NCBI RefSeq assembly: GCF_014635285.1 | Contig: NZ_BMCR01000001.1 | Coordinates: forward strand, 682,001-746,000 | DNA length: 64,000 bases | Origin: Stappia taiwanensis | Lineage (GTDB): Bacteria > Pseudomonadota > Alphaproteobacteria > Rhizobiales > Stappiaceae | Direction of reading: 5' to 3' | Shown here: positions 1 to 64,000 of the stretch, in pieces | Layout: every line of letters begins with the position of its first letter | Numbering within the stretch: position 1 is the stretch's first letter | Program-made: the position numbers and the translations under genes | Notes under the pieces: model-generated | What the model was told of the DNA's origin: nothing | Databases searched by the model: none | The model's input: only the letters and a program-made list of their open reading frames with translations

Positions 1-836
1 CGGTCGGCATCGACCTTGTCGCCATGTGCGTCAACGATCTCGTCGTTCAAGGCGCGGAACCCCTTTTCTTTCTCGACTATTACGCCTGCGGCGCCCTCGA
101 GCTGGAGACGGCGACGGCGGTGGTCAAGGGCATCGCCGATGGTTGCCGCCTCGCCGGCTGCGCGCTGATCGGCGGTGAGACGGCGGAAATGCCGGGCATG
201 TATGCCAGCGGCGACTACGATCTGGCCGGCTTTGCCGTCGGCGCGGCCGAACGTGGCCGCCTGCTGCCGCGCGGCGATCTTGCCGAGGGCGACGTGCTGC
301 TCGGCCTCGCCTCCACCGGCGTTCACTCCAACGGCTTCTCGCTGGTGCGCCGCATCGTCGAGCGCAGCGGCCTCGGCTGGGCCGACCCCGCCCCCTTCGC
401 CGGCGACACCACGCTCGGCGCGGCGTTGATGACACCGACCCGAATCTACGTCAAGTCGCTGCTGGAAGCGCTCGCCGCCGGTCCCGGCATCAAGGCGCTG
501 GCGCATATCACCGGCGGCGGCCTGCCGGAAAACCTGCCCCGGGTGCTGCCCGAGGGGCTTGCCGCACGCATCGACCTTGCCGCGATTTCCGTACCGCCAG
601 TCTTCCAGTGGCTGGCCCGCACTGGCGGCGTGGCCGAAGCGGAGATGCTGCGCACCTTCAACTGCGGTATCGGCATGGTCGTCGCGGTCGCCGCCGACGC
701 TGTCGACGCGGTCACCGCCACCCTTGAGGGAGCCGGCGAGACCGTCGTGCGCCTCGGTGCGCTGGAAGCGCGCGCGACCGGAGCCTCTGACGGGGATGAG
801 GACGCGGTCGTGTTCGACGGCGCGCTGGCCCTGTGA
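1..836 (+). CDS. purM: Phosphoribosylformylglycinamidine cyclo-ligase (AIR synthetase), 5' truncated
   Basis: PurM closes the imidazole ring in the fifth step of de novo purine synthesis, using ATP to turn FGAM into AIR in the cytoplasm. The reading frame is open from base 3, upstream of the first ATG at 24, so the N-terminal part lies outside the window. Recognisable family stretches are [11 protein letters not shown] near the left edge, [13 protein letters not shown] (substrate and nucleotide loop) and [19 protein letters not shown] in the C-terminal domain. About 277 residues are visible of a usual length near 350. The stop overlaps the GTG start of purN, so the two are almost certainly one transcript. 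Identification is firm; only the start is unknown. Confidence 0.96.
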
Positions 837-1507
837 CCTCTTCCGCTCGCAAACGCACGGCAGTGCTCGTCTCCGGGCGCGGCAGCAACATGGTATCGCT
901 GCTCGCCGCTGCCGCCGATCCTGCCTATCCGGCGGAAATCGTGCTGGTGGTCGCCAATGTGCCGGGCGCACCGGCGCTGGAGCGGGCAGAGGCTGCGGGG
1001 ATCGCCACCGAGACCGTCGCCCACCGCGCCTTCTCCGGACGCCAGGCCTTCGAGGAACGGCTCGACGCGGTGCTGCGCGAGGCGCGGATCGAGCTCGTGT
1101 GCCTTGCCGGCTTCATGCGCTTGCTCACCCCCTGGTTCGTCGACCGCTGGCGCGACCGGCTGCTCAACATTCATCCGGCCCTGCTGCCCGCTTTCAAGGG
1201 GCTCGACACCCACGCCAGGGCGCTGGCCGATGGCTGCAAGCTGCATGGCGCCACCGTCCATTTCGTCCGCAGCGAAATGGATGCGGGGCCCATCGTCGTC
1301 CAGGGCGCCGTGGCCGTTCTGGATGACGATACGGAAGAGACCCTCGCCGCCCGGGTGCTGACGGTGGAGCATGAGATCTACCCGCACGCACTGGCGCTCG
1401 TTGCCTCCGACCGGACCCGGATCGAGGGCAACCGGGTGATGACCGCCGAAACGGCCTCCGACGCGGCCAGCCACCGACTTATCAGCCCGCCCGCCAGCAA
1501 CAGCTGA
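833..1507 (+). CDS. purN: Phosphoribosylglycinamide formyltransferase
   Basis: PurN transfers a formyl group from 10-formyl-tetrahydrofolate to GAR in the third step of purine synthesis. The 224-residue protein has the SGRGSNM phosphate loop near the N-terminus, the folate/catalytic stretch [12 protein letters not shown] (catalytic Asn and His), a second conserved His in LHGATVHFV and the catalytic Asp in SEMDAGPI. The start is a GTG that overlaps the TGA of purM by two bases, which indicates translational coupling; no better ATG exists in frame. The last roughly 20 residues extend beyond the conserved core and look non-essential. purMN adjacency is common in proteobacteria. Confidence 0.96.
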
Positions 1508-1531
1508 AGCCTCCGCGTTTTTTGCTTCCCG

Positions 1532-1568
1532 GCCCGGATCCGTCACACCTGAGGTGACCGGTCCGGGC
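1532..1568. terminator. Hairpin between convergent purN and WYL regulator
   Basis: The outer arms GCCCGGA (1532-1538) and TCCGGGC (1562-1568) and the inner arms GTCAC (1542-1546) and GTGAC (1554-1558) can form an interrupted stem. It covers the stop codon of the regulator and lies 25 bases after the purN stop. No clean T-run follows on either strand, so terminator function is only likely from position. Confidence 0.4.
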
Positions 1569-2283
1569 TCTTGGTCCCATTCGATCCCCCTTCCCCGCCG
1601 GCGCGGACCTGACGCCACCAGTCCGCGTAAAGCCGCTTGCGTGACCGGGGCGAACGGCTGTCGAGCACCTTCAGCTCCAGCATCCGGTCGGTGCGGAAAT
1701 TGCGGAAATCCTGGCGCAGCTCGCAATAAGCTGCCATCACCCGCGCCCGTTCGAAAAACGCCAGCACGATGGGCCACACCACCCGCCGCTCAGGGGCTCG
1801 CTCCGGCACCTGATAGAGAATCTCGACCTTCTGCTCGCTGCGCAGCGCCGCGCGCAGCAGCGACGGATCAATGATGTCGGCGGGCACAGGCGCCGGCGAG
1901 GGCGCATAAAGCGGCGCATCGATGAACGAGGCGCGCAGCCCCTCCGGCAGCACGGCGGCAATCTTCGCCACCGCATCGCGCGCGGCCCGGCCAAGCGCCG
2001 CATCGCCCTTGGCCTCGGCCATGCGCAGGCCCAGCATCACCGTTTCCAGCTCCTCGGCGGTGAACATCAGCGGCGGCAGGTCGTAGCCATCCTCCAGCAC
2101 ATAGCCGATGCCCGCTTCGCCGCGCACCGGCACGCCGGAGGCCTCCAGTGCCACCATGTCGCGATAGAGCGTGCGCAAGGACACTTCCAGCTCGCGCGCC
2201 ATCGCCCCGCCGCTGACCGGTCCCCGTGACCGACGCAGGATCTGGATGATCTGCAACAACCTGTCCGCCCGGCGCATTCCCAT
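1543..2283 (-). CDS. YafY-type HTH/WYL-domain transcriptional regulator
   Basis: This 246-residue protein has an N-terminal DeoR/HTH_11-like winged helix (about residues 5-60, with LEVSLRTLYRDM as the recognition helix) and a C-terminal WYL domain (about 140-215, ending in an FRTDRML stretch). WYL domains are ligand- or nucleic-acid-sensing modules in one-component regulators. It is divergent from a glutathione S-transferase gene, with about 104 bases between the two starts, an arrangement that usually means the regulator controls the neighbour and itself. The ATG at 2283 gives MGMRRADRLLQ, typical of the family. The effector cannot be told from the sequence. Confidence 0.88.
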   Translation of the reverse strand: MGMRRADRLLQIIQILRRSRGPVSGGAMARELEVSLRTLYRDMVALEASGVPVRGEAGIGYVLEDGYDLPPLMFTAEELETVMLGLRMAEAKGDAALGRAARDAVAKIAAVLPEGLRASFIDAPLYAPSPAPVPADIIDPSLLRAALRSEQKVEILYQVPERAPERRVVWPIVLAFFERARVMAAYCELRQDFRNFRTDRMLELKVLDSRSPRSRKRLYADWWRQVRAGGEGGSNGTKSPDRSPQV

Positions 2284-2387
2284 CTCCCTGCCGCTTCGTC
2301 ATGGCGCTCCGGCCCATGCTGACACCATGCTGTCAGTTGCCTTGCTCTATCACAAGCCCATCGCAACGTCACACCGGGAGCCGCCCC

Positions 2388-3110
2388 ATGCTTGTCCTGA
2401 TCGATTTTCCCTCCACCTTCGGCCTGCGCAGCCTGTCTCCCTTTGGCTACAAGGCTGAAACGTTGCTCGCCCTTGCCGGGCTGGACTACACCAAAGTGGC
2501 GCCGGAAGAAGCCCTTCTGCCCCATGGCAAGGTGCCTGTCTTGAAGAATGGCGACAGGCTCATTCCCGACAGCTCGCTGATCCAGCAGCATCTGGAACAG
2601 CACCACGGGCTCGATGCGGACCGGGACTTGACCGCCTATGAAATGGCCACCGCCGAGGCCTTCCGGCGCATGGCCGAGGAACACCTGCGCTGGAGCCTCG
2701 TCTACAGCCGCTGGATCGAACCGGCGAACGAAGTTGTGATGCGCGACAAGGTGCTGGGCTTCCTGCCCGAGCCGGCACGGGCGGGTGTTCTCGCCCAGGT
2801 GCGTGAAACCGTGGGCCAGGCGCTCTATCATCAGGGCCTGGGCCGGCACACCCCTGAGGCGATCTACGCGTTCGGCTGCCGCGATCTCGATGCCATTGCC
2901 GCCGTTCTGGACGACAAACCATTCTTTCTCGCGGACCGGCCGACGACCATTGACGCAACGCTGGCCGGGCTGCTGATCAACATCCTCTGTCCGGAACTAC
3001 GCTCACCGTTGCAGCGGCACGCCGCCGCGATCCCCGCCTTCGGCGCCTATGTCCGCCGGGTGGAGGAAACGGTATTCGGAGCAGCGGCCATGCTGCCGGA
3101 AGCCGCCTGA
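2388..3110 (+). CDS. Glutathione S-transferase family protein
   Basis: The 240-residue protein has an N-terminal thioredoxin-like fold with SPFGYKAE (residues 17-24) at the glutathione-activating position, the cis-proline segment KVPVL (48-52) and the DSSLI stretch (61-65) that contacts the glutathione gamma-glutamyl group. A helical C-terminal domain follows. A longer in-frame reading from 2301 exists, but the ATG at 2388 is preceded by GGGAG and starts the fold directly, so I chose it. It probably conjugates or reduces electrophiles using glutathione; the substrate is unknown. The WYL regulator upstream on the other strand is the likely controller. Confidence 0.88.
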   Translation: MLVLIDFPSTFGLRSLSPFGYKAETLLALAGLDYTKVAPEEALLPHGKVPVLKNGDRLIPDSSLIQQHLEQHHGLDADRDLTAYEMATAEAFRRMAEEHLRWSLVYSRWIEPANEVVMRDKVLGFLPEPARAGVLAQVRETVGQALYHQGLGRHTPEAIYAFGCRDLDAIAAVLDDKPFFLADRPTTIDATLAGLLINILCPELRSPLQRHAAAIPAFGAYVRRVEETVFGAAAMLPEAA

Positions 3111-3124
3111 GTTACTGCCGCCGA

Positions 3125-3166
3125 CAAAGCGAGGCCGGGCGCGGCGATGCGCGCCCGGCCTCTTTG
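3125..3166. terminator. Bidirectional intrinsic terminator
   Basis: A perfect 13-bp stem, GAGGCCGGGCGCG (3131-3143) with CGCGCCCGGCCTC (3150-3162), is flanked by AAA on the left and TTT on the right. It lies exactly between the stops of the convergent transferase and hydrolase genes and can serve both. Confidence 0.75.
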
Positions 3167-3169
3167 CGT

Positions 3170-4204
3170 TTACAGCCCCATGAAGTCGGCGATCTGGTCG
3201 ATGATCTCGGCATGAACCCGGGCGCGGTCCGTGCCTTCCGGATCGTCGCACACCGGATCGTCCTGTTCCGCCGCCAGCACCGCCGCTCCTTCCGGCTTGC
3301 ACTCGGCCAGGAAGGTGAAGTGATGCGCCGGCTTGACCACCACGCGATGGGCATTTGCAAGACGTCCGGCGAGATTGCTTCCCGCCGGCCCGACATCCGC
3401 CGCCTTCCAGAGGTTCTTTTCCCCGAGGCTGATCAGCAGCACCGGCATGGAGAGATCCGCAGCGCTCGCCTCGGTGATCGCGTAGCTCATGCCCGGATCC
3501 ACGGCGATGGCCGCGCTGATACGCGGATCGCGCATGTCCGCCGCAAACCCTTCCGGCAGGGCCGCCACATCCACGCCCCCCTTGGCGAAGAAGGCGCAAT
3601 CCTCGGCCAGATCGCCCATGCGCGCGCAATAGGCCCGATAGGCCTCCCGGTCCCACCGGGCGCCGGCCAGATTGAGCGCCGTCGCTCCGCCGAGCGAAAA
3701 CCCCAGCGATGCGATGCGGGCGGCATCCACATGGGCCGCGAAGTCCGGCTCGGCCAGAAGGTGATCCAGCGCGGCGGTCAGATCCGCCGCACGCTCATCA
3801 AGCCGCAAGGAGCGGCGCGGCGAGGAATCGCCGGAGGTGCTGCCCGGGTGATTGACCGCAAGCACCATGGCACCGCGCAGCGCCAGCCCCGACGAGATCC
3901 AGGAGATTGCATCCATGTTGCCGCCGGACCCATGCGACAGCACCACGAGCGGAAACCGCCCCTCGGCAATGGCCGCGCCGACCAGCCCGGACGTCCCCTT
4001 GAACACTGCATTGTCGCCGATCAGCCCGCGATAGGTGCGCCGGCCCGCCGGATACCAGAGGGAGGCGTCGAGCGGCCGGGCCCGGTGCGGCGCGTCGATC
4101 TCCAGCCGGTCGTATCCGGCAATCGGCGCCATCGTCGGCTCGGCGGCGGCGGACGGCAGGGCGAACCCGCAGGCAAGGGAGACAGCAAGCAGAAGACGTT
4201 TCAT
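3170..4204 (-). CDS. Secreted alpha/beta hydrolase (dienelactone/PAF-acetylhydrolase-like)
   Basis: The predicted protein is 344 residues with a signal peptide (MKRLLLAVSL then a hydrophobic core, cleavage near residue 21 after SAAA). The mature part is an alpha/beta hydrolase: an oxyanion-side stretch LVVLSHGSGG at about 87-96, the nucleophile elbow GFSLGG at 158-163 (Ser160) and a late HHFTFL stretch that probably supplies the catalytic His. A 15-residue upstream extension is possible, but the ATG at 4204 begins a classic signal peptide. Such proteins cleave esters or lactones in the periplasm; the substrate is unknown. It is divergent from a membrane AraC regulator, its likely controller. 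Confidence 0.85.
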   Translation of the reverse strand: MKRLLLAVSLACGFALPSAAAEPTMAPIAGYDRLEIDAPHRARPLDASLWYPAGRRTYRGLIGDNAVFKGTSGLVGAAIAEGRFPLVVLSHGSGGNMDAISWISSGLALRGAMVLAVNHPGSTSGDSSPRRSLRLDERAADLTAALDHLLAEPDFAAHVDAARIASLGFSLGGATALNLAGARWDREAYRAYCARMGDLAEDCAFFAKGGVDVAALPEGFAADMRDPRISAAIAVDPGMSYAITEASAADLSMPVLLISLGEKNLWKAADVGPAGSNLAGRLANAHRVVVKPAHHFTFLAECKPEGAAVLAAEQDDPVCDDPEGTDRARVHAEIIDQIADFMGL

Positions 4205-4336
4205 CGGGACATCCTTTCGACTGAAAAAACTCCAGCGAAAGAACCCCATCCCATCATTTTGGCGTCCTCAAACCGGTATCAGGTCGCCCGAAACCGGATT
4301 TCGGACTATTCAAGCGGAAACAACCGAAGGCCGCCC

Positions 4337-5341
4337 ATGCTTGCCCTGCCGATCCCAATGATCGTTGCCCTCGTTCTGGGCTTTCTGTTTATACGCGCCG
4401 TGCTAAGCGGCGACCGCCCGTACCTCTTTTGCGCGCTGCTCGCCATCTGCGCCCTGCAAGGTGTGGTGGTGTCGCTGCATCAGCATTACGGGATTGCCGC
4501 CCTGTTGGCGGTTCAGCCGATCACGGCGACGGTGATCCCGCCGCTTGCCTGGGTCGCCTTTCAGGCAACCGCCATTCGCCGCTTCGATCTCGCGCGCGAT
4601 GCCGTCCATCTCGCCGTGCCGGTGTTCACCGCCTTCTGCATGGCCTTCGCACCGGACACGCTGGATGTGGTCGTCCCGGCGGTCTTCCTGGTCTATGGCG
4701 GGGCGATCCTGCTGCGGCTCCGGCAGGGGCCGGACGGGCTGCCCTTGATGCGCCTTGAAACCGGCCCTCTCCCCGGCCTCGTCTGGAGTGCCATTGCGCT
4801 CGCGCTGATCCTGTCAGCGGTCAGCGATGGGCTCATCGCCGTTGCCCTCGCCACCGGCCGGGGCTGGCTTCAGCCCTGGATCGTCAGCCTCTTGTCTTCC
4901 GCCGCCCTCTTCAGCATCGGCCTGCTCAGCCTGTCACAAAGCGTCGTCGGCGCACCGGAAGAGCGCACGGCCCCGCAAGCCCCGCGTCCGGATACGGGCG
5001 ACCCGGCCGCCGAAAAGGACTTGATGGCCCGGCTTGATACGCTGCTGCGCGACAGCGCGCTTTATCTCGACCCCGGCCTGACTCTCGCGCGCCTTGCCCG
5101 CCGGCTGCAGGTGCCGGCCAAGCAGCTTTCCGCCACCATCAACCGCGCCACTGGCGACAACGTCTCACGCTATGTGAACGGCTTCCGCATCGCCCATGCC
5201 TGTGAGCGCCTGCGGGCCGGCGACAGCGTCACCGCCGCCATGCTGGCCAGCGGCTTCAACACGAAATCCAACTTCAACCGCGAGTTCGCCCGCGTCACCG
5301 GCATGAGCCCCAGCGCCTGGCAGACCCGGGACACCACCTGA
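4337..5341 (+). CDS. AraC-type regulator with seven-helix membrane domain
   Basis: The 334-residue protein starts with about seven hydrophobic segments spread over residues 1-210 and ends with an AraC/XylS DNA-binding domain (about 230-334; two HTH motifs, the second in ASGFNTKSNFNREFARVTGMSPSAW). The ATG at 4337 begins the first helix; the frame remains open far upstream across the antisense hydrolase gene, which I regard as chance. An AraC domain fixed in the membrane implies direct signal-to-DNA coupling at the inner membrane. The divergent partner is a secreted hydrolase, so the ligand may be a product of that enzyme. The fusion is known in proteobacteria but the ligands are mostly undefined. 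Confidence 0.86.
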   Translation: MLALPIPMIVALVLGFLFIRAVLSGDRPYLFCALLAICALQGVVVSLHQHYGIAALLAVQPITATVIPPLAWVAFQATAIRRFDLARDAVHLAVPVFTAFCMAFAPDTLDVVVPAVFLVYGGAILLRLRQGPDGLPLMRLETGPLPGLVWSAIALALILSAVSDGLIAVALATGRGWLQPWIVSLLSSAALFSIGLLSLSQSVVGAPEERTAPQAPRPDTGDPAAEKDLMARLDTLLRDSALYLDPGLTLARLARRLQVPAKQLSATINRATGDNVSRYVNGFRIAHACERLRAGDSVTAAMLASGFNTKSNFNREFARVTGMSPSAWQTRDTT

Positions 5342-5371
5342 CATTCGCGGGCGGGCGAAAGGCGCGGGCGC

Positions 5372-7453
5372 TTAGGCCAACCGCACCCACACCGCGGTGT
5401 CGTGAAAGGCGGCCCCGCCATAGGGCGCGACGGCATCGCCGCCGGTCAACGTGTTGATGCCCCGACCGTCCGGATAGGCCTCGTTCGGCCAGATGCCTTC
5501 GGCGATCACCACCCCCGGCTTCAACCCGTCGAACAGCCGGGCCTGCAGCCGAACGGCGCCGCGCCGGTTGCCGACCAGGATCGCCGCGCCGTCCGTGATA
5601 CCGAGCCGTCCGGCCTCATCAGGCCGCATCATCAGTGACGGTTTCCCTTCTTTGGCAAGGGATTCGGCCGTGTTGTTGAAGGTTGTGTTGAGGAAAGACC
5701 GTGCCGGCGCCGTGACCAGCCGGAACGGATGAGCGTCGTCGGCCTCTTCGATCACCGGCCAGAAATCGGGCAAGGCCGGAAGGTCGGCCCAGGGGCCCAT
5801 CGGCCCGTCATTGGGCGCCGGAATGCTCGGCCAGTCGGGCTTGAACCGGAACCGCCCATCCGGCCAGGCAAAGCCCTTGAGGTAATGCGCGGTCTCGAAA
5901 TCCGGCTGGCAATCGATCCAGCGGTCCGCCTCGATCCGCTCCAGCGTGCCCAGACCGGAGGCTTGCAGCATCCAGTCGATATGGGCGCGGGCGTCCATCT
6001 CGAAGCCGGGATGCTCGGCGGCACCGACCCGGCGGGCGAGCTCGTTGAGAACGACGAGATTCTCCCGGGTCTCGCCGGGGCCGTCGGTCAGTTTCGGTCC
6101 GAGGATCAGATACTGGTGCCCACCGCCCTTGTAGATGTCGTCGTGCTCAAGGAACTGGGTCGCCGGCAACACGATATCGGCCATCTTCGCCGTTTCGGTC
6201 ATGAACTGCTCATGGACGCAGACGAAGAGATCGTCCCGGGCAAAGCCCTGCTTCACCAACTCCTGCTCCGGGGCGACGGAGACCGGATTGGTGTTCTGGA
6301 TCAGCATCGCCGTCACCGGCGGTCCGCCCTGCAGGGCCGCCGCATCGCCGGTCAAGATCCGTCCGATCTGGCTCTGATCGAGCTGGCGCGTGCGCCCGTC
6401 GCACAGCTCCGGCGCCTCCACCCGGCTCTTGTCCAGCTCATAGATCGCGCCGTTGTTGTGGAACGCCCCGCCGCCTTCCACGGCCCAGGCGCCGGTCACG
6501 GCCGCGATCGAGGAGGCCGCATGCATGGACACCGCCCCGTTGCGCGACCGGGTGAAGCCGTAGCCAAGCCGGAAATAGGTCCGCTTGGTCCGGCCGACCA
6601 TGGCCGCGAACTGTTCGATCTCGTCGGTGGAAAGCCCGGTGATCCCCGCCGCCCATTCCGGGGTGCGGGTCGCCAGATGCGCCTCCAGCTCCTGCGGGCA
6701 ATCCGTATGCGCGGCGAGATACGCCCGGTCGGCCAGATCATCACGGAAGAGAACATGCATCACCGCGCAGGCAAGCGCCGCATCGGTTCCCGGCTTGAGC
6801 ACAAGTCCGAGGTCCGCCTGCTTCACCGTTTGCGTGCGATAGACATCCACGGCAATGATCTTCGCGCCGCGTTTCTTGCGCGCGGTCATCGCATGGGTCA
6901 TCACATTGACCTGGGTTGAAACCGGGTTGGTGCCCCAGATGACGATCTGGTCGGACAGCGCCATCTCGCGCGGATCGGGGCCGGCAAGCCGGCCCGTGCC
7001 GGCAATGAACCCGGTCCAGGCCGGATTGGTGCAAATGGTGTCGAATTGCCGCGAATAGCCCTTGGCGTGCCGCAATCGGTGAATGGAATCGCGCTGCACC
7101 AACCCCATGGTCCCCGCATAGTGATAGGGCCAGACCGTCTCCGCCCCATGCCGGGCTTCGGCGGCGAGAAAGCGCTCGGCGACCGTATCCAGCGCCTCGT
7201 CCCAGGAGATCGGCTCGAACCGTCCTTCCCCCTTGGCGCCAACCCGCCGCAGCGGCGTCAGCAGCCGATCCGGATGATAGAGCCGGTCCGCATAGCGCGC
7301 CACCTTGGCGCAGATCACGCCGGCGGTATAGGCATTGCCGCGCGCGCCCCGCAGTCGCCCGACCCGGCCGTCGGCCAGAAGCTCCACATCGAGCGCGCAA
7401 GTGGAAGGGCAATCATGCGGGCAAGCGGAGGATTTCAGGACGGGCGCGGTCAT
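5372..7453 (-). CDS. Molybdopterin oxidoreductase (DMSO-reductase family catalytic subunit)
   Basis: The 693-residue protein carries the N-terminal [4Fe-4S] cysteine pattern C11, C15, C19 and C48 (CPHDCPSTC, then VICAK), followed by the molybdopterin domains and the C-terminal dinucleotide-binding domain. The start at 7453 is preceded by AAGGTGG on the coding strand; the extension to 7561 lacks family features. There is no Tat signal, so it is probably cytoplasmic, as in assimilatory-nitrate-reductase or formate-dehydrogenase-like members. No electron-transfer partner or cofactor-insertion gene is adjacent. The family is firm; the substrate cannot be assigned from the sequence. Confidence 0.88.
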   Translation of the reverse strand: MTAPVLKSSACPHDCPSTCALDVELLADGRVGRLRGARGNAYTAGVICAKVARYADRLYHPDRLLTPLRRVGAKGEGRFEPISWDEALDTVAERFLAAEARHGAETVWPYHYAGTMGLVQRDSIHRLRHAKGYSRQFDTICTNPAWTGFIAGTGRLAGPDPREMALSDQIVIWGTNPVSTQVNVMTHAMTARKKRGAKIIAVDVYRTQTVKQADLGLVLKPGTDAALACAVMHVLFRDDLADRAYLAAHTDCPQELEAHLATRTPEWAAGITGLSTDEIEQFAAMVGRTKRTYFRLGYGFTRSRNGAVSMHAASSIAAVTGAWAVEGGGAFHNNGAIYELDKSRVEAPELCDGRTRQLDQSQIGRILTGDAAALQGGPPVTAMLIQNTNPVSVAPEQELVKQGFARDDLFVCVHEQFMTETAKMADIVLPATQFLEHDDIYKGGGHQYLILGPKLTDGPGETRENLVVLNELARRVGAAEHPGFEMDARAHIDWMLQASGLGTLERIEADRWIDCQPDFETAHYLKGFAWPDGRFRFKPDWPSIPAPNDGPMGPWADLPALPDFWPVIEEADDAHPFRLVTAPARSFLNTTFNNTAESLAKEGKPSLMMRPDEAGRLGITDGAAILVGNRRGAVRLQARLFDGLKPGVVIAEGIWPNEAYPDGRGINTLTGGDAVAPYGGAAFHDTAVWVRLA

Positions 7454-7557
7454 CAAGCCACCTTGCGTAAACGGAATGCGGGGATCGGCAAGGTCATCGG
7501 CACACCCCGCCCTGTCAAGCCCCGGCGCCCCGCGGTGCGCCCGCCCCCTGAAACGCA

Positions 7558-7585
7558 ACAAGGCCGGCTTGCGGGCCGGCCTTGT
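7558..7585 (-). terminator. Intrinsic terminator downstream of ndk
   Basis: An 11-bp perfect inverted repeat, ACAAGGCCGGC (7558-7568) and GCCGGCCTTGT (7575-7585), has a six-base loop. On the minus strand it follows the ndk stop by about 50 bases and continues into TTGCGTTT. It also separates ndk from the oxidoreductase gene. Confidence 0.75.
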
Positions 7586-7633
7586 GCATATCAGATAGGT
7601 CCGGCGGCAAACCGCCGGAGAAGACGAGTGGCC

Positions 7634-8056
7634 TCAGCCGACGATCTCGGTCTCGGAGAACCAGTAGGAAATCTCCTCGGCAGCGGTCTCCGGAGCGTCG
7701 GAACCATGTACCGAGTTCTCACCGATCGACAGGGCGAAGGTCTTGCGGATCGTGCCCTCGGCGGCATCGGCCGGGTTGGTCGCGCCCATCACTTCGCGGT
7801 TCTTGGCAACGGCGTTCTCGCCTTCCAGCACCTGCACGACGGTCGGCGCGGAGGACATGAACTCGACCAGTTCGCCGAAGAACGGACGATCCTTGTGCAC
7901 CGCATAGAAGCCCTCGGCCTCGCGGCGGGACATCCACACGCGCTTGGAAGCGACGACGCGCAGGCCGGCCTCTTCCAGCTTGGCCGTGATGGCGCCCGTC
8001 AGGTTGCGCTTGGTGGCATCCGGCTTGATCATCGAAAAGGTGCGTTCAATCGCCAT
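7634..8056 (-). CDS. ndk: Nucleoside diphosphate kinase
   Basis: Ndk equalises nucleoside triphosphate pools by moving the gamma phosphate through a phosphohistidine. The 140-residue length is exactly that of the bacterial family. The N-terminal [11 protein letters not shown] stretch contains the conserved Lys, and the active-site His117 lies in [11 protein letters not shown]. The frame is open a further 140 codons upstream, but the ATG at 8056 gives the canonical N-terminus and follows AGGACAG. It appears monocistronic: a strong hairpin lies after it and a long leader before it. Confidence 0.97.
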
Positions 8057-8279
8057 AATCTGCTGTCCTGTGGTCTGTTGCGCCCGGACCGGCGGTCCGG
8101 CGCGGGTATCCGTGAATTCCAGATCCGGCGGGCCGCGCCGCCGGGCGCGAAGCCACGGCGAACGGCCAGCGGCCGGTTGCCGCATGCGTATAGCGGCGCA
8201 GCCGCCTCCCCGCAAGGGCATGCCGAACGCGATCTCCAGGAAACACGCGCCTGTTTCCGGCAAGCAAACCTTGGGTCCA

Positions 8280-8299
8280 GACCATCCGCGCGGATGGTC
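8280..8299. repeat. 20-bp perfect palindrome in the ndk upstream region
   Basis: GACCATCCGC is followed directly by its own reverse complement, GCGGATGGTC, with no loop. It lies about 220 bases upstream of the ndk start. It could be an operator dyad or a cruciform; nothing else identifies it. Confidence 0.6.
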
Positions 8300-8505
8300 G
8301 CCGGGTCGCAAATCGGCTCCTTTGAACCCGCCCGGCAGCGCGAAATCCGCGAACCAGATCCATCGCCTTACGCAACACACCAGGCAAAGACGCACCCTTA
8401 CGCAGAGGCAGATTGCGCCAAGCAGGTTTTCAAGGCCCTGCCCCGCCCCGCCCTGCCGCGCTCCGAACGTCCGCCAAAACAAATCTCCCCTGCAACACGG
8501 CTATA

Positions 8506-8521
8506 GAAACCATTTCTTAAC
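8506..8521 (+). promoter_or_regulatory. Possible degenerate CtrA site upstream of the chemoreceptor
   Basis: The stretch reads GAAA-N7-TTAAC against the CtrA consensus TTAA-N7-TTAAC. One half-site is perfect (8517-8521); the other matches only in its final AA. Chemotaxis and motility genes are common CtrA targets in alphaproteobacteria. The call is weak. Confidence 0.25.
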
Positions 8522-8739
8522 CGCAATTTATCAACTGATAAAAATCATTTTGGGAATTGAAAGCGAAAAGACATGCCGCAGGCGCTCCCACCATGAAGAG
8601 CGCGGAAAAACAGCTTGCGTAGGGAAATTTCCGGAGAGACCCGAAGTAGTTACAAAATTCATCATTCTGAAATTTTACCAAAGATTTAGAAGAAACCGGT
8701 TCTCTGGCGACATAGCTCGTTTCAAGAGGTCGCATTTCC

Positions 8740-10416
8740 ATGTCCATCAAACAGAAAATGCTGGTGCTGGTTGCCGGCTCGCTTGCCGCGCTCCTTCTGG
8801 TGCTCGGCGTCCAGACCTACACGTTTTACGGATCCATGATGGAAGGCCGCCGCGACATGGTGCGCTCCCAGGTCGAGACCGCCCATTCTCTGGTCACCAA
8901 GCTGGCGGAGGACGCAAAGGCCGGCAAGATGACCCTGGAAGAGGCACAGGAGGCCGCGCGCGAAACGCTGCGTGTGCTGCGCTACAACGAGACAGACTAC
9001 TTCCTGGTCATCGACTCCAGCCCCGAGCGGGAAGGCTTCGTCGTGATGCATCCCAGCCCCAGCGTCGAGGGCAAGAGCCTCTTGAGCATGAAGGACGCCA
9101 ATGGCGTGGAACTCGTCGTCGGCCAGCTTGAGGCGGCCCGAAAGGGCGGCGGCTATACGGAGTTCGTCTTCCCCCGGCTTGGCGAGACCGAACCCGCGCC
9201 GAAGGTGAGCTACTCGCTGAATTTCGCCCCCTGGCAGTGGACCATCACCTCGGCCCTTTACGTCGATGATGTGAACCAGGCATTCGCGGCGGAGATGACC
9301 CGCACCGCCATGTGGGTGGTGCCGATGCTGGCGCTGATCATCGCCGCCGGGCTTTTCCTGTCGAACAGCATCACCCGTCCGCTGGCGGCGATCACCGATG
9401 CCATGCGTCAGCTCGCCGATGGACAGATGAACATCGAAATCCCGGGTGAAGGCCGCAACGACGAGATTGGCCACATGGCCTCGGCGACCGGTGTCTTCCG
9501 CGACAACATGATCCGCGCGCAGGAACTGTCCGCCGCCCAGGCCGATGAGCAGAAGTCCCGCGATGCCCGCGCCCTGCGCATCCAGTCCCTGACCCAGAGC
9601 TTCGATGAAAGCGCCGCTGCCCTGCTGCGGACGGTGACCGCCTCCGCCGACGACATGGAGCGCAACGCGCGCAACATGTCCGATACCGCCGACGACACCA
9701 ACGCCCGGGCGACCACCGTCGCCTCCGCCGCCCAGCAGGCGGCCGCCAATGTGCAGACCGTGGCATCCGCGACGGAGGAACTCAGCTCCTCGATTCTGGA
9801 AATCGGGTCTCAGGTCTCCAAATCCTCCGAGATCGCCTCGCAGGCCGTTTCCGAGGCCGAGCGCACCAACCATCAGATCCACGGCCTCGCCGAGGCGGCG
9901 GAGAAGATCGGCCAGGTCGTGAACATGATCGCCGCCATTGCCGAGCAGACCAACCTTCTGGCGCTCAACGCCACCATCGAGGCCGCCCGCGCCGGCGATG
10001 CGGGGCGCGGCTTCGCCGTGGTTGCCGCCGAGGTGAAGGAGCTCGCCAGCCAGACCTCGAATGCCACGGAGGAAATCACCGCGCAGATCGGCTCGATCCA
10101 GCGGGAGACGGAAACCGCCGTCGGCGCGGTGCAGTCGATCGGCAAGACCGTCGAGGAAATGAACGCCATTGCCTCGGCCATTGCCGCAGCGGTTGAGGAA
10201 CAGGGCGCGGCGACCGGCGAGATCGCCCGCAACGTGGAAGAGGCCGCGCGCGGCACCCAGGACGTGACCGGCAACATCCTCGGCGTCTCCGATGCCGCCA
10301 ACGAGACCCGGGCGGCGGCAAATGATGTCACCAACGCGGCGACCGCCGTCAGCCGCGATGCCTCCGCCCTGAAAACCGAGGTGGAGCGCTTCCTGCAAGA
10401 TGTGCGCGCCGCCTGA
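8740..10416 (+). CDS. Methyl-accepting chemotaxis protein with single Cache domain
   Basis: The 558-residue chemoreceptor has a first membrane helix at about 8-28 and a periplasmic sCache_2-type sensor at about 30-185, with the family stretch [11 protein letters not shown] and a later VVMHPSP. A second helix lies at about 190-210, a HAMP domain follows ([13 protein letters not shown] onward), and a long cytoplasmic signalling coiled coil is centred on the hairpin tip [18 protein letters not shown] near residue 405. It ends without a CheR-docking pentapeptide. sCache_2 receptors usually bind small organic acids; the ligand here is unknown. It stands alone, away from che genes. Confidence 0.95.
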
Positions 10417-10449
10417 TCGGATCAGCGCGACCTTTTCGGCAAACCTGAA

Positions 10450-10475
10450 CCGCCGGCGCCCAATGGCGCCGGCGG
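10450..10475 (+). terminator. Hairpin after the chemoreceptor gene
   Basis: An 11-bp perfect stem, CCGCCGGCGCC (10450-10460) and GGCGCCGGCGG (10465-10475), has a CAAT loop and is followed by TCTCGTTTC. It lies 34 bases after the stop. The T-tract is weak. Confidence 0.65.
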
Positions 10476-10620
10476 TCTCGTTTCGGGCTCTTCGTGGCAT
10501 CGGCCGATTTCGAGGTCGCCCTCGTGCTGTTCGCGCTCGCTCCGCCGCCCGCGCCGGGCTATTGTGCGCCCCTCACCTGACACCCTTTTTCAAAACACAG
10601 AACGAGCGAAGAGGACTGGC

Positions 10621-11754
10621 ATGGACCCGTCGACCGATGACTTGCTGACTGGATTGCTGAGATGGGTTCGTATCGAGACGCACACACCGGATGTGGCCGG
10701 CATCAACAGCCTGATGGATCTGGTGACCCAGGAGGCCGAGGCCTTCGGCGCCACCTGTGAGCGGTTTCCCGGCGCCACCGGCTATGGCGACCATCTGCTG
10801 GTCCGCTCGCCCTGGGGCGATCACAGCCAGCCCGGCATCCTGTTCCTGAGCCATCTGGACACGGTGCACCCCAAGGGCACCATCGACAAGGATCTGCCGA
10901 TCCGCATCGACGGCGATGCCTGCTATGGACCCGGCATCTGCGACATGAAGGGCGGCGCCTACAACGGGCTTGCGGCCATGCGCACCATCACGGCGGCAAT
11001 TGCCGGCGGCGCCCAGGCCCCGGCCCTGCCGATGCGCATTCTCTTCACCTCCGACGAGGAAGTCGGCAGCCCGACCTCCCGGGGCCTGATCGAAGAGCAG
11101 GCGAAAACCGCGAAATACGCGCTCGTCACCGAGCCGGCGCGCAATGGCGGCCATATCGTCACCGCCCGCAAAGGCGTCGGCCGCTTCACCCTGCGCGCCG
11201 AAGGCCGCCCGGCCCATGCCGGCGCCCGTCATTGGCAGGGACGCAGCGCGGTCACCGAACTGGCCCATCAGATCATCGCCCTGGAAGCGATGACCGACTA
11301 TGACCGGGATATCACCATCAATGTCGGCCAGATCACCGGCGGCAGTGGAACCAACGTAGTGCCGCAGCATGCCAGCGCGGAAGTCGACCTGCGCGTGCCG
11401 ACCGTTGCGGCGGCGGAGGAAATGGTCGCCCGTATCACCGGCCTGACGCCGAAGACCCCGGATGTGACCGTCACGGTGACTGGTGGCATGAACCGTCCGC
11501 CGTTCGAGAAGACGCCGGCCATCACCGCCCTGTTCGACCATGCGGCGGGGCTTGCCGCCGAGATCGGTTTCGAGCTGATCGACGAGACCACCGGCGGCGG
11601 CTCAGACGCCAACTTCATCGCCGCCAACGTGCCCACCCTCGACGGGCTTGGGCCCGACGGCGACCATGTGCATACGCTCAACGAGCACATCTACATCTCG
11701 TCGCTGCTGCCGCGGATGCAGCTCATGCGCCGGCTGGTCGAAACGCTCGACTGA
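10621..11754 (+). CDS. M20-family metallopeptidase (carboxypeptidase G2-like)
   Basis: The 377-residue protein has the M20 two-zinc active site: SHLDTVHP with His78 and Asp80, the bridging Asp108 in GICDMKGG, the general base/ligand pair Glu146-Glu147 in SDEEVGS, a further ligand in TEPARNGG, and a late His in HTLNEHI. The dimerisation lid contains GRPAHAGARH. Members cleave C-terminal glutamate or other amide-linked residues from small substrates. The ATG at 10621 follows GAAGAGGA; an upstream ATG at 10564 adds non-family sequence. No signal peptide is seen, so it is probably cytoplasmic. It is convergent with the ugp operon. Confidence 0.9.
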   Translation: MDPSTDDLLTGLLRWVRIETHTPDVAGINSLMDLVTQEAEAFGATCERFPGATGYGDHLLVRSPWGDHSQPGILFLSHLDTVHPKGTIDKDLPIRIDGDACYGPGICDMKGGAYNGLAAMRTITAAIAGGAQAPALPMRILFTSDEEVGSPTSRGLIEEQAKTAKYALVTEPARNGGHIVTARKGVGRFTLRAEGRPAHAGARHWQGRSAVTELAHQIIALEAMTDYDRDITINVGQITGGSGTNVVPQHASAEVDLRVPTVAAAEEMVARITGLTPKTPDVTVTVTGGMNRPPFEKTPAITALFDHAAGLAAEIGFELIDETTGGGSDANFIAANVPTLDGLGPDGDHVHTLNEHIYISSLLPRMQLMRRLVETLD

Positions 11755-11762
11755 CGCCATTC

Positions 11763-11796
11763 CGGCGGCCGCGACACAACGCGGCCGCCGTTTTTT
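11763..11796 (+). terminator. Rho-independent terminator after the M20 peptidase
   Basis: The stem is CGGCGGCCGCG (11763-11773) with CGCGGCCGCCG (11780-11790), a six-base loop and a T6 tract at 11791-11796. It is a textbook intrinsic terminator, just before the convergent ugpC stop. Confidence 0.9.
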
Positions 11797-11804
11797 GGGC
11801 GACC

Positions 11805-12848
<1,044 letters not shown>

Positions 12849-12855
12849 CGGAACC

Positions 12856-13701
12856 CTATTTCTCAGTATCCACGAGGCCCTTGACGAAAAGCCCCTGCAT
12901 GAAGACGACAACGGCGACCGGCGGCAGCATCGCCATCAGTGCGGTTGCCATGATGACCGGCCATTCGGCCACATCGTCGCCGGATGGGAACATCTGCTTG
13001 ATGCCCATGACGATGGTGTTCATTTCCGGCTTGGTGGTGATCAGCAGCGGCCACAGGTACTGGTTCCAGCCGTAGATGAACAGAATGACGAACAGCGCCG
13101 CGATGTTCGTGCGCGACATCGGCAACAGGATATCGATGAAGAAGCGGATCGGCCCCGCCCCGTCGACCCGCGCCGCCTCGATCAACTCATCGGGCACCGT
13201 CAGGAAGAACTGGCGGAACAGGAAGGTCGCCGTCGCCGAGGCGATCAGCGGCAGGATCAGACCGGAGTAGGAGTTGAGCATCCCGAATCCGGCGGCGACC
13301 TCGTATGTCGGCACGATCCGCACCTCCACCGGCAACATCAGAGTGAGGAAGATCAGCCAGAAGAACACCATCCGGAAGGGGAAGCGGAAATAGACGATCG
13401 CATAGGCGGACAGGATCGAGATGGCGATCTTGCCGATGGCGATGCCGAGCGCCATGATGCTGGAATTCATCAGCATCAGCCACACTGGCGAGTTGATGCC
13501 CTGGGACAGCGCCGTGCCGTAATTTTCCAGGAAATGCGATCCCGGAAGCAGGGGCATCGGCGGCCGGGCGATTTCCGGCTGGGTCACCGTCGAGGCGACG
13601 AAGGCCACATAGATCGGGAAACAGATCGCCGCGATGCCGGCGATCAGGCTCAGATGGGTCAGCCAGGTGCCGATCCCGCGTTTTTCGACCATGCCGCTCA
13701 T
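12856..13701 (-). CDS. ugpE: sn-Glycerol-3-phosphate ABC transporter permease
   Basis: This is a MalG-type permease of 281 residues with six predicted membrane helices. The EAA loop, which contacts the ATPase, reads [17 protein letters not shown] (about residues 170-186). The N-terminus is short and cytoplasmic. Its ATG overlaps the ugpA stop in an ATGA arrangement, so the two permeases are translated together as the heterodimeric channel. Function follows from family and from the UgpB-type binding protein two genes upstream. Confidence 0.93.
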
Positions 13702-14582
13702 CAGTAATGCACCTTGCGTTCGACGTAGCGGAACTGAACCACCGTCAACAGGCCGACGACGACGAGCAGAACCACCGACTGGGCGGCGGAGGAGCCGAGA
13801 TCCTGGCCGACGAACCCATCCGCGTAGACCTTGTAGACAAGGATCGTCGTCGCCTGCTGCGGCCCGCCGCCGGTGATGGTGTGGATCACGCCGAAGGTCT
13901 CGAAGAAGGCGTAGACGATGTTCACCACCAGGAGGAAGAAAGTGGTCGGCGACAAGAGCGGAAAGACAATGGTCCAGAACCGCTTCCAGAAGCTTGCCCC
14001 GTCGATCGCCGCCGCTTCGATGACGCTGCGCGGGATCGCCTGCAGGCCGGCGAGGAAGAACAGGAAGTTGTAGCTGATCTGCCGCCAGGCCGAGGCAACG
14101 ACCACCAGCCCCATGGCCTCGCCATCGTTCAGCACGTGGTTCCAGTCATAGCCGATGGCGTTGAGGTACCAGGCGACAAGCCCCACGTTGGGGTTGAACA
14201 TGAACAGCCACAACACGCCGGCAATCGCCGGGGCGACCGCATAGGGCCAGATCAGGAGCGTGCGATAGGCGCCCGAGCCCTTGATAATCCGGTCGGCCAT
14301 CACCGCCAGCCACAACGCCGCCCCCATCGACAGGAGGGTGACGGCGGCGGAAAACACCGCCGTGGTCTGGAAGGAGGCCAGATAATAGGGATCGGAGAAC
14401 AGGAATTCGAAATTTCCGAAGCCGACGAACTGCGACTTCAGCCCGAACGGATCAGGAATGAAGGCTGACTGGTAGATCGCCTGCCCGGCCGGCCAGAAGA
14501 AGAACACCGCCGTGACCAGGATCTGTGGCGCCAGCAGGGCATAGGGCAACAGGCGATTGTTGAATACGACGCGTTTTTGCAT
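13701..14582 (-). CDS. ugpA: sn-Glycerol-3-phosphate ABC transporter permease
   Basis: This MalF/UgpA-type permease of 293 residues has six helices and an EAA loop containing [17 protein letters not shown]. The N-terminus MQKRVVFNN is positively charged and cytoplasmic. It forms the transmembrane pair with UgpE. A 165-base gap with a strong hairpin separates it from ugpB, so the permeases are probably made at lower level than the binding protein. Confidence 0.93.
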
Positions 14583-14643
14583 GTCCCGATCACCGGAAGC
14601 GGTCGCGGCGCGCCTGAGCGGGCCGCGCCGGAAAATGGGAAGA

Positions 14644-14676
14644 CGCGCGCCCCGGGAAGCCCCCGGGCCGCGCGCG
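14644..14676 (-). repeat. GC-rich hairpin between ugpB and ugpA
   Basis: Left arm CGCGCGCCCCGGG (14644-14656) pairs with right arm CCCGGGCCGCGCGCG (14662-14676) apart from a two-base bulge. It is placed after the binding-protein gene and before the permease gene, where such hairpins commonly stabilise upstream mRNA or cause partial termination. Confidence 0.6.
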
Positions 14677-14747
14677 CTGTTCTCGGGGCCGCTGGCGTCA
14701 GGCCGGCCGGAGACCGGCCACCGTCAACGGCGATCCCGCGTCCCGCC

Positions 14748-16067
14748 TCAGCGGTTGGCCTGCTCGAAGCGGCGCAGCAGCTGGTTGCCACGGGCGACCG
14801 CGTTGTCGAGGGCGGCCTGGGCCGTCTTGTCGCCGGACCACACAGCCTCCAGTTCCTCGTCGATGATGCCGCGGATCTGGTCGAAGCTGCCGAGACGCAG
14901 GCCCTTGGAGTTGGCCGTCGGCGCCTTGCCGGTCATCTGCAGAATGGCGATGTCGGTGCCCGGGTTCTCCTTGTAGAAACCGGCGTCCTTGGTCTGCTCG
15001 TAGGCAGCCATGGTGATCGGCAGGTAGCCGGTGTTCTGGTGCCAGGAGGCCTGGATGTCGGCGCTCGACAGGAAGTTGAGGAACTCGGCGACGCCGGCGT
15101 ATTCCTCATCCTTGTGACCGGCCATCACCCACAGCGACGCACCGCCAATGATGGTGTTCTGCGGTGCACCCTCGGTGCCCGCCCAGTACGGCAGCGGACG
15201 AATGTCGAAGGCAAAGTCGGCTTCCGCCTTCACGCCCGCGTAGCCGGCGGAGGATTCGGTGAAGAAGGCGCATTCGCCAGCGCGGAAGCGGGCGCCGCCC
15301 TCATTGCGGCGGCCGGCATAGATGAACTTGCCGTCCTTCGCCCACTGGCCCATGGCCTCGATGTGCTTCACCTGAACCGGACCGTTGAACGACAGCTCGG
15401 TGTCGAGGCCGGCAAAGCCGTTTTCCTTCGTCGCAAAGGGCACGTTGTGATAGGCGGAGAGGTTCTCAAGATGCACCCAGCTCTGCCACGCGGTGGTCAG
15501 CGGGCAGCTCGACCCGGAGGCCTTCACCGCATCCATCGCCTCGTTGACCTTGTCCCAGGTCGACAGATCCATGTCCGGATCGAGGCCGGCCTTGGTCAGT
15601 GCATCGCGGTTGACGTAGAGCACCGGGGTGGAGGAGTTGTACGGCAGCGACAGCATCTTGCCATCGGTGGTGGTGTAGTAGCCCTTGACGGCGGCCAGAT
15701 ACGTCTCCGGATCGAACGGCTTGCCGGTCTCTTCCATCACCTCGAACACCGGCTTGATGGCGCCCTTGGCCGACATCATCGTCGCGGTACCGACCTCGAA
15801 CACCTGCAGGATATGCGGCTGCTCACCGGCGCGGAAGGCAGCGATGCCCGCATTCAGGGTCTCGGAATAATTGCCCTTGTGCGAAGCCACGACCACATAG
15901 TCGCTCTGCGAGGCGTTGAACTTCTCGACCTGCTCGGTGAGCAATTCGGCTAGACGGCCGGAGAAGGCATGCCACCACTGGATTTCGGTCGCGGCGTAGG
16001 AAACGCCGGTGCTGCCAGCCAGGATCGTCGCTGCGACGAGACCGGCGAGTGTCTTGCGATGTGCCAT
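14748..16067 (-). CDS. ugpB: sn-Glycerol-3-phosphate-binding periplasmic protein
   Basis: The 439-residue family-1 binding protein has a Sec signal peptide (residues 1-25, cleavage after SYA). The UgpB-diagnostic stretches are IQWWHAFSGRL just after cleavage, QVFEVGTATMM near residue 90 and LPYNSSTPVLY near 140. It captures glycerol-3-phosphate and glycerophosphodiesters for the UgpAEC channel, giving both carbon and phosphate. It is the promoter-proximal gene of the operon. Upstream lies a tandem set of Pho-box-like heptamers, consistent with induction by phosphate starvation. Confidence 0.95.
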   Translation of the reverse strand: MAHRKTLAGLVAATILAGSTGVSYAATEIQWWHAFSGRLAELLTEQVEKFNASQSDYVVVASHKGNYSETLNAGIAAFRAGEQPHILQVFEVGTATMMSAKGAIKPVFEVMEETGKPFDPETYLAAVKGYYTTTDGKMLSLPYNSSTPVLYVNRDALTKAGLDPDMDLSTWDKVNEAMDAVKASGSSCPLTTAWQSWVHLENLSAYHNVPFATKENGFAGLDTELSFNGPVQVKHIEAMGQWAKDGKFIYAGRRNEGGARFRAGECAFFTESSAGYAGVKAEADFAFDIRPLPYWAGTEGAPQNTIIGGASLWVMAGHKDEEYAGVAEFLNFLSSADIQASWHQNTGYLPITMAAYEQTKDAGFYKENPGTDIAILQMTGKAPTANSKGLRLGSFDQIRGIIDEELEAVWSGDKTAQAALDNAVARGNQLLRRFEQANR

Positions 16068-16183
16068 GTTTGTTTAACTCCCAAGGCTCGGGAAACGACC
16101 CGACATGCGGTTGAACTGAGACCCATGACCGGAAGGCCCGGATCATGTCGAACGAAAACGCCCGCATTTCGTATTGTTTTCAT

Positions 16184-16234
16184 ATGAACGCGAAATGTCG
16201 CTCACATGAACATTAAGCGACAGTTCCATGACGT
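16184..16234 (-). promoter_or_regulatory. Tandem Pho-box-like array upstream of ugpB
   Basis: Read on the minus strand there are five heptamers spaced exactly 11 bases apart: ACGTCAT, CTGTCGC, TGTTCAT, GCGACAT and CGTTCAT. The PhoB half-site consensus is CTGTCAT with four-base spacers, which is the same period. The first pair matches best (5 of 7 each). The array lies 117-167 bases before the ugpB start, on the correct strand for that operon. Confidence 0.65.
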
Positions 16235-16344
16235 TCGCAACCCCGGAACGGCAACACCCACACCTCTCCTTCCCGCCCGGCGGCATCACAACCGGTGAAT
16301 GCAGGCGCATTCGCGGATATTCTGGCGGAGAAGCAGCGTGATAT

Positions 16345-16359
16345 ATCGATTAAATCGAT
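16345..16359. repeat. 15-bp dyad just upstream of the phoX Pho box
   Basis: ATCGATT (16345-16351) and AATCGAT (16353-16359) are perfect inverse complements around a single A. It lies five bases before the Pho box, in the position of an extra operator or upstream element. No family is assigned. Confidence 0.5.
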
Positions 16360-16364
16360 GGAAT

Positions 16365-16382
16365 ATTTCATGAAACTGTCAC
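16365..16382 (+). promoter_or_regulatory. Pho box upstream of phoX
   Basis: ATTTCAT, four bases, then CTGTCAC forms two PhoB half-sites with exact 11-base periodicity on the strand of the phosphatase gene, about 87 bases before its start. The second half-site matches the consensus in six of seven positions. Confidence 0.65.
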
Positions 16383-16468
16383 GAACCCACCGCATCAATT
16401 TCCCGAGCGGCATGTGAGCCCGCCAGTTATCCACGCAACCTGAAGCGTGTCCTTGAGGGAGAATGGCA

Positions 16469-18484
16469 ATGACCCGACTGCGCCAGACGGATGATTTCGG
16501 AAACAAGGCCGAGGCTTTCGAAGAGGCCGACAACACGGTGTTGAGCCCGGCCGAAGCGAAAACCTTCGGCGACATCGTCAATGCCCGCTACGGCCGCCGC
16601 GACGTGCTGCGCGGCGTTCTGGGGGTGAGCGCCGTCACTGCCCTCTTCGGCACCACCGCGCTGACCGCAGCACCCGGCACCGCCCGCGCGGCCAACGGCA
16701 GCTTTGCCTTTGCCGAGCTGGAAAGCGGCAATGACGAGCGCCACCATGTCGCCGAGGGCTATGATGCCGATGTGCTGATCCGCTGGGGCGATCCGCTGTT
16801 CGATGACGTCGGGCCGTTCGACCCGCAGAACCAGAGTGCGGCGGATCAGCTCCGCCGCTTTGGTTATAACAACGACTATGTCGGCTTCCTGCCCCTGTCG
16901 GAAGACGGCAAACGCGGCCTGCTTTGCGTCAATCACGAATACACCAACGAGGAAGTCATGTTCCCCGGCATTGGCCGGCAGGACAACAAGGACTTCGCCG
17001 ACATGACCCGGGCGCTGGTGGACATCGAGATGGCGGCCCATGGCGGTTCGGTCTTCGAGATCGCCCGGGACGACGCCGGCAAATGGTCGGTGGTCGCCGG
17101 CTCCAGGTACAATCGCCGCATCAGCATGCTCGACACGGAAATGACCGTCGACGGCCCCGCCGCCGGGCATGCGCGCCTGAAGACCGCCGCCGATCCGGAA
17201 GGCACCCGGGTGATCGGCACCTTGAACAACTGCGCCGGCGGCATGACCCCCTGGGGCACCTACCTGATGGCCGAAGAGAACTTCCACGGCTACTTCTGGA
17301 CCGACAAGCTGAACGCCGACGGCAAGCCGGTGATCGAAGGGCCGCAGGCGGCCAGCCTGAAGCGCTACGGCGCGCCGGGGCGCTGGTACAACTGGGGCCA
17401 GCATCACGACCGGTTCAATCTCGACAAGGAGCCGAACGAGGTGAATCGCTTCGGCTGGATCGTCGAGGTCGACCCGCTGGATCCGGCCTCCACGCCGGTC
17501 AAGCACACCGCCCTCGGACGTTTCCGTCATGAAGGCGCCGAGGCGATCGTCAATGGCGATGGCCGGGTCGTGATCTACAGCGGCGACGATGCCCGCTTCG
17601 ACTATGTCTACAAGTTCGTCTCCAGCGGCACGGTGTCGGACGACCGCGAGGCCAACAAGAAGCTCCTGTCCGAGGGCACGCTGTATGTCGGCCGGTTCCA
17701 TGAAGATGGCCGACTCGAATGGCTGCCGCTGATCCATGGCGAAGGCCCGCTGACGGCGGAAAACGGCTTTGCCAGCCAGGCCGACGTCTTGATCGACACC
17801 CGCCTTGCCGCCGATGCCCTCGGCGCCACGCCGATGGACCGGCCGGAAGACGTCCAGCCGGGGGAGAAGGGCCGCGTCTACATGATGCTGACCAACAACA
17901 CCCGCCGCAAGGAAGGCCAGGAGGATGCGGCCAACCCGCGCGCCGACAACGCCTTCGGCCATATCGTCGAGATGGTCGCCCCACAGGAAGACCACGCAGC
18001 CCGGGAATTCACCTGGAGCATCCTGGTCAAGTGCGGCGATCCGCGCATTGCCGAGGTCGGCGCCCAGTGGGGGCCGGAAACCTCCGAGCACGGCTGGTTC
18101 GCCTCCCCCGACAACTGCGCGATCGACGCCGCCGGCCGGCTCTGGGTCTCCACCGACCAGGGCTCCAACTGGGGCAAGACCGGCAAGTCGGACGGGCTTT
18201 ATGCGGTCGAGACCGAGGGCGCGCTGCGCGGCTCCTCGAAGCTGTTCTTCCGCTGCCCCGTCGGCGGCGAGCTGTGCGGCCCCTACTTCACGCCGGACCA
18301 GAGCGCCCTGTTCCTCGCCGTCCAGCATCCGGGCACGGACGGAACCAAGAACTTCAAGGGCTTTGAGCGGAACTCGACCTTCGAGGATCCGGCCACCCGC
18401 TGGCCGGATTTTGTCGAGGGCATGCCGCCGCGCCCCTCGGTGGTCGTGGTCACCCGCAAGGATGGCGGCAAGATCGGCGGCTGA
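16469..18484 (+). CDS. phoX: PhoX-family alkaline phosphatase (DUF839), Tat-exported
   Basis: PhoX enzymes are calcium- and iron-dependent periplasmic phosphatases that release phosphate from many monoesters. The 671-residue protein has a long leader with a twin-arginine motif, YGRRDVLRG (RR at 43-44), and a hydrophobic stretch ending near AARAAN, so it is exported folded. Family stretches include CVNHEYTNEEVMFPG, NNCAGGMTPWGTYL with MAEENFHGYF, SPDNCAIDAAGRLW and CGPYFTPDQ with FLAVQHPG. An ATG at 16463 exists, but GAGGGAG (16455-16461) is seven bases before the ATG at 16469, so I prefer that one. A Pho box lies upstream and the gene is divergent from ugpBAEC. Confidence 0.93.
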   Translation: MTRLRQTDDFGNKAEAFEEADNTVLSPAEAKTFGDIVNARYGRRDVLRGVLGVSAVTALFGTTALTAAPGTARAANGSFAFAELESGNDERHHVAEGYDADVLIRWGDPLFDDVGPFDPQNQSAADQLRRFGYNNDYVGFLPLSEDGKRGLLCVNHEYTNEEVMFPGIGRQDNKDFADMTRALVDIEMAAHGGSVFEIARDDAGKWSVVAGSRYNRRISMLDTEMTVDGPAAGHARLKTAADPEGTRVIGTLNNCAGGMTPWGTYLMAEENFHGYFWTDKLNADGKPVIEGPQAASLKRYGAPGRWYNWGQHHDRFNLDKEPNEVNRFGWIVEVDPLDPASTPVKHTALGRFRHEGAEAIVNGDGRVVIYSGDDARFDYVYKFVSSGTVSDDREANKKLLSEGTLYVGRFHEDGRLEWLPLIHGEGPLTAENGFASQADVLIDTRLAADALGATPMDRPEDVQPGEKGRVYMMLTNNTRRKEGQEDAANPRADNAFGHIVEMVAPQEDHAAREFTWSILVKCGDPRIAEVGAQWGPETSEHGWFASPDNCAIDAAGRLWVSTDQGSNWGKTGKSDGLYAVETEGALRGSSKLFFRCPVGGELCGPYFTPDQSALFLAVQHPGTDGTKNFKGFERNSTFEDPATRWPDFVEGMPPRPSVVVVTRKDGGKIGG

Positions 18485-18508
18485 CGCCCCCGGACGCGCC
18501 GACCGGAT

Positions 18509-18532
18509 GCCCCGCCGTTTCGGCGGCGGGGC
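18509..18532 (+). terminator. Hairpin after phoX
   Basis: GCCCCGCCG (18509-18517) and CGGCGGGGC (18524-18532) form a nine-base perfect stem with a six-base loop, 25 bases after the phoX stop. No T-run follows, so it may be an mRNA-stabilising element or a Rho-assisted end. Confidence 0.5.
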
Positions 18533-18575
18533 AATCCTGAGCCGGCCAAACTCTTTGCGTGGTCAACGTCAACCT

Positions 18576-18603
18576 TGATTCACAGGTTATCCCGGTGATT
18601 CAC
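18576..18603 (+). repeat. Direct repeat TGATTCAC in the dnaB leader
   Basis: TGATTCAC occurs at 18576-18583 and again at 18596-18603, start-to-start 20 bases, or two helical turns. It lies 91-118 bases before the dnaB start and could be a regulator site; no family is assigned. Confidence 0.45.
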
Positions 18604-18693
18604 GGGCGCTTCACGCTTGCAGGGAATCCCGCGCCACACCCTTCCCTCGCCCGCCCGCCTCCGCTACGAGAGAGGCAGCAGCGAGGAAACGAG

Positions 18694-20172
18694 ATGAACG
18701 GTCCGGCACCAGCGCCCGACAAGAACGATGCAACCGTGATGCGCGTGGCGCCCCATAACGCGGAAGCCGAACGGCAGCTTCTGGGCGCGATCATCGTCAA
18801 CAACGAAACCTACTACCGGGTCTCGGATTTCCTCGAACCGGGCCACTTCTATATCCAACCCCATCGCGAGATCTACGAGAAGGCCGGGCAGCTCATCCGC
18901 GCCGGCAAGATCGCCTCGCCGATCACGCTGAAGACCTTCTTCCCGCATGACGCGCGGATCGCCGACCTGCCTGCGGCGCAATACATCCTGCGCCTGACCG
19001 CCGATGCCGCTTCGATCATAAACGCCGAGGATTACGGCCAGGCGATCTATGACCTTGCCATTCGCCGCAATCTGATTCGCATCGGCGAGGACATGGTCAA
19101 CATCGCCTATGACGCGCCGATCGAAATGCCGCCGGAAGCGCAGATCGACGATGCGGAACGGCGCCTGTTCGAACTGGCGGAAAAGGGGCGCAGCGACGCG
19201 GGCTTCGTCTCCTTCGGCGATGCCCTGTCGGCCACCATCGAAATGGCCGCCGCCGCCTACCAGCGCGAGGGCGCCCTGTCGGGCATTTCCAGCGGGCTGA
19301 AGGATCTCGATGCGCTGATGGGCGGCTTGCAGCCCTCCGACCTTATCGTCCTGGCCGGACGTCCGGCCATGGGCAAGACCTCGCTCGCCACCAACATCGC
19401 CTACAACGTCGCCGAGGCCTACCGGGCGGAAGAACAGCCGGACGGCTCGCTCAAGACCACCAATGGCGGTGTGGTCGGCTTTTTCTCGCTGGAAATGTCG
19501 GCCGAACAGCTCGCCACCCGTATCATTTCCGAGCAGACGGAAATCTCCTCCTCGAAGATCCGCCGTGGCGACATCAGCGAGCATGACTTCGAAAAACTCG
19601 CCGCCGCCGCCCAAACCATGCAGGTCGTTCCCCTTCATGTGGACCAGACCGGTGGCATCTCCATCGCCCAGCTCGTCGCCCGCGCCCGGCGCCTGAAGCG
19701 CCAGCGCGGTCTCGATCTCTTGATCGTCGACTACATCCAGCTTCTGTCCGGCTCGCAGAAGAACCAGGGCAACCGCGTCCAGGAGATCACCGAGATCACC
19801 ACCGGGCTCAAGGCGCTGGCGAAGGAGTTGAACGTCCCGATCATCGCCCTGTCCCAGCTCTCCCGTCAGGTCGAGGCGCGCGACGACAAGCGGCCGATCT
19901 TGTCGGACTTGCGCGAATCGGGCTCCATCGAGCAGGACGCGGACGTGGTGATGTTCGTGTTCCGTGAGGAATATTATCTGGCCAAGGCCATCGGCAACGA
20001 GGCAACGCCCGAGGATATGGAAAAGCTGGAACGGGTGCGGAACCGGGCGGAAGTCATCGTCGCCAAGCAGCGTCACGGCCCAACCGGCACCGCCAACCTG
20101 CACTTCCAGGGCGAGTTCACCCGCTTCTCCGACCTTGCCGAAAGCGACCGTTTCCCCGAACCTCACGAGTAG
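18694..20172 (+). CDS. dnaB: Replicative DNA helicase DnaB
   Basis: DnaB is the hexameric helicase that unwinds DNA at the replication fork. The 492-residue protein has the N-terminal primase-interacting domain (about 20-125, beginning PHNAEAERQLLGAI) and a RecA-like C-terminal domain with Walker A GRPAMGKTS (Lys228), the LDLLIVDYIQLL Walker B/H2 stretch and ALSQLSRQVE, followed by the RESGSIEQDAD stretch. No intein is present. The frame is open 45 codons further upstream, but ATG 18694 follows GAGGAAACG and begins the family sequence. dnaB-alr-radA order is typical of Hyphomicrobiales. Confidence 0.97.
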   Translation: MNGPAPAPDKNDATVMRVAPHNAEAERQLLGAIIVNNETYYRVSDFLEPGHFYIQPHREIYEKAGQLIRAGKIASPITLKTFFPHDARIADLPAAQYILRLTADAASIINAEDYGQAIYDLAIRRNLIRIGEDMVNIAYDAPIEMPPEAQIDDAERRLFELAEKGRSDAGFVSFGDALSATIEMAAAAYQREGALSGISSGLKDLDALMGGLQPSDLIVLAGRPAMGKTSLATNIAYNVAEAYRAEEQPDGSLKTTNGGVVGFFSLEMSAEQLATRIISEQTEISSSKIRRGDISEHDFEKLAAAAQTMQVVPLHVDQTGGISIAQLVARARRLKRQRGLDLLIVDYIQLLSGSQKNQGNRVQEITEITTGLKALAKELNVPIIALSQLSRQVEARDDKRPILSDLRESGSIEQDADVVMFVFREEYYLAKAIGNEATPEDMEKLERVRNRAEVIVAKQRHGPTGTANLHFQGEFTRFSDLAESDRFPEPHE

Positions 20173-20254
20173 GTTACCAACGCGCCATCCGATTCTGGCG
20201 CGCGAAGCCGGGACGTTAGAGGGCGCAGCCGCGCCCACGGCGACAAACGAACTG

Positions 20255-21460
20255 ATGGATCAGGATGTGAAGGTCTCGCAAGGAACGGGCGACCGGGACG
20301 GGGCGGAGTTCCCGGAAAACGGTCGGATTACGGTCGACCTCGGCGCACTGGCCGACAATTGGCGCACGCTGGCCGCACAGCTTTCGGGCGGTGCCCGCTG
20401 CGGTGCCGCCGTCAAGGCCGACGGCTACGGCCTTGGCGCGGGTGAAGCGACCCGTACCCTGTGGCGCGCCGGCTGCCGCAGCTTCTTTGTCGCCACCCCG
20501 CAGGAAGGGGCAAGGCTGCGCGAGGACCTGGCTCTCGTCGGCCCCGAGGCAACCGAGGCGGAAATCTACGTGCTGAACGGCCTCTACTCGGGCGCTGCCC
20601 CCGCCTACAGCCGCCACGGGCTGCGGCCGGTTCTCGCCAGCCCCGCCGATGTGGCGGAATGGGCCGATCATGCCCGCCGCACCGACGCCCCCTGCCCCGC
20701 CGCCCTGCATGTGGACACCGGCATCAGCCGGCTTGGCCTCTCCCCGGACGAGGCGCGGGCGGTTGCCGCCTCCGGCTTTTGCCCCGCGCTGGTGATCTCG
20801 CATCTGGCCTGCGCCGACATGCCGGGAAACCCGATGAACGACCGCCAGCTCGGCCGCTTTCGCGAACTGGCCGGGCTGTTCCCGGATGCGCGCAAGTCAC
20901 TGGCCAATTCCGCCGGCATCTTCCTTGGGCCGGAGTATCATTTCGACCTCGCCCGCCCCGGCATCGCCCTTTACGGCTCGCAGGCCTCGGCGAACGAGGA
21001 AAGCCTCCTCAAGACCGTCGTCACGCTGGAAGCGCGCATTCTTCAGGTGCACCCGCTGAAAAAGGGCGACACCATCGGCTATGGCGCGGCTTTCGCCGCC
21101 GAGCGGGACATGCAGGTGGCCATGGTGGCCGCCGGCTACGCGGATGGCTACATGCGGCGCGCCGGCTCCGCCAGCGGACAGCCTGGTGCCCGCGCCTGGC
21201 TCGCCGGTCATTATCTGCCGGTGCTTGGCCGGGTCTCCATGGACATGACCGCTTTCGACGTCACCAACGTCCCGATGGACAAGGCCGTCCCCGGCGCTCT
21301 GGTCGAGCTGTTCGGCCCGCATGTCTCCGTCGATGAGACCGCCGCCTGCGCCGGCACCATCGGCTATGAGTTTCTCACCTCGCTGGGCGCACGGTTCGCC
21401 CGGCGGTACCTGCCGGACACCGCCGCCGGTACCGCCCCCCTTTCGGACGCGGCCAACTGA
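20255..21460 (+). CDS. alr: Alanine racemase
   Basis: Alr converts L- to D-alanine for peptidoglycan with pyridoxal phosphate. The 401-residue protein carries the PLP lysine in AAVKADGYGLGA (Lys54) and the opposing catalytic Tyr276 in TIGYGAAF. The N-terminal barrel and C-terminal beta domain are both complete. The start is uncertain: the frame continues upstream through the end of dnaB, and ATG 20255 is the first start after the dnaB stop. Its RBS is weak. It lies 82 bases after dnaB and its stop overlaps radA by one base, so it probably belongs to the same transcript. Confidence 0.94.
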   Translation: MDQDVKVSQGTGDRDGAEFPENGRITVDLGALADNWRTLAAQLSGGARCGAAVKADGYGLGAGEATRTLWRAGCRSFFVATPQEGARLREDLALVGPEATEAEIYVLNGLYSGAAPAYSRHGLRPVLASPADVAEWADHARRTDAPCPAALHVDTGISRLGLSPDEARAVAASGFCPALVISHLACADMPGNPMNDRQLGRFRELAGLFPDARKSLANSAGIFLGPEYHFDLARPGIALYGSQASANEESLLKTVVTLEARILQVHPLKKGDTIGYGAAFAAERDMQVAMVAAGYADGYMRRAGSASGQPGARAWLAGHYLPVLGRVSMDMTAFDVTNVPMDKAVPGALVELFGPHVSVDETAACAGTIGYEFLTSLGARFARRYLPDTAAGTAPLSDAAN

Positions 21461-22854
21461 TGGCCAAGCGCGGCACGTCCTTCGTCTGCCAGTCCTGCGG
21501 TGCCACCACCGGCAAATGGGCGGGCCGCTGCGATGCCTGCGGCGAATGGAACAGCTTGGTTGAGGAACGCACCGGCGGCGGCGTCGGCGGCACGCCCAAC
21601 CCGGTGGCCGGGCGCAAGGGCCGGATCGTCCCGCTCGTCGGCCTGACCGGCGACACGGAAGAAGCCCCGCGCATCGCCACCAAGGTCGGTGAACTCGACC
21701 GGGTGACCGGCGGCGGCTTCGTGCGCGGCTCCGCGCTCCTGGTCGGCGGCGATCCGGGAATCGGCAAATCGACCCTTTTGATCCAGGCGGCCGCCCGGGT
21801 CGCCCGGCTGGGGCACAAGGCGGTCTACATTTCCGGCGAGGAGGCCATCGGCCAGGTGCGGCTGCGCGCCGCCCGCCTTGGTCTTGCCGATGCACCGGTG
21901 GGGCTGGCGGCGGAAACCAGCGTGGAGGATATCCTCGCCACCCTGACCGCCGGGCCGCCCCCGGCGCTGGTGATCATCGATTCGATCCAGACTCTCTGGA
22001 CCGAGACCATCGATTCCACCCCCGGTACGGTTTCCCAGGTCCGCGCCTCGGCCCAGGCGCTGGTGCGCTACGCCAAATCGAGCGGCGCCACGGTGATCAT
22101 CGTCGGCCATGTCACCAAGGACGGGCAAATCGCCGGCCCCCGGGTGGTCGAACACATGGTCGATGCGGTGCTCTATTTCGAGGGTGACGGCGCGCATCAG
22201 TATCGCATCCTGCGCTCGGTGAAGAACCGCTTCGGCGCCACCGACGAAATCGGCGTCTTCGAGATGTCCGACGCAGGCCTGCGCGAGGTCGCCAACCCGT
22301 CGGCAATGTTCCTCGGCGAACGCAGCGGGCGATCCCCGGGCGCGGCGGTGTTCGCCGGCCTTGAGGGCACCCGGCCGCTGTTGATCGAGATCCAGGCGCT
22401 GGTCGCCCCCTCGCCCCTCGGCACCCCGCGCCGCTCGGTGCTGGGATGGGACAGCGCCCGCCTGTCGATGATTCTGGCCGTGCTGGAAGCGCGCTGCGGC
22501 GTCCGCTTTTCCCAGAACGACGTCTACCTCAACGTCGCCGGCGGCTTGCGGATTACCGAGACCGGCGCCGATCTTGCGGTGGCCGCGGCGCTGATCTCCT
22601 CGCTCAGCGGGGTTGCCCTTCCAGCCGATTGCGTCTATTTCGGCGAGGTCAGCCTTTCCGGGGCGGTACGACCGGTCTCGCAAGGGCAAAGCCGGTTGAA
22701 GGAAGCACGCAAGCTCGGGTTCTCGACGGCGGTCGTGCCGGAGGCAAACATCAGTGACGGCAAGGTCGATGAAGCGGCGGTTACCGGGCTTTCGGAATTG
22801 GCCGAACTCGTAAGCCGTATCGCAGCCGGCTCTGCCGGAGATCCCGCGTCATAG
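21460..22854 (+). CDS. radA: DNA repair protein RadA (Sms)
   Basis: RadA is a RecA-like ATPase that drives branch migration during recombination. The 464-residue protein has the N-terminal C4 zinc finger (Cys10, Cys13, Cys24, Cys27), Walker A GGDPGIGKST (Lys103), the RadA-specific KNRFG motif in the middle and a C-terminal Lon-protease-like domain beginning near SVLGWDSARLSM. The ATG shares one base with the alr stop (TGATG), indicating translational coupling. Confidence 0.97.
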   Translation: MAKRGTSFVCQSCGATTGKWAGRCDACGEWNSLVEERTGGGVGGTPNPVAGRKGRIVPLVGLTGDTEEAPRIATKVGELDRVTGGGFVRGSALLVGGDPGIGKSTLLIQAAARVARLGHKAVYISGEEAIGQVRLRAARLGLADAPVGLAAETSVEDILATLTAGPPPALVIIDSIQTLWTETIDSTPGTVSQVRASAQALVRYAKSSGATVIIVGHVTKDGQIAGPRVVEHMVDAVLYFEGDGAHQYRILRSVKNRFGATDEIGVFEMSDAGLREVANPSAMFLGERSGRSPGAAVFAGLEGTRPLLIEIQALVAPSPLGTPRRSVLGWDSARLSMILAVLEARCGVRFSQNDVYLNVAGGLRITETGADLAVAAALISSLSGVALPADCVYFGEVSLSGAVRPVSQGQSRLKEARKLGFSTAVVPEANISDGKVDEAAVTGLSELAELVSRIAAGSAGDPAS

Positions 22855-22932
22855 GATCGAACCGCGCCCGGCTCACGCGGATTTATGGGCCGACCACGCC
22901 GTAATGGCAGCGATCAGGGACTGTGCGGAGCA

Positions 22933-23565
22933 ATGCCGATCACGCTTCTCGACGGAATCCTCCTCGTCATCATGCTCATGTCGGCGGTCCTCGCCATGAT
23001 CCGCGGCTTCGTCCGCGAGGTCCTGTCGATCGCCTCATGGGTCGCGGCGGCTGTGGCCGCCTATTTCCTTTATGGCCAGGTCCTGCCCTTCGCCAAGCAG
23101 TATATCGGCCATGAGCAGGTGGCGCTCGGCGTCTCCGTGGCCGGTGTTTTCCTCGTCACGCTGATCATCGTCAGCTATATTACAATGCGGATTTCGGATT
23201 TCGTGCTCGACAGCCGGATCGGCGCGCTGGACCGCACCCTCGGCTTTGTCTTCGGCGCGCTGCGCGGACTGCTCTTGGTGGTGGTCGCGATGCTGTTCTT
23301 CAACTGGTTCGTCCCGGCCACGGAACAGCCCGGCTGGGTGGCCGGCGCCAAGTCGAAGCCGATGCTGGACACGATCGGCGACAAGCTGGTCGCCACGCTG
23401 CCGGAAAATCCGGAAAAGGAGATCCTTGACCGGATCCGCAATCGCACCGGCCAGGCCCCGTCGCCTGCGCAAGGTGGCGCGGTTCCGGCGGAAGAGCCGG
23501 CCTATTCGGATTCTGAACGTCGCGGTCTCGAACAGTTGACCGCGCCCGGTTCGACCAACAACTGA
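22933..23565 (+). CDS. cvpA: CvpA family membrane protein
   Basis: The 210-residue inner-membrane protein has four predicted helices in the first 150 residues. The family opening is LDGILLVIMLMSAVLAMIRG, followed by EVLSIASWVAA. The C-terminal tail is hydrophilic and proline-rich. CvpA was named for colicin V secretion in E. coli, but its general role is unclear. It sits directly before purF, as in E. coli. ATG 22933 begins the first helix; an upstream ATG at 22885 adds a basic non-family segment. The RBS spacing is short. Confidence 0.9.
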   Translation: MPITLLDGILLVIMLMSAVLAMIRGFVREVLSIASWVAAAVAAYFLYGQVLPFAKQYIGHEQVALGVSVAGVFLVTLIIVSYITMRISDFVLDSRIGALDRTLGFVFGALRGLLLVVVAMLFFNWFVPATEQPGWVAGAKSKPMLDTIGDKLVATLPENPEKEILDRIRNRTGQAPSPAQGGAVPAEEPAYSDSERRGLEQLTAPGSTNN

Positions 23566-23624
23566 ACGGCGCGCCGGACCGGCTTCCGGCATCCTTGATG
23601 CGACATCTGCCCAGGAGCAAAGCG

Positions 23625-25100
23625 ATGATCAGCGACACCACGCTGGAGCTTTCACAGGATGATTTGGACGGCGATACCCTGCACGAAGAATGTGGGGTGT
23701 TCGGCGTTCTCGGCCATGACGACGCGGCCGCCATCACGGCGCTCGGCCTTCATGCCCTGCAGCACCGCGGGCAGGAAGCGGCCGGCATCGTCACCTTCGA
23801 CGGCAGCCAGTTCCGCTCCGAGCGCCATCTCGGCCTCGTCGGCGATCACTTCTCCAATGCGGAGACGATCAGCCGCCTGAACGGCCCCTACGCCATCGGC
23901 CATGTGCGCTACTCCACCTCCGGCGAGACGATCCTGCGCAATGTGCAGCCGCTGTTCGCCGAACTGGATGGCGGTGGCATCGCCGTCTGCCACAACGGCC
24001 ATTTCACCAATGCCATGACCTTGCGGCGCAAGCTGATCAAGGAAGGCGCCATCTGCCAGTCGACCTCCGATTCGGAAGTGGTGCTCCAGCTTGTGGCGCG
24101 CAGCCGCAAGGACAAGATCGTCGACCGGTTCATCGACGCCATCACGCAGATGGAAGGCGCCTATTCGCTGGTAGCGCTGACCCGCAAGAAGCTGATCGGC
24201 GCCCGCGATCCCTTCGGCATCCGCCCGCTGGTGCTCGGCGATCTCAATGGCGCGCCGATCTTCGCCTCGGAGACCTGCGCCCTCGACATCATCGGCGCCA
24301 CCTTCATCCGTGAGGTGGAAAACGGCGAAGTGGTGGTCTGCAGCCCCAGCGGCATCGAAAGCTACTTCCCCTTCGGCCGCCGGCCGGCCCGCCCTTGCAT
24401 CTTCGAATACATCTACTTCTCGCGGCCCGATTCCATCCTGGGCGGGCGCAGCGTCTACAATGTGCGCAAGGAGTTCGGTCGTCAGCTCGCGCAGGAAACC
24501 CCGGTCGAGGCCGATGTGGTGGTGCCGGTGCCCGATTCCGGTGTTCCCGCCGCGCTCGGCTACGCCGATGCCTCCGGCATTCCCTTCGAGCTCGGCATCA
24601 TCCGCAACCACTATGTCGGCCGGACCTTCATCGAGCCGACCCAGCAGATCCGCACCCTCGGCGTGCGGCTGAAGCACTCCGCCAACCGCGCCCAGATCGA
24701 GGGCAAGCGGGTGGTTCTGGTCGATGACAGCCTGGTGCGCGGCACCACCTCGGTGAAGATCGTGCAGATGATCCGCGACGCCGGCGCGCGCGAGGTGCAT
24801 TTCCGGCTGGCCTCGCCGCCGATCCGCTTCTCCGACTATTACGGCATCGACACGCCGGTGCGCGAGAAGCTGCTGGCCGCCAAGTACAGCCTTGAGGAAA
24901 TGCGCAATTACATCGGCGCCGATTCCCTGGCCTTCCTGTCGGTCGACGGCATCTACAAGGCCATTGGCTACGAAGGGCGCGACAACGACGCTCCGCAGTT
25001 CACCGATCACTGCTTCACCGGCGACTACCCGACGCCGCTCACGGACATGGCCGAGGAAGGCGATGTCACCCACCTCCCGCGTCTGGTCGAAGTAGGATAA
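23625..25100 (+). CDS. purF: Amidophosphoribosyltransferase
   Basis: PurF makes phosphoribosylamine from PRPP and glutamine, the committed step of purine synthesis. The 491-residue enzyme has a short propeptide and then the N-terminal nucleophile Cys23 in EECGVFGV; the first residues are presumably removed. The glutaminase half contains LQHRGQEAAGI and IGHVRYSTSG; the transferase half has the PRPP loop VVLVDDSLVRGTTS. ATG 23625 follows AGGAG at seven bases, whereas the earlier ATG at 23595 has no RBS. It follows cvpA and is followed closely by an SDR gene. Confidence 0.97.
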   Translation: MISDTTLELSQDDLDGDTLHEECGVFGVLGHDDAAAITALGLHALQHRGQEAAGIVTFDGSQFRSERHLGLVGDHFSNAETISRLNGPYAIGHVRYSTSGETILRNVQPLFAELDGGGIAVCHNGHFTNAMTLRRKLIKEGAICQSTSDSEVVLQLVARSRKDKIVDRFIDAITQMEGAYSLVALTRKKLIGARDPFGIRPLVLGDLNGAPIFASETCALDIIGATFIREVENGEVVVCSPSGIESYFPFGRRPARPCIFEYIYFSRPDSILGGRSVYNVRKEFGRQLAQETPVEADVVVPVPDSGVPAALGYADASGIPFELGIIRNHYVGRTFIEPTQQIRTLGVRLKHSANRAQIEGKRVVLVDDSLVRGTTSVKIVQMIRDAGAREVHFRLASPPIRFSDYYGIDTPVREKLLAAKYSLEEMRNYIGADSLAFLSVDGIYKAIGYEGRDNDAPQFTDHCFTGDYPTPLTDMAEEGDVTHLPRLVEVG

Positions 25101-25107
25101 ATCACGA

Positions 25108-25851
25108 ATGACGAAACGGTTTGAAGGACGGGTCGCCGTCGTCACCGGCGCCTCGCGCGGTATCGGCTATTTCACGGCCCGCGCGCTCGCGGCGGAAGGC
25201 GCCCATGTGGTGGCGGTCGCGCGCACGGTCGGCGGGTTGGAGGAGCTCGACGACGAGATCCGCGCCGACGGTGGCCAGGCAACGCTGGTGCCGGTCGATC
25301 TGACCGACTACGAGGCGCTCGACCGGCTCGGTGCCGCACTCTACGAACGCTGGAAGAAGCTCGACATCCTCATCGGCAACGCCGGCATCCTCGGCGGCCT
25401 GTCGCCGCTCGGCCATGTCGATCCCAAGACCTGGGACAAGGTGATGGCGATCAACGTCACCGCCAACTGGCGGCTGATCCGCTCGCTTGACCCGCTGCTG
25501 CGCCAGTCCGATGCCGGGCGTGCCCTGTTCCTGTCCTCCGGAGCAGCTCACAAGTGCAAGGCCTACTGGGGCCCCTACTCCGTGTCGAAGGCGGCCCTGG
25601 AAGCCTTGGTGCGCACCTATGTCGCCGAGACCCTGACCACGCCGATCACCGGCATGCTGGTCAATCCCGGCCCGATGCGCACCGCCATGCGGGCGCAGGC
25701 AATGCCCGGAGAGGATCCGGAGACCCTGCCGCACCCCTCCGAGCTGGTACCGCATCTGCTCGACCTCGTGGCGCCGGAGAACACGGCGAACGGCCAGCTT
25801 TTCGACTTCCCGTCGAAGGAGTTGCGGGACTTCGTGCAAGTCTCCTCATAA
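25108..25851 (+). CDS. SDR-family NAD(P)-dependent oxidoreductase
   Basis: The 247-residue classical short-chain dehydrogenase has the dinucleotide motif TGASRGIG (13-20), the NAG structural motif (IGNAGIL), a serine in LFLSSGAAH and the catalytic YSVSK (Tyr157, Lys161). It starts seven bases after purF, with which it is probably cotranscribed; SDR genes follow purF in many rhizobia. The substrate is unknown. A strong terminator follows. Confidence 0.92.
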   Translation: MTKRFEGRVAVVTGASRGIGYFTARALAAEGAHVVAVARTVGGLEELDDEIRADGGQATLVPVDLTDYEALDRLGAALYERWKKLDILIGNAGILGGLSPLGHVDPKTWDKVMAINVTANWRLIRSLDPLLRQSDAGRALFLSSGAAHKCKAYWGPYSVSKAALEALVRTYVAETLTTPITGMLVNPGPMRTAMRAQAMPGEDPETLPHPSELVPHLLDLVAPENTANGQLFDFPSKELRDFVQVSS

Positions 25852-25920
25852 GGAAAACGCTCCGCCAGACGCACTCTCGCGGCACCCCGGAGCGTTTCCC
25901 AAGCTCACCGACCATCACGA

Positions 25921-25959
25921 AAAAGCCCGCCCTGCCAAATGGCAGCGGCGGGCTTTTTG
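25921..25959. terminator. Bidirectional rho-independent terminator
   Basis: AAAAAGCCCGCC (25921-25932) pairs with GGCGGGCTTTTT (25948-25959), extended inside by CTGCCA/TGGCAG with one bulged C. Both strands end in a run of five T. It serves both the convergent SDR gene and der. Confidence 0.93.
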
Positions 25960-25986
25960 ATGGTTCCTGCGGGACAGCGCGTCCGG

Positions 25987-27402
25987 CTATTGGATCTTGC
26001 GCTTTTGCGCCTTGGCCGCGTAGGGGTTGTCGCCCTTGCGGTAGCTCAGCCGGATCGGCGTGCCCGGCATGTCGAAAGTCTCGCGCAGGCCATTCACCAG
26101 ATAGCGGGTATAGCTCTCCGGCAGGGTTTCGGGCCGCGAACAAAACACCACGAAATGCGGCGGCCGGGTCTTCGGCTGGGTCAGATAGCGCAGCTTGACC
26201 CGACGCCCGGCGACCGCCGGGGGCGGATGATGGATCAGCACGCCATCCAGCCAGCGGTTCAGCCGGCCGGTCGACACACGCCGGTTCCAGACCTCATAGG
26301 CGCTGAAGGCGGCCTCCATCAGCTTGTCGATGCCCCGCCCGTGCAGACCGGACATGGTGACGATGCGCACGCCGCGAATCTGGTTGAGATAGCGTTCGGA
26401 GGCGTCACTGATCACCTGCATCGCCGCCGCGCGATCCTCGACCAGATCCCACTTGTTGATGGCGATCACCAGCGCCCGCCCCTCGCGGGCGACCAGATCG
26501 ATGATCTGCAGGTCCTGCTTCTCGAACGGGATGGTGGCATCGAGCGTGACGATCACCACCTCGGCGAACTTGATCGCCCGCAGCGCATCGGCGACGGACA
26601 GCTTCTCCAGCTTTTCCTGCACCCGCGCCTTGCGGCGAATGCCGGCGGTATCGAACAGCTTCACATGCCGGTCGTTCCAGACCCAGTCGACGGAGATGGA
26701 ATCCCGCGTGATGCCCGCTTCCGGACCGGTCAGCAGCCGGTCCTCACCGAGAATCCGGTTGATCAAGGTGGACTTGCCCGCGTTCGGCCGGCCGACGATG
26801 GTCACCCGCAAGGGCCGTTCCCGACTACCGGCGGGCGCCTCGTCCTCGGCGTCCTCCACATCCACATCGGTCTTGGCCTCGGCGCCGGTATCCTCGGCGG
26901 CCTCGACCCCATCGATGATCGGCAGCAGCGCGTCGTAAAGATCCGCCAGCCCTTCGCCGTGTTCAGCCGACATGGCGATCGGATCGCCGAAGCCGAGCCC
27001 GAAAGCCTCGTAGAGCCCGCTCTCGCCGGCCCGCCCCTCGGCCTTGTTGGCCAGAAGAATGATCGGCGTATCGGTGCGGCGCAGAAGATTGGCGAAATGG
27101 GCGTCACTGGGTGTCACCCCGGCGCGCGCGTCGATGACGAACAGCACCGCATCCGCATCGGCAATCGCCTCCTCGGTCTGCGCCCGCATCCGCCCTTCCA
27201 GCGAGCGCTGATCGGCTTCTTCCAGTCCGGCGGTGTCGATGATGGTGAATTTCAGATCGCCGAGGCGCGCATCGCCTGCGCGCCGGTCCCGGGTGACGCC
27301 GGGCGTATCGTCGACAAGCGCCAGGCGTTTGCCGACGAGACGGTTGAACAGCGTGGACTTGCCGACATTCGGTCGGCCGATAATCGCGATGGTCGCAGGC
27401 AC
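25987..27402 (-). CDS. der: Ribosome biogenesis GTPase Der (EngA)
   Basis: Der is an essential double GTPase for 50S subunit maturation. The 471-residue protein has two G domains, with P-loops GRPNVGKST (Lys15) and GRPNAGKST (Lys210), each followed by DTAG and by NKAE or NKWD guanine-specificity motifs. A C-terminal KH-like domain ends in a lysine-rich tail. An acidic linker of about 40 residues joins the G domains. It lies 70 bases downstream of bamB on the same strand, the yfgM-bamB-der order known from E. coli. Confidence 0.97.
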
Positions 27403-27421
27403 GGTATTACCACTTCATGGT

Positions 27422-27449
27422 CGCCCGCCGACAAGCGGCGCGGCGGGCG
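27422..27449 (-). repeat. Intercistronic hairpin between bamB and der
   Basis: CGCCCGCCG (27422-27430) and CGGCGGGCG (27441-27449) can pair as a nine-base stem with a ten-base loop. No T-run follows, so partial termination or mRNA stabilisation is more likely than a full stop. Confidence 0.4.
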
Positions 27450-27472
27450 CGAGCAGGACGAACGGTCCTGGG

Positions 27473-28798
27473 TCAATTGAAGGCGACGACGTCGCCCTTG
27501 CTGGTGATCGTGATCATGCGCCCACCAGCGATGATCGGAGTGACGTAGATGTCCTCCGAGGTCGATGTGGTCGCCAGGATCCGGCCGGAGGTCGCGTCGA
27601 CACGCACGAGGCGCCCGTCGCTCGATACCGCCACGAGAACCCCGTTGGCAAGCACCGGTCCGGCCCAGTTGATGCGCTTCTTCTTCTCAAGGCTCGGCAG
27701 CGCAGTCCGCCACAGCGGCTCGCCGCTCTTGCGGTCGATCGCCACCATCCGGTCCTCGATGTCGACCAGGAACACCGCTCCGCCAGAGACGACCGGCGTG
27801 TGTACCGAGCCGACATTCTGCTCCCACAGGCGCTCGCCGGTCCTCAGCTTCGATGCGACCAGCCGTCCGGACACGCCAGAGGCGTAGACCACCCCATCGG
27901 CGACCACCGGGCTGGCGGACACGTCGGAAAAGCCGGAAACGGCGCGGGTCCGGAAGGAGCGCGTTACGCCCTCGATCCACTTCGGCTCGCCACTCTTGAT
28001 ATCGACGGCCATCACCTCACCGGAGGTGAAGGGAACGATCACGAGACCGCCAGAGATCGCCGGATTGGCGAAGGCAAGCAGACCGCTGCTCTCGGCAATG
28101 CCGGAATAGGTCCAGCGCTCCGCGCCATCCTCCTGGGCGAGCGCATGCACTTCGCCGGTCTGGGTGACGGCGAACACCGTGCCATTGGCCGCGGCCGGGG
28201 CCTGACGCGCCGGAGCGCCGATGTCCTTGGTCCACAGCACCCGGCCCGAGCCGGCATCCAGCGCGGCGAGCTGGCCATAGCCGGTGGCGGCGAAGACCCG
28301 GCCGCCATCGACGACGACACCGCCGCCGGAGGCCACGTCATTCTCGCCTTCCGGACGCAGCGAGCGGCGCCAGGCGCGCCCGCCGTTGGTCGACAGGGCC
28401 ACCACGTCGCCATTCTGGGCATAAACGAAGATCCGGCCGCCAGCAGCCACCGGGCGTGCGGCGATCCGCACGGCGCCGGAGAACAGGCCGCCGCCGCTGC
28501 CACCGATCGAGGCGCGCCAGGCGCGTCCGCCGGAAATGTTGGTGGCGACATTGCCCGGGTTGTTGGCGGCATTGCCGCCGCCATGGGTCCAGGACCCGGC
28601 CGAGGTTGCCTTGCCGACCCGCGCGGTCTTGCCGGTGGTCTCGGCGAGCGGATCCGCCCCTGCGAACAGCGCCTCGCGCTCGCCCGGCAGGATCTCGTCA
28701 TCCTTGGAGAACGGGTTGAGATCGGAAACGGTCTCGCATCCCGCGAGCGCCAGCGCACCGCACAGCAGCGCGGCGCGGATCATGAAACCACGGGTCAT
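27473..28798 (-). CDS. bamB: Outer membrane protein assembly factor BamB (lipoprotein)
   Basis: BamB is the beta-propeller lipoprotein of the BAM complex that inserts beta-barrel proteins in the outer membrane. The 441-residue protein has a signal peptide with lipobox ALAGC (Cys21) and then repeated PQQ-like blades, each with an LDAGSGRVLW- or DIKSGEPKW-type signature. ATG 28798 overlaps the stop of the TPR gene by ATGA; an alternative ATG at 28783 would still keep the lipobox. Its neighbours, the TPR protein and der, match the E. coli yfgM-bamB-der cluster. Confidence 0.93.
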   Translation of the reverse strand: MTRGFMIRAALLCGALALAGCETVSDLNPFSKDDEILPGEREALFAGADPLAETTGKTARVGKATSAGSWTHGGGNAANNPGNVATNISGGRAWRASIGGSGGGLFSGAVRIAARPVAAGGRIFVYAQNGDVVALSTNGGRAWRRSLRPEGENDVASGGGVVVDGGRVFAATGYGQLAALDAGSGRVLWTKDIGAPARQAPAAANGTVFAVTQTGEVHALAQEDGAERWTYSGIAESSGLLAFANPAISGGLVIVPFTSGEVMAVDIKSGEPKWIEGVTRSFRTRAVSGFSDVSASPVVADGVVYASGVSGRLVASKLRTGERLWEQNVGSVHTPVVSGGAVFLVDIEDRMVAIDRKSGEPLWRTALPSLEKKKRINWAGPVLANGVLVAVSSDGRLVRVDATSGRILATTSTSEDIYVTPIIAGGRMITITSKGDVVAFN

Positions 28799-29472
28799 TG
28801 CGATTCGGCCTTCTTGTCGGGGGTCCCTTCCGCCGCGTTCAGGAGATCGAGAACGGTACCGACGCGCGCCACCACATCGCTGGGGGCCTCCGCGCTCTCG
28901 GTGATTTCCTCGATCCGGCGGCGTGCCTCGGCGCTGTTGCCATTCTTCCAAGCGGCGAGTGCCAGCGCTTCGCCGGCCAGGAACCGCCAAGCGCTGTCCG
29001 GACCGGTGAGCGGCTCCAGACGATCCGCCGCGCCGGTGAAGTCGCCCAACTCCAGCGCCAGATAACCGGCCCGCAGCCGGGCCACGTTGCGCAGCAGCGC
29101 ATCCTCGCCGGAGCTGGCGGCAAAGGCATCGAAGGCGGCCATGGCTTCGGCCTTGTCGCCGGCCTCGGCCTGAACGCCGGCGGCCCGCAGGGTCGCGAGG
29201 GCGGGATATCCGCCCTGGGCATCGGTCAGGCTGGCGAGCAGCTCCTGTGCCTCGGCCAGCTTGCCGTCCTCGGCCAGTTCGGAGGCCTTGATGAACACAT
29301 CGCCCGATTTCTGCGCCTCGGTTTCGAGCCAGTACAGCCAGCCCCGATAGGCAGCCGTGCCGACGACCACGACAAGTGCGAGGGCGATCAACCAGGGCCC
29401 GAAGCGATCCCACAGGCGCTTGTAGCGCTCGTGCCTGATTTCCTCGTCGACCTCACGAAAAATGTCCGACAT
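28795..29472 (-). CDS. YfgM-like membrane-anchored tetratricopeptide protein
   Basis: The 225-residue protein has a short cytoplasmic N-terminus (SDIFREVDEEIRHERYKR), one membrane helix at about 27-45, and a periplasmic TPR-like helical domain to the end. YfgM in E. coli associates with SecYEG and PpiD and helps periplasmic chaperoning, and it lies beside bamB, as here. The stop overlaps the bamB start. Coupling to BamB fits a role in envelope-protein biogenesis. Confidence 0.85.
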   Translation of the reverse strand: MSDIFREVDEEIRHERYKRLWDRFGPWLIALALVVVVGTAAYRGWLYWLETEAQKSGDVFIKASELAEDGKLAEAQELLASLTDAQGGYPALATLRAAGVQAEAGDKAEAMAAFDAFAASSGEDALLRNVARLRAGYLALELGDFTGAADRLEPLTGPDSAWRFLAGEALALAAWKNGNSAEARRRIEEITESAEAPSDVVARVGTVLDLLNAAEGTPDKKAESQ

Positions 29473-29542
29473 ACGCAGCGATTTCCTGACGAAAAGAAGA
29501 GAAAGTGATGCGAGCGGCGCCCGCGCGGCGCCACCTTATCCA

Positions 29543-29562
29543 TTTGCCATCCCACTGGCAAA
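29543..29562. promoter_or_regulatory. Dyad TTTGCCA-N6-TGGCAAA upstream of the TPR-bamB-der operon
   Basis: Seven-base perfect inverted arms (29543-29549 and 29556-29562) are separated by six bases, 71-90 bases before the start of the TPR gene. The size and symmetry suit a dimeric regulator. It could also be a weak hairpin after nnrU. Confidence 0.35.
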
Positions 29563-29632
29563 CGCCGTTCGCGCCCTCCTCGCGCCTCTTCATGGCGCAA
29601 GTGAGGCAAGGGCGCCCGCCAACCAGCGGTTA

Positions 29633-30208
29633 TCAGACCACCGGCACGCCGATCAGCCACTCATGCAGCACGACGATGAAGGCGGCATAGAGGGCAAGAC
29701 CGGCGAGAATGGCGATCGCATCACCGCTTTTCGATGGCACGGCAATCGCCGCCCCGCCAATGTCGCCGCGCCGCTTCAGGGAGATCCGGTCGACGATGCC
29801 CCAGACGAGAAACGCACCGAACAGCAGCACCGAGGCCTGGTCGCCATTGGCCAGCAGATGGGCCACGGCCCAGATCTTCACCGCCAGCACCATCGGATGC
29901 TTGACGCCGGCCTTGATCCGCCCGCCCGGCGCATAGGCCGCGACCAGCAGCACAAACACCGGCACCATCACCAGCATGGTCACATGCCGCAGCCACACGG
30001 GCGGGTCATAGAGCAGCGGAGAGCCGGCCATGCGCGCTTCGCCATAGCCATAGACGATCAGCGCGAATCCGGTCAGCGAGACCAGCGAAAACGCCGCCTT
30101 GTAGCCCATCTCACCCAGCTTGGTGCGCAAGCCGGCGCGCAAGGCCGGACGCATCGGCACGACATGCGCTGCGAAAAACAGGATCAGTCCTGAAATCAAG
30201 ATGCTCAT
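29633..30208 (-). CDS. NnrU family membrane protein
   Basis: The 191-residue integral membrane protein has five or six helices, with family stretches AAHVVPMRP near the N-terminus and IKAGVKHPM in the middle (conserved His). NnrU is linked genetically to nitric-oxide reduction in Rhodobacter, and the fold is related to the isoprenylcysteine methyltransferase/phospholipid methyltransferase superfamily. No denitrification genes are nearby, so a role in nitric oxide metabolism cannot be claimed. Confidence 0.87.
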   Translation of the reverse strand: MSILISGLILFFAAHVVPMRPALRAGLRTKLGEMGYKAAFSLVSLTGFALIVYGYGEARMAGSPLLYDPPVWLRHVTMLVMVPVFVLLVAAYAPGGRIKAGVKHPMVLAVKIWAVAHLLANGDQASVLLFGAFLVWGIVDRISLKRRGDIGGAAIAVPSKSGDAIAILAGLALYAAFIVVLHEWLIGVPVV

Positions 30209-30456
30209 GTCCTTGGTCCATCCCTCTCAACCGGAAGAGCAATTGCTGGCTGTGGATTGCATGACGCAGCGTGCAGGGTCAAGCATGATGGCCCGCGCCC
30301 GGGCTTTCACGTCTACGCGTTTCCCACAGTCCACGGGTCCCTTGCGGCAGGTCGCCCGCCCGCTTATTCACAAGCAAGGTATTCCCCCGGCCGACCAGCG
30401 GCAGGGATTCTGTGCTATATACACGTTGACGTGGAACTTCGAGGTCGACACACGCC

Positions 30457-30723
30457 ATGACCGGTCCGGAACGACGCAGCTCTCCCCGACATCGCACGCT
30501 CAAGAGCGGCAAGATCGTCATCAATGGCCAGAGTTCGGTCTTCGATTGCCGGGTTCGGAACCTGTCGGAGAACGGGGCTCTTCTGAAGCTTCCCTCAACG
30601 GTGTCGATCCCGGACCGGTTCGAGCTGCGCGTGGTAAATGACGACATTCGCGTCATCGCCGTGGTGCGCTGGCGCACGGGCACCGACCTCGGCGTCCAGT
30701 TCGAGGGTCCCGCCCCCGGTTAA
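30457..30723 (+). CDS. PilZ domain protein
   Basis: This single-domain protein of 88 residues has an RSSPRHR segment (arginine-rich RxxxR element at the N-terminus) and the NLSENGALL segment corresponding to the (D/N)xSxxG motif that closes on cyclic-di-GMP. A C-terminal VVRWRTGTDLGVQFEG strand completes the barrel. It probably senses c-di-GMP and acts by protein contact, because no output domain is fused. It is divergent from nnrU. Confidence 0.88.
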   Translation: MTGPERRSSPRHRTLKSGKIVINGQSSVFDCRVRNLSENGALLKLPSTVSIPDRFELRVVNDDIRVIAVVRWRTGTDLGVQFEGPAPG

Positions 30724-30750
30724 GGGCGCGAGACCGAAGATCCGCAAGGG

Positions 30751-32079
30751 TCAGAGCGCGGCGATCGCGCGGTCGACCGCATCGCCGAGACGATCAACGA
30801 TCTCCCCGACCATCTGCGCGTCGATGTTATAGGGCGGCGCCAGCAGGATGTGATCGCCGCAGGTGCCATCCACGGTTCCCGCTCCCGGATAGACCAGAAG
30901 ACCCAGGTCCATCGCCTCGCGCTTGATCCGCGCGCCAATCCGCAGCGACGGGTCGAACGGGGTCTTGCCCGCCCGGTCTTCCACCAGTTCGATGGCCTGT
31001 AACAGGCCGCGCCCGCGAATATCGCCCACATGGGCATGATTGCCGAACCGGGCCCCGAGCCGCGCCGCAAGATCGGCGCCACGGGCGGTGACATTGTCCA
31101 TCAACCGGTCGTCGCGGATCACCTTCTGCACCGCCAGCGCCGCCGCACAGGCCACCGGATGGGCCGAATAGGTGTGCCCGTGCACGAAGCTGCCGCTGCC
31201 CTTGGCGAAGGTCTCATGAATGGCGCTGGTGCACATCACCGCGGCCACCGGCTGAAAGCCGCCGCCCAGCCCCTTGGCCAGCGTCACGAGGTCCGGAGCA
31301 ACGCCCTCTTCCTCGCAAGCGAGGAAGCGGCCGGTTCGACCGGCGCCACACATCACCTCATCGAGGATCAGCAGAACACCGTATTTGTCGCAGATTTCGC
31401 GGATGCGCCGGAAGTAGCCCGGCGCGGCCTCCACCGCCCCGGAGGTGGCCCCGACCACGGTTTCGGCCAGGAATGCCATCACCGTGTCCGGCCCGGCGGC
31501 GAGGATTTCCGCCTCCAGCAGATTGGCGGCACGCTGACCATACTCCTCGGGCGTTTCCTCCGCCTGCCGGTAGCGATAGTCGAAGCAGGGCTCGATCTTG
31601 CGCTGTTCCAGAAGCAGCGGCGCATAGGGCTTCTGCCGCCCTGGATTGCCGCCGAAGGACAGGGCACCAAGCGTGTTGCCGTGGTAGCTCTGGTGCCGGG
31701 AGATCAACACCCGGCGCTGCGGCTCGCCCCGTTCGACATGATACTGGCGGGCCATCTTCACGGCGGTCTCCACCGCCTCCGAGCCGCTGCACACGTAATA
31801 GACCTTCTCCAGCGGCAGCGGCGTCGCCGCGCACAGGTGCTCGGCCAGTTCCTCCGCCCCTTCCGTGGTAAAGAAGCTCGAATGGGCATAATCGAGGGTG
31901 GAAAGCTGGCGCTGGATCGCCTCCAGAACGCGCGGCTCGCCATGGCCCAGACAGGAGACGGCGGCCCCGCCGCAAGCGTCGATATAGCGGCGCCCCTCGG
32001 TGTCGATGATTTCGGCGCCCTGGCCCGAGGCGGCAACCGGCAAGCCGCCAAGTGCGGTGCGATGGAAAACGTAGCTCAT
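30751..32079 (-). CDS. Class III aminotransferase (PLP)
   Basis: The 442-residue fold-type I enzyme has YYVCSGSEAVETAVKMAR around the cofactor phosphate site, SYHGNTLGAL, the ILDEVMCGAGRTG aspartate that holds the pyridine nitrogen, and the PLP lysine in TLAKGLGGGF. The family transaminates omega-amino acids, beta-alanine, diamines or aminoketones. It is the last gene of the TRAP operon, 12 bases after the RpiR gene, so it most likely deaminates the product of the imported compound. Confidence 0.92.
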   Translation of the reverse strand: MSYVFHRTALGGLPVAASGQGAEIIDTEGRRYIDACGGAAVSCLGHGEPRVLEAIQRQLSTLDYAHSSFFTTEGAEELAEHLCAATPLPLEKVYYVCSGSEAVETAVKMARQYHVERGEPQRRVLISRHQSYHGNTLGALSFGGNPGRQKPYAPLLLEQRKIEPCFDYRYRQAEETPEEYGQRAANLLEAEILAAGPDTVMAFLAETVVGATSGAVEAAPGYFRRIREICDKYGVLLILDEVMCGAGRTGRFLACEEEGVAPDLVTLAKGLGGGFQPVAAVMCTSAIHETFAKGSGSFVHGHTYSAHPVACAAALAVQKVIRDDRLMDNVTARGADLAARLGARFGNHAHVGDIRGRGLLQAIELVEDRAGKTPFDPSLRIGARIKREAMDLGLLVYPGAGTVDGTCGDHILLAPPYNIDAQMVGEIVDRLGDAVDRAIAAL

Positions 32080-32091
32080 GGCAGTTCTTCT

Positions 32092-32991
32092 TTATGACTT
32101 GCTGCGGCGCGAATGCTGATAGGATCCGGAGGCGTAAAGCTGCTCCTCGATCCGGTTGATACGATCCGTCGCCGTGTCGCGCAGTTCGGCGAGAATTGCT
32201 CCGGCCAGGCTCTCCACCAGCGCAACGGCGGAGACGATGGACGGGAAGAAGGACGGGCTTTCGGCGGAGTAGAGCAACACGGTCCGCGCCTGGGCCTGAA
32301 GCGGCGTGGCGCGGCTGTCACTAAGGCTGATCAGATCCGCGCCCGAACGCTGCACCGCCTCGGCAACCTGCGCGATCTCCCGCCCATAGGGCTGGAAGTT
32401 GATCGACAGCACCGCATCGCCCGGCTCCAGCATGGACAGATCGGCAACAAGGGACGAGCCTTCGCCGCCGAGCAGTTCCACATTCGGCCGCAGCATCTTG
32501 CACAGATAGGTGAAGGTCAGCCCCGGCCCCCGGCAGCTCATGAAGGCGGCCACATAGACCCGCTTGGCATGGGCCAGGGTGCGGGCCGCCTCGGTGAAGG
32601 CTTCCGGTGGATTGACCTGGGCGGCAAAGGCAAGGCTTGCCTCCTGCGCCCGGAAGGTCTCCGCCATCAGCCCGCCGGCCTTGTCGCTTTCCACCGCCGC
32701 CCGCGCCTTGTCCGCATAGCGCGCCGGAACGGTGCGCAGATGCTCGGTGTAAAGCGCGCGCATCTGCGACCAGTCGGCGAAGCCGAAGCTGCGGGCAAGC
32801 CGCACCAGCGTGGCCGGTGCGACGCCGGCCCGCGCCGCGATCTCGCGCATGGAGCTGATCACCACATCATCGGGATGATCGATCAGGTAGCGTGCCCCAT
32901 CGGCCAGCCGGCGCGGCAGCGCGTCCATCTCCGCGATCATGCGCGCGGTCAGCGCATCGAGGGTCGTTGGTGTGGACGCCGGTTCGCTCAT
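32092..32991 (-). CDS. MurR/RpiR family transcriptional regulator
   Basis: The 299-residue protein has an N-terminal HTH_6 domain (about 15-90, with REIAARAGVAPATLVRLARSFGF as the core) and a C-terminal SIS domain (about 130-265) that usually binds a phosphosugar or related ligand. In this subgroup the SIS domain often senses non-sugar metabolites. It is embedded in the TRAP operon, four bases after dctM and before the aminotransferase. A GAAAC-N4-GTTTC dyad before the first gene of the operon is a candidate binding site. Confidence 0.9.
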   Translation of the reverse strand: MSEPASTPTTLDALTARMIAEMDALPRRLADGARYLIDHPDDVVISSMREIAARAGVAPATLVRLARSFGFADWSQMRALYTEHLRTVPARYADKARAAVESDKAGGLMAETFRAQEASLAFAAQVNPPEAFTEAARTLAHAKRVYVAAFMSCRGPGLTFTYLCKMLRPNVELLGGEGSSLVADLSMLEPGDAVLSINFQPYGREIAQVAEAVQRSGADLISLSDSRATPLQAQARTVLLYSAESPSFFPSIVSAVALVESLAGAILAELRDTATDRINRIEEQLYASGSYQHSRRSKS

Positions 32992-32995
32992 GGCC

Positions 32996-34300
32996 CTACC
33001 CCCGTATCAGTTCCGGCAGCCACAGCACCGTCGCCGGGAACGCGATCAGTATGGCGACCGTCACCACGTCGGCAAGCAGGAACCAGCCGACCCCGCGGAA
33101 CACGTCGCTGGTGGATACCTTGCCGGACACCACGTTCTTGATGACGAACACGTTGAGCCCGACCGGCGGGGTGATCAGGCCGATCTCCAGATACTTGGTG
33201 ATGATCACACCGGCGTAGATCAGGCTGATGCCCGCGTTGTCGAAGATCGGCAGCAGCACCGGCAGGGTCAGCAGCATGACCCCGATCGGATCGAGGAACA
33301 TGCCGAGCAGCAGGTAGATCAGCGACACGGCCAGGATGATGGTCAGCGGCGACAGGTCATCGCCGATCAGGCCTTGCACGTAGTCGGGGAAACCGGCGAA
33401 GGCGAACAGCCGGGTCAGTAGCGCGGCGGCCACCGCGATCAGGAAGATCGCCGAGGTGGAGCGGATGGTCTCCAGCGCCGCCTGCACCAAGGCCTTCCAG
33501 CTCAGGGTCTTCTTGGCAAAGCCGATCAGGATCGACACCAGCGCGCCAATCGCCCCGGCCTCGGTGGCCGAGAACAGCCCGCCGAAGATGCCACCGAACA
33601 CGGTGACGATCAGCAGGAACAGCGGCCAGGTCTGACCCAGCGAAACGAACCGCTCGCGCCAGTCGACGGCGGTCTCGCGCGGCGCCAGCGCCGGGTTGTA
33701 CCGCACCCGCAACAGGATCATGGCGCTGTACATCACCGCCGTCAGCAGCCCCGGGATCACCGCGCCGATGAAGAGTTCGCTAACCGGCACCTCGGCGAAG
33801 ACAGCGTAGAGCAGCAGGATGGTGCTCGGCGGGATCAGCGAACCCATGGTGCCGGCGGCGGCAATGGTGCCGACCGCCAGCTTGGGATCGTATCCCCGCT
33901 CCAGCATGGCCGGCACGGCGATCTTGCCCATCGCCGCGGCGCAGGCGACCGAAGATCCGGTGACCGAGGAAAACAGCGCCGCGCCGCCAACGGAGGAGAT
34001 CGCCAGCCCACCCGGCAGAAAGGTCAGCCAGGCGCGCGCCACCCGGAACAGCCCGTCGGTCAGCCCGGCGGAGAAGCAGATGTAGCCCATGAACAGGAAC
34101 ATGGGGATGGCGCTGAGGCTCCAGTGGGCGGCGAAGGCATGCGGCACCGAGCGCAACACGCCCCAGGTCGCCCGCTCGCCCATCAGGATATAGATGCCGA
34201 CGATGGCCACCAGGCCGAGGGCCGCGGCCACCGGCACGCGCAGGGCCAAAAGGACCAGCAGCGCACCGAGAGCCCAGTAAACGAGAGTGATGCTATCCAA
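32996..34300 (-). CDS. TRAP transporter large permease (DctM)
   Basis: The 434-residue protein with about twelve membrane helices is the ion-coupled channel subunit of a tripartite TRAP transporter. Recognisable stretches are MFLFMGYICFSAGLTDGLF, SSVTGSSVACAAAMG and the LGMFLDPIGVMLLTLPVLLPIF region near the C-terminus. Its start overlaps the end of the small subunit by eight bases. It works with DctQ and the binding protein upstream. Confidence 0.94.
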   Translation of the reverse strand: MDSITLVYWALGALLVLLALRVPVAAALGLVAIVGIYILMGERATWGVLRSVPHAFAAHWSLSAIPMFLFMGYICFSAGLTDGLFRVARAWLTFLPGGLAISSVGGAALFSSVTGSSVACAAAMGKIAVPAMLERGYDPKLAVGTIAAAGTMGSLIPPSTILLLYAVFAEVPVSELFIGAVIPGLLTAVMYSAMILLRVRYNPALAPRETAVDWRERFVSLGQTWPLFLLIVTVFGGIFGGLFSATEAGAIGALVSILIGFAKKTLSWKALVQAALETIRSTSAIFLIAVAAALLTRLFAFAGFPDYVQGLIGDDLSPLTIILAVSLIYLLLGMFLDPIGVMLLTLPVLLPIFDNAGISLIYAGVIITKYLEIGLITPPVGLNVFVIKNVVSGKVSTSDVFRGVGWFLLADVVTVAILIAFPATVLWLPELIRG

Positions 34301-34838
34301 GGTGCGACCCCTTCGAATCGAGCGTGTTCGGCAGATATCCGCCCCGGCCGGTCACCGCGACCCGCACCGCGCCAAGGGCGCGCACGAGGCACAGGAGGCC
34401 GGTCAGACATCCGGCAACGGGCAGGAAGAAGCGCGGCGGCCAGGTGATCACCGGGATCATGCCGACGATGAACTCGCCCTGACGGGCGGCCCGCATCGCC
34501 TGTTCGAACCCGGCATAGGCGATCAGCCAGAGAAAGAGGCCGAAGCACAACAGCGCGAAGGCATCGCAGGCCGCGCGCCAGCGCGGGTTGAGCCGCTGGT
34601 GCAGGATGTCGACGGCGATGTTCTCGTCGCGCCATTCCACATTGAGCAGCGGCAGGAAGATGAGAGCCGGCATCCACCACTCGGAGACGATCTCAAGGGT
34701 CGAGGGCATCGGCATGGACAACAGGAACCGTCCGGCGACGTCCAGACAGACTTCCACCATCATCAGCACCAGGCAGGCCACGGCCGCCCAGGCCAGCCAG
34801 CGGCCGAGCCGGCCAAGGAAATTATCGAGTGTTTGCAT
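34293..34838 (-). CDS. TRAP transporter small permease (DctQ)
   Basis: The 181-residue protein has four membrane helices and the WRDENIAVDILHQRL stretch typical of DctQ between helices two and three. ATG 34838 begins MQTLDNFLGR; an ATG eight codons earlier is possible. It stabilises the large permease and docks the binding protein. A 259-base gap with two hairpins separates it from dctP. Confidence 0.88.
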   Translation of the reverse strand: MQTLDNFLGRLGRWLAWAAVACLVLMMVEVCLDVAGRFLLSMPMPSTLEIVSEWWMPALIFLPLLNVEWRDENIAVDILHQRLNPRWRAACDAFALLCFGLFLWLIAYAGFEQAMRAARQGEFIVGMIPVITWPPRFFLPVAGCLTGLLCLVRALGAVRVAVTGRGGYLPNTLDSKGSHLG

Positions 34839-34929
34839 GGGGTCCCCAGCTTGACAGGGCAAGGCGGCGGCAGCGGCGACCGGTCCTCTTCAGACCGGCA
34901 AACGCCCCGCCGGATCGGCGGAAACCGGG

Positions 34930-34956
34930 GCCGGAGCGGAAGGGCGCCGCTCCGGC
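34930..34956 (-). repeat. Hairpin before dctQ
   Basis: GCCGGAGCGG (34930-34939) and CCGCTCCGGC (34947-34956) form a ten-base perfect stem. It lies in the leader of dctQ and may lower permease expression relative to the binding protein. Confidence 0.5.
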
Positions 34957-35060
34957 GGACAAGAAAGGTGGCGGCCCGGGCGCATCTCGCCCGGAGTCTC
35001 ATTGACCGGATTCATCTTGCGAAGAACGCGCCGCAACCTCTTGTCATCATTGCAAATCCG

Positions 35061-35090
35061 CCCGGAAACCCGAAAGGCCGGATTTCCGGG
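35061..35090 (-). terminator. Attenuator-like hairpin after dctP
   Basis: CCCGGAAA (35061-35068) and TTTCCGGG (35083-35090) can pair, eight bases after the dctP stop on the minus strand. An alternative pairing of AATCCG with CGGATT overlaps it. No T-run follows directly, so partial termination is more likely. Confidence 0.45.
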
Positions 35091-35097
35091 GAGAGCC

Positions 35098-36213
35098 TTA
35101 GAGGCCGTAATCGGTCTCCGACAGCTTGTCGAAGATGTCCGCCTTCATGCGGGCAACCAGCTCCTCGCGCGAGGCGACCTCGGAGGTGATGCCCTGCCAC
35201 TTGGCCAGAAGCTGGGTGTAGCTCTCGATCAGGCTCTTGGCGTCCTTCACCCCGTAGACGTTTTCGGCCTTTTCGATCACCGCCGAGATGTCCTGTCCGT
35301 TGAAGGCGGCGATCTCTTCTTCCAGCTTGGCGGGCTTTTCCACCAGCGTCACGCCGTGCTCTGGTGCCTCGGCCTTGGCGGCGGCGTTCTGCGTCAGGTA
35401 GGCCTCGGTGGTGGCGACGATTGCCAGCGCCATCTTGTCGAGCATCACCCGGCGGTTCTCCGGGGTGAGCTCGCCCCAAGCGTCCTTGTTGAACGACAGC
35501 AGCGGGCCGGAGTTGTAGACACCGAAGCTGCCGAGGGTGATCGAGTTGGCGACATCCCACAGCGAATGGGACTTCAGCGCGGCAGCGGGCTGCATGGCCA
35601 CGTCGATCATGCCCTTGTCCAGCGCCTCGTACATTTCCGAGCTGGAGGTGTGCACCACGGTCGCGCCGCTTTCCGTGATCCAGCGATCCCAGGCACCGCC
35701 CGGCGAGCGGACCCGCTTGCCGGCGATGTCGGCCAGCGAGGTGATGTCGCCCTTGGAGATCAGCGCGTAAGGGGCGGTGGCATAGCTGCCGGTGTAAACG
35801 ACATTCTGCGCCGAGAACTCGGTGATGCAGGGCTGGCAGTTGAGCAGGGTGAACTCGGTCACCGCCGCCGCCACGGCCAGGGAATTGCCGCTGAGCATGG
35901 CCAGCTCGGCCACGAGCTGGCTGGTCGGAAGCTGCGCCGGATTGTAGGTCAGCGCCAGCACCGACCCGTCGGCAACGCCGTCGCCAAGACCCGTGAGGGT
36001 TTCCTTGCCGCCGAGCAGCGCGCCACCGGAGACGAGCTTGAAGGACACCTCGCCCTTGGTCGCCTCTTCGACGGCGGGGAAGTAGGTCTCGTAACCGGCG
36101 AAAATCGTCGGATGCGACGGGGCGACCCAGGAGCTGATGGTCAGTTCCGTAGCCATTGCACCGGTCGTCAACGTGGCCAGCCCGGCAAGGGCGATGGGGA
36201 GCGTTTTTTTCAT
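35098..36213 (-). CDS. TRAP transporter substrate-binding protein (DctP)
   Basis: The 371-residue protein has a signal peptide (MKKTLPIALAGLATL, cleavage near AMA-TE) and the DctP fold: ELTISSWVAPSHPTI at the mature start, a GKRVRSPGGAWDRW stretch containing the usual substrate-carboxylate arginine, and a C-terminal helical region. It delivers an organic anion to the DctQM permease; the ligand is unknown. ATG 36213 overlaps the stop of the M81 gene (ATGA), so the peptidase is translated first. A longer in-frame start lies inside that gene and is rejected. Confidence 0.92.
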   Translation of the reverse strand: MKKTLPIALAGLATLTTGAMATELTISSWVAPSHPTIFAGYETYFPAVEEATKGEVSFKLVSGGALLGGKETLTGLGDGVADGSVLALTYNPAQLPTSQLVAELAMLSGNSLAVAAAVTEFTLLNCQPCITEFSAQNVVYTGSYATAPYALISKGDITSLADIAGKRVRSPGGAWDRWITESGATVVHTSSSEMYEALDKGMIDVAMQPAAALKSHSLWDVANSITLGSFGVYNSGPLLSFNKDAWGELTPENRRVMLDKMALAIVATTEAYLTQNAAAKAEAPEHGVTLVEKPAKLEEEIAAFNGQDISAVIEKAENVYGVKDAKSLIESYTQLLAKWQGITSEVASREELVARMKADIFDKLSETDYGL

Positions 36214-37697
36214 GATTCCCTCTGGTCTTCTTTCAGGGTGAGCCGATCCCGCGGAACGTGCCGGAACGGCAGTTGTGAGACGTCGGCCATAGCCGGACCG
36301 GGCGTCTCGCAATGGTGGATGTCATCGAACGCGTCGGCGAAGGCGGCCATGAAGTGGTTCTTCGCCTTGGCCAGCAGCAGCGGCACCTCGGCAAGGTCGA
36401 TGCCATGCAGGTGGAAATAGCCATGATCGTTCGGCGACTGGCAGCCGGTGGTGACGATCACCCGCATCGGCCCGACCTCAAGCAGCGCCGTCGGACCGAG
36501 ATTGACGGTCATGCCGCGTTCCATCGGCCCGACATTCCGGAATTGCCCGTCGGTCACCGCCCGCACCACCGCCTTGCACGGCACGGCTGCGCCGAAACGC
36601 TCATCGAGCCGCCCGCCGAGCGTCACGTCGAGCGCGGCGTCGGTGCCGGCCGCATGGGCCCGAACCACAAGATCAGGGTCGCAGAAGAAGGCGAACACCG
36701 TGCCCTCAGGCACCGCCCCGTCCAGCCCGGCGGCAAAAAGACCGGGCGTGTCGCCGATCCCGCCCGAGAGGGGATTGTCGGAAGGCTCCAGCAGCGCGAT
36801 CCGCCGGCCATTTGCCCACGGGCGCCCGGCGATCAGCGCCCGCGCTGGCGGCAGGTCGGGCCGGAACGCCGCCTGCCGGGCCAGCATTTCCGCCGCCACC
36901 TGATCGGCAAGGCGCGCACCCGCCTCATCATCCTCGCAGGTGACCAGAACGCCGGCATTGGTCGCCGGCACATCCGCATAGCCGAAGCTGGCGAAAGGAT
37001 AAGCGGCCAGCAGCGGCGCGCCCGGCTCTTCCTGTGAGGCCGCCCGGGCCAGATCCTCGATCTCCCGCATCGGGCCGGGAGAATCCGTGCGCATGTTGAA
37101 GCTCGGCAGCACCCGGTCGATGGTGCGCAGGAGAACGCGCGGGCGGCAGCCGGTCTCGATCATCCGCGCCAGCATCTCCAGCGCGCTTGCCGCTGCCTTG
37201 TCCATGTCCACATGCGGATAGGTCCGGTAGACGGTGGCGCCGTTCAGGCAGGCGACCAGCTCTTCGGAGATGCAGGCATGCATGTCGAAGGAAGCGACGA
37301 TCGGCAGATCCGGGAACCGACGCCGCAGCGCCTGAAGCAAGGTCGCCTCCGGATCAAGGTCTTCGGTACCGATTGAGGCGCCATGCAGCGACAGGTAGAG
37401 CCCGTCGAGCCGATCAAACGCCGGTTCGCCGGCGATCTCGGCAACCACCCGGTCGAGCACCGCCTGCACCACCGGGCCGGCCGGCGCCGCCGAGGCGCAG
37501 CGAGAGAACACCAGCTCCACGTCGCCGCGCGCCTTCGCCCAGGCCAGTGCGCCGCCCGGCTCGGTCGCCGTGCCCTCGTAAAGGCCACGCGCCGCCTCGC
37601 CGCGCACCCACTCACGCGCCTCGAATTCAGCCAGATCCGTCGCTGAAACCGAAAAGGAATTGGCCTCGTGCCAGAGCCGCCCCACACCAATTCGCAT
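36210..37697 (-). CDS. M81 family metallopeptidase (MlrC-like)
   Basis: The 495-residue protein matches the MlrC family, first described in microcystin-degrading sphingomonads. The start RIGVGRLWHEANSFS is the family hallmark; metal-site stretches include SFDMHACISEEL and YPHVDMD, and a DNPLSGGIGD stretch follows later. ATG 37697 is preceded by GGGGTGG; an ATG at 37715 overlaps a probable operator and is less likely. Members cleave small peptides or amides, and many occur beside transporters rather than microcystin genes. Here it leads a TRAP operon, so it probably processes the imported compound. No signal peptide is visible. Confidence 0.88.
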   Translation of the reverse strand: MRIGVGRLWHEANSFSVSATDLAEFEAREWVRGEAARGLYEGTATEPGGALAWAKARGDVELVFSRCASAAPAGPVVQAVLDRVVAEIAGEPAFDRLDGLYLSLHGASIGTEDLDPEATLLQALRRRFPDLPIVASFDMHACISEELVACLNGATVYRTYPHVDMDKAAASALEMLARMIETGCRPRVLLRTIDRVLPSFNMRTDSPGPMREIEDLARAASQEEPGAPLLAAYPFASFGYADVPATNAGVLVTCEDDEAGARLADQVAAEMLARQAAFRPDLPPARALIAGRPWANGRRIALLEPSDNPLSGGIGDTPGLFAAGLDGAVPEGTVFAFFCDPDLVVRAHAAGTDAALDVTLGGRLDERFGAAVPCKAVVRAVTDGQFRNVGPMERGMTVNLGPTALLEVGPMRVIVTTGCQSPNDHGYFHLHGIDLAEVPLLLAKAKNHFMAAFADAFDDIHHCETPGPAMADVSQLPFRHVPRDRLTLKEDQRES

Positions 37698-37708
37698 ATC
37701 CACCCCAT

Positions 37709-37734
37709 GAAACATTCGTTTCGTTTTTTAAACG
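37709..37734 (-). promoter_or_regulatory. Two adjacent dyads before the M81-TRAP operon; candidate RpiR operator
   Basis: GAAAC-N4-GTTTC (37709-37722) is followed directly by CGTTT-N3-AAACG (37722-37734). Both are perfect five-base inverted repeats with GAAA/TTTC-like character, as in several RpiR-family operators. They lie 12-37 bases upstream of the operon start, inside an AT-rich promoter-like stretch. Confidence 0.5.
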
Positions 37735-37973
37735 GTAGCTTATATGTTTTTTCTGTCAACCGGTCACATACGGGTTTTCCCGGGCAAGATCGGCATGGAT
37801 CCGCACAGCAGAGGAAAGCCGCACCTGCGCTCACGCAGCGCTTCAGGAGGGGTTTTCCTGTTCAAAATGAATTGCTTGGAAAAAGTCTCTGAATCAAAAC
37901 CTGCAACAGCTTTGCAGCGCGGACCTTCACAACCGCCCGCGCCTCAAGCTGTTTCGCGTCGCATCAGAGCACG

Positions 37974-39353
37974 TCAGCGCGCGGTGTCTTCGCCGCGATT
38001 CGCGAAGGTCAGGCTGGCGTCCAGCCCATGCGGCGTTCGGTTGACGAGCCGCAACGCCCCGCCCATGCGCTCCATCGCCAGCTCGACGATTGCCAGCCCA
38101 AGGCCGCTTCCCAGGGCGCTGCGATTGCTGCCGCGAAAGAACCGCTCGGTGGCAAGGGGCAGTTCCGCCTCGGCGATCCCCGGCCCGTCATCCCGCACAT
38201 GAAGGGACACCCGGCCATCCGGGGCGCGCCGCAGCTCGCAGGAGGCTTCCCCGCCCGATGGCGCATGCAGCACGGCGTTTTCGACCAGATTGCGCAGGGC
38301 CAGTTCCAGGAAATGCGGCTCCATCGTCACGCGCAACGGCTCATCCGGCACGGTGACGGAGAGCGACACCTCACGGCTGCGCGCCAGCGGCTCCAGTGCA
38401 CTGATTACGGACCGGACGACCGGCACCGGATCGGCCTCGACCAGCTTTGGCGCCGCATCATTGGCCTCCAGCGCGGCCAGGTCGAGAAGCTGCTTCACCA
38501 GCCGAGCGGTGCGGTCGACGCCGGAGGAAATCTGCCGCAGCGCATTGGCGTGCACCTGCCGGTCGTCGCTCGCCAGGGCGATCTGCGCCTGGGTCTTCAG
38601 CCCCGCCAGCGGCGTTTTCAGCTCATGCGCGGCAAAGGCGGTGAAGCTGCGCTCGCGCTCGCGGGCATCCTCCACCCGTTTGAACAGCCCGTTCAGCGCC
38701 CCGACCAGCGGCGCCACCTCGCGCGGCAATTTCCCGTCCGGCACCGGCCGCAGATCACGCGCCCGCCGGCTCGCCAGATGGGCCGCGACCGTGTTCAGAG
38801 GCGACAACCCCTGCCGCACACTCAGCCAGATCAGGCCGATCATCACCGGCAGCACCAGCACCGTCGGCAGCAGCATCCCCTTGATGACATCGCCGACGAG
38901 CCCATCGCGAATGCGCAGGTTGTCGCCGACCATCACCCGAACGCCGAGCTCCGGGTTCGCCACGGTGAAGACACGCCAGGTCTCGCCGTCGATGTCAGAC
39001 AGGGAGAAGCCGGCCTCCGCCGTGCTGAGGCGCATCTGCGGCGCGCTTTCCGAGCGGCCGACCAGCGCCCCGTCCAGCGACCAGATCTGGCAGGAAAGCT
39101 GGCGCTCATAGGCCCGGGGTTGCCGCTCGAACTCACCGAACAGGGTGTCCGTGGGCGGCAGACCGCCGCCCGGCTCCTGCCGCCGTTCGCTGATCAAGGA
39201 ATTGACCATGCGCGCCGCCTCCATCAGCCGCGCATCCAGCACCTCCTCCACCTCCGCCCGGGTGCTGAGGAAGATCCAGGCCATGGCGGACAGCCAGACG
39301 GCGGCGGTGCCGGTAATCAGGATGAGCAGCAGCCGGGCGCGCAGCGAGGTCAT
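37974..39353 (-). CDS. Sensor histidine kinase (QseC/PmrB-like)
   Basis: The 459-residue kinase has a first membrane helix at about 8-30, a periplasmic sensor region of about 125 residues of the 2CSK_N type, a second helix at about 158-180, then HAMP-like sequence, a HisKA domain with phosphoacceptor His in FAAHELKTPLAGLK, the N box in NLVENAVLHA, DDGPGI and GSGLGLAIV. Its start overlaps the response-regulator stop (ATGA). The signal is unknown; the periplasmic thiol-redox operon across the intergenic region suggests redox or metal stress. Confidence 0.92.
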   Translation of the reverse strand: MTSLRARLLLILITGTAAVWLSAMAWIFLSTRAEVEEVLDARLMEAARMVNSLISERRQEPGGGLPPTDTLFGEFERQPRAYERQLSCQIWSLDGALVGRSESAPQMRLSTAEAGFSLSDIDGETWRVFTVANPELGVRVMVGDNLRIRDGLVGDVIKGMLLPTVLVLPVMIGLIWLSVRQGLSPLNTVAAHLASRRARDLRPVPDGKLPREVAPLVGALNGLFKRVEDARERERSFTAFAAHELKTPLAGLKTQAQIALASDDRQVHANALRQISSGVDRTARLVKQLLDLAALEANDAAPKLVEADPVPVVRSVISALEPLARSREVSLSVTVPDEPLRVTMEPHFLELALRNLVENAVLHAPSGGEASCELRRAPDGRVSLHVRDDGPGIAEAELPLATERFFRGSNRSALGSGLGLAIVELAMERMGGALRLVNRTPHGLDASLTFANRGEDTAR

Positions 39354-40015
39354 GCCCCCTCCTCCGCCAGCCGGTAGCCGACACCGCGCACGGTCTCGAT
39401 CACGCCGGGGCCGAGCTTGGCGCGCAGGTGGTGGATATGCACCTCCACCGCGTTGCTCTCCACCTCTTCCTGCCAGCCGTAGAGCGCCTCTTCCAGCATC
39501 GCCCGGGTGACGATCACCCCCGGCCGTTCCATCAGCAGGCTGAGGATGGAAAACTCGCGCCGGGTGAGTTTCAGCGGCGCACCGTCCTTCGTCGCCGACA
39601 GGCTGCCCGGCTCCAGTGACAGGCTACGCCACTCCAGCCGCGCCGAGGCCCGCCCCTTGCCGCGCCGGGCAATCGCCCGCACCCGGGCGGCCAGTTCATC
39701 GAGATCGAACGGCTTGCCGACATAGTCATCCGCGCCGGCATCGAGCCCGCGAATCCGGTCCGGGATCTGATCGCGCGCGGTCAGGAGCAGCACCGGCGTG
39801 TCCGATTTGCGCGCCCTGAGCTCCGCCAGCACATCGAGGCCGGAGCCGTCCGGCAGCATCAGATCGAGCACCACCGCATCATAGCCCTGCGCCCGCAGGG
39901 CGCTGCCTGCATCGGCGCAGCTCGACACCGCATCGCAGGTAAAACCGGCAAGCCCGAGCCCGACCGTGAGACCGTCGAGCATCATCGGGTCGTCCTCGAC
40001 AATCAGTATCCGCAT
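39350..40015 (-). CDS. OmpR-family response regulator (QseB/PmrA/TctD-like)
   Basis: The 221-residue regulator has a receiver domain (acidic pocket VEDD, phospho-Asp in VVLDLMLPDGSG, Lys in GKPFDL) and a winged-helix output with SNAVEVHIHHLRAKL and VRGVGYRL. ATG 40015 is the natural start MRILIVEDD; a longer frame to 40084 is rejected. The subgroup recognises direct TTAAG repeats. A CTTAAG-N5-CTTAAG element lies between this gene and the divergent dsbD operon, so it probably controls both. Confidence 0.94.
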   Translation of the reverse strand: MRILIVEDDPMMLDGLTVGLGLAGFTCDAVSSCADAGSALRAQGYDAVVLDLMLPDGSGLDVLAELRARKSDTPVLLLTARDQIPDRIRGLDAGADDYVGKPFDLDELAARVRAIARRGKGRASARLEWRSLSLEPGSLSATKDGAPLKLTRREFSILSLLMERPGVIVTRAMLEEALYGWQEEVESNAVEVHIHHLRAKLGPGVIETVRGVGYRLAEEGA

Positions 40016-40103
40016 TTTCGCTTCATTCCTTGGCTCTACCGGCCTTCGGCCACACCGGCTCCGGTCTACCGGACCGCCTGTCACGTCAATCGCACAAGTC
40101 CAG

Positions 40104-40120
40104 CTTAAGGCTGCCTTAAG
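40104..40120. promoter_or_regulatory. CTTAAG-N5-CTTAAG response-regulator box
   Basis: CTTAAG occurs at 40104-40109 and 40115-40120, an exact 11-base direct repeat; a partial third copy, CACAAG, lies 11 bases earlier (40093-40098). The spacing equals that of PmrA/QseB boxes. It lies between the divergent regulator and dsbD genes. Confidence 0.7.
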
Positions 40121-40187
40121 ACTGGCTGGCGATCAGGCGGACATGATCCGCGATTCACACACTGAAAACACCGCCTTGAGGACCATC

Positions 40188-42011
40188 GTGAGACGTCTGG
40201 CATCGCTTTTACTCTGTCTTTTCGTCTGGACCCTGCCGGCCGGCGCCGCGCCGCTGCCCGTGGACGAAGCCTTCGCGCTGCATGTCAGTGAGGCCCCGGA
40301 CGGCGGCCTTGCCTTCCAGTGGAAGATCGCGCCGGGCTATTATCTCTACCGGGAGCATATCGAGGCGAAAACCGCCGATGGCGGCGCGCCGCTGCCCCTT
40401 GAGACCGGTGCCGGCATTGCCAAGGACGACCCCAATTTCGGCACAACCGAGATCTACTATGCCAGCGCCGAGGCCACCCTGGCCGCGCCCGGCGATGCGC
40501 CCATCGCCCTCACCTATCAGGGCTGTCAGGAAGACGGCATCTGCTACCGGCCGGAAACGCGCGTCATCGATCCGCTGACCCTTGCCGTCACCGCGCAAGG
40601 CGGCCTTGTCGCGCCGAAGCTTTCGCTCTGGACGCCGTCGCCGACGGCCACGACCGCCGACCCAGCGACCGACCGCGCCCCGGAGAGCACCGCGGCCGCC
40701 CCCGCCTTCGAGCTTGCCGAGGACCCGGGGCTGATCCCCTCGCTGATGGCGCGCGGCGGGGTGATACTCGTTCTCGCCGCCTTCCCGCTGTTCGGCCTGC
40801 TGCTGGCCTTCACCCCTTGCGTCTTTCCCATGTATCCGATCATGGCCGGCGCCCTTGCCCGTGAAGGCGAACGGCTGACGCCCCGGCGCGGCTTCGTCTT
40901 GTCGAGCCTTTACGTGCTCGGCCTTGCCAGCGCCTTCGCCCTCTTGGGCGCCGCCGCCGGCTGGTCGGGCCAGAACCTGCAGATGGTGCTGCAATCGCCA
41001 TGGATGGCCGGGGTGCTCGCGCTGCTGTTCGCGGTGCTGGCCCTGTCGATGTTCGGGCTTTACGAACTCCAGCTTCCGGCACGCTGGACCAATGCGCTCT
41101 CCCGTGGCACGGGCCAGGGTTCGGGTTCCAAGCGCGCCGCCGTGGTCCTGGGCTTTTCCTCCGCGCTGATTGTCGGCCCCTGCGTCACCGCCCCGCTCGC
41201 CGGCGCACTGCTCTACATCGCCCAGACCGCCGATGTCACCCTTGGCGCCGCCGCCCTTTTCGGCCTCGGCATCGGCAAGGGCATTCCGCTCATTGTCTTC
41301 AGCACCCTCGGCGGCGGCGTTCTGCCCCGGGCCGGCGCCTGGATGGACACGGTCAAGCAGGTGTTCGGCTTCGGCTTCCTCGCCACGGCGATCTGGATGG
41401 CCGCGCCGCTCCTGCCGGCAGGGCTCGAGCTCTTCTTATGGGCCGCGCTGCTGATCGGCTTCGGCACCTATGCCTTCGTGCACTGGCCGGCGGAGCGCCC
41501 GGGCGTTGTGCTCGCGCGCACCGCAAGCCTGCTTGCCCTCCTTTATGGCGCGGTGCTGACCGTCGGTGCGGCCGCCGGCTCCAACGATCCGCTGAAGCCG
41601 CTCGCCGTCTTCGCCGGCGGGGGGGCGGCCGGCACCTCGGCCCCGCCGCTGGTCTTCGCCCCGACCGGTTCGACCGAAACGTTCAAGGCACAGCTTGCCG
41701 GGGCACGCGGCGACCGGCCGACGATGATCTACTTCACCGCCGACTGGTGCGTGACCTGCTACACCATCGAGCGCTCGGTGCTGCCCGCGCCCGACGTCAA
41801 GCAGGCGCTTGGCGGGTTCCAGCTCGTCAAGGCGGATGTCTCCGATGTCGACCCGGCCAACACCGAGCTGATGGCCCGGCTGAAGGTCGCTGGACCGCCG
41901 ACCATGATCTTCTTCGACAAGGACGGCAAGGAAACCGCTGGCGCGCGGCTCGTCGGCGACATAAACCGGCAGACCCTTACCGCCTCCGCCGGCCTGGCGA
42001 TGGAGCGCTGA
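40188..42011 (+). CDS. dsbD: Thiol:disulfide interchange protein DsbD
   Basis: DsbD carries electrons from cytoplasmic thioredoxin across the inner membrane to periplasmic thiol proteins. All three modules are present: a periplasmic alpha domain with Cys113 and Cys119 (YQGCQEDGICY), an eight-helix membrane domain with the redox pair Cys211 (FTPCVFP) and Cys332 (GPCVTAP), and a C-terminal thioredoxin domain with WCVTC (Cys521, Cys524). I place the start at GTG 40188, preceded by GAGGA at six bases and opening a signal peptide MRRLASLLLCL; an ATG at 40143 adds 15 non-family residues. It is the first gene of a redox operon. Confidence 0.93.
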   Translation: MRRLASLLLCLFVWTLPAGAAPLPVDEAFALHVSEAPDGGLAFQWKIAPGYYLYREHIEAKTADGGAPLPLETGAGIAKDDPNFGTTEIYYASAEATLAAPGDAPIALTYQGCQEDGICYRPETRVIDPLTLAVTAQGGLVAPKLSLWTPSPTATTADPATDRAPESTAAAPAFELAEDPGLIPSLMARGGVILVLAAFPLFGLLLAFTPCVFPMYPIMAGALAREGERLTPRRGFVLSSLYVLGLASAFALLGAAAGWSGQNLQMVLQSPWMAGVLALLFAVLALSMFGLYELQLPARWTNALSRGTGQGSGSKRAAVVLGFSSALIVGPCVTAPLAGALLYIAQTADVTLGAAALFGLGIGKGIPLIVFSTLGGGVLPRAGAWMDTVKQVFGFGFLATAIWMAAPLLPAGLELFLWAALLIGFGTYAFVHWPAERPGVVLARTASLLALLYGAVLTVGAAAGSNDPLKPLAVFAGGGAAGTSAPPLVFAPTGSTETFKAQLAGARGDRPTMIYFTADWCVTCYTIERSVLPAPDVKQALGGFQLVKADVSDVDPANTELMARLKVAGPPTMIFFDKDGKETAGARLVGDINRQTLTASAGLAMER

Positions 42012-42012
42012 C

Positions 42013-42816
42013 ATGGGTGCCGTTTCTCTCGGACCGCTGGTGTTCTCCGCCGACCGTTTCGCGGCGATCCTCGGCCTTGCCGTGTTCTTCATCGCCGCCT
42101 CGATCCTCGCCCGCAAGGTCGATCCGCGCTTCAACACCTGGTCCTGGCGCACGTTTGTCGCCGCGCTCATTGCCGGGCGCCTCGGCCATGTGGCGCTCTA
42201 CTGGCAGAACTTCTCCGCCGAGCCCTTAAGGGTGTTCGCCCTGTGGGAAGGCGGGTTCTTCTGGCCGCCGGCGGCGGCCGCGGTCATCCTGATGATGCTG
42301 TTCGGCCTCAAGACCACGCCCTTGCGCCTGTGGGCCACCGCCCCGCTCGCCGCAGCGCTGATGACGGCGAACATCGCCTGGCAACTGACCGGCGCAACGC
42401 CCGCAACTCCATTGCCGGAGGGCGCCTTCAAGACCCTCGCCGGTCCCGTTCACGACTTTGCCCAGCCCACCGGCCGGCCGATGGTCATCAATCTGTGGGC
42501 AAGCTGGTGCCCGCCCTGCCGGCGCGAAATGCCGATGATGGCCGAGGTCGCCGGAGAGGTGGAGGGCGTCGATTTCATCTTCGCCAACCAGGGCGAGGAT
42601 GGCGGCACGGTCAACGCCTATCTCGCCGGCGAGGGCCTCACCTTGCGCACCGTTCTGATCGACGGGTTCTCCGACCTGTCGCGCCACTACGGCGCCCCCG
42701 GGCTGCCGGCCACTTTGTTCATCGGCGCCGATGGCAAGGTTCGCGACACCCATCTCGGCGAAATCTCGCGCGAGATCTTTCAATCCAACATCCAGCGGCT
42801 GACCGCAGCCCAATGA
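42013..42816 (+). CDS. TlpA-type thioredoxin with N-terminal membrane domain
   Basis: The 267-residue protein has about four membrane helices in residues 1-125, resembling part of the prolipoprotein diacylglyceryl transferase-like region often fused to TlpA proteins. A periplasmic thioredoxin fold with active site WCPPC (Cys166, Cys169) and a cis-proline in GLPATLFIG follows. It begins one base after the dsbD stop. It is probably a DsbD-fed reductant for specific periplasmic cysteines. There is no sign of lipoprotein-modifying residues, so transferase activity is not claimed. Confidence 0.85.
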
Positions 42817-43541
42817 GGAGAGTTTCCTTGACCCAGGTTTCCAGCCACCGGACCCGTGCGCCGTATCGCGCCTTCCGGCTGCTGCTTGCGCTCTGCGCCC
42901 CCCTCGCTCTGGCCGCCTGCCAGACGACCGGCCAGGATCCGCAAACCTCAAGCCTTTCGTCCTATGCGCAGATGTATGGCGAGGTCGACGACAATGGCAC
43001 GGTCATCAAGGCCATTGATGTCCGCAAGGTCGACAAGCGCAACCTGCGCCAGATCGTCGACTACAAGACCAATGAGCGGGTCGGCACCATCGTCGTCGAT
43101 CCCCATGCGCGGTTTCTCTATCTGGTGATGGAGAACGGCAAGGCCATGCGCTATGGCGTCGGCGTGGCGAAATCCGGCCTGGAGTATCAGGGCGATGCGG
43201 ATATCGCCCGCAAGGCCTCCTGGCCGGGCTGGACCCCGACGCCGAACATGATCAAGCGCGAGCCGGAGCGCTACAAGAAATGGGCCGGCGGCATGAAGGG
43301 CGGCATCGACAACCCGCTCGGCGCCCGCGCCCTCTATCTCTACAAGAACGGCCGCGACACGCTCTACCGCATCCACGGCACCAACAACCCGTGGTCGATC
43401 GGTAAGTCCGTGTCCTCCGGCTGCATCCGCCTGTTCAACCAGGACATCATTGACCTGCACAAACGTGTTCCCAAGGGCGCGCGCGTGGTCGTGCTCGACA
43501 AGCCGGACGAGGTCAACACGCCGAAGGAAGAGGAAATCTGA
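42813..43541 (+). CDS. L,D-transpeptidase (YkuD domain) lipoprotein
   Basis: The protein has a signal peptide with lipobox ALAAC (Cys36 counted from ATG 42813), then a catalytic YkuD domain with [11 protein letters not shown] and SSGCIRLFN, the active-site His and Cys204. It forms 3-3 peptidoglycan cross-links or attaches proteins to the wall. Two starts compete: ATG 42813 overlaps the preceding stop, while TTG 42828 lies seven bases after GAGGAG; both keep the lipobox. Its catalytic cysteine must stay reduced in the periplasm, which may explain its place between two thiol-redox genes. Confidence 0.9.
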
Positions 43542-43543
43542 CC

Positions 43544-44170
43544 ATGATCACCAGACGCAACCTGCTCGCCGGCTCGGCCGCCGGCATCGCCGCCAGTGCC
43601 GCCGGCTTCACCCTGCTGCCGGCTGCGCTGCAGGCGCAAGGCATGCCCACGGTCAAGGAAGTGCTGTTCGATCCGGAAATTCCGGTGCTCGGCAACCCGA
43701 AGGGCGATGTCACCATCGCCGAGTTCTTCGACTACCAGTGCCCCTATTGCAAGAAGGCCCATCCCGACCTGATGGAGGTGGTGAAGGCCGATGGCAACAT
43801 TCGCCTGGTCATGAAGGACTGGCCGATCTTCGGCGCCCCCTCGTTCCACGCCGCGACCATGGCGCTGGCCGCGCAGAAGAGCGGCGCCTATCCGGCCGCC
43901 GTCGCCGCGCTGATGGCCACCGACGGGCGGCTCAGCCTGGAGGAAATCAACACGGCGCTGCGCGGCGCCGGCCTCGACCCCGCCGCCCTGCAGGCCGCGC
44001 ATGACAAGAAGCCGGACTGGATCAACGGCATTCTGCGGCGCAACGATGCCCAGGCCGAAGCCTTCCGCTTCGGCGGCACGCCGTCCTATATCGTCGGCAC
44101 CCGGATCTACAATGGGGTGATGGACAAGAAGGCGCTGCTTTCCGCCATCGCCGACGCGCGCAAGGGCTGA
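43544..44170 (+). CDS. DsbA-family periplasmic thiol oxidoreductase
   Basis: The 208-residue protein has an N-terminal signal with twin arginines (ITRRNLLAG), then a thioredoxin fold with an inserted helical domain, active site CPYC in FFDYQCPYCKKAHP and cis-proline in GGTPSYIVG. It resembles the DsbA/ScsC/BdbD group. Starting two bases after the transpeptidase stop, it is the last gene of the operon. With DsbD in the same operon it may act as a reductase or isomerase rather than a pure oxidase; sequence alone cannot settle this. Confidence 0.92.
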   Translation: MITRRNLLAGSAAGIAASAAGFTLLPAALQAQGMPTVKEVLFDPEIPVLGNPKGDVTIAEFFDYQCPYCKKAHPDLMEVVKADGNIRLVMKDWPIFGAPSFHAATMALAAQKSGAYPAAVAALMATDGRLSLEEINTALRGAGLDPAALQAAHDKKPDWINGILRRNDAQAEAFRFGGTPSYIVGTRIYNGVMDKKALLSAIADARKG

Positions 44171-44438
44171 CCCCGCCCCTTTGCACAGACCTCACTGCGT
44201 GGCCGCCGCCAAGCTCCTCCGGGGCACCCCGCGCGGCGGCCACACGGCGGGCACCGCGCATCACCGCGCGGAAAAGCCCGTCGTCTCTCGGACGGCATCC
44301 GCGCGTCCCTGCCCCCGCCAACCGTTGGCGTCCGCGCCCTTTCCGCCGTCGCCACCGCCGCCCCGAACGCCACCACCACAAACGCCGCCACCGGTGTTTC
44401 CCCGCGACAAAGGTGCTTGCCATCCCTCTCCTCGCTTC

Positions 44439-44461
44439 GTAATGTTATTTTATAACGTATC
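44439..44461 (+). promoter_or_regulatory. Zur-like operator upstream of the COG0523 gene
   Basis: Half-sites GTAATGTTAT (44439-44448) and ATAACGTATC (44452-44461) flank TTT. The alphaproteobacterial Zur pattern is G-NN-ATGTTAT-N3-ATAACAT-NN-C; only one core base differs. It ends 20 bases before the start codon and stands out as AT-rich in a GC-rich gap of about 270 bases that otherwise shows nothing. Confidence 0.75.
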
Positions 44462-44481
44462 CGTTTCAGCGAAAGGGACCC

Positions 44482-45702
44482 ATGTCTTCCTCCTTCAGTC
44501 GCCTGCCCGTGACCGTCCTCTCCGGCTTCCTCGGTGCTGGCAAGACCACCCTCCTCAATGAGATCCTCGGCAACCGTCAGGGCCGCAAGGTCGCGGTGAT
44601 CGTCAACGACATGTCCGAGGTGAACATCGACGCCGACCTCATTCGCCATGGCGCCGCCGATCTCAGCCAGACCGACGAAAAGCTGGTGGAGATGACCAAC
44701 GGCTGCATCTGCTGCACCCTGCGCGACGATCTTCTGAAGGAAGTGGCCCGCCTCGCCGCCGATGGGCGTTTCGACTACCTCTTGATCGAATCGACCGGCG
44801 TCTCCGAGCCCCTGCCCATCGCCACCACCTTCGAGTTCCGCGACGAAGACGGCGTGAGCCTCGCCGATGTAGCCCGGCTCGACACGATGGTGACGGTGGT
44901 CGACGCGGTCAATCTGCTCCAGGACTACGCCAGCCGCGACTTCCTGCGCGATCGCGGGGAGACCGCCGGCGAGGGCGATGACCGCAACCTCGTCGATCTG
45001 CTGGTCGATCAGATCGAATTCGCCGATGTGGTGGTGCTGAACAAGGTCAGCGATGCCAGCCCCGACCGGCTGGATGCCGCCCGCAAGATCATCCGCAGCC
45101 TCAATCCGGACGCCCGGCTGATCGAGACCGACTTCGGCCGGGTGCCGGTGGACAGCATCTTCGACACCGGCCTGTTCGACTTCGAGACCGCGCACCAGCA
45201 TCCGCTCTGGGCCAAGGAGCTTTACGGCTTCGCCGATCATGTGCCCGAGACCGAGGAATACGGCGTCTCCTCCTTCGTCTACCGCGCCCGTCGCCCCTTC
45301 GATCCGGCGCGGCTTCACGCAGTGCTCGGCGGCGCACTGCCGGGGGTGATCCGTGCCAAGGGGCACTTCTGGCTCGCCACCCGCCCCGACTGGGTCGCCG
45401 AATACTCCCTCGCCGGCGCCCTGTCCTCGGTTCAGCCGCTGGGCCGCTGGTGGGCCTCCGTCCCGCGCGAGCGCTGGCCCGGCGGCCCGGAGGCCCGGGA
45501 CCACCTGAAGCGCGTGTGGCATCCGGTGTTCGGCGACCGGCGGCAGGAACTGGTGTTCATCGGCGCGGGCATGGACAAGGCGGCCATCACCGCCGCGCTC
45601 GACGGCGCGCTGGCCGGCGAGGACACCCGCTTCGATCCGGCGGAATTCCGCGATCTTTCGGATCCATTCCCGCTCTGGCGCCGCAGCGAAGAGGCCGCCT
45701 GA
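44482..45702 (+). CDS. COG0523-family GTPase metallochaperone (CobW/ZigA-like)
   Basis: The 406-residue protein has Walker [10 protein letters not shown] (15-23), the metal-binding GCICC motif (Cys75, Cys77, Cys78), a Walker B region at [10 protein letters not shown], the guanine-specificity motif NKVSD and a C-terminal CobW_C domain (from about 270) with [12 protein letters not shown]0523 proteins deliver zinc or cobalt to client enzymes; those with a Zur site act in zinc starvation. The Zur-like operator just upstream favours the zinc branch (ZigA/ZagA/YeiR-like) over cobalamin synthesis. No cob genes are near. Confidence 0.9.
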
Positions 45703-45710
45703 CCGCCATG

Positions 45711-45726
45711 TGACGAATTTATGTCA
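45711..45726. promoter_or_regulatory. Possible operator dyad before the Liv-type operon
   Basis: TGAC (45711-45714) and GTCA (45723-45726) flank an AT-rich eight-base spacer, followed by an AT-rich promoter-like stretch to about 45750. It is about 90 bases before the permease start. The arms are short, so this is a weak call. Confidence 0.25.
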
Positions 45727-45816
45727 TTTGGTTATAAGTACATCTGCTATTGCGATAGGACATCATCGGGACGCCGGGATACGCTGAGGCGAAATGTTCC
45801 CGATTGAGGTCTCACA

Positions 45817-46824
45817 GTGTCAGATGAAACACGAGAGACGCGGATAGAGGCGCAGAATCCTCTTTCCGCTTCTCAGAAGAATCCAGAGAAAACGAGCCAT
45901 ATCAAAAGCTTGATTTGGGGAGGAGTGGTCACACTGATCATTCTCGCCTTCCTGCCGGTTCCCCTGTTCACCACAAACCTGTCCTTCATGTTCTACATGA
46001 TGTTGTGGCTGACCATGGCGACGTCGTTCAACTTCGTCGCCGGCATGGCCGGGTATATGCCTTTTGGTTATGTGGCATTTTACGGCATCGGCGCCTATGC
46101 CACCGGCGTTCTTTACAAGACCTTCGGTCTGCCAATCCCCATCGCCCTCGCCGGCGCCGCCGCCGCCGGCGTCGCCATCGGCCTGCTGCTGGCCCCGACC
46201 CTGCGCCTCAAGGGCGTTTACTTCGGCATCGTCAGCCTCGCGCTGGCCATGGCCATGAAGCTGATCATCTCCCTGATGCCTGCCAAGATCACCGGCGGCA
46301 GCCTCGGCCTGATCCTGTCCGGCGCCAACGATCCGACCATGGCCTACTATGCCATGTTCATCGTCCTGCTCGGCGCGCTCGCCGCCGGCACCTGGCTTTC
46401 CATGTCGCGGCTCGGCATCGCCCTCAGGGCCATCCGTGACGATCGGGAAGCGGCGGAAGTGGTCGGCGTCAACGTGGTCCGCACCCGCCTCAAGGCCTGG
46501 GTGATGGCAACCATGTTCCCCTCGCTCGTCGGCGGCGTCGAGGCCTGGTACACCAACGCCATCGACCTGGAATCCTCGTTCAACCTGCTGGTGACCGCCA
46601 AGAGCATCGTCTACGCGATGGCCGGCGGGCTCGGCTTCCTGGTCGGCCCGATCGTCGGTGCCTCCGCGCTCTATGGCATCGACCAGTTGATCTGGCGGCA
46701 TTTCCCGACCCTGAACCTGCTGATCCTCGGCGTGGTCATCATCGCGCTGATGCTGCTGCTGCCGCGCGGCATCGTCGGGGCCTTCGCGCAGCGTTTCTCG
46801 CGCTTCCGCCGCTTCATTCCGTAG
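45817..46824 (+). CDS. Branched-chain amino acid-type ABC permease (LivM-like)
   Basis: The 335-residue protein has about ten helices after a polar N-terminus of 30 residues, with the LivM stretch FNFVAGMAGYMPFGYVAFYG and the ATPase-contact loop RAIRDDREAAEVVGV. The start is a GTG preceded by TTGAGG. It is the first gene of a five-gene set whose binding protein comes last, the reverse of the usual order. The downstream amidase and aminoacylase suggest that the substrate is an amide or N-acylated amino acid rather than leucine. Confidence 0.92.
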   Translation: MSDETRETRIEAQNPLSASQKNPEKTSHIKSLIWGGVVTLIILAFLPVPLFTTNLSFMFYMMLWLTMATSFNFVAGMAGYMPFGYVAFYGIGAYATGVLYKTFGLPIPIALAGAAAAGVAIGLLLAPTLRLKGVYFGIVSLALAMAMKLIISLMPAKITGGSLGLILSGANDPTMAYYAMFIVLLGALAAGTWLSMSRLGIALRAIRDDREAAEVVGVNVVRTRLKAWVMATMFPSLVGGVEAWYTNAIDLESSFNLLVTAKSIVYAMAGGLGFLVGPIVGASALYGIDQLIWRHFPTLNLLILGVVIIALMLLLPRGIVGAFAQRFSRFRRFIP

Positions 46825-46845
46825 TCGCACAGGGTTGAAACAAAG

Positions 46846-47727
46846 ATGAACGAACTTCTGCTTCAAGGCCTGGTCAACGGCATCGTCGTCGGTCTGATCT
46901 ACGCGCTGATCGGCGTCAGCCTGAATGTGATCTTCGGCGTGCTCCGGGTCGTCAACTTCGCCCATGGCGAATTCATCGTGCTCGGTGCCTATGGCGCCTA
47001 TTTCGCCCAGCAGCTTCTCGGCCTGTCGCCGCTCTTGGCCATGCCGCTGGTCTTTCTCGTGTTCGGCCTGATCGGCTACGGGCTCTACTTCCTGCTGGTG
47101 CAGCGGCTCAGCCGCTCCAACGATCCCGAACACGCCTCGCTCCTGGTCATGTTCGGCCTGTCGCTGGTGCTCGGCGCGTTGATGCTGCTGGCGTTCGAAG
47201 CCGACAGCCGCTCGCTGAACTTCTCGCTGGAGCCGCCGTTCCTGATGTTCGGCAACGTCATCCTGCCGACCACCAAGCTGCTCGGTCTCGGCGTCAGCGT
47301 CGTCATCACCGGCTGCCTTGCCTACTTCCTCTACCGGACCATGCCGGGCAAGGCGCTGCGGGCGATCATCATGAACCGCGATGCCATCCAGATCGTTGGC
47401 GTCGACCTCAACCACCTGTCGGCGCTGACCTTCGGCCTCGGCCTCGGGCTGGCGGGCATCACCGGCATCATCGTGTCGATGATCTTCCCCTCCTTCTCGC
47501 CCTTCATCGGCCAGGATTACACGCTGATCGGCTTCATCGTCATCGTCCTGGGCGGCCTCGGCCATCCCATCGGCGCGGTCGCCGGCGGCATCCTGTTCGG
47601 TCTCGCCGAACAGACCGCCATGGTGTTCTTCAGCGGAACCGTGGCGATGCTGCTGGGCTTCGTCCTGCTGATCGCCGTCATTCTCATCCGTCCTGCCGGC
47701 CTGTTCGGCGTCCAGAACCTTCGGTGA
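46846..47727 (+). CDS. Branched-chain amino acid-type ABC permease (LivH-like)
   Basis: The 293-residue permease has about eight helices, the LivH opening GLVNGIVVGLIYALIGVSL, the VVNFAHGEF stretch and the coupling loop ALRAIIMNRDAIQIVGVD. It pairs with the LivM-like protein 21 bases upstream. Family assignment is firm; the substrate is inferred only from neighbours. Confidence 0.93.
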   Translation: MNELLLQGLVNGIVVGLIYALIGVSLNVIFGVLRVVNFAHGEFIVLGAYGAYFAQQLLGLSPLLAMPLVFLVFGLIGYGLYFLLVQRLSRSNDPEHASLLVMFGLSLVLGALMLLAFEADSRSLNFSLEPPFLMFGNVILPTTKLLGLGVSVVITGCLAYFLYRTMPGKALRAIIMNRDAIQIVGVDLNHLSALTFGLGLGLAGITGIIVSMIFPSFSPFIGQDYTLIGFIVIVLGGLGHPIGAVAGGILFGLAEQTAMVFFSGTVAMLLGFVLLIAVILIRPAGLFGVQNLR

Positions 47728-47731
47728 CGCC

Positions 47732-48439
47732 ATGTTGAAAGTCGATCAACTCGTAAAAACCTTCGGTGGCATGACGGCGCTTGCCGGCATCAGCCTCACC
47801 GTCCCGGACCGCTCGATCCTCGGCGTTCTCGGCATGAACGGCTCCGGCAAGACCACGATGCTGAACTGCATCAACGGCATCTACGAAGCCACCGCCGGGG
47901 AAATCAGCCTCGATGGCGTCAGCCTCATCGGCAAGGCCCCGCATGCGGTGTTCTCCGAGGGCGTCGGCCGCACCTTCCAGGTGCCGCGGATCTTCCCCCA
48001 GATGTCTCTTCTGGAAAACCTTGCCGTCGCGCTGCTCAACAAGGGGCTGAGCAACGCGCAAGTGGCGGAGATCAGCGCCCACTGGCTCAACAAGGTGGAG
48101 CTCTACCGGCTGCGCCACAACTACGCGGAGGAGCTGTCCGGCGGACAGCAGAAGCTCCTGGAGCTGGCCCGCATCATGGTCGCCAATCCCAAGCTGGTGC
48201 TGCTCGACGAGCCCTTTGCCGGCGTCAACCCAAGCCTTGCCCTGCTCCTGATCGGCATCATCCGCGAGATGCCGCAAGAGGTCGGCTGCTCGGTCATGCT
48301 GGTGAGCCACGACCTGACCTCCGTCTACGAGCTGTCTGACAACATTCTGGTCATGCATGAAGGTCATGTGCTTGCCGAAGGCAACGCCGAGGCCATCCAG
48401 AAGAACCCCGACGTCATCGAAGCTTACCTGGGAGCCTGA
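47732..48439 (+). CDS. Branched-chain amino acid-type ABC ATPase (LivG-like)
   Basis: The 235-residue ATP-binding subunit has Walker A GMNGSGKTT, signature LSGGQQKLLELAR, Walker B LVLLDEPFAGVNP and a switch His in LVSHDLTSV. The VGRTFQVPRIFPQMSLLENL stretch is typical of LivG. It starts four bases after the LivH-like gene. Confidence 0.93.
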   Translation: MLKVDQLVKTFGGMTALAGISLTVPDRSILGVLGMNGSGKTTMLNCINGIYEATAGEISLDGVSLIGKAPHAVFSEGVGRTFQVPRIFPQMSLLENLAVALLNKGLSNAQVAEISAHWLNKVELYRLRHNYAEELSGGQQKLLELARIMVANPKLVLLDEPFAGVNPSLALLLIGIIREMPQEVGCSVMLVSHDLTSVYELSDNILVMHEGHVLAEGNAEAIQKNPDVIEAYLGA

Positions 48440-48441
48440 TC

Positions 48442-49185
48442 ATGGATGGCGTTGAACTCAGCATGGAAAACATCAGTGTCGCCTACAACGGGGACATCAC
48501 GGTGTTGCAGGGCGTGGCACTGCGCGCCCAGCCGGGCGAGGTGACCGGCATCATCGGCCCGAACGGAGCCGGCAAATCGACGGTGCTGAAGACCATCTTC
48601 GGCCTGCTGACCACCCGCACCGGCGCGATCCACATGGGCGGGCGCGACATCACCGGCCTGAAGGCGTTTCAGCGGGCGCTGGAAGGCATCGCCTTCGTGC
48701 CGCAGAACCGCAGCGTGTTTCCGGGCCTTTCGGTCTACGACAACCTGCTGCTCGGTTGCTGGCCGTTCCGCAAGGACAAGGCCCGGATCACCCGCGCCAT
48801 CGCCGCGACCTTCGACAAGTTCCCGGTGCTCAAGGAACGTTCCGCCAGCCCGGCCAGCGCGCTCAGCGGTGGCCAGCAGCGGTTCCTCGAGATCGCCCGG
48901 GCGCTGGTCACCGACCCGAAGGTCATTCTGCTCGACGAGCCGACGGCAATGATCGCGCCGAAGATTTCCAAGGACATCTACGCCCTGACCCGTTCGCTGG
49001 CGGACCAGGGGGCGACCATCATCCTGGTCGACCAGAACGTGCGCCAATGCGCCGCCATTTCCGACCGGCTCCACATCCTGGAGCTGGGCCGGAACAAGGC
49101 GGAGGGCACCAAGGAGGATTTCGCCACCGACGGCCAGCTCAAGGAGATGGTCGCCGAATGGATGAACTACAGGATCGACGTCTGA
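48442..49185 (+). CDS. Branched-chain amino acid-type ABC ATPase (LivF-like)
   Basis: The 247-residue second ATPase has Walker A GPNGAGKST, signature LSGGQQRFLEIAR, Walker B VILLDEPTAMIAP and LVDQNVRQ in place of the classical SHD switch, as is normal for LivF. It starts two bases after livG. Together with LivG it forms the ATPase dimer of the importer. Confidence 0.93.
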   Translation: MDGVELSMENISVAYNGDITVLQGVALRAQPGEVTGIIGPNGAGKSTVLKTIFGLLTTRTGAIHMGGRDITGLKAFQRALEGIAFVPQNRSVFPGLSVYDNLLLGCWPFRKDKARITRAIAATFDKFPVLKERSASPASALSGGQQRFLEIARALVTDPKVILLDEPTAMIAPKISKDIYALTRSLADQGATIILVDQNVRQCAAISDRLHILELGRNKAEGTKEDFATDGQLKEMVAEWMNYRIDV

Positions 49186-49229
49186 CGGCGTCGGGACGCA
49201 ACCAACCGGACCCAAGAGGGAGGATACCT

Positions 49230-50459
49230 ATGTGGACCATTACCAAGCGTAGTTTTCTGGCCGGCACGCTGCTGGCGTGCATGAGCCTGCCGCTGACCGT
49301 GGCAGAGGCGGCGGAGAAGATCCGCATCGGCATGACCGTGTCGTCATCGGGCAACTTCGCCCTCGCCTCCCAGTCGGGCGTGCGCGGCGTGGAGATCTGG
49401 GTCGACGAGATCAACAAGCAGGGCGGCCTTGAGTTCGGCGGCGAGAAGCGCCTCGTCGAACTGGTCAAGCGTGATGACCGCAGCGACAAGCAGATGGTCG
49501 CCCGGGTGTACGAAGACCTCATCGTCAACGAAGACGTGGACATTCTGCTCGCCCCCTTCGGCTCGACCCTGACGGCGGCGGCGGCCACGGTGACCGAGCG
49601 GCTCGGCAAGTTCATGGTGATCTGGTCGGCGGCCTCCGATGCCCTTTACGACCAGGGCTTCAAGAACATCGTCTCCGCCACCCAGATGCCGGTCTCGCGC
49701 ATGCCCTCCGCCGGCCTTGAGGCAGCCCATGCCCTCGGCGGCAAGAAGGTCGCCATCGTCAATGTCGACGAGCCCTTCCCCGCCGGCCTTGCCGACGGTG
49801 CCGAGGCCATTGCCGAGAAGCTCGGCATGGAAGTGGTTCTGAAGGAAGACTACCCGAAGGGCACCAAGGACTTCAGCCTGTTGCTGCAGAAGGCGCGGGC
49901 CGCCGGCGCGGACGTGTTCTTTCCCACCAGCTACGAGGGCGACCTCATCTCCATGGTGCGGCAGATGCGCCAGATGAACGTCAACTTCCCGTTCTCGTTC
50001 ATGGTCTACGCCTCGACGCCTCAGTTCATCGAGATCGGCGACGATGCCCAGTACATCTACAGCCACACCAACTTCCATCCCACCATCAACTGGGAAGTGA
50101 ACGCCGGCCTCGACCGCGCGGGCTTCATCAGCGCCTACGAGACGATGTTCCCGAACGTCTCCTATGAGCCGGACTTCCAGACGGTGCTCGCCTATGGCGC
50201 CGCCGTCATCGCCGGCGAGATCATCGAGAAGGCCGACAGCTTCGAAGCCGACAAGCTGAAGCAGGCCGCCCTCGACCTCAGCGACAACCTCACGGTTCTG
50301 GCCGGCCCCTATGCGGTCGACGAGACCGGCAAGCAGCTGAAGATGCCGTTCCCGGTCGTCCAGCTTCAGCCGGAAAAGGGCCTGGTCACCGTCTGGCCGG
50401 AAGAGGTCGCCGTCGCCAAGCCGGTGTACCCGATCCCCGCCTGGGACCAGCGGAACTGA
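49230..50459 (+). CDS. Periplasmic amino acid/amide-binding protein (LivK-like)
   Basis: The 409-residue type I periplasmic binding protein has a signal peptide (TKRSFLAGTLLACM, cleavage after AEA) and the Peripla_BP_6 fold beginning IRIGMTVSSSGNFALAS. ATG 49230 follows AGAGGGAGGA, a strong RBS that fits the need for excess binding protein although it is last in the transporter set. Similar proteins bind amino acids, amides or urea. The ligand cannot be read from the sequence. Confidence 0.9.
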   Translation: MWTITKRSFLAGTLLACMSLPLTVAEAAEKIRIGMTVSSSGNFALASQSGVRGVEIWVDEINKQGGLEFGGEKRLVELVKRDDRSDKQMVARVYEDLIVNEDVDILLAPFGSTLTAAAATVTERLGKFMVIWSAASDALYDQGFKNIVSATQMPVSRMPSAGLEAAHALGGKKVAIVNVDEPFPAGLADGAEAIAEKLGMEVVLKEDYPKGTKDFSLLLQKARAAGADVFFPTSYEGDLISMVRQMRQMNVNFPFSFMVYASTPQFIEIGDDAQYIYSHTNFHPTINWEVNAGLDRAGFISAYETMFPNVSYEPDFQTVLAYGAAVIAGEIIEKADSFEADKLKQAALDLSDNLTVLAGPYAVDETGKQLKMPFPVVQLQPEKGLVTVWPEEVAVAKPVYPIPAWDQRN

Positions 50460-50524
50460 TCAATCGCGCTCGGCCCGGGGGCGCACCCCGGGCCGGACGT
50501 ATCTCCTGTGAAAAGAAAGAAGAC

Positions 50525-51925
50525 ATGGACCTGTCATTTGCCTCCCTTGCGGATCTGTCGAAAGCCCTCGATGAGGGGGCTCTAACCGCAACCGATATCA
50601 CCCGGCATTTCCTCGACCGGATCGCCGCGCATGACACGAAGCTGGGTGCATTCGTCCATGTCGATGCCGACAAGGCGATGGCCATGGCCGAGGGCCATGA
50701 CAGGCTGCGCGCCTCAGGTGTCGTTTACGGCCCGCTGCACGGCCTGCCGATCGCCATCAAGGATCTGGTGGACTGGCAGGACGACATCTGCACCGTGGGC
50801 AGTGCCGCATGGTCGGATCGTCGCTCGGTGAGCGATGCCACCGTAATGCGGCGCCTGCTGGCCGCCGGCATGATCCCCATCGGCCGCACCGCCATGGTCG
50901 AGTTCGCCTTCGGCGGCTGGGGCACCAACCCGATCTGCGGCACCCCGCACAATCCGTGGGACCTTGACACCCATCGCATTCCCGGCGGCTCCTCCAGCGG
51001 GTCCGGCGTTGCTGTCGCCGCCGGCCTGGCCCCGGCAGCTCTTGGCAGCGACACCGGCGGCTCGGTCCGCATCCCGGCGGCGCTCAACGGCCTTGCCGGT
51101 CTCAAGCCGACCTACGGACGCATCAGCCTGAGCGGCTGCTTCCCCCTCTCCTCGACCCTCGATTCCGTCGGGCCGATGACCCGCACCGTCGAGGACGCGG
51201 CGCTGTTGTTTGAGGCGCTTGCCGGCGCCGACCCCGCCGACCCGGCGACCCTTGCCGCCCCCGCGCGTATCGCTAGCGCCTGGCGCCAGCTTTCGGCGGA
51301 CGGCATGCATGTGGCGGTGATGCGCGAGGAGGATTTCCCCGCCCCGCTCGATCCGCCCATGCAGGCCGCTTTCGAACGGGCGAAAGAGGCCCTGCGCTCC
51401 CTTGGCGTGAAGCTGGTGCCGGTCAGCCTGCCCTTCAGCTTCGACGAGCTGACGGCGCGGAACGGCCGCATCATCGCCGCCGAAGCCTATGCGGTGCACC
51501 GCGACTACATCGCCGACGACGCCCGCGCCTTCGGCCCTTACGTCCGCCAGCGCATTCTCGCCGGGGCCGGGGTCAGCGCCGACGATTACATCGACACCCT
51601 GGCGCATCACCGCCACATGAAGGAGGTCTATGCCGACTTCATGCGGCCGTTCGATGCCTTCCTGACGCCGGCCATCCCCTTCCCGGCGGTGCCGGTGGCC
51701 GAGGTGGATGAAACCACCGTCCCGCTGGCGCTTTATGGCCGGCCGGCCAACTACGTCGGCGCCTGTGCGCTGGCGCTGCCGGCCGGGTTCAGCGACGCCG
51801 GCTTGCCGCTTTCCGTGCAATTGATGGGCCGCGCCTTTGGCGAGGACAGCCTTCTGGCCCTTGGTGCCGCCCTTGAGCCCCGCCTGTCGCCGGATCGGCG
51901 CACCCCGGCAGGCCTTTCCGCATAA
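50525..51925 (+). CDS. Amidase signature family protein
   Basis: The 466-residue enzyme has the Ser-cisSer-Lys triad of amidases: Lys79 in PIAIKDLVD, cis-Ser156 in PGGSSSGSG and nucleophile Ser180 in GSDTGGSVRIPAAL. Members hydrolyse small amides, or act as GatA in tRNA-dependent amidation. No gatB or gatC is adjacent, and position after the Liv-type importer points to catabolism of an imported amide. No signal peptide is present, so it is cytoplasmic. Confidence 0.92.
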   Translation: MDLSFASLADLSKALDEGALTATDITRHFLDRIAAHDTKLGAFVHVDADKAMAMAEGHDRLRASGVVYGPLHGLPIAIKDLVDWQDDICTVGSAAWSDRRSVSDATVMRRLLAAGMIPIGRTAMVEFAFGGWGTNPICGTPHNPWDLDTHRIPGGSSSGSGVAVAAGLAPAALGSDTGGSVRIPAALNGLAGLKPTYGRISLSGCFPLSSTLDSVGPMTRTVEDAALLFEALAGADPADPATLAAPARIASAWRQLSADGMHVAVMREEDFPAPLDPPMQAAFERAKEALRSLGVKLVPVSLPFSFDELTARNGRIIAAEAYAVHRDYIADDARAFGPYVRQRILAGAGVSADDYIDTLAHHRHMKEVYADFMRPFDAFLTPAIPFPAVPVAEVDETTVPLALYGRPANYVGACALALPAGFSDAGLPLSVQLMGRAFGEDSLLALGAALEPRLSPDRRTPAGLSA

Positions 51926-51969
51926 CCACCGCCGCCCAGCGCCACGCCCACCAACCGAAGGACCCACCG

Positions 51970-53418
51970 ATGACACGGAAACAGTGCGACACACTGCTGA
52001 TCAACGCCGAGCTGTTCGACGGTCTCGGCGGTCCTCCGGTGACCGGCGGCGTGGCGATTGGCGGCGGGCAACTGCTCGCCATCGGCGATGTCTCCGACTG
52101 GTCGGCGCCGGACACCCGCGATCTGGACGGGCTCTGCCTCGCCCCCGGCTTCATCGACGTGCACACCCATGACGACCTCGCCGTTCTCAACGACAGCGCC
52201 ATGGAGCCGAAGATCACCCAAGGGGTGACCACCGTGATCGTCGGCAATTGCGGCATCAGCCTCGCGCCCTACAAGCATCCGCCAAAGCTGGTGCCGCCGC
52301 TGGGCCTGCTCGGCGATGCCGACGACTACCGCTTCGGCTCCTTCGCCGCCTATCGGCGAGCGGTCGACGATGCCGGCGTTGCGGTCAATGTGGCCGCGCT
52401 CGCCGGTCACGGCACGTTGCGGGCCATGGTGCTCGCCGACACGGACCGTCCGGCCAGCCGGGCGGAAGTCGACGCCATGCGCGGACATCTCAACGAAGCG
52501 CTCACCGCCGGCGTGCTCGGTCTCAGCACCGGCCTTGCCTATCCGGTCGCCAAGGCCGCACCGACCGAGGAAATCGTCGCCCTGTCGCAGGAGCTGGCCG
52601 CCTTCCCCGGTGCGCTCTACGTCACCCATATGCGCGACGAGCGCGACGGGGTGGAAGAGGCGGTCGGCGAGACCATCGGCATCGGCCGGCAGGCAGGCGT
52701 TCCCGTGGTGATCTCCCACCACAAATGCATCGGCAAGCAGAACTATGGCCGCTCGGTCCGGACCCTGTCGATGATCGACAAGGCCCTGCGCCATCAGGAC
52801 ATCGCCATGGATGTCTACCCTTATGAGGCCAGTTCCACCGTGCTTCTGCCGGAGCTGACCCGGCACGCGGAACGCATTCTGGTGATCAACTCCCGGCCCC
52901 ATCCGGAATTCAACGGCATGGAGCTCTCCCGCGTTGCCGAGCAGATGGGCTGCGATGACGAGGAAGCCGCCCGCCGGCTCAGCCCCGCCATGGGGGTCTA
53001 TTTCCAGATGTCGCCGGAGGACATCCGCCGCATCATGAGCCACCCGCGCACCATGATCGGCTCCGATGGCATTCCCGGCCCGCAATCCCATCCGCGCCTC
53101 TGGGGCACCTTCCCCCGCGTGCTCGGACGCTACGTGCGCGAGGATGGCGTGCTACCGCTGGAAGAAGCCATTCGCAAGATGACCTCCCTGCCCGCGCAGG
53201 TGTTCGGCATGGCCCGCCGCGGCCGGCTGCAGACCGGCTTCAGCGCCGACCTTGTCGCCTTCAACGCCGAGACCGTGCTGGACCTTGCGGACTATGACAC
53301 GCCGGACCGTCCCTCGACCGGCATCGAGCATGTGTTCGTCAATGGCCGACCGGTTCTCACCGATGGCCGGGTGACGGGAACGCGCGGCGGCCGCTTCCTG
53401 GCGCGCGGCGCCGTCTGA
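51970..53418 (+). CDS. D-aminoacylase/N-acyl-D-amino-acid deacylase-like amidohydrolase
   Basis: The 482-residue metal-dependent amidohydrolase has the HxH ligands in FIDVHTHDDL (His65, His67), the bridging Cys94 in VGNCGISLAP that marks the D-aminoacylase group, YVTHMRDE and SHHKCIGK with further ligands, and the catalytic Asp in MIGSDGIPGPQSHPR. It probably removes the acyl group from an N-acyl-D-amino acid or a related carbamoyl compound. It lies 44 bases after the amidase, the last gene of the uptake-and-hydrolysis set. Confidence 0.9.
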   Translation: MTRKQCDTLLINAELFDGLGGPPVTGGVAIGGGQLLAIGDVSDWSAPDTRDLDGLCLAPGFIDVHTHDDLAVLNDSAMEPKITQGVTTVIVGNCGISLAPYKHPPKLVPPLGLLGDADDYRFGSFAAYRRAVDDAGVAVNVAALAGHGTLRAMVLADTDRPASRAEVDAMRGHLNEALTAGVLGLSTGLAYPVAKAAPTEEIVALSQELAAFPGALYVTHMRDERDGVEEAVGETIGIGRQAGVPVVISHHKCIGKQNYGRSVRTLSMIDKALRHQDIAMDVYPYEASSTVLLPELTRHAERILVINSRPHPEFNGMELSRVAEQMGCDDEEAARRLSPAMGVYFQMSPEDIRRIMSHPRTMIGSDGIPGPQSHPRLWGTFPRVLGRYVREDGVLPLEEAIRKMTSLPAQVFGMARRGRLQTGFSADLVAFNAETVLDLADYDTPDRPSTGIEHVFVNGRPVLTDGRVTGTRGGRFLARGAV

Positions 53419-53462
53419 GCGCAAGGAAGCGACGGTTTGCGGACCGGCGCGCCTTCCTCCAA

Positions 53463-54356
53463 TCAGCTTTCCTGGTGCAGCTCCGTGCAGGCGGATTTCA
53501 GGATCTTGATGAACATGTCTTCCGCGTTCGAGATCGGCCGGTTTTCCGCCGTGAGCGCGGTGATGGTGAACTGAAGCGGCGGCGTCAGCGGACGCAGCCG
53601 CACCCCGCGCGTGAACCGGGCGGAAAACTCATCGACGATGGCGCAGCCTACCCCCTGGCTGACACAGGCGGCGGCCACCGAATAGGTGTGCACCGAGATG
53701 CGCGGCTCATAGGCAACGCCCACCCGCTCGAACGCATCCTTGAGGAACACCCCGACCGGCGATTCCCCTTCCAGCCCAACGAAGCTGTTCATGTCGATCT
53801 CGCGCAGATCCATCGGCGAAGGATCGACCACCGCCCCCGGACCGTCCGTTTCCAGATAGGTCAGGCTCATGGTGCCGACGGTGGTGCTGTTGATGCCGGG
53901 CGTCTCGACGATGGAAAACCCCACCGCCAGATCCAGGTCGAGCGCCAAGAGCCGTTTCACCAGCACATCGTAGTGATGGGTGAAAAGCTCCAGCTTGAAG
54001 CCCTCCCAGTGCTGCGGCAGCTTGGACACCACCTTCGGCGCCAACCCCACCCCGAGGCTGGGCAGAAAGCCGACCCGCAGCACATTGTCCGGATTGCGCC
54101 CCAGGTTGCGCGCCAGCGTGCGGAAGCGCTCCAGCGCGACCTGCACGTCCTTGGCTTCGGCAAACAGCAGTTCGGCTTCCTTGGTCGGCACCAGCCGCTG
54201 TTTCACCCGGTCGAACAGCTTGAACCCGAGCAGGGATTCGGCGTGCTTCAGGGTCCGGCTGAGCGCCGGTTGGGACACGTTCAGCCGGTCGGCGGCGGCA
54301 TTGATCGAACCGGCCAGCCGGATTGCGTGGAAAACCTCGATATGGCGAAGATTCAT
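53463..54356 (-). CDS. LysR-family transcriptional regulator
   Basis: The 297-residue regulator has an N-terminal winged helix (NLRHIEVFHAIRLAGSINAAADRLNVSQPALSR) and a periplasmic-binding-like effector domain from about residue 90. It is convergent with the D-aminoacylase gene and divergent from the permease-kinase gene, with 316 bases between the two starts. It could control either set; placement next to the aminoacylase operon makes that the first guess. Confidence 0.9.
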   Translation of the reverse strand: MNLRHIEVFHAIRLAGSINAAADRLNVSQPALSRTLKHAESLLGFKLFDRVKQRLVPTKEAELLFAEAKDVQVALERFRTLARNLGRNPDNVLRVGFLPSLGVGLAPKVVSKLPQHWEGFKLELFTHHYDVLVKRLLALDLDLAVGFSIVETPGINSTTVGTMSLTYLETDGPGAVVDPSPMDLREIDMNSFVGLEGESPVGVFLKDAFERVGVAYEPRISVHTYSVAAACVSQGVGCAIVDEFSARFTRGVRLRPLTPPLQFTITALTAENRPISNAEDMFIKILKSACTELHQES

Positions 54357-54672
54357 CTGGTCAGGTCAGGGTCTCGCGTTCGCTTCCGGGCCGCGGGACT
54401 TCCGCGCCACGGACCTTGCGGAAAGAATACACGGACGCCGCGCCCGAATGCGAGGTTTTCCTGGCGCCGGCTCCTCATAGGAGCGAGCGACCGCCCCATC
54501 ACCCGACTGGAGACGCGGCCGGCAAACCTGCTATGTTCGGTGACAAAGGGTCGAAAGAGCCCCAACACGTGCAGATCATTGGGGGGGGGAACAGTCGGAT
54601 GATGCCAGGCATTCGGTCGGCGCCGCATGGGATGCGCCGGTGGCGGCGCGGCGCTGAGCCCGCAGGCGGCTG
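54357..54672. other. Intergenic region between LysR and permease-kinase genes, with a G9 tract
   Basis: The 316-base divergent region has no gene. Its notable element is a run of nine G at 54581-54589 followed by AAC, 83 bases before the permease-kinase start. A T-N11-A LysR site could be present but I cannot single one out. Confidence 0.5.
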
Positions 54673-57300
54673 ATGGACCTTCCGCACCTGCCCGCGCTGC
54701 GGTCCTATCACTCCTGGATCGCCAACGAGACGTTGGAGGATTACTCGCTGCGCTACGCGGCGCGGTCGTTCCGGCGCTGGTCGCCCTTCGTCATCGCCAA
54801 CACCGCGCTGGGCGGCATTTCCTTTCTCGCGCTAGAGGCCATCGGCGGCGCCATCACCCTCAGCTACGGCTTTGCCAACGCCTTTCCCGCCGTGCTGGTG
54901 ACCTGCCTGTTCGTCTTCATCACCAGCCTGCCGATTGCCTATTATTCCAGCCGCCACAACATCGACATGGATCTGCTGACCCGGGGCGCGGGCTTCGGCT
55001 ACATCGGTTCCACCATCACCTCGCTGATCTACGCCACCTTCACCTTCATCTTCTTCGCGCTGGAAGGCGCGATCATGGCCCAGGCCCTGAAGCTGTTCGC
55101 CGATGTGCCGCTGGTGCTCGGCTACATCATCTCCTCGCTGATCATCATCCCGATCACCTTCATGGGCGTCACCATGATCAGCCGGCTGCAACTGATCACC
55201 CAGCCGCTGTGGATCATGATGCTGTTGCTGCCGTTCATCGCCATCGCCATCGGTCATCCGGAGACCGCGCGCGACTGGGTCGCCTTCGCCGGCAGCGAGA
55301 AGGGCGGCGGCGGTTTCAACATGCTCTCCTTCGGCGCGGCGCTGGGCATCCTGTTCGCCCTGTCGATCCAGATCGGCGAGCAGGTCGACTATCTGCGCTT
55401 CCTGCCCGACAAGACACCGGAGAACCGCCTGCGCTGGTGGGCCGCCGTCATTTCCGCCGGGCCGGGCTGGATCGTCATCGGCGGCTTCAAGATCCTGTGC
55501 GGCAGCTTTCTCGCCGCCATCGCCATCACCTCGGGCCTTTCCAGCGAAACCGCGCTGGAGCCGATCCATATGTACATTCAGGCCTATGGCTACGTCAGCT
55601 CCGATCAGGTGGTGGTGCTGGCGGCGGCGGCGATCTTCGTGCTGGTCTCGCAGGTGAAAATCAACGTGACCAACGCCTATGCCGGCTCGCTCGCCTGGTC
55701 GAACTTCTTTGCCCGGGTCACCCATTATCACCCGGGCCGGGTGGTCTGGCTGGTGTTCAACATCCTGATCTCGCTCTTGTTGATGCTGCTCGGCATCTTC
55801 CAGACGCTGGAACTGGTGCTGGCGGTCTATTCGGTCATCGCCGCCGCCTGGATCGGGTCGATCTTCGCCGATCTCGCCATCCTCAAGCCCCTTGGCGTCA
55901 GCCCCGCCTATCCGGAATTCCGGCGCGCCTACCTGCCCGATTTCAACCCGGTCGGCTGCGGCTCGATGGCGCTCGGCGCATTGGTGGCGGTGATCTGCTT
56001 CACCGGCACGCTGGGCACCATGGCCCAGGCCTATGCCGCGCCCATCGCCTTCCTCACCGCCCTTGCCAGCGCGGTCGCCATCGGCGTTCTCACCAAGGGC
56101 AAATACTACCGCGCCCGCCCGGTCACCCCCTTCGCCGATCCGAAGCGCCGCATCCTGCGCTGCGAGCTTTGCGGCCTCGATTACGAGCGTCCGGACATGG
56201 TGCATTGCACCTTCTACGAGCGGCCGATCTGCTCGCTGTGTTGCAGCCTCGATTCCCATTGCCACGATGTCTGCAAATCGCCCGGCGGGGTGCTGGAGGA
56301 ATCGCGCGCCAGCTACCTGGGGCGGGGCCTGCGCAACAAGATCGCCCCGCACATGCAGCAGCGACTGTTCAAGGTCGGCGGCATCCTGTTTGCCCTGGCC
56401 ATCGTCACGGCGGCGGCGATCCTCCTCGCCTATCGCCTGATCGAACCCGCCGCCGGTCAGCCGCGTCTAGACAGCGGCTCGCTGCTGCTCGGGGTGTTTC
56501 TGGCGCTCTTGCCCCTTCTGTGCATCGGCGCCTGGTGGATCGTCCTGTCCCATGAAAGCCGGGAACTGGCCGAACGCGACCTGATGGCCTCCATGGAGAA
56601 GCTGCGTCAGGCACAACAGGATCTGGCCAGCAACGAGCGGCTGGCCGCCATCGGCAAGGTCACCGCCACCGTCAGCCATGAATTGCGCAACCCGCTCGGC
56701 ACGCTGGTCACCTCCTCCGATATCCTGCGCCGCTCGCTCAAGAACGCCGGCGAACCGGTGTCCGGCGAGCTGGAACGGATGCAGCGCAATGCCTGGCGCT
56801 GCGTGCGCATCATCGAGGACCTGCTCGACTTCTCGCGCAAGCATCGCTTCGCCCCCGCCCCGCTGGCGATCGACCGCTGGGCGGAAAATCAGGTCAATGA
56901 ACTCGACGACCGGACCCGCCCCCTGATCCACCTCGACCTTGCCGCCGATTGCGAGTTGATGGCCGACGGCGAACGGCTGCACCAGGCCTTCTCCAATGTG
57001 CTGACCAACGCGCTGCAAGCCTGCGAGGCGGTGCAGGATCGCGATACCGCGATCCGTGTCGCCACCCGGCGCGAGGGCGACCGGGTGTGTCTGTCCATCG
57101 CCGACAACGGCGGCGGCATGTCGATGGAGGCGCGCCGGCGCGCCTTCGAGCCGCTTTACAGCACCAAGGCGTTCGGCGTCGGCCTCGGCATGCCGCTGGT
57201 CAAGCGCATCATTGAGGCCCATGGCGGCGAAATCCGCATCGACAGTATCGAGGGCGAAGGCAGCACCGTCACCCTTGTGTTGCCGGGGATGGGAGCATGA
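54673..57300 (+). CDS. NCS1-type permease fused to a histidine kinase through a cysteine-rich linker
   Basis: The 875-residue protein begins with about twelve membrane helices (residues 36-475) resembling nucleobase:cation symporter-1/cytosine permeases. Residues 497-534 hold eight cysteines in CxxC-like spacing (497, 500, 512, 520, 523, 524, 530, 534) plus histidines, suggesting zinc binding. Two more helices (about 567-590, 602-625) and a coiled coil lead to a HisKA domain (His669 in VSHELRNPLG) and an HATPase domain (N box at Asn779, DNGGGM, GVGLGMPLV). All kinase motifs look intact. Its stop overlaps the next gene (ATGA). The design parallels CbrA, where a sodium-solute symporter is fused to a kinase. 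The likely signal is a nucleobase- or amide-like compound. Confidence 0.88.
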   Translation: MDLPHLPALRSYHSWIANETLEDYSLRYAARSFRRWSPFVIANTALGGISFLALEAIGGAITLSYGFANAFPAVLVTCLFVFITSLPIAYYSSRHNIDMDLLTRGAGFGYIGSTITSLIYATFTFIFFALEGAIMAQALKLFADVPLVLGYIISSLIIIPITFMGVTMISRLQLITQPLWIMMLLLPFIAIAIGHPETARDWVAFAGSEKGGGGFNMLSFGAALGILFALSIQIGEQVDYLRFLPDKTPENRLRWWAAVISAGPGWIVIGGFKILCGSFLAAIAITSGLSSETALEPIHMYIQAYGYVSSDQVVVLAAAAIFVLVSQVKINVTNAYAGSLAWSNFFARVTHYHPGRVVWLVFNILISLLLMLLGIFQTLELVLAVYSVIAAAWIGSIFADLAILKPLGVSPAYPEFRRAYLPDFNPVGCGSMALGALVAVICFTGTLGTMAQAYAAPIAFLTALASAVAIGVLTKGKYYRARPVTPFADPKRRILRCELCGLDYERPDMVHCTFYERPICSLCCSLDSHCHDVCKSPGGVLEESRASYLGRGLRNKIAPHMQQRLFKVGGILFALAIVTAAAILLAYRLIEPAAGQPRLDSGSLLLGVFLALLPLLCIGAWWIVLSHESRELAERDLMASMEKLRQAQQDLASNERLAAIGKVTATVSHELRNPLGTLVTSSDILRRSLKNAGEPVSGELERMQRNAWRCVRIIEDLLDFSRKHRFAPAPLAIDRWAENQVNELDDRTRPLIHLDLAADCELMADGERLHQAFSNVLTNALQACEAVQDRDTAIRVATRREGDRVCLSIADNGGGMSMEARRRAFEPLYSTKAFGVGLGMPLVKRIIEAHGGEIRIDSIEGEGSTVTLVLPGMGA

Positions 57301-58508
57301 GCCAACCGGAGGATGGCAACATGACAGCACAGGAGGACAACCGCTTGACGAGACAGGGCGCCGGCGGGCGGGCGCTGCTGATCGTCGATGACGACACGGA
57401 TTTCGCCGCAAGCCTCGCCGGCCTGCTGCGGCTCGAGGACTACCGGGTGTTTCAGGCCCATGACGGCGAGACCGCCCTTGGGCTGATCGACCGGCAATCG
57501 GTCTCCGTCGCCCTTGTCGACGTGCGGCTTGGCACCGGCGATGGCATCGAGGTGGTGCGGGCCTTGCGCAAAAAGGATCCGGACCTCGTCTGCGTGATGA
57601 TCACCGCCTATGCCTCGGTCGAAACGGCGGTCGAGGCGCTGCAGGCGGGCGCCTACGACTACCTGATGAAGCCGTTCCACTGCGAGGATCTGCTTGCCAC
57701 CTTGAACCGGTGCTTCGAGCGCATCCAGCTTCTCAAGGACAAGGCGCTGGCCGCCGCCCGGCTGAGCCAGAAGCAGCGCATGGAGGCGATGGGGCAACTG
57801 ACCAGCGGCATTGCCCATGACTTCAACAACATCCTCGCCGTTCAGCTCAGCAATCTGCGCCTGCTGGAAGAGCGCGTGCGGCACCAGCCGGAGTTGGCGG
57901 AACTGGTCGCCGACGCGCTCGCTGCCACCCGGTCCGGCTCCGACCTGACGACCCGGCTTCTCGGCTTCGGCGCCGCGCCATCGGAAAACATCGGTCTGGT
58001 CCGGCTGGACGAAGAGCTTCCCGCCCTCATCCGCATGCTCGAACGCACCCTGGGGGATACGCTCGTCATCCGCCTGCGCATGGAGGATGGGCTTTCCCCG
58101 GTCGAACTCCTGCCCGGACGGCTGGAAACGAGCCTGCTCAACCTGGCGCTCAACGCGCGCGATGCCATGCCCGCCGGCGGCACCCTCGATTTCGAGGCGC
58201 GCAACGTCCGCCTCGGCCTCGACGGGCATCAGGGCCCGACCGATCTGGTCCCGGGCGACTATGTGGTGATCTCGGTCGCCGACAGCGGCGAAGGCATGAG
58301 CCCGGCGGTGCGCGCCCGCGCGCTTGATCCGCTCTTCACCACAAAGCCGCCGGGCGAAGGCTGCGGCCTTGGGCTGCCGATGGTGGACAATTTCGTGCGC
58401 GGCTCGGGCGGGCGCCTTGCCATCGACAGCGCCCCGGGGCGCGGCACCCGCATCAGCCTCTATCTGCCACGCGCGGTTCAGTGGCCTTCGGGCGGCGCGA
58501 ACATGTAG
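57297..58508 (+). CDS. Receiver-histidine kinase protein (REC-HisKA-HATPase)
   Basis: The 403-residue soluble protein has an N-terminal receiver domain (phospho-Asp75 in VALVDVRLG, Lys in LMKPFH) and a histidine-kinase core with His174 in GIAHDFNNILAV, N box LNLALNARDAM, ADSGEGM and GCGLGLPMV. There is no output domain. It is translationally coupled to the permease-kinase (ATGA overlap), so it is a natural phosphorelay partner: Asp75 could receive phosphate from His669, and His174 could pass it on. Its 3' end overlaps the convergent OmpR-type gene by 31 bases. Confidence 0.9.
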   Translation: MSQPEDGNMTAQEDNRLTRQGAGGRALLIVDDDTDFAASLAGLLRLEDYRVFQAHDGETALGLIDRQSVSVALVDVRLGTGDGIEVVRALRKKDPDLVCVMITAYASVETAVEALQAGAYDYLMKPFHCEDLLATLNRCFERIQLLKDKALAAARLSQKQRMEAMGQLTSGIAHDFNNILAVQLSNLRLLEERVRHQPELAELVADALAATRSGSDLTTRLLGFGAAPSENIGLVRLDEELPALIRMLERTLGDTLVIRLRMEDGLSPVELLPGRLETSLLNLALNARDAMPAGGTLDFEARNVRLGLDGHQGPTDLVPGDYVVISVADSGEGMSPAVRARALDPLFTTKPPGEGCGLGLPMVDNFVRGSGGRLAIDSAPGRGTRISLYLPRAVQWPSGGANM

Positions 58509-59212
58509 CCGATGCCGCGAATGGTCTTGATGAACTGCATCTCGCGGGCACTGTCGTTGAGCTTGCGGCGGATCTTGCCGATCAGCACATCGATGCTGCG
58601 GTCATAGGGGGTCCAGTTGCGGTTGGCGACGATCTCCAGGATCTGCTCGCGCGACAGGATGCGGCCGCGCCGCTGCACCAGTGCTGTCAGAACCTGAAAC
58701 TCCTGACTGGTCAGCCGGACCGCCTCACCCTCGGGCGACTTCAACTGGTAGCAGGTGGGGTCGAGCCGCCAGCCGGCGAAACACATCGGCGCGACCTCCG
58801 CCTCCCCGTTTGCCGCCGGCTCGATCCGCCGCACCGCCCGGCGCAGCACCGAGCGCACCCGCGCCAGCAACTCGCGCGGCTCGAACGGCTTGGTAATGTA
58901 GTCATCCGCGCCCAGTTCCAGGCACACCACCTTGTCGATGGTGGTGCTCTTGCCCGACAGAACGATCACCGGGAAATCGTATTGCGCCCGCAGACCGCGT
59001 GCCAGCGTGATGCCATCGTCGCCGGAGGAAAAGGTCAGGTCGAGAATCACCAGATCGAACGGCTGGTCGGCCAGCGCCCGCCGCATCTCCCGCCCTTCAT
59101 TGGCGCAAGTGACGCCGTAGCCCTCGCCCGACAGGAACTTCTGCAGGAAATTGCACAACAGCCGGTCATCATCGACGACGAGTATGCGGGATCGTGTTTC
59201 TTCGCTCTGCAT
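58478..59212 (-). CDS. OmpR-family response regulator of the permease-kinase locus
   Basis: The 244-residue regulator has a receiver domain (LVVDDDR acidic pocket, phospho-Asp58 in LVILDLTF, Lys in ITKPFEP) and a winged-helix DNA-binding domain ending in SIDVLIGKIRRKL and IRGIGYMF. ATG 59212 gives MQSEETRSRILVVDDD; the frame runs to 59449 but the extra part is not family-like. It is divergent from fmdA across 385 bases and overlaps the REC-kinase gene at its 3' end. It is the likely output of the upstream kinases and the likely activator of fmdA. Confidence 0.92.
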   Translation of the reverse strand: MQSEETRSRILVVDDDRLLCNFLQKFLSGEGYGVTCANEGREMRRALADQPFDLVILDLTFSSGDDGITLARGLRAQYDFPVIVLSGKSTTIDKVVCLELGADDYITKPFEPRELLARVRSVLRRAVRRIEPAANGEAEVAPMCFAGWRLDPTCYQLKSPEGEAVRLTSQEFQVLTALVQRRGRILSREQILEIVANRNWTPYDRSIDVLIGKIRRKLNDSAREMQFIKTIRGIGYMFAPPEGH

Positions 59213-59597
59213 GGCGATACGATAAGCGCATTTCCCGCCGCCGGTCGAGCGCTTCAGCATCGGTATTTGTCGCGAGCTCCCCGCAACTATTGGGAGGGAG
59301 AGCCAATTGCCGCACCATGGCGCAGGCACCACCCTGGAAAAATAATACAAATGATTGATCGAAAAGGGGAAACAGGGGTCTAAAAGGCTGCTTAAGCACA
59401 CCCCTAACGCCTTGGCCCGATTACAAAAAATTACAATCCGGCCGATCACCGCCCACAGTGAAATTACACAAGCTGCCTAACCTTGCCCCGCACGGTTCGC
59501 AATCCCGCACAAAGACGGAATGCGGATGGCGATCCTGGGGGGGAACGGCTGCGGCAGGCTCCTCCCGTTTTCGAGACTAACCGGAGGAGGAGCTTCC
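59213..59597. other. Divergent control region between the OmpR-type regulator and fmdA
   Basis: This 385-base stretch is partly AT-rich (about 59290-59480). It holds the ATTACAA repeats listed separately and a G7 tract at 59537-59543 followed by AAC. It must carry both promoters. No small gene or structured RNA is recognised. Confidence 0.55.
59420..59469. promoter_or_regulatory. ATTACAA direct repeats; candidate response-regulator binding site
   Basis: ATTACAA occurs at 59420-59426 and 59430-59436 (period 10), and ATTACAC at 59463-59469, 33 bases after the second. OmpR-family regulators bind direct repeats with 10-11 base spacing. The site is 129-178 bases before fmdA and about 210-260 bases before the regulator gene. 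Confidence 0.45.
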
Positions 59598-60824
59598 ATG
59601 CCCAAGACAGTATTTTCGGTCGACCTGAACAAGGCGCCGGAAGATCACGACATCAAGACGCACAACCGATGGCATCCGGACATCCCCCTCGTGGAAACCT
59701 TCAAGCGGAACGAAGTGATCCGCGTTGAATGTCACGACTGGACCGGTGGCCAGATCGGCAACAACGACAGCGCCAATGACGTGCGCGACGTCGACCTGAC
59801 GCGGGTGCATTACCTCAGCGGACCGTTCGGGTTCGAAGGCGCGGAGCCGGGCGATCTGCTCGTCGTGGACATTCTCGACCTTGGCGCCAAGCCGGATTCC
59901 GAATGGGGCTTCAACGGCCTGTTCGCCAAGGAAAACGGCGGCGGCTTCCTGACCGAGCATTATCCCAACGCCAGCAAGTCCTGCTGGGACTTCCAGGGCA
60001 TCTACACCACCTCCCGCCACATTCCCGGCGTTCGCTATCCGGGCATCATCCACCCCGGCCTGATCGGCTGCCTGCCCGATCACAACCTCCTGGCCGAGGC
60101 CAACCGGCGCGAGGCGGAACTGGTCGCCACCGACCCCAACCGGGTGCCGCCGCTCGCCGCCCTGCCCTATGCCGACACCGCGCTGATGGGCCAGCTCACC
60201 GGCGATGCGGCCCGTAAGGCGGCCGAGGAAGCCTGGCGCACCGTGCCGCCGCGCGAACATGGCGGCAACTGCGACATCAAGAACCTGTCGCGCGGCTCCA
60301 AGGTCTATTTCCCGGTCTATGTGAAGGGCGGCGGCCTTTCCATGGGCGACATCCACTTCTCCCAGGGCGATGGCGAGATCACCTTCTGCGGCGCCATCGA
60401 GATGGCCGGCTGGATCGACATCAGCGTCGATGTCATCAAGGGCGGCATGGCCAAATACGGCGTCGTCAATCCGATCTTCAAGCCGAGCCCGATCGACCCG
60501 CATTTCGACGACTATCTGATTTTCGAAGGCATCTCGGTCGATGAGCATACGGGCGAGCAGTACTATCTCGACGCCCATGTCGCCTACCGGCGCGCCTGTC
60601 TCAACGCCATCGAATATCTGATGAAATTCGGCTACTCGGGCGAGCAGGCCTACATGATCCTCGGCACCGCGCCAGTGGAGGGGCGCATCGCCGGCATTGT
60701 CGATATTCCAAATGTCTGCGCCACCCTGGCGATCCCGACAGGGATCTTCGACTTCGACATCAATCCGAACTCGACCGGCCCGACACGGCAGGACATCGGC
60801 GCGGATGTCGCCAAGACGAGCTGA
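59598..60824 (+). CDS. fmdA: Formamidase (acetamidase/formamidase family)
   Basis: FmdA hydrolyses formamide, and to a lesser extent other short amides, to the acid and ammonia. The 408-residue protein shows family stretches RVECHDWTGGQIGNND, PGIIHPGLIGC, REHGGNCDIKNL, GDIHFSQGDGEITFCGAIE and FDFDINPN. The length is typical (about 410). ATG 59598 follows GGAGGAGGAG, a very strong RBS. It is followed by an AmiS/UreI-type channel and an FmdB protein, the classical short-chain amide set. No signal peptide is present, so it is cytoplasmic. Confidence 0.95.
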   Translation: MPKTVFSVDLNKAPEDHDIKTHNRWHPDIPLVETFKRNEVIRVECHDWTGGQIGNNDSANDVRDVDLTRVHYLSGPFGFEGAEPGDLLVVDILDLGAKPDSEWGFNGLFAKENGGGFLTEHYPNASKSCWDFQGIYTTSRHIPGVRYPGIIHPGLIGCLPDHNLLAEANRREAELVATDPNRVPPLAALPYADTALMGQLTGDAARKAAEEAWRTVPPREHGGNCDIKNLSRGSKVYFPVYVKGGGLSMGDIHFSQGDGEITFCGAIEMAGWIDISVDVIKGGMAKYGVVNPIFKPSPIDPHFDDYLIFEGISVDEHTGEQYYLDAHVAYRRACLNAIEYLMKFGYSGEQAYMILGTAPVEGRIAGIVDIPNVCATLAIPTGIFDFDINPNSTGPTRQDIGADVAKTS

Positions 60825-60862
60825 CGCTTCGTCTCAAATACCCAGAACAACAAGCGAGCCGG

Positions 60863-60880
60863 CCGGGGGGCGAACCCCGG
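60863..60880 (+). repeat. Hairpin between fmdA and the AmiS/UreI-like gene
   Basis: CCGGGG (60863-60868) and CCCCGG (60875-60880) form a six-base stem with a GGCGAA loop, 30 bases before the channel gene. It may tune expression of the downstream gene. Confidence 0.4.
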
Positions 60881-60909
60881 TCGAGCCCGCCACTTGGGGG
60901 GAACCGCCC

Positions 60910-61422
60910 ATGCTGCTCGGGTTTGCACTTTTATATGTCGGCGCCGTTTTGTTTCTCAACGGGCTCTGGCTGCTCGGCAAGATCGAGGATCGCGAGATCG
61001 TCGTCATCAATGTCGTCTCGGGGGTCGCCACCCTCGCCGTTGCCTTCAGCTCGCTGTTCGGCGGCGGAGCGGACGCCGCGTCGGTCAAGGCCGGCGCCCT
61101 CACCCTCTTGTTCACCACCACCTACCTTTGGGTTGCCTACAACCGGGTCGTGGCCGTCGACGGGCGTGGTCTTGGCTGGTTCAGCCTGTTCGTGGCCATC
61201 ACCGTTGCCCCGGTCGCCATCCAGGGGCTGAGTTCCGCCCAGTCCTTCACCGATGTCTGGCTGGGGCTCAACTGGGCGATCTGGGCCGTGCTCTGGTTCA
61301 TGTATTTCCTGCTGCTGGGCCTGCAAAAACCGGTGTTGCGGCCAACGGCGCTTCTGACGCTGGTCGCCGGCATCGTCACCGGCTGGATGCCCGGATACCT
61401 GCTCCTGGACGGAGTGTTGTGA
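60910..61422 (+). CDS. AmiS/UreI family amide or urea channel
   Basis: The 170-residue protein has six predicted helices and the family opening MLLGFALLYVGAVLFLNGLW, with the later stretch NWAIWAVLWFMYFLLLGL. AmiS/UreI proteins are proton-gated or constitutive pores for urea and short amides. ATG 60910 follows a run of GGGGGG used as RBS; a longer frame from 60697 overlaps fmdA and is rejected. Context makes formamide or acetamide the likely permeant. Confidence 0.9.
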   Translation: MLLGFALLYVGAVLFLNGLWLLGKIEDREIVVINVVSGVATLAVAFSSLFGGGADAASVKAGALTLLFTTTYLWVAYNRVVAVDGRGLGWFSLFVAITVAPVAIQGLSSAQSFTDVWLGLNWAIWAVLWFMYFLLLGLQKPVLRPTALLTLVAGIVTGWMPGYLLLDGVL

Positions 61423-61502
61423 GCTGACCGGACCGGGCGGCGGCCGCGCTCCGCCGCCCTCACCCCGAACCGCCCCCCGAACGGAAGGACGAGAAGACAA
61501 AC

Positions 61503-61805
61503 ATGCCTCTTTACAACTACATCTGCGAAGAATGCGGCCCCTTCGATAGTTGGGAATCGATGAGCAATGCCGCGAACGCCTGCGCCTGCCCCGCCTGCAG
61601 CGAACCCAGCGCCCGGGACGTGGCGGCGCCGCGCCTCAACCTGATGAACACCACCTTGCGCCGGGCACATACCCGCTCGGAAAAGAGCGGCAGCGAACCC
61701 AAGGTGGTCAAGAGAAGCCACCTTGCCGGCTGCGGCTGCGCGCTGTGCAAGGTCGGACCGCAGAAGCCGACCCCGACCCGGCACAAATGGATGATCGGCC
61801 ACTGA
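61503..61805 (+). CDS. fmdB: FmdB-type zinc ribbon protein
   Basis: The 100-residue protein opens with the FmdB signature MPLYNYICEECG and has paired cysteines Cys8/Cys11 and Cys29/Cys32 for one zinc. A second cluster, CGCALC (Cys77, Cys79, Cys82), near the C-terminus is extra compared with minimal FmdB proteins. FmdB was reported as a regulator of formamidase in Methylophilus, though its mechanism is unclear. It is the third gene of the fmd set. Confidence 0.88.
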   Translation: MPLYNYICEECGPFDSWESMSNAANACACPACSEPSARDVAAPRLNLMNTTLRRAHTRSEKSGSEPKVVKRSHLAGCGCALCKVGPQKPTPTRHKWMIGH

Positions 61806-62005
61806 TGGGCCAGTGACCCCGGCCGGACGCGGCGCCATCCCCCCGCATGCGCGCCGCGCCCGGCCGCCTCCATTTCGCTGCCCGCTTCTCTGCTCTGCAT
61901 CCGTGCAAGGCAATTGCCCCCGCAATGCACGTTGCCCCTGTGCGGCCCCTCCGGTCTGTGGCACAAGGTGTCAGCTAAAAAACGCAGGCATCCAGAGACC
62001 CAGGC

Positions 62006-62710
62006 ATGAAACCCGAACACGCAGAGACTGCCCGCCAATCCCTCCTGCTGGCAAGCGCGCCCGCTCAGGCCCAGGAAGCGTTGCTGGCCGGCGCCCATAC
62101 CCGCGTGTTCGAACGGGGTGCCACCATCTTCCTGCAAGGGGAACGCGCCAACGCGATCTACATCGTCGTCGAGGGCTGGGTGAAGCTGTTCCGCATCGCC
62201 CCCAACGGCACCGAGGCGGTGGTCGGCGTGTTCACCAAGGGCCGCAGCTTCGGCGAGGCCGTCGCCTTCCGCCACGATGTCTATCCGGTCGGCGCGGAAG
62301 CGGTCACCGATTGCACCTTGCTGCGGATCGAGGCGGATGCCTTCCTGCGGATGATCACCGAGTCTCCCGAAGTGGCCGTCTCGATCCTGTCGGCAACCTT
62401 CGTCCATCTGCACAGCCTGGTCGGCCAGGTGGAACAGCTCAAGGCCCAGACCGGCGCCCAGCGGGTCGCCGAGTTCCTGCTGGAACTGTGCGACCGCGAC
62501 GATGGCTCCTGCACCGTGCTTCTGCCCTACGACAAGGCGCTGATCGCCGGGCGCCTGGGGCTGAAGCCGGAGAGCCTGTCGCGCGCCTTCGCCAAGCTGC
62601 GCGACCATGGCGTCACCATCCGCCAGTATTATGCCGAGATCGCCGATGTCGCCGCCTTGCGCGACTATGCTGAGGAAGACACCGCTCTGGCCTGGAACCG
62701 TGGACAATGA
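62006..62710 (+). CDS. Crp/Fnr family transcriptional regulator
   Basis: The 234-residue regulator has a cyclic-nucleotide-binding-like beta roll (about 15-130, with FLQGERANAIYIVVEGWVKL and GRSFGEAVAF), a long dimer helix and a C-terminal Crp-type helix-turn-helix (LIAGRLGLKPESLSRAFAKL). It lacks the N-terminal cysteine cluster of FNR, so it is not an iron-sulfur oxygen sensor. Its stop overlaps the DUF4202 start, so the two are cotranscribed. It may respond to nitric oxide, redox state or a nucleotide. Confidence 0.9.
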   Translation: MKPEHAETARQSLLLASAPAQAQEALLAGAHTRVFERGATIFLQGERANAIYIVVEGWVKLFRIAPNGTEAVVGVFTKGRSFGEAVAFRHDVYPVGAEAVTDCTLLRIEADAFLRMITESPEVAVSILSATFVHLHSLVGQVEQLKAQTGAQRVAEFLLELCDRDDGSCTVLLPYDKALIAGRLGLKPESLSRAFAKLRDHGVTIRQYYAEIADVAALRDYAEEDTALAWNRGQ

Positions 62711-63294
62711 CGCAAGATCCCACCCGCCTTGACGCCGCCCTTGCCGCCATCGACGCGGCCAATGCCGCCGACCCGACGCTGGAAGACGGCCGCCCGGCCG
62801 CCCTTGTCTATGGCGAGCGCATGAGCGCGGAGCTGGAGCGGCTGTTTCCGCAAGCCTCGGAAGTGCTGCGCATCGCCGCCCGGGGCCAGCATGTGGAGCG
62901 CTGGACCCTTTCCCGTGACAGCTATCCGCAAGGCCGGCCCGGCTACCTCGCCTGGCGCAAGGAACAGGGACGGCGCCATGCCGAACGGGTCGCCGGCATC
63001 ATGGCCGATGCCGGTTATGGCGAGGAGGAGATTGCCCGCAGCGGCCGGATGCTGCGCAAGGAAGGCATCAAGCGCGACCCGGAAGTGCAGCAGCTTGAAG
63101 ACGTGATCTGCTTCGTCTTCCTGCGCTGGTACTTCTCCCCCTTCGCCGACGGGCGCGACCCGGAGGAGCTCCTGCGGATCGTCACCCGCACCGCGCGCAA
63201 GATGTCCGACGAGGGCCGGGCGCGGGTGCTGGCGGAATTTGACCTGCCGGAGCCCTTCGCCGCGGCCTTCCGCCCGGAGGCGGAAACGCTCTAG
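62707..63294 (+). CDS. DUF4202 domain protein
   Basis: The 195-residue soluble protein matches DUF4202 over its full length, with the recognisable GQHVERWTLSRDSYPQGRPGYL stretch and a later QLEDVICFVFLRWYF. The conserved His, Glu and Asp residues resemble an HD-type metal site, but no activity is established. The ATGA overlap with the Crp/Fnr gene indicates a functional pair; DUF4202 genes are often close to nitrogen-oxide or nitrogen-assimilation genes, as here beside formamidase. Confidence 0.88.
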   Translation: MTQDPTRLDAALAAIDAANAADPTLEDGRPAALVYGERMSAELERLFPQASEVLRIAARGQHVERWTLSRDSYPQGRPGYLAWRKEQGRRHAERVAGIMADAGYGEEEIARSGRMLRKEGIKRDPEVQQLEDVICFVFLRWYFSPFADGRDPEELLRIVTRTARKMSDEGRARVLAEFDLPEPFAAAFRPEAETL

Positions 63295-63346
63295 CGGCAG
63301 ACGTGGCCGCCGCTTCGGGCGACGCCACATCCGCTACTGACTGGGA

Positions 63347-64000
63347 TCACTCCCCGGTCACACCGCCTGTTCCAAGGAACTTGAAAGGCTTTGCTTCCTT
63401 GAACTGATCATTGGCAACGCCGGAATAGATCTTGGCCTGATTGGGGCCAAGGTCGAGCTTCATCACCTTGCCGGCCTCTGCCGAGAAATCCAGCGTCTTC
63501 AGATCGACCCAGAAGGTATTGGGCGTGAGCGCGGACTCGAAGAAATAGAGCTTGCGCTTCTGATCCGACACGGTGCGCCAGCGCGTCGACGAGATATTCG
63601 GCTGGTCGGGCGTGGAAATGCCATAGGGCACCGAGACATTGCGGATCACGCTGAAGGCGCTTGCGATCGCCTCGACCGGGTCTTCGCTCTTGGGGATCGC
63701 ATTCACATAGAAGGTGGCGCGGGCAAAGCGGTCGGACGCGCGATTTGTCCCCGGCAGCATCACCGTGCCGCCGATCTGCGTCCAGTATTCGCTCAAGACA
63801 AGCTGCTTCTCGAAAGCAGGAGAATTGGTCATCACATCATAGTCGCGGCTGTGATGGATCACCTGCTTGCCGTCGATATATTCGATGATGGCACTGTCGC
63901 CAGTGGCGTCGGACAGGGACAGATGCAAGGTCGCCAGCCGCTCCTCGCCCGGAACCTTGTCCGTCACGATGGTGAAGGGCTCCGAGGCCAGCGCATCGAC
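63347..64000 (-). CDS. Choloylglycine hydrolase-family linear amide hydrolase, 5' truncated
   Basis: About 217 C-terminal residues are visible and the frame stays open through the window edge, so a GTG at 63967 is an internal valine codon rather than the start. Family stretches are HLSLSDATGDSAIIEYIDG, HHSRDYDVMTNSPAF and PGTNRASDRFARA, typical of the Ntn-hydrolase group that includes penicillin V acylase and bile salt hydrolase. The N-terminal nucleophile Cys and signal peptide are outside the window. Such enzymes cleave linear amides such as N-acyl-homoserine lactones or penicillin V. Confidence 0.88.
   Translation of the reverse strand, partial: VDALASEPFTIVTDKVPGEERLATLHLSLSDATGDSAIIEYIDGKQVIHHSRDYDVMTNSPAFEKQLVLSEYWTQIGGTVMLPGTNRASDRFARATFYVNAIPKSEDPVEAIASAFSVIRNVSVPYGISTPDQPNISSTRWRTVSDQKRKLYFFESALTPNTFWVDLKTLDFSAEAGKVMKLDLGPNQAKIYSGVANDQFKEAKPFKFLGTGGVTGE

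Follow-up and report, generated by a model that had tools for sequence, protein, structure and literature searches.

A divergent NCS1-type transporter body joined to a histidine kinase in Stappia taiwanensis: a candidate amide/urea sensor

The 64,000-nucleotide stretch of the Stappia taiwanensis genome that was analysed (the window) codes for a protein in which a transporter-type membrane body, a module with eight cysteines, two further membrane helices and a histidine kinase are joined on one chain. We predict that this fusion is a transporter-derived amide/urea sensor histidine kinase (a transceptor), the ligand of its divergent NCS1 body being urea or a short-chain amide, and put the probability of this reading at about 70%. 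Most probably it would report the supply of formamide, urea or related small amides as nitrogen sources. By sequence comparison, the architecture, the remote NCS1 identity of the body, the invariance of the eight cysteines, the linkage to formamidase and urea genes and the conservation of putative operators are established. The features are listed in Table 1.

Table 1. Features of the fusion gene and of the adjacent amide locus (window coordinates)
Feature	Coordinates	Strand	Basis or remark
NCS1-type transporter / eight-Cys module / two-helix / histidine kinase fusion, 875 aa	54673..57300	+	single ORF, Pfam, hhalign
NCS1-like transporter body, residues 1-485, read as 12 membrane helices	54673..56127	+	hhalign, hydropathy, residue mapping
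Eight-cysteine module, residues 497-534, probable double zinc site	56161..56274	+	eight Cys kept in 81/81 proteins
Two extra membrane helices, peaks at residues 570-585 and 606-620	56350..56562	+	hydropathy
HisKA phospho-acceptor domain, His669	56653..56841	+	Pfam PF00512, E 7.4e-14; motif
HATPase_c catalytic domain	56965..57285	+	Pfam PF02518, E 4.7e-24
Receiver domain (Asp75) + HisKA-like + HATPase_c protein	57297..58508	+	start overlaps kinase stop (ATGA)
OmpR-type response regulator	58478..59212	-	Response_reg + Trans_reg_C; called 58478-59449, likely start 59212
Direct repeat TTACAAAAAATTACA, putative operator	59421..59435	+	between response regulator and fmdA
Formamidase FmdA	59598..60824	+	NCBIfam NF045496, 739.6 bits (cut-off 500)
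AmiS/UreI family amide/urea channel	60910..61422	+	Pfam PF02293, E 1.1e-57
FmdB-like zinc-ribbon protein	61503..61805	+	Pfam PF09723

The sequence-only reading had proposed a single 875-residue frame with two helices after the linker and a complete histidine kinase, and all of this was borne out. The frame is uninterrupted from ATG to stop. A frameshift or a chance joining of two genes is ruled out, because homologues with the same domain order match the fusion nearly end to end (98% identity over residues 1-875 in the same genus, 42-45% over about residues 6-868 elsewhere). Family-averaged hydropathy has 17 stretches above threshold up to residue 467, which we read as 12 helices, and two later ones that correspond to the extra helices. 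HisKA (residues 661-723) and HATPase_c (residues 765-871) both exceed their Pfam cut-offs. The protein thus has the phospho-acceptor histidine domain and the catalytic domain with N and G boxes of a HisKA-type sensor kinase; its motifs are SHELR (His669), NALQA (779), DNGGGM (811) and GVGLGM (835).

The membrane body lies below the detection limit of family models. In a Pfam search of the Stappia genome, NCS1 (PF02133, Transp_cyt_pur) was without a match; a domain search of the fusion returns HisKA and HATPase_c but not the expected transporter family. Residues 1-640 have no Pfam match at E <= 1 and no NCBIfam match at E <= 1 among the best 25 of 88 matches, and NCS1 identity went undetected when 50 homologues were compared with Pfam at E <= 10. 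The NCS1-like body that had been proposed was nevertheless recovered by profile-profile comparison: hhalign of residues 1-485 against 26 NCS1 proteins gave 99.7% (score 134.6), while the controls (SSF, UrtA, UrtB, UrtC and reversed profiles) reached at most 0.2%. A free-standing relative from Klebsiella (41% identical) scores 37.7 bits against PF02133 (cut-off 23.5), and hhalign of free relatives gives 99.7% for NCS1 and 1.0% for SSF. The homology is full-length, and by residue mapping the NCS1 signature residues R104, D239, R242, N331, N334 and D400 are shared by the window body. On these comparisons, the front ~485 residues are a divergent, remote NCS1 transporter body, with a predicted LeuT fold. 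An SLC5 (SSF) body was considered and ruled out (hhalign 0.2%, no SSF match in Pfam). For a STAC connector, residues 1-640 of the window protein and of the 50 homologues are without a Pfam match; the eight-cysteine module is found there instead.

The eight cysteines (497, 500, 512, 520, 523, 524, 530 and 534) span 38 residues, as had been noted at the outset, and all are kept in the 81 aligned proteins (window plus 80 loci), with the pattern C-x2-C-x11-C-x7-C-x2-CC-x5-C-x3-C in 80/80 loci. Mean identity to the window protein is 57.8% for the module and 58.3% for the body (71 proteins). Matches of the module to zinc fingers are all insignificant. It is not specific to kinases, being found in eight-Cys, four-Cys or eroded form at the end of free-standing relatives. 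This distribution is easier to reconcile with a structural zinc site than with the primary metal or redox sensor that had also been envisaged. We consider it probably zinc-binding, with two predicted structural zinc ions; a cross-brace/treble-clef domain, its eight Cys forming two ligand sets, is the candidate class.

Free-standing relatives from Klebsiella, Acinetobacter, Moraxella and Tsukamurella are 41-44% identical to residues 1-545 and keep E131, K329, E236 and K273. Their C-terminal cysteine module is whole or partial: eight cysteines are present in Methylovirgula and in locus L081, while most free forms have lost several. These relatives come from plasmid records (the Klebsiella one reads like a chromosome) and from L081; none was found in 150 phylum genomes, where 15/15 matches above 800 bits lie in frames of at least 880 aa. 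Urease, formamidase or aliphatic amidase genes adjoin eight of the ten close free relatives inspected (L166, L168, L169-L175 and L081), two of the eight being Acinetobacter plasmids with an identical arrangement; L171 and L175 have no amide or urea gene within 6 kb. The distant L163 and L167 were counted apart, and L163 adjoins hydantoinase genes.

Conserved charged residues in the membrane body are E55, E131, E236, K273 and K329. Glu55 is found in 80/80 sensor-type proteins versus 0/12 free-standing ones, and residue 353 is always His among sensors and mostly Tyr among free forms. The side-chain ligands of the Na2 site in CodB, Thr278 and Thr279, align with Lys329 (81/81 aligned proteins) and Ile330 (80/81), so the fusion lacks a Na2 sodium site of the CodB/Mhp1 type, and ordinary sodium symport by the transporter half is unlikely. 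Some NCS1 members are proton-coupled and need no Na2 site. In an alignment with 27 reference NCS1 proteins, Thr or Ser occupies the Thr278 column in 11 of them and Thr the Thr279 column in 13; judged from this alignment, loss of the hydroxyls is also seen in other NCS1 proteins and only the Lys/Arg is distinctive. The substrate-stacking Trp108 of CodB (Trp in 26/27 NCS1 proteins) has given way to Phe or Leu in the 49 mapped family proteins.

What the sensor may respond to is suggested by its neighbours. Genes for FmdA, UrtA/B/C, UreC/UreG or an aliphatic amidase (at least 40% identity) lie near 67/80 loci, and near 56 of the 62 loci longer than 15 kb; UrtA is present in 49/80. Probes for hydantoinase A/B (taken from L163) and Escherichia coli CodA matched none of the 80 loci. 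In Methylovirgula, a formamidase gene and an aliphatic amidase gene flank a run of fused sensor, response regulator and free transporter. A family match is carried by Sinorhizobium meliloti 2011; the fused homologue of this species, together with a LuxR-type regulator, is divergent from urt genes and lies beside dct-like genes. By its position on pSymB it is SMb20609, and ExsG, also considered, was dropped on these grounds. The neighbourhood thus points to short-chain amides and urea rather than nucleobases. Among the ligands proposed in the sequence-only reading, formamide and urea fit this context; for Stappia taiwanensis, formamide appears likeliest. The proposed sensing role is likewise supported. 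Thirteen of the 80 loci have no amide or urea gene nearby; six of these are longer than 15 kb, five of them cyanobacterial or from Sulfurimonas. Some branches may therefore sense something else.

Two putative operators accompany the family. The spaced repeat TTACA-N5-TTACA lies 5' of fmdA in 12/12 loci with the gene set of the window; the intergenic alignment comprises 5 of the 9 regions tried. In 10/10 window-clade loci the exact direct repeat has a single copy, 61-172 bp away from fmdA, against none in 10 shuffled sets; the window and Paracoccus have it too. A search of the Stappia genome gave two sites, one at fmdA and the other on contig 5. The window copy has no leading G. The second protein, the receiver-kinase, is encoded in 10/10 window-clade loci from genome contigs. 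In the other arrangement, where kinase and urtA are divergent, the palindrome ATACGTCA-NN-TGACGTAT is the putative site of a LuxR-type partner: its core is present in 37/41 spacers, a count made on the same 41 loci in which it was discovered, with conservation inflated by kinship. In nine loci, further sites of this kind lie 42-158 bp away from the start of FmdA. Detection of a LuxR-type regulator succeeded in 31 of the 41 loci; of the other ten, six break off at the kinase or shortly after it, and L029, L047, L050 and L053 do not. The ABC transporter, amidase, amidohydrolase and LysR genes of the window (47.7-54.4 kb) were set aside as part of the system, since in the 80 loci the binding protein, the amidohydrolase and LysR are without a counterpart and the amidase has one weak match.

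Among the results listed by literature searches there was no description of an NCS1/eight-Cys/kinase architecture, in line with the claim that it is little described, but it is not rare: relatives are encoded in at least 587 stretches of public genomes. From these, the best 80 loci, chosen by transporter motifs, were studied in detail. A survey of same-order architectures, as had been suggested, found frames of at least 800 aa in 71 of them; six others run into the contig end, the kinase is in a separate frame in two (L016 and L049), and one (L081) is the free-standing form. Among plasmid records, 531 have a match, which in 501 of them extends over 80% or more of the 640-residue module. The front unit is also attached to GGDEF, GGDEF-EAL and PAS-HisKA-REC-Hpt outputs and so, to judge from these architectures, is a portable module. 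Kinase and receiver motifs were also counted with crude regular expressions; for some proteins the result was at odds with Pfam, and these counts were excluded. In the tree, the window clade (10 rows) has support 100/100 and the fused rows are set apart from Moraxella with 54/89; with unsettled bootstrap and long branches, the tree was used for the window clade only, not for dating the fusion.

We propose the following course of signalling. The ligand would bind at the bundle centre near Glu131 and switch the fold from an outward-facing to an inward-facing state or back. Through the cytoplasmic cysteine module, with its predicted zinc ions, and the two extra helices, this change would reach the kinase dimer. 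Control of the OmpR-type regulator by the kinase would follow, either directly or via the neighbouring receiver-kinase protein, and the regulator would bind TTACA-N5-TTACA, switching on fmdA, the AmiS/UreI channel gene and fmdB. As Lys329 is predicted to occupy the former Na2 site, the receptor should work without sodium; it may be proton- or charge-gated, by analogy with CbrA.

We rate as less likely than not a dual role, in which the front half transports its ligand as well as sensing it, as in CbrA, and the kinase state reports transport cycling. The whole body and the NCS1 signature residues are kept, free relatives with the same E131 and K329 look like transporters in urease or formamidase clusters, and the SLC5 domain of CbrA, which has a Lys in the Na2 site, takes up histidine (PMC13022988, partial text). 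Transport would, however, be redundant where the Urt ABC transporter or AmiS/UreI (in the window and Paracoccus) is encoded nearby, and Methylovirgula has a separate free copy adjoining its sensor. The differences between sensors and free forms at residues 55 and 353 suggest a changed function, and Ks-Amt5 has lost transport (PMC5764959, partial text). We lean towards a front half that is a receptor first.

The other alternatives are improbable to increasing degrees. A classical NCS1 ligand (nucleobase, hydantoin or allantoin), with the amide and urea genes serving downstream salvage, would agree with family membership, with annotations that read 'allantoin permease' or 'cytosine permease' and with the hydantoinase A/B genes beside L163. 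We consider it unlikely in view of the amide and urea genes at most loci, the replacement of the stacking Trp and the lack of hydantoinase A/B and CodA matches (allantoinase is outside the probe set). Slightly less credible still is a primary metal- or redox-sensing role for the cysteine module, with the transporter half only an anchor. The module equals the body in conservation and its cysteines are invariant, where most free forms tolerate several losses; yet a mere anchor would not need such conservation of the body, the full module ends kinase-less transporters (Methylovirgula, L081), and the genes around 67/80 loci belong to amide nitrogen use. Least probable is a kinase that mainly reports nitrogen or carbon status via protein partners, with a vestigial transporter half as anchor. 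SMb20609 is under PhaR control and in one expression module with urease proteins (PMC12542648, partial text), but the conserved E55, E131, E236, K273 and K329 argue for a retained binding function.

Beyond the amide/urea sensor favoured here, a wider reading is tentative, and we rate it as a whole at somewhat below even. This NCS1 branch might be a urea/short-chain-amide system, its free members being uncharacterised, sodium-independent urea/amide transporters of urease and formamidase clusters and its fused members their sensors. A kinase or GGDEF/EAL output would have been added behind the cysteine tail of the transporter, a second set of four cysteines fixed for signalling, and the Na2 sodium replaced by Lys independently of CbrA; on Klebsiella-type plasmids, the sensor would adjoin a urt-amiF cassette.

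Transporter-kinase fusions form a short list (SLC5/CbrA and Amt are those encountered here), to which NCS1 would add a third transporter family. The sensor half is widespread, yet it is matched by no Pfam or NCBIfam model (for NCBIfam, among the best 25 of 88 matches). For the fusion, a ligand class is predicted, operators are proposed and residue changes are identified. It is a likely regulator of operons that scavenge urea and formamide, cassettes of conjugative plasmids among them, and it draws attention to a candidate urea transporter, as yet uncharacterised, next to urease genes.

Among known NCS1 transporters, CodB, Mhp1 and MetT share remote full-body homology with the fusion (Mhp1 and MetT are likened by description, not by sequence). 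In contrast to CodB, the fusion is below PF02133 detection, has Lys-Ile for the Na2 threonines and carries a kinase. MetT, whose transported substrate has no ring, is probably coupled to protons (PMC13390362, partial text). The free 'allantoin/cytosine permeases' of Klebsiella, Acinetobacter, Moraxella and Tsukamurella have the same E131, K329, E236 and K273 and a whole or partial cysteine module; they differ in having no kinase, Phe for E55 and a four-Cys or eroded module. SMb20609 appears in the available part of PMC12542648 simply as a kinase whose function is unknown; it is longer than the window protein and, by eye, ends in a receiver-like region. In Ks-Amt5 of Kuenenia, an ammonium transporter fold serves as a histidine-kinase sensor for a nitrogen source; the fold is Amt rather than NCS1, and a cysteine module and extra helices are not described for it in the available part of the article (PMC5764959). 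CbrA and CrbS are alike in having a transporter body, a cytoplasmic connector and a histidine kinase on one chain, and CbrA, whose Na2 site is likewise occupied by a Lys, requires the proton motive force (PMC13022988, partial text). The fusion differs from both in its transporter family, in the eight cysteines and two helices that replace STAC, in its amide/urea context and in the position of its Lys, which sits at the TM8 ligand position.

The frame that the sequence-only reading had described as a transporter, a linker and a kinase joined in one protein is complete, and homologues with the same domain order occur in other genomes. Its kinase boxes are complete, and His669 is read from the motif as the phospho-acceptor. 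Of the domains expected there, Pfam detects those of the kinase (see the table); the front half has no direct Pfam match, with no domain reported before HisKA at E ≤ 1. Among the 88 NCBIfam models matching the protein, the best 25 all begin at residue 574 or later.

Homology of the front half to NCS1 transporters is nevertheless well supported by profile comparison. In hhalign, a profile of 50 front-half sequences matched 26 NCS1 proteins with 99.7% probability (score 134.6, residues 1-485), versus at most 0.2% for the SSF, UrtA, UrtB, UrtC and reversed-profile controls, each test being a single comparison. The front half shares the NCS1 signature residues R104, D239, R242, N331, N334 and D400. 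Relatives without a fused kinase ("free" relatives) behave alike in hhalign (NCS1 99.7%, SSF 1.0%, UrtC 0.2%). One free protein, from Klebsiella, shares 41% identity with the window protein over 523 residues. It scores above the Pfam NCS1 cut-off, with a match that covers nearly the whole profile; free proteins of Acinetobacter, Methylovirgula and Tsukamurella have no match to that profile. The assignment of an NCS1-like body thus holds.

The eight cysteines within 38 residues, also noticed from the sequence, are invariant in all 81 proteins compared (the window protein and the 80 best-scoring relatives), with identical spacing in the 80 fetched loci. This is not an effect of selecting on cysteines, because the loci were picked by transporter motifs. 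A four-cysteine tail matching Cys497/500/520/523 occurs in free relatives of Moraxella, two Acinetobacter and Klebsiella, and with a longer loop in Rhodococcus USK10. Other free relatives have five cysteines (Streptomyces), an eroded tail (two Arthrobacter, Tsukamurella) or all eight (Methylovirgula and L081), and one distant free relative lacks the tail. We infer an ancestral single zinc site, with a second set (512/524/530/534) probably fixed later in the sensors. Alternatively, the free forms with eight cysteines may have lost a kinase. NCS1 proteins usually have 12 helices with both termini inside. Given this topology, the module would be cytoplasmic, and zinc is therefore favoured over disulphides.

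In CodB, the sodium ion is reported to be held by the side chains of Thr278 and Thr279 in TM8 (PMC9379551). The alignment places Lys329 and Ile330 of the window protein at these positions. Position 329 is Lys in 81/81 proteins; of 11 free proteins, nine have Lys there and two have Arg. Loss of the hydroxyl is not unique to this family, since 27 reference NCS1 proteins have Thr/Ser in the Thr278 column in 11 cases and Thr in the Thr279 column in 13; the Lys/Arg is unique. Glu131 probably corresponds to Gln121 of Mhp1, described as a pocket residue (PMC13390362), judging by how far it lies from the TM3 tryptophan (Mhp1 itself is not in the alignment). It is kept in 80/81 proteins (exception L086) and in 11/11 free ones; 15 of the 27 reference proteins have Gln. 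Glu55 is present in 80/80 sensor-type proteins and 0/12 free ones, counting L081 as free, which makes it a possible marker of sensor-type proteins.

The fusion is old and widespread. Scanning genome contigs with an 11-row alignment of residues 1-640 gave at least 587 stretches encoding relatives, of which the best 80 were taken. These come from Alpha-, Beta- and Gammaproteobacteria, Sulfurimonas, cyanobacteria and Polyangium. The frame has at least 800 residues in 71, the contig runs out in six, the kinase lies in a separate frame in two (read as broken or misassembled copies) and one protein is free-standing. Among 150 genomes of the phylum, 15 strong matches occur in 14 genomes, every one in a frame of at least 880 residues; the next score is 12.9 bits. 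Matches occur in 531 plasmid records (342 from Klebsiella), 501 covering at least 80% of the front module (residues 1-640). Of 61 related genomes, 20 (the own genome among them) have a homologue extending beyond the kinase part, typically over residues 6-868 at 42-45% identity; one copy is fragmented and another is truncated by its contig. Within the genus, 2/14 genomes have the kinase, and the window FmdA (formamidase) shares 95% identity with Nitratireductor soli FmdA, which suggests horizontal transfer of the cassette. In Sulfurimonas, the front module is joined to other outputs: PAS-GGDEF (L035), GGDEF-EAL with or without PAS (L036, L054, L064) and PAS-HisKA-REC-Hpt (L046). Since its sequence stays while the outputs vary, the front module is an input module.

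Gene context points to amides and urea. We scored FmdA, UrtA/B/C (urea-type ABC transporter), UreC/UreG or aliphatic amidase at ≥40% identity within about 10 kb of the kinase. Such genes occur in 67/80 loci, and in 56/62 of those longer than 15 kb. No such gene was found by this measure in L021, L024, L025, L026, L027, L035, L036, L038, L046, L054, L064, L069 and L079, six of which are long loci (>15 kb). Probes for hydantoinase A/B and CodA match in 0/80 loci. All ten loci that group with the window protein (the window clade) have the receiver-kinase protein, the OmpR-type regulator and FmdA, and a Paracoccus locus has the window gene set, AmiS/UreI included. The ABC transporter, amidase, amidohydrolase-like and LysR block is not conserved with the kinase across the 80 loci. 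In many further loci, the kinase is divergent from urtA...fmdA. On a Raoultella plasmid it is divergent from urt genes and amiF, the fused protein having a receiver domain and being followed by a LuxR-type regulator; this homologue is a candidate for the regulator of a urea-transport cassette that some lineages are reported to carry. Close free relatives adjoin urease, formamidase or aliphatic amidase in 8/10 loci inspected, and those of Klebsiella and Acinetobacter in the table are candidate urea transporters. In one Methylovirgula locus, genes for formamidase and aliphatic amidase flank a fused sensor, a response regulator and a free transporter. Among distant free relatives, one Rhodococcus copy adjoins a CN_hydrolase gene and another distant relative adjoins hydantoinase genes.

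Two putative operators accompany these genes. TTACA-N5-TTACA occurs once per window-clade locus (10/10), 61-172 bp from the start of the FmdA match; with the window site and a copy upstream of Paracoccus fmdA, this makes 12/12. None was found in 10 shuffled sets. Among the 70 other loci, two have a copy, both without an FmdA match; a copy also occurs in the Raoultella stretch, away from amiF. Where fmdA is relocated (L061 and Paracoccus), the repeat is relocated alongside. The 4.42-Mb own genome has two exact matches, the window site being one. A palindrome, GTCA-N4-ACGT (consensus ATACGTCA-NN-TGACGTAT), occurs in 37 of 41 divergent urtA-kinase spacers. Its longer core TACGTCA-N4-ACGT, counted on both strands with overlaps included, has 50 matches across these loci (743 kb), 38 inside spacers; shuffled sequence gave 2, 0, 0, 0 and 0. 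Of the matches outside the spacers, those in nine loci lie 42-158 bp from the FmdA start, and the last one is near the kinase start in L074. The other 39 loci have one match each in L072 and L079. A LuxR-type regulator was found in 31 of the 41 loci; six of the remaining ten end at or just beyond the kinase, and L029, L047, L050 and L053 do not. The palindrome is a prediction, because discovery and count used the same 41 loci; even so, it connects the system with amide/urea promoters over and above what gene order shows.

Features of the window and of related loci
Feature	Location	Remark
Fused sensor	window 54673-57300 (+)	single 875-residue protein
Helices	residues 48-467	17 hydropathy stretches above threshold (family average), read as 12 helices
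Eight cysteines	residues 497-534	
Further hydrophobic stretches	residues 570-585, 606-620	family average
HisKA	residues 661-723	Pfam
HATPase_c	residues 765-871	Pfam; plus weaker related ATPase models
Receiver-HisKA-HATPase protein		next gene; start overlaps kinase stop (ATGA)
OmpR-type regulator (minus strand), formamidase, AmiS/UreI channel, FmdB-like zinc-ribbon protein		following genes, in this order (Pfam/NCBIfam)
Branched-chain-type ABC transporter genes, binding protein, amidase, amidohydrolase-like gene, LysR regulator	window 47732-54356	adjoin kinase
ARAGORN tRNA-Ile call	window 47846-47942	within ABC ATPase gene, opposite strand; probably false
TTACA-N5-TTACA	window 59421-59435	
TTACA-N5-TTACA, second own-genome copy	G000 contig 5, 228618-228632 (L177)	same stretch has one membrane-protein and one oxidoreductase-like frame
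Short frames	L016 10001-11884; L049 9968-12028	627 and 686 aa; kinase match in separate downstream frame
Free protein, Thermosynechococcus MAG contig	L081 1112-2755	547 aa; full eight-Cys tail; Phe at Glu55 position; adjoins formamidase match
S. meliloti pSymB homologue	L161 8980-12360	SMb20609 by position; reported as expressed and PhaR-controlled; divergent from urt genes
Raoultella IncF plasmid AP021970.1	L162 3876-14231	fused homologue and LuxR-type regulator divergent from urt genes and amiF
Free NCS1-like proteins, Klebsiella/Acinetobacter	L170 5989-7596; L168 5950-7557; L174 3959-5566	four-Cys tail; by urease genes; annotated as cytosine/allantoin permease or hypothetical

The best-supported parts are the NCS1 link, the cysteine module kept in every protein compared, and the direct repeat tied to fmdA; ligand identity, zinc and transport by the front half are the least secure proposals. 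In the literature searched (open-licence papers, judged from listings), no account of an NCS1-cysteine module-kinase architecture was found. A sensor-kinase review cites Ks-Amt5 as a transporter fusion, and its main text lacks the terms "NCS1" and "SLC5" (PMC8534201). In S. meliloti, the start of the homologue lies at pSymB 1622168. A PhaR site at 1622073-1622093 is assigned to SMb20609, which is described as a putative sensor histidine kinase of unknown function; both its promoter and its abundance are PhaR-dependent (PMC12542648). The urt-amiF cassette of Klebsiella ("UTS") is treated as a urea transporter of lineage CG307, "histidine kinase" being absent from the main text (PMC13060141); by gene content, it is probably the cassette of the Raoultella plasmid. 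As a transporter-kinase fusion, the protein is of a known kind; new are the family of its transporter, its connector, its proposed ligand class and its putative regulon. For CbrA, a lysine in the Na2 site and dependence on the proton motive force are reported (PMC13022988), and the window family likewise has Lys329 at a Na2 ligand position. Because the two transporter bodies belong to different families, this lysine appears to be convergent.
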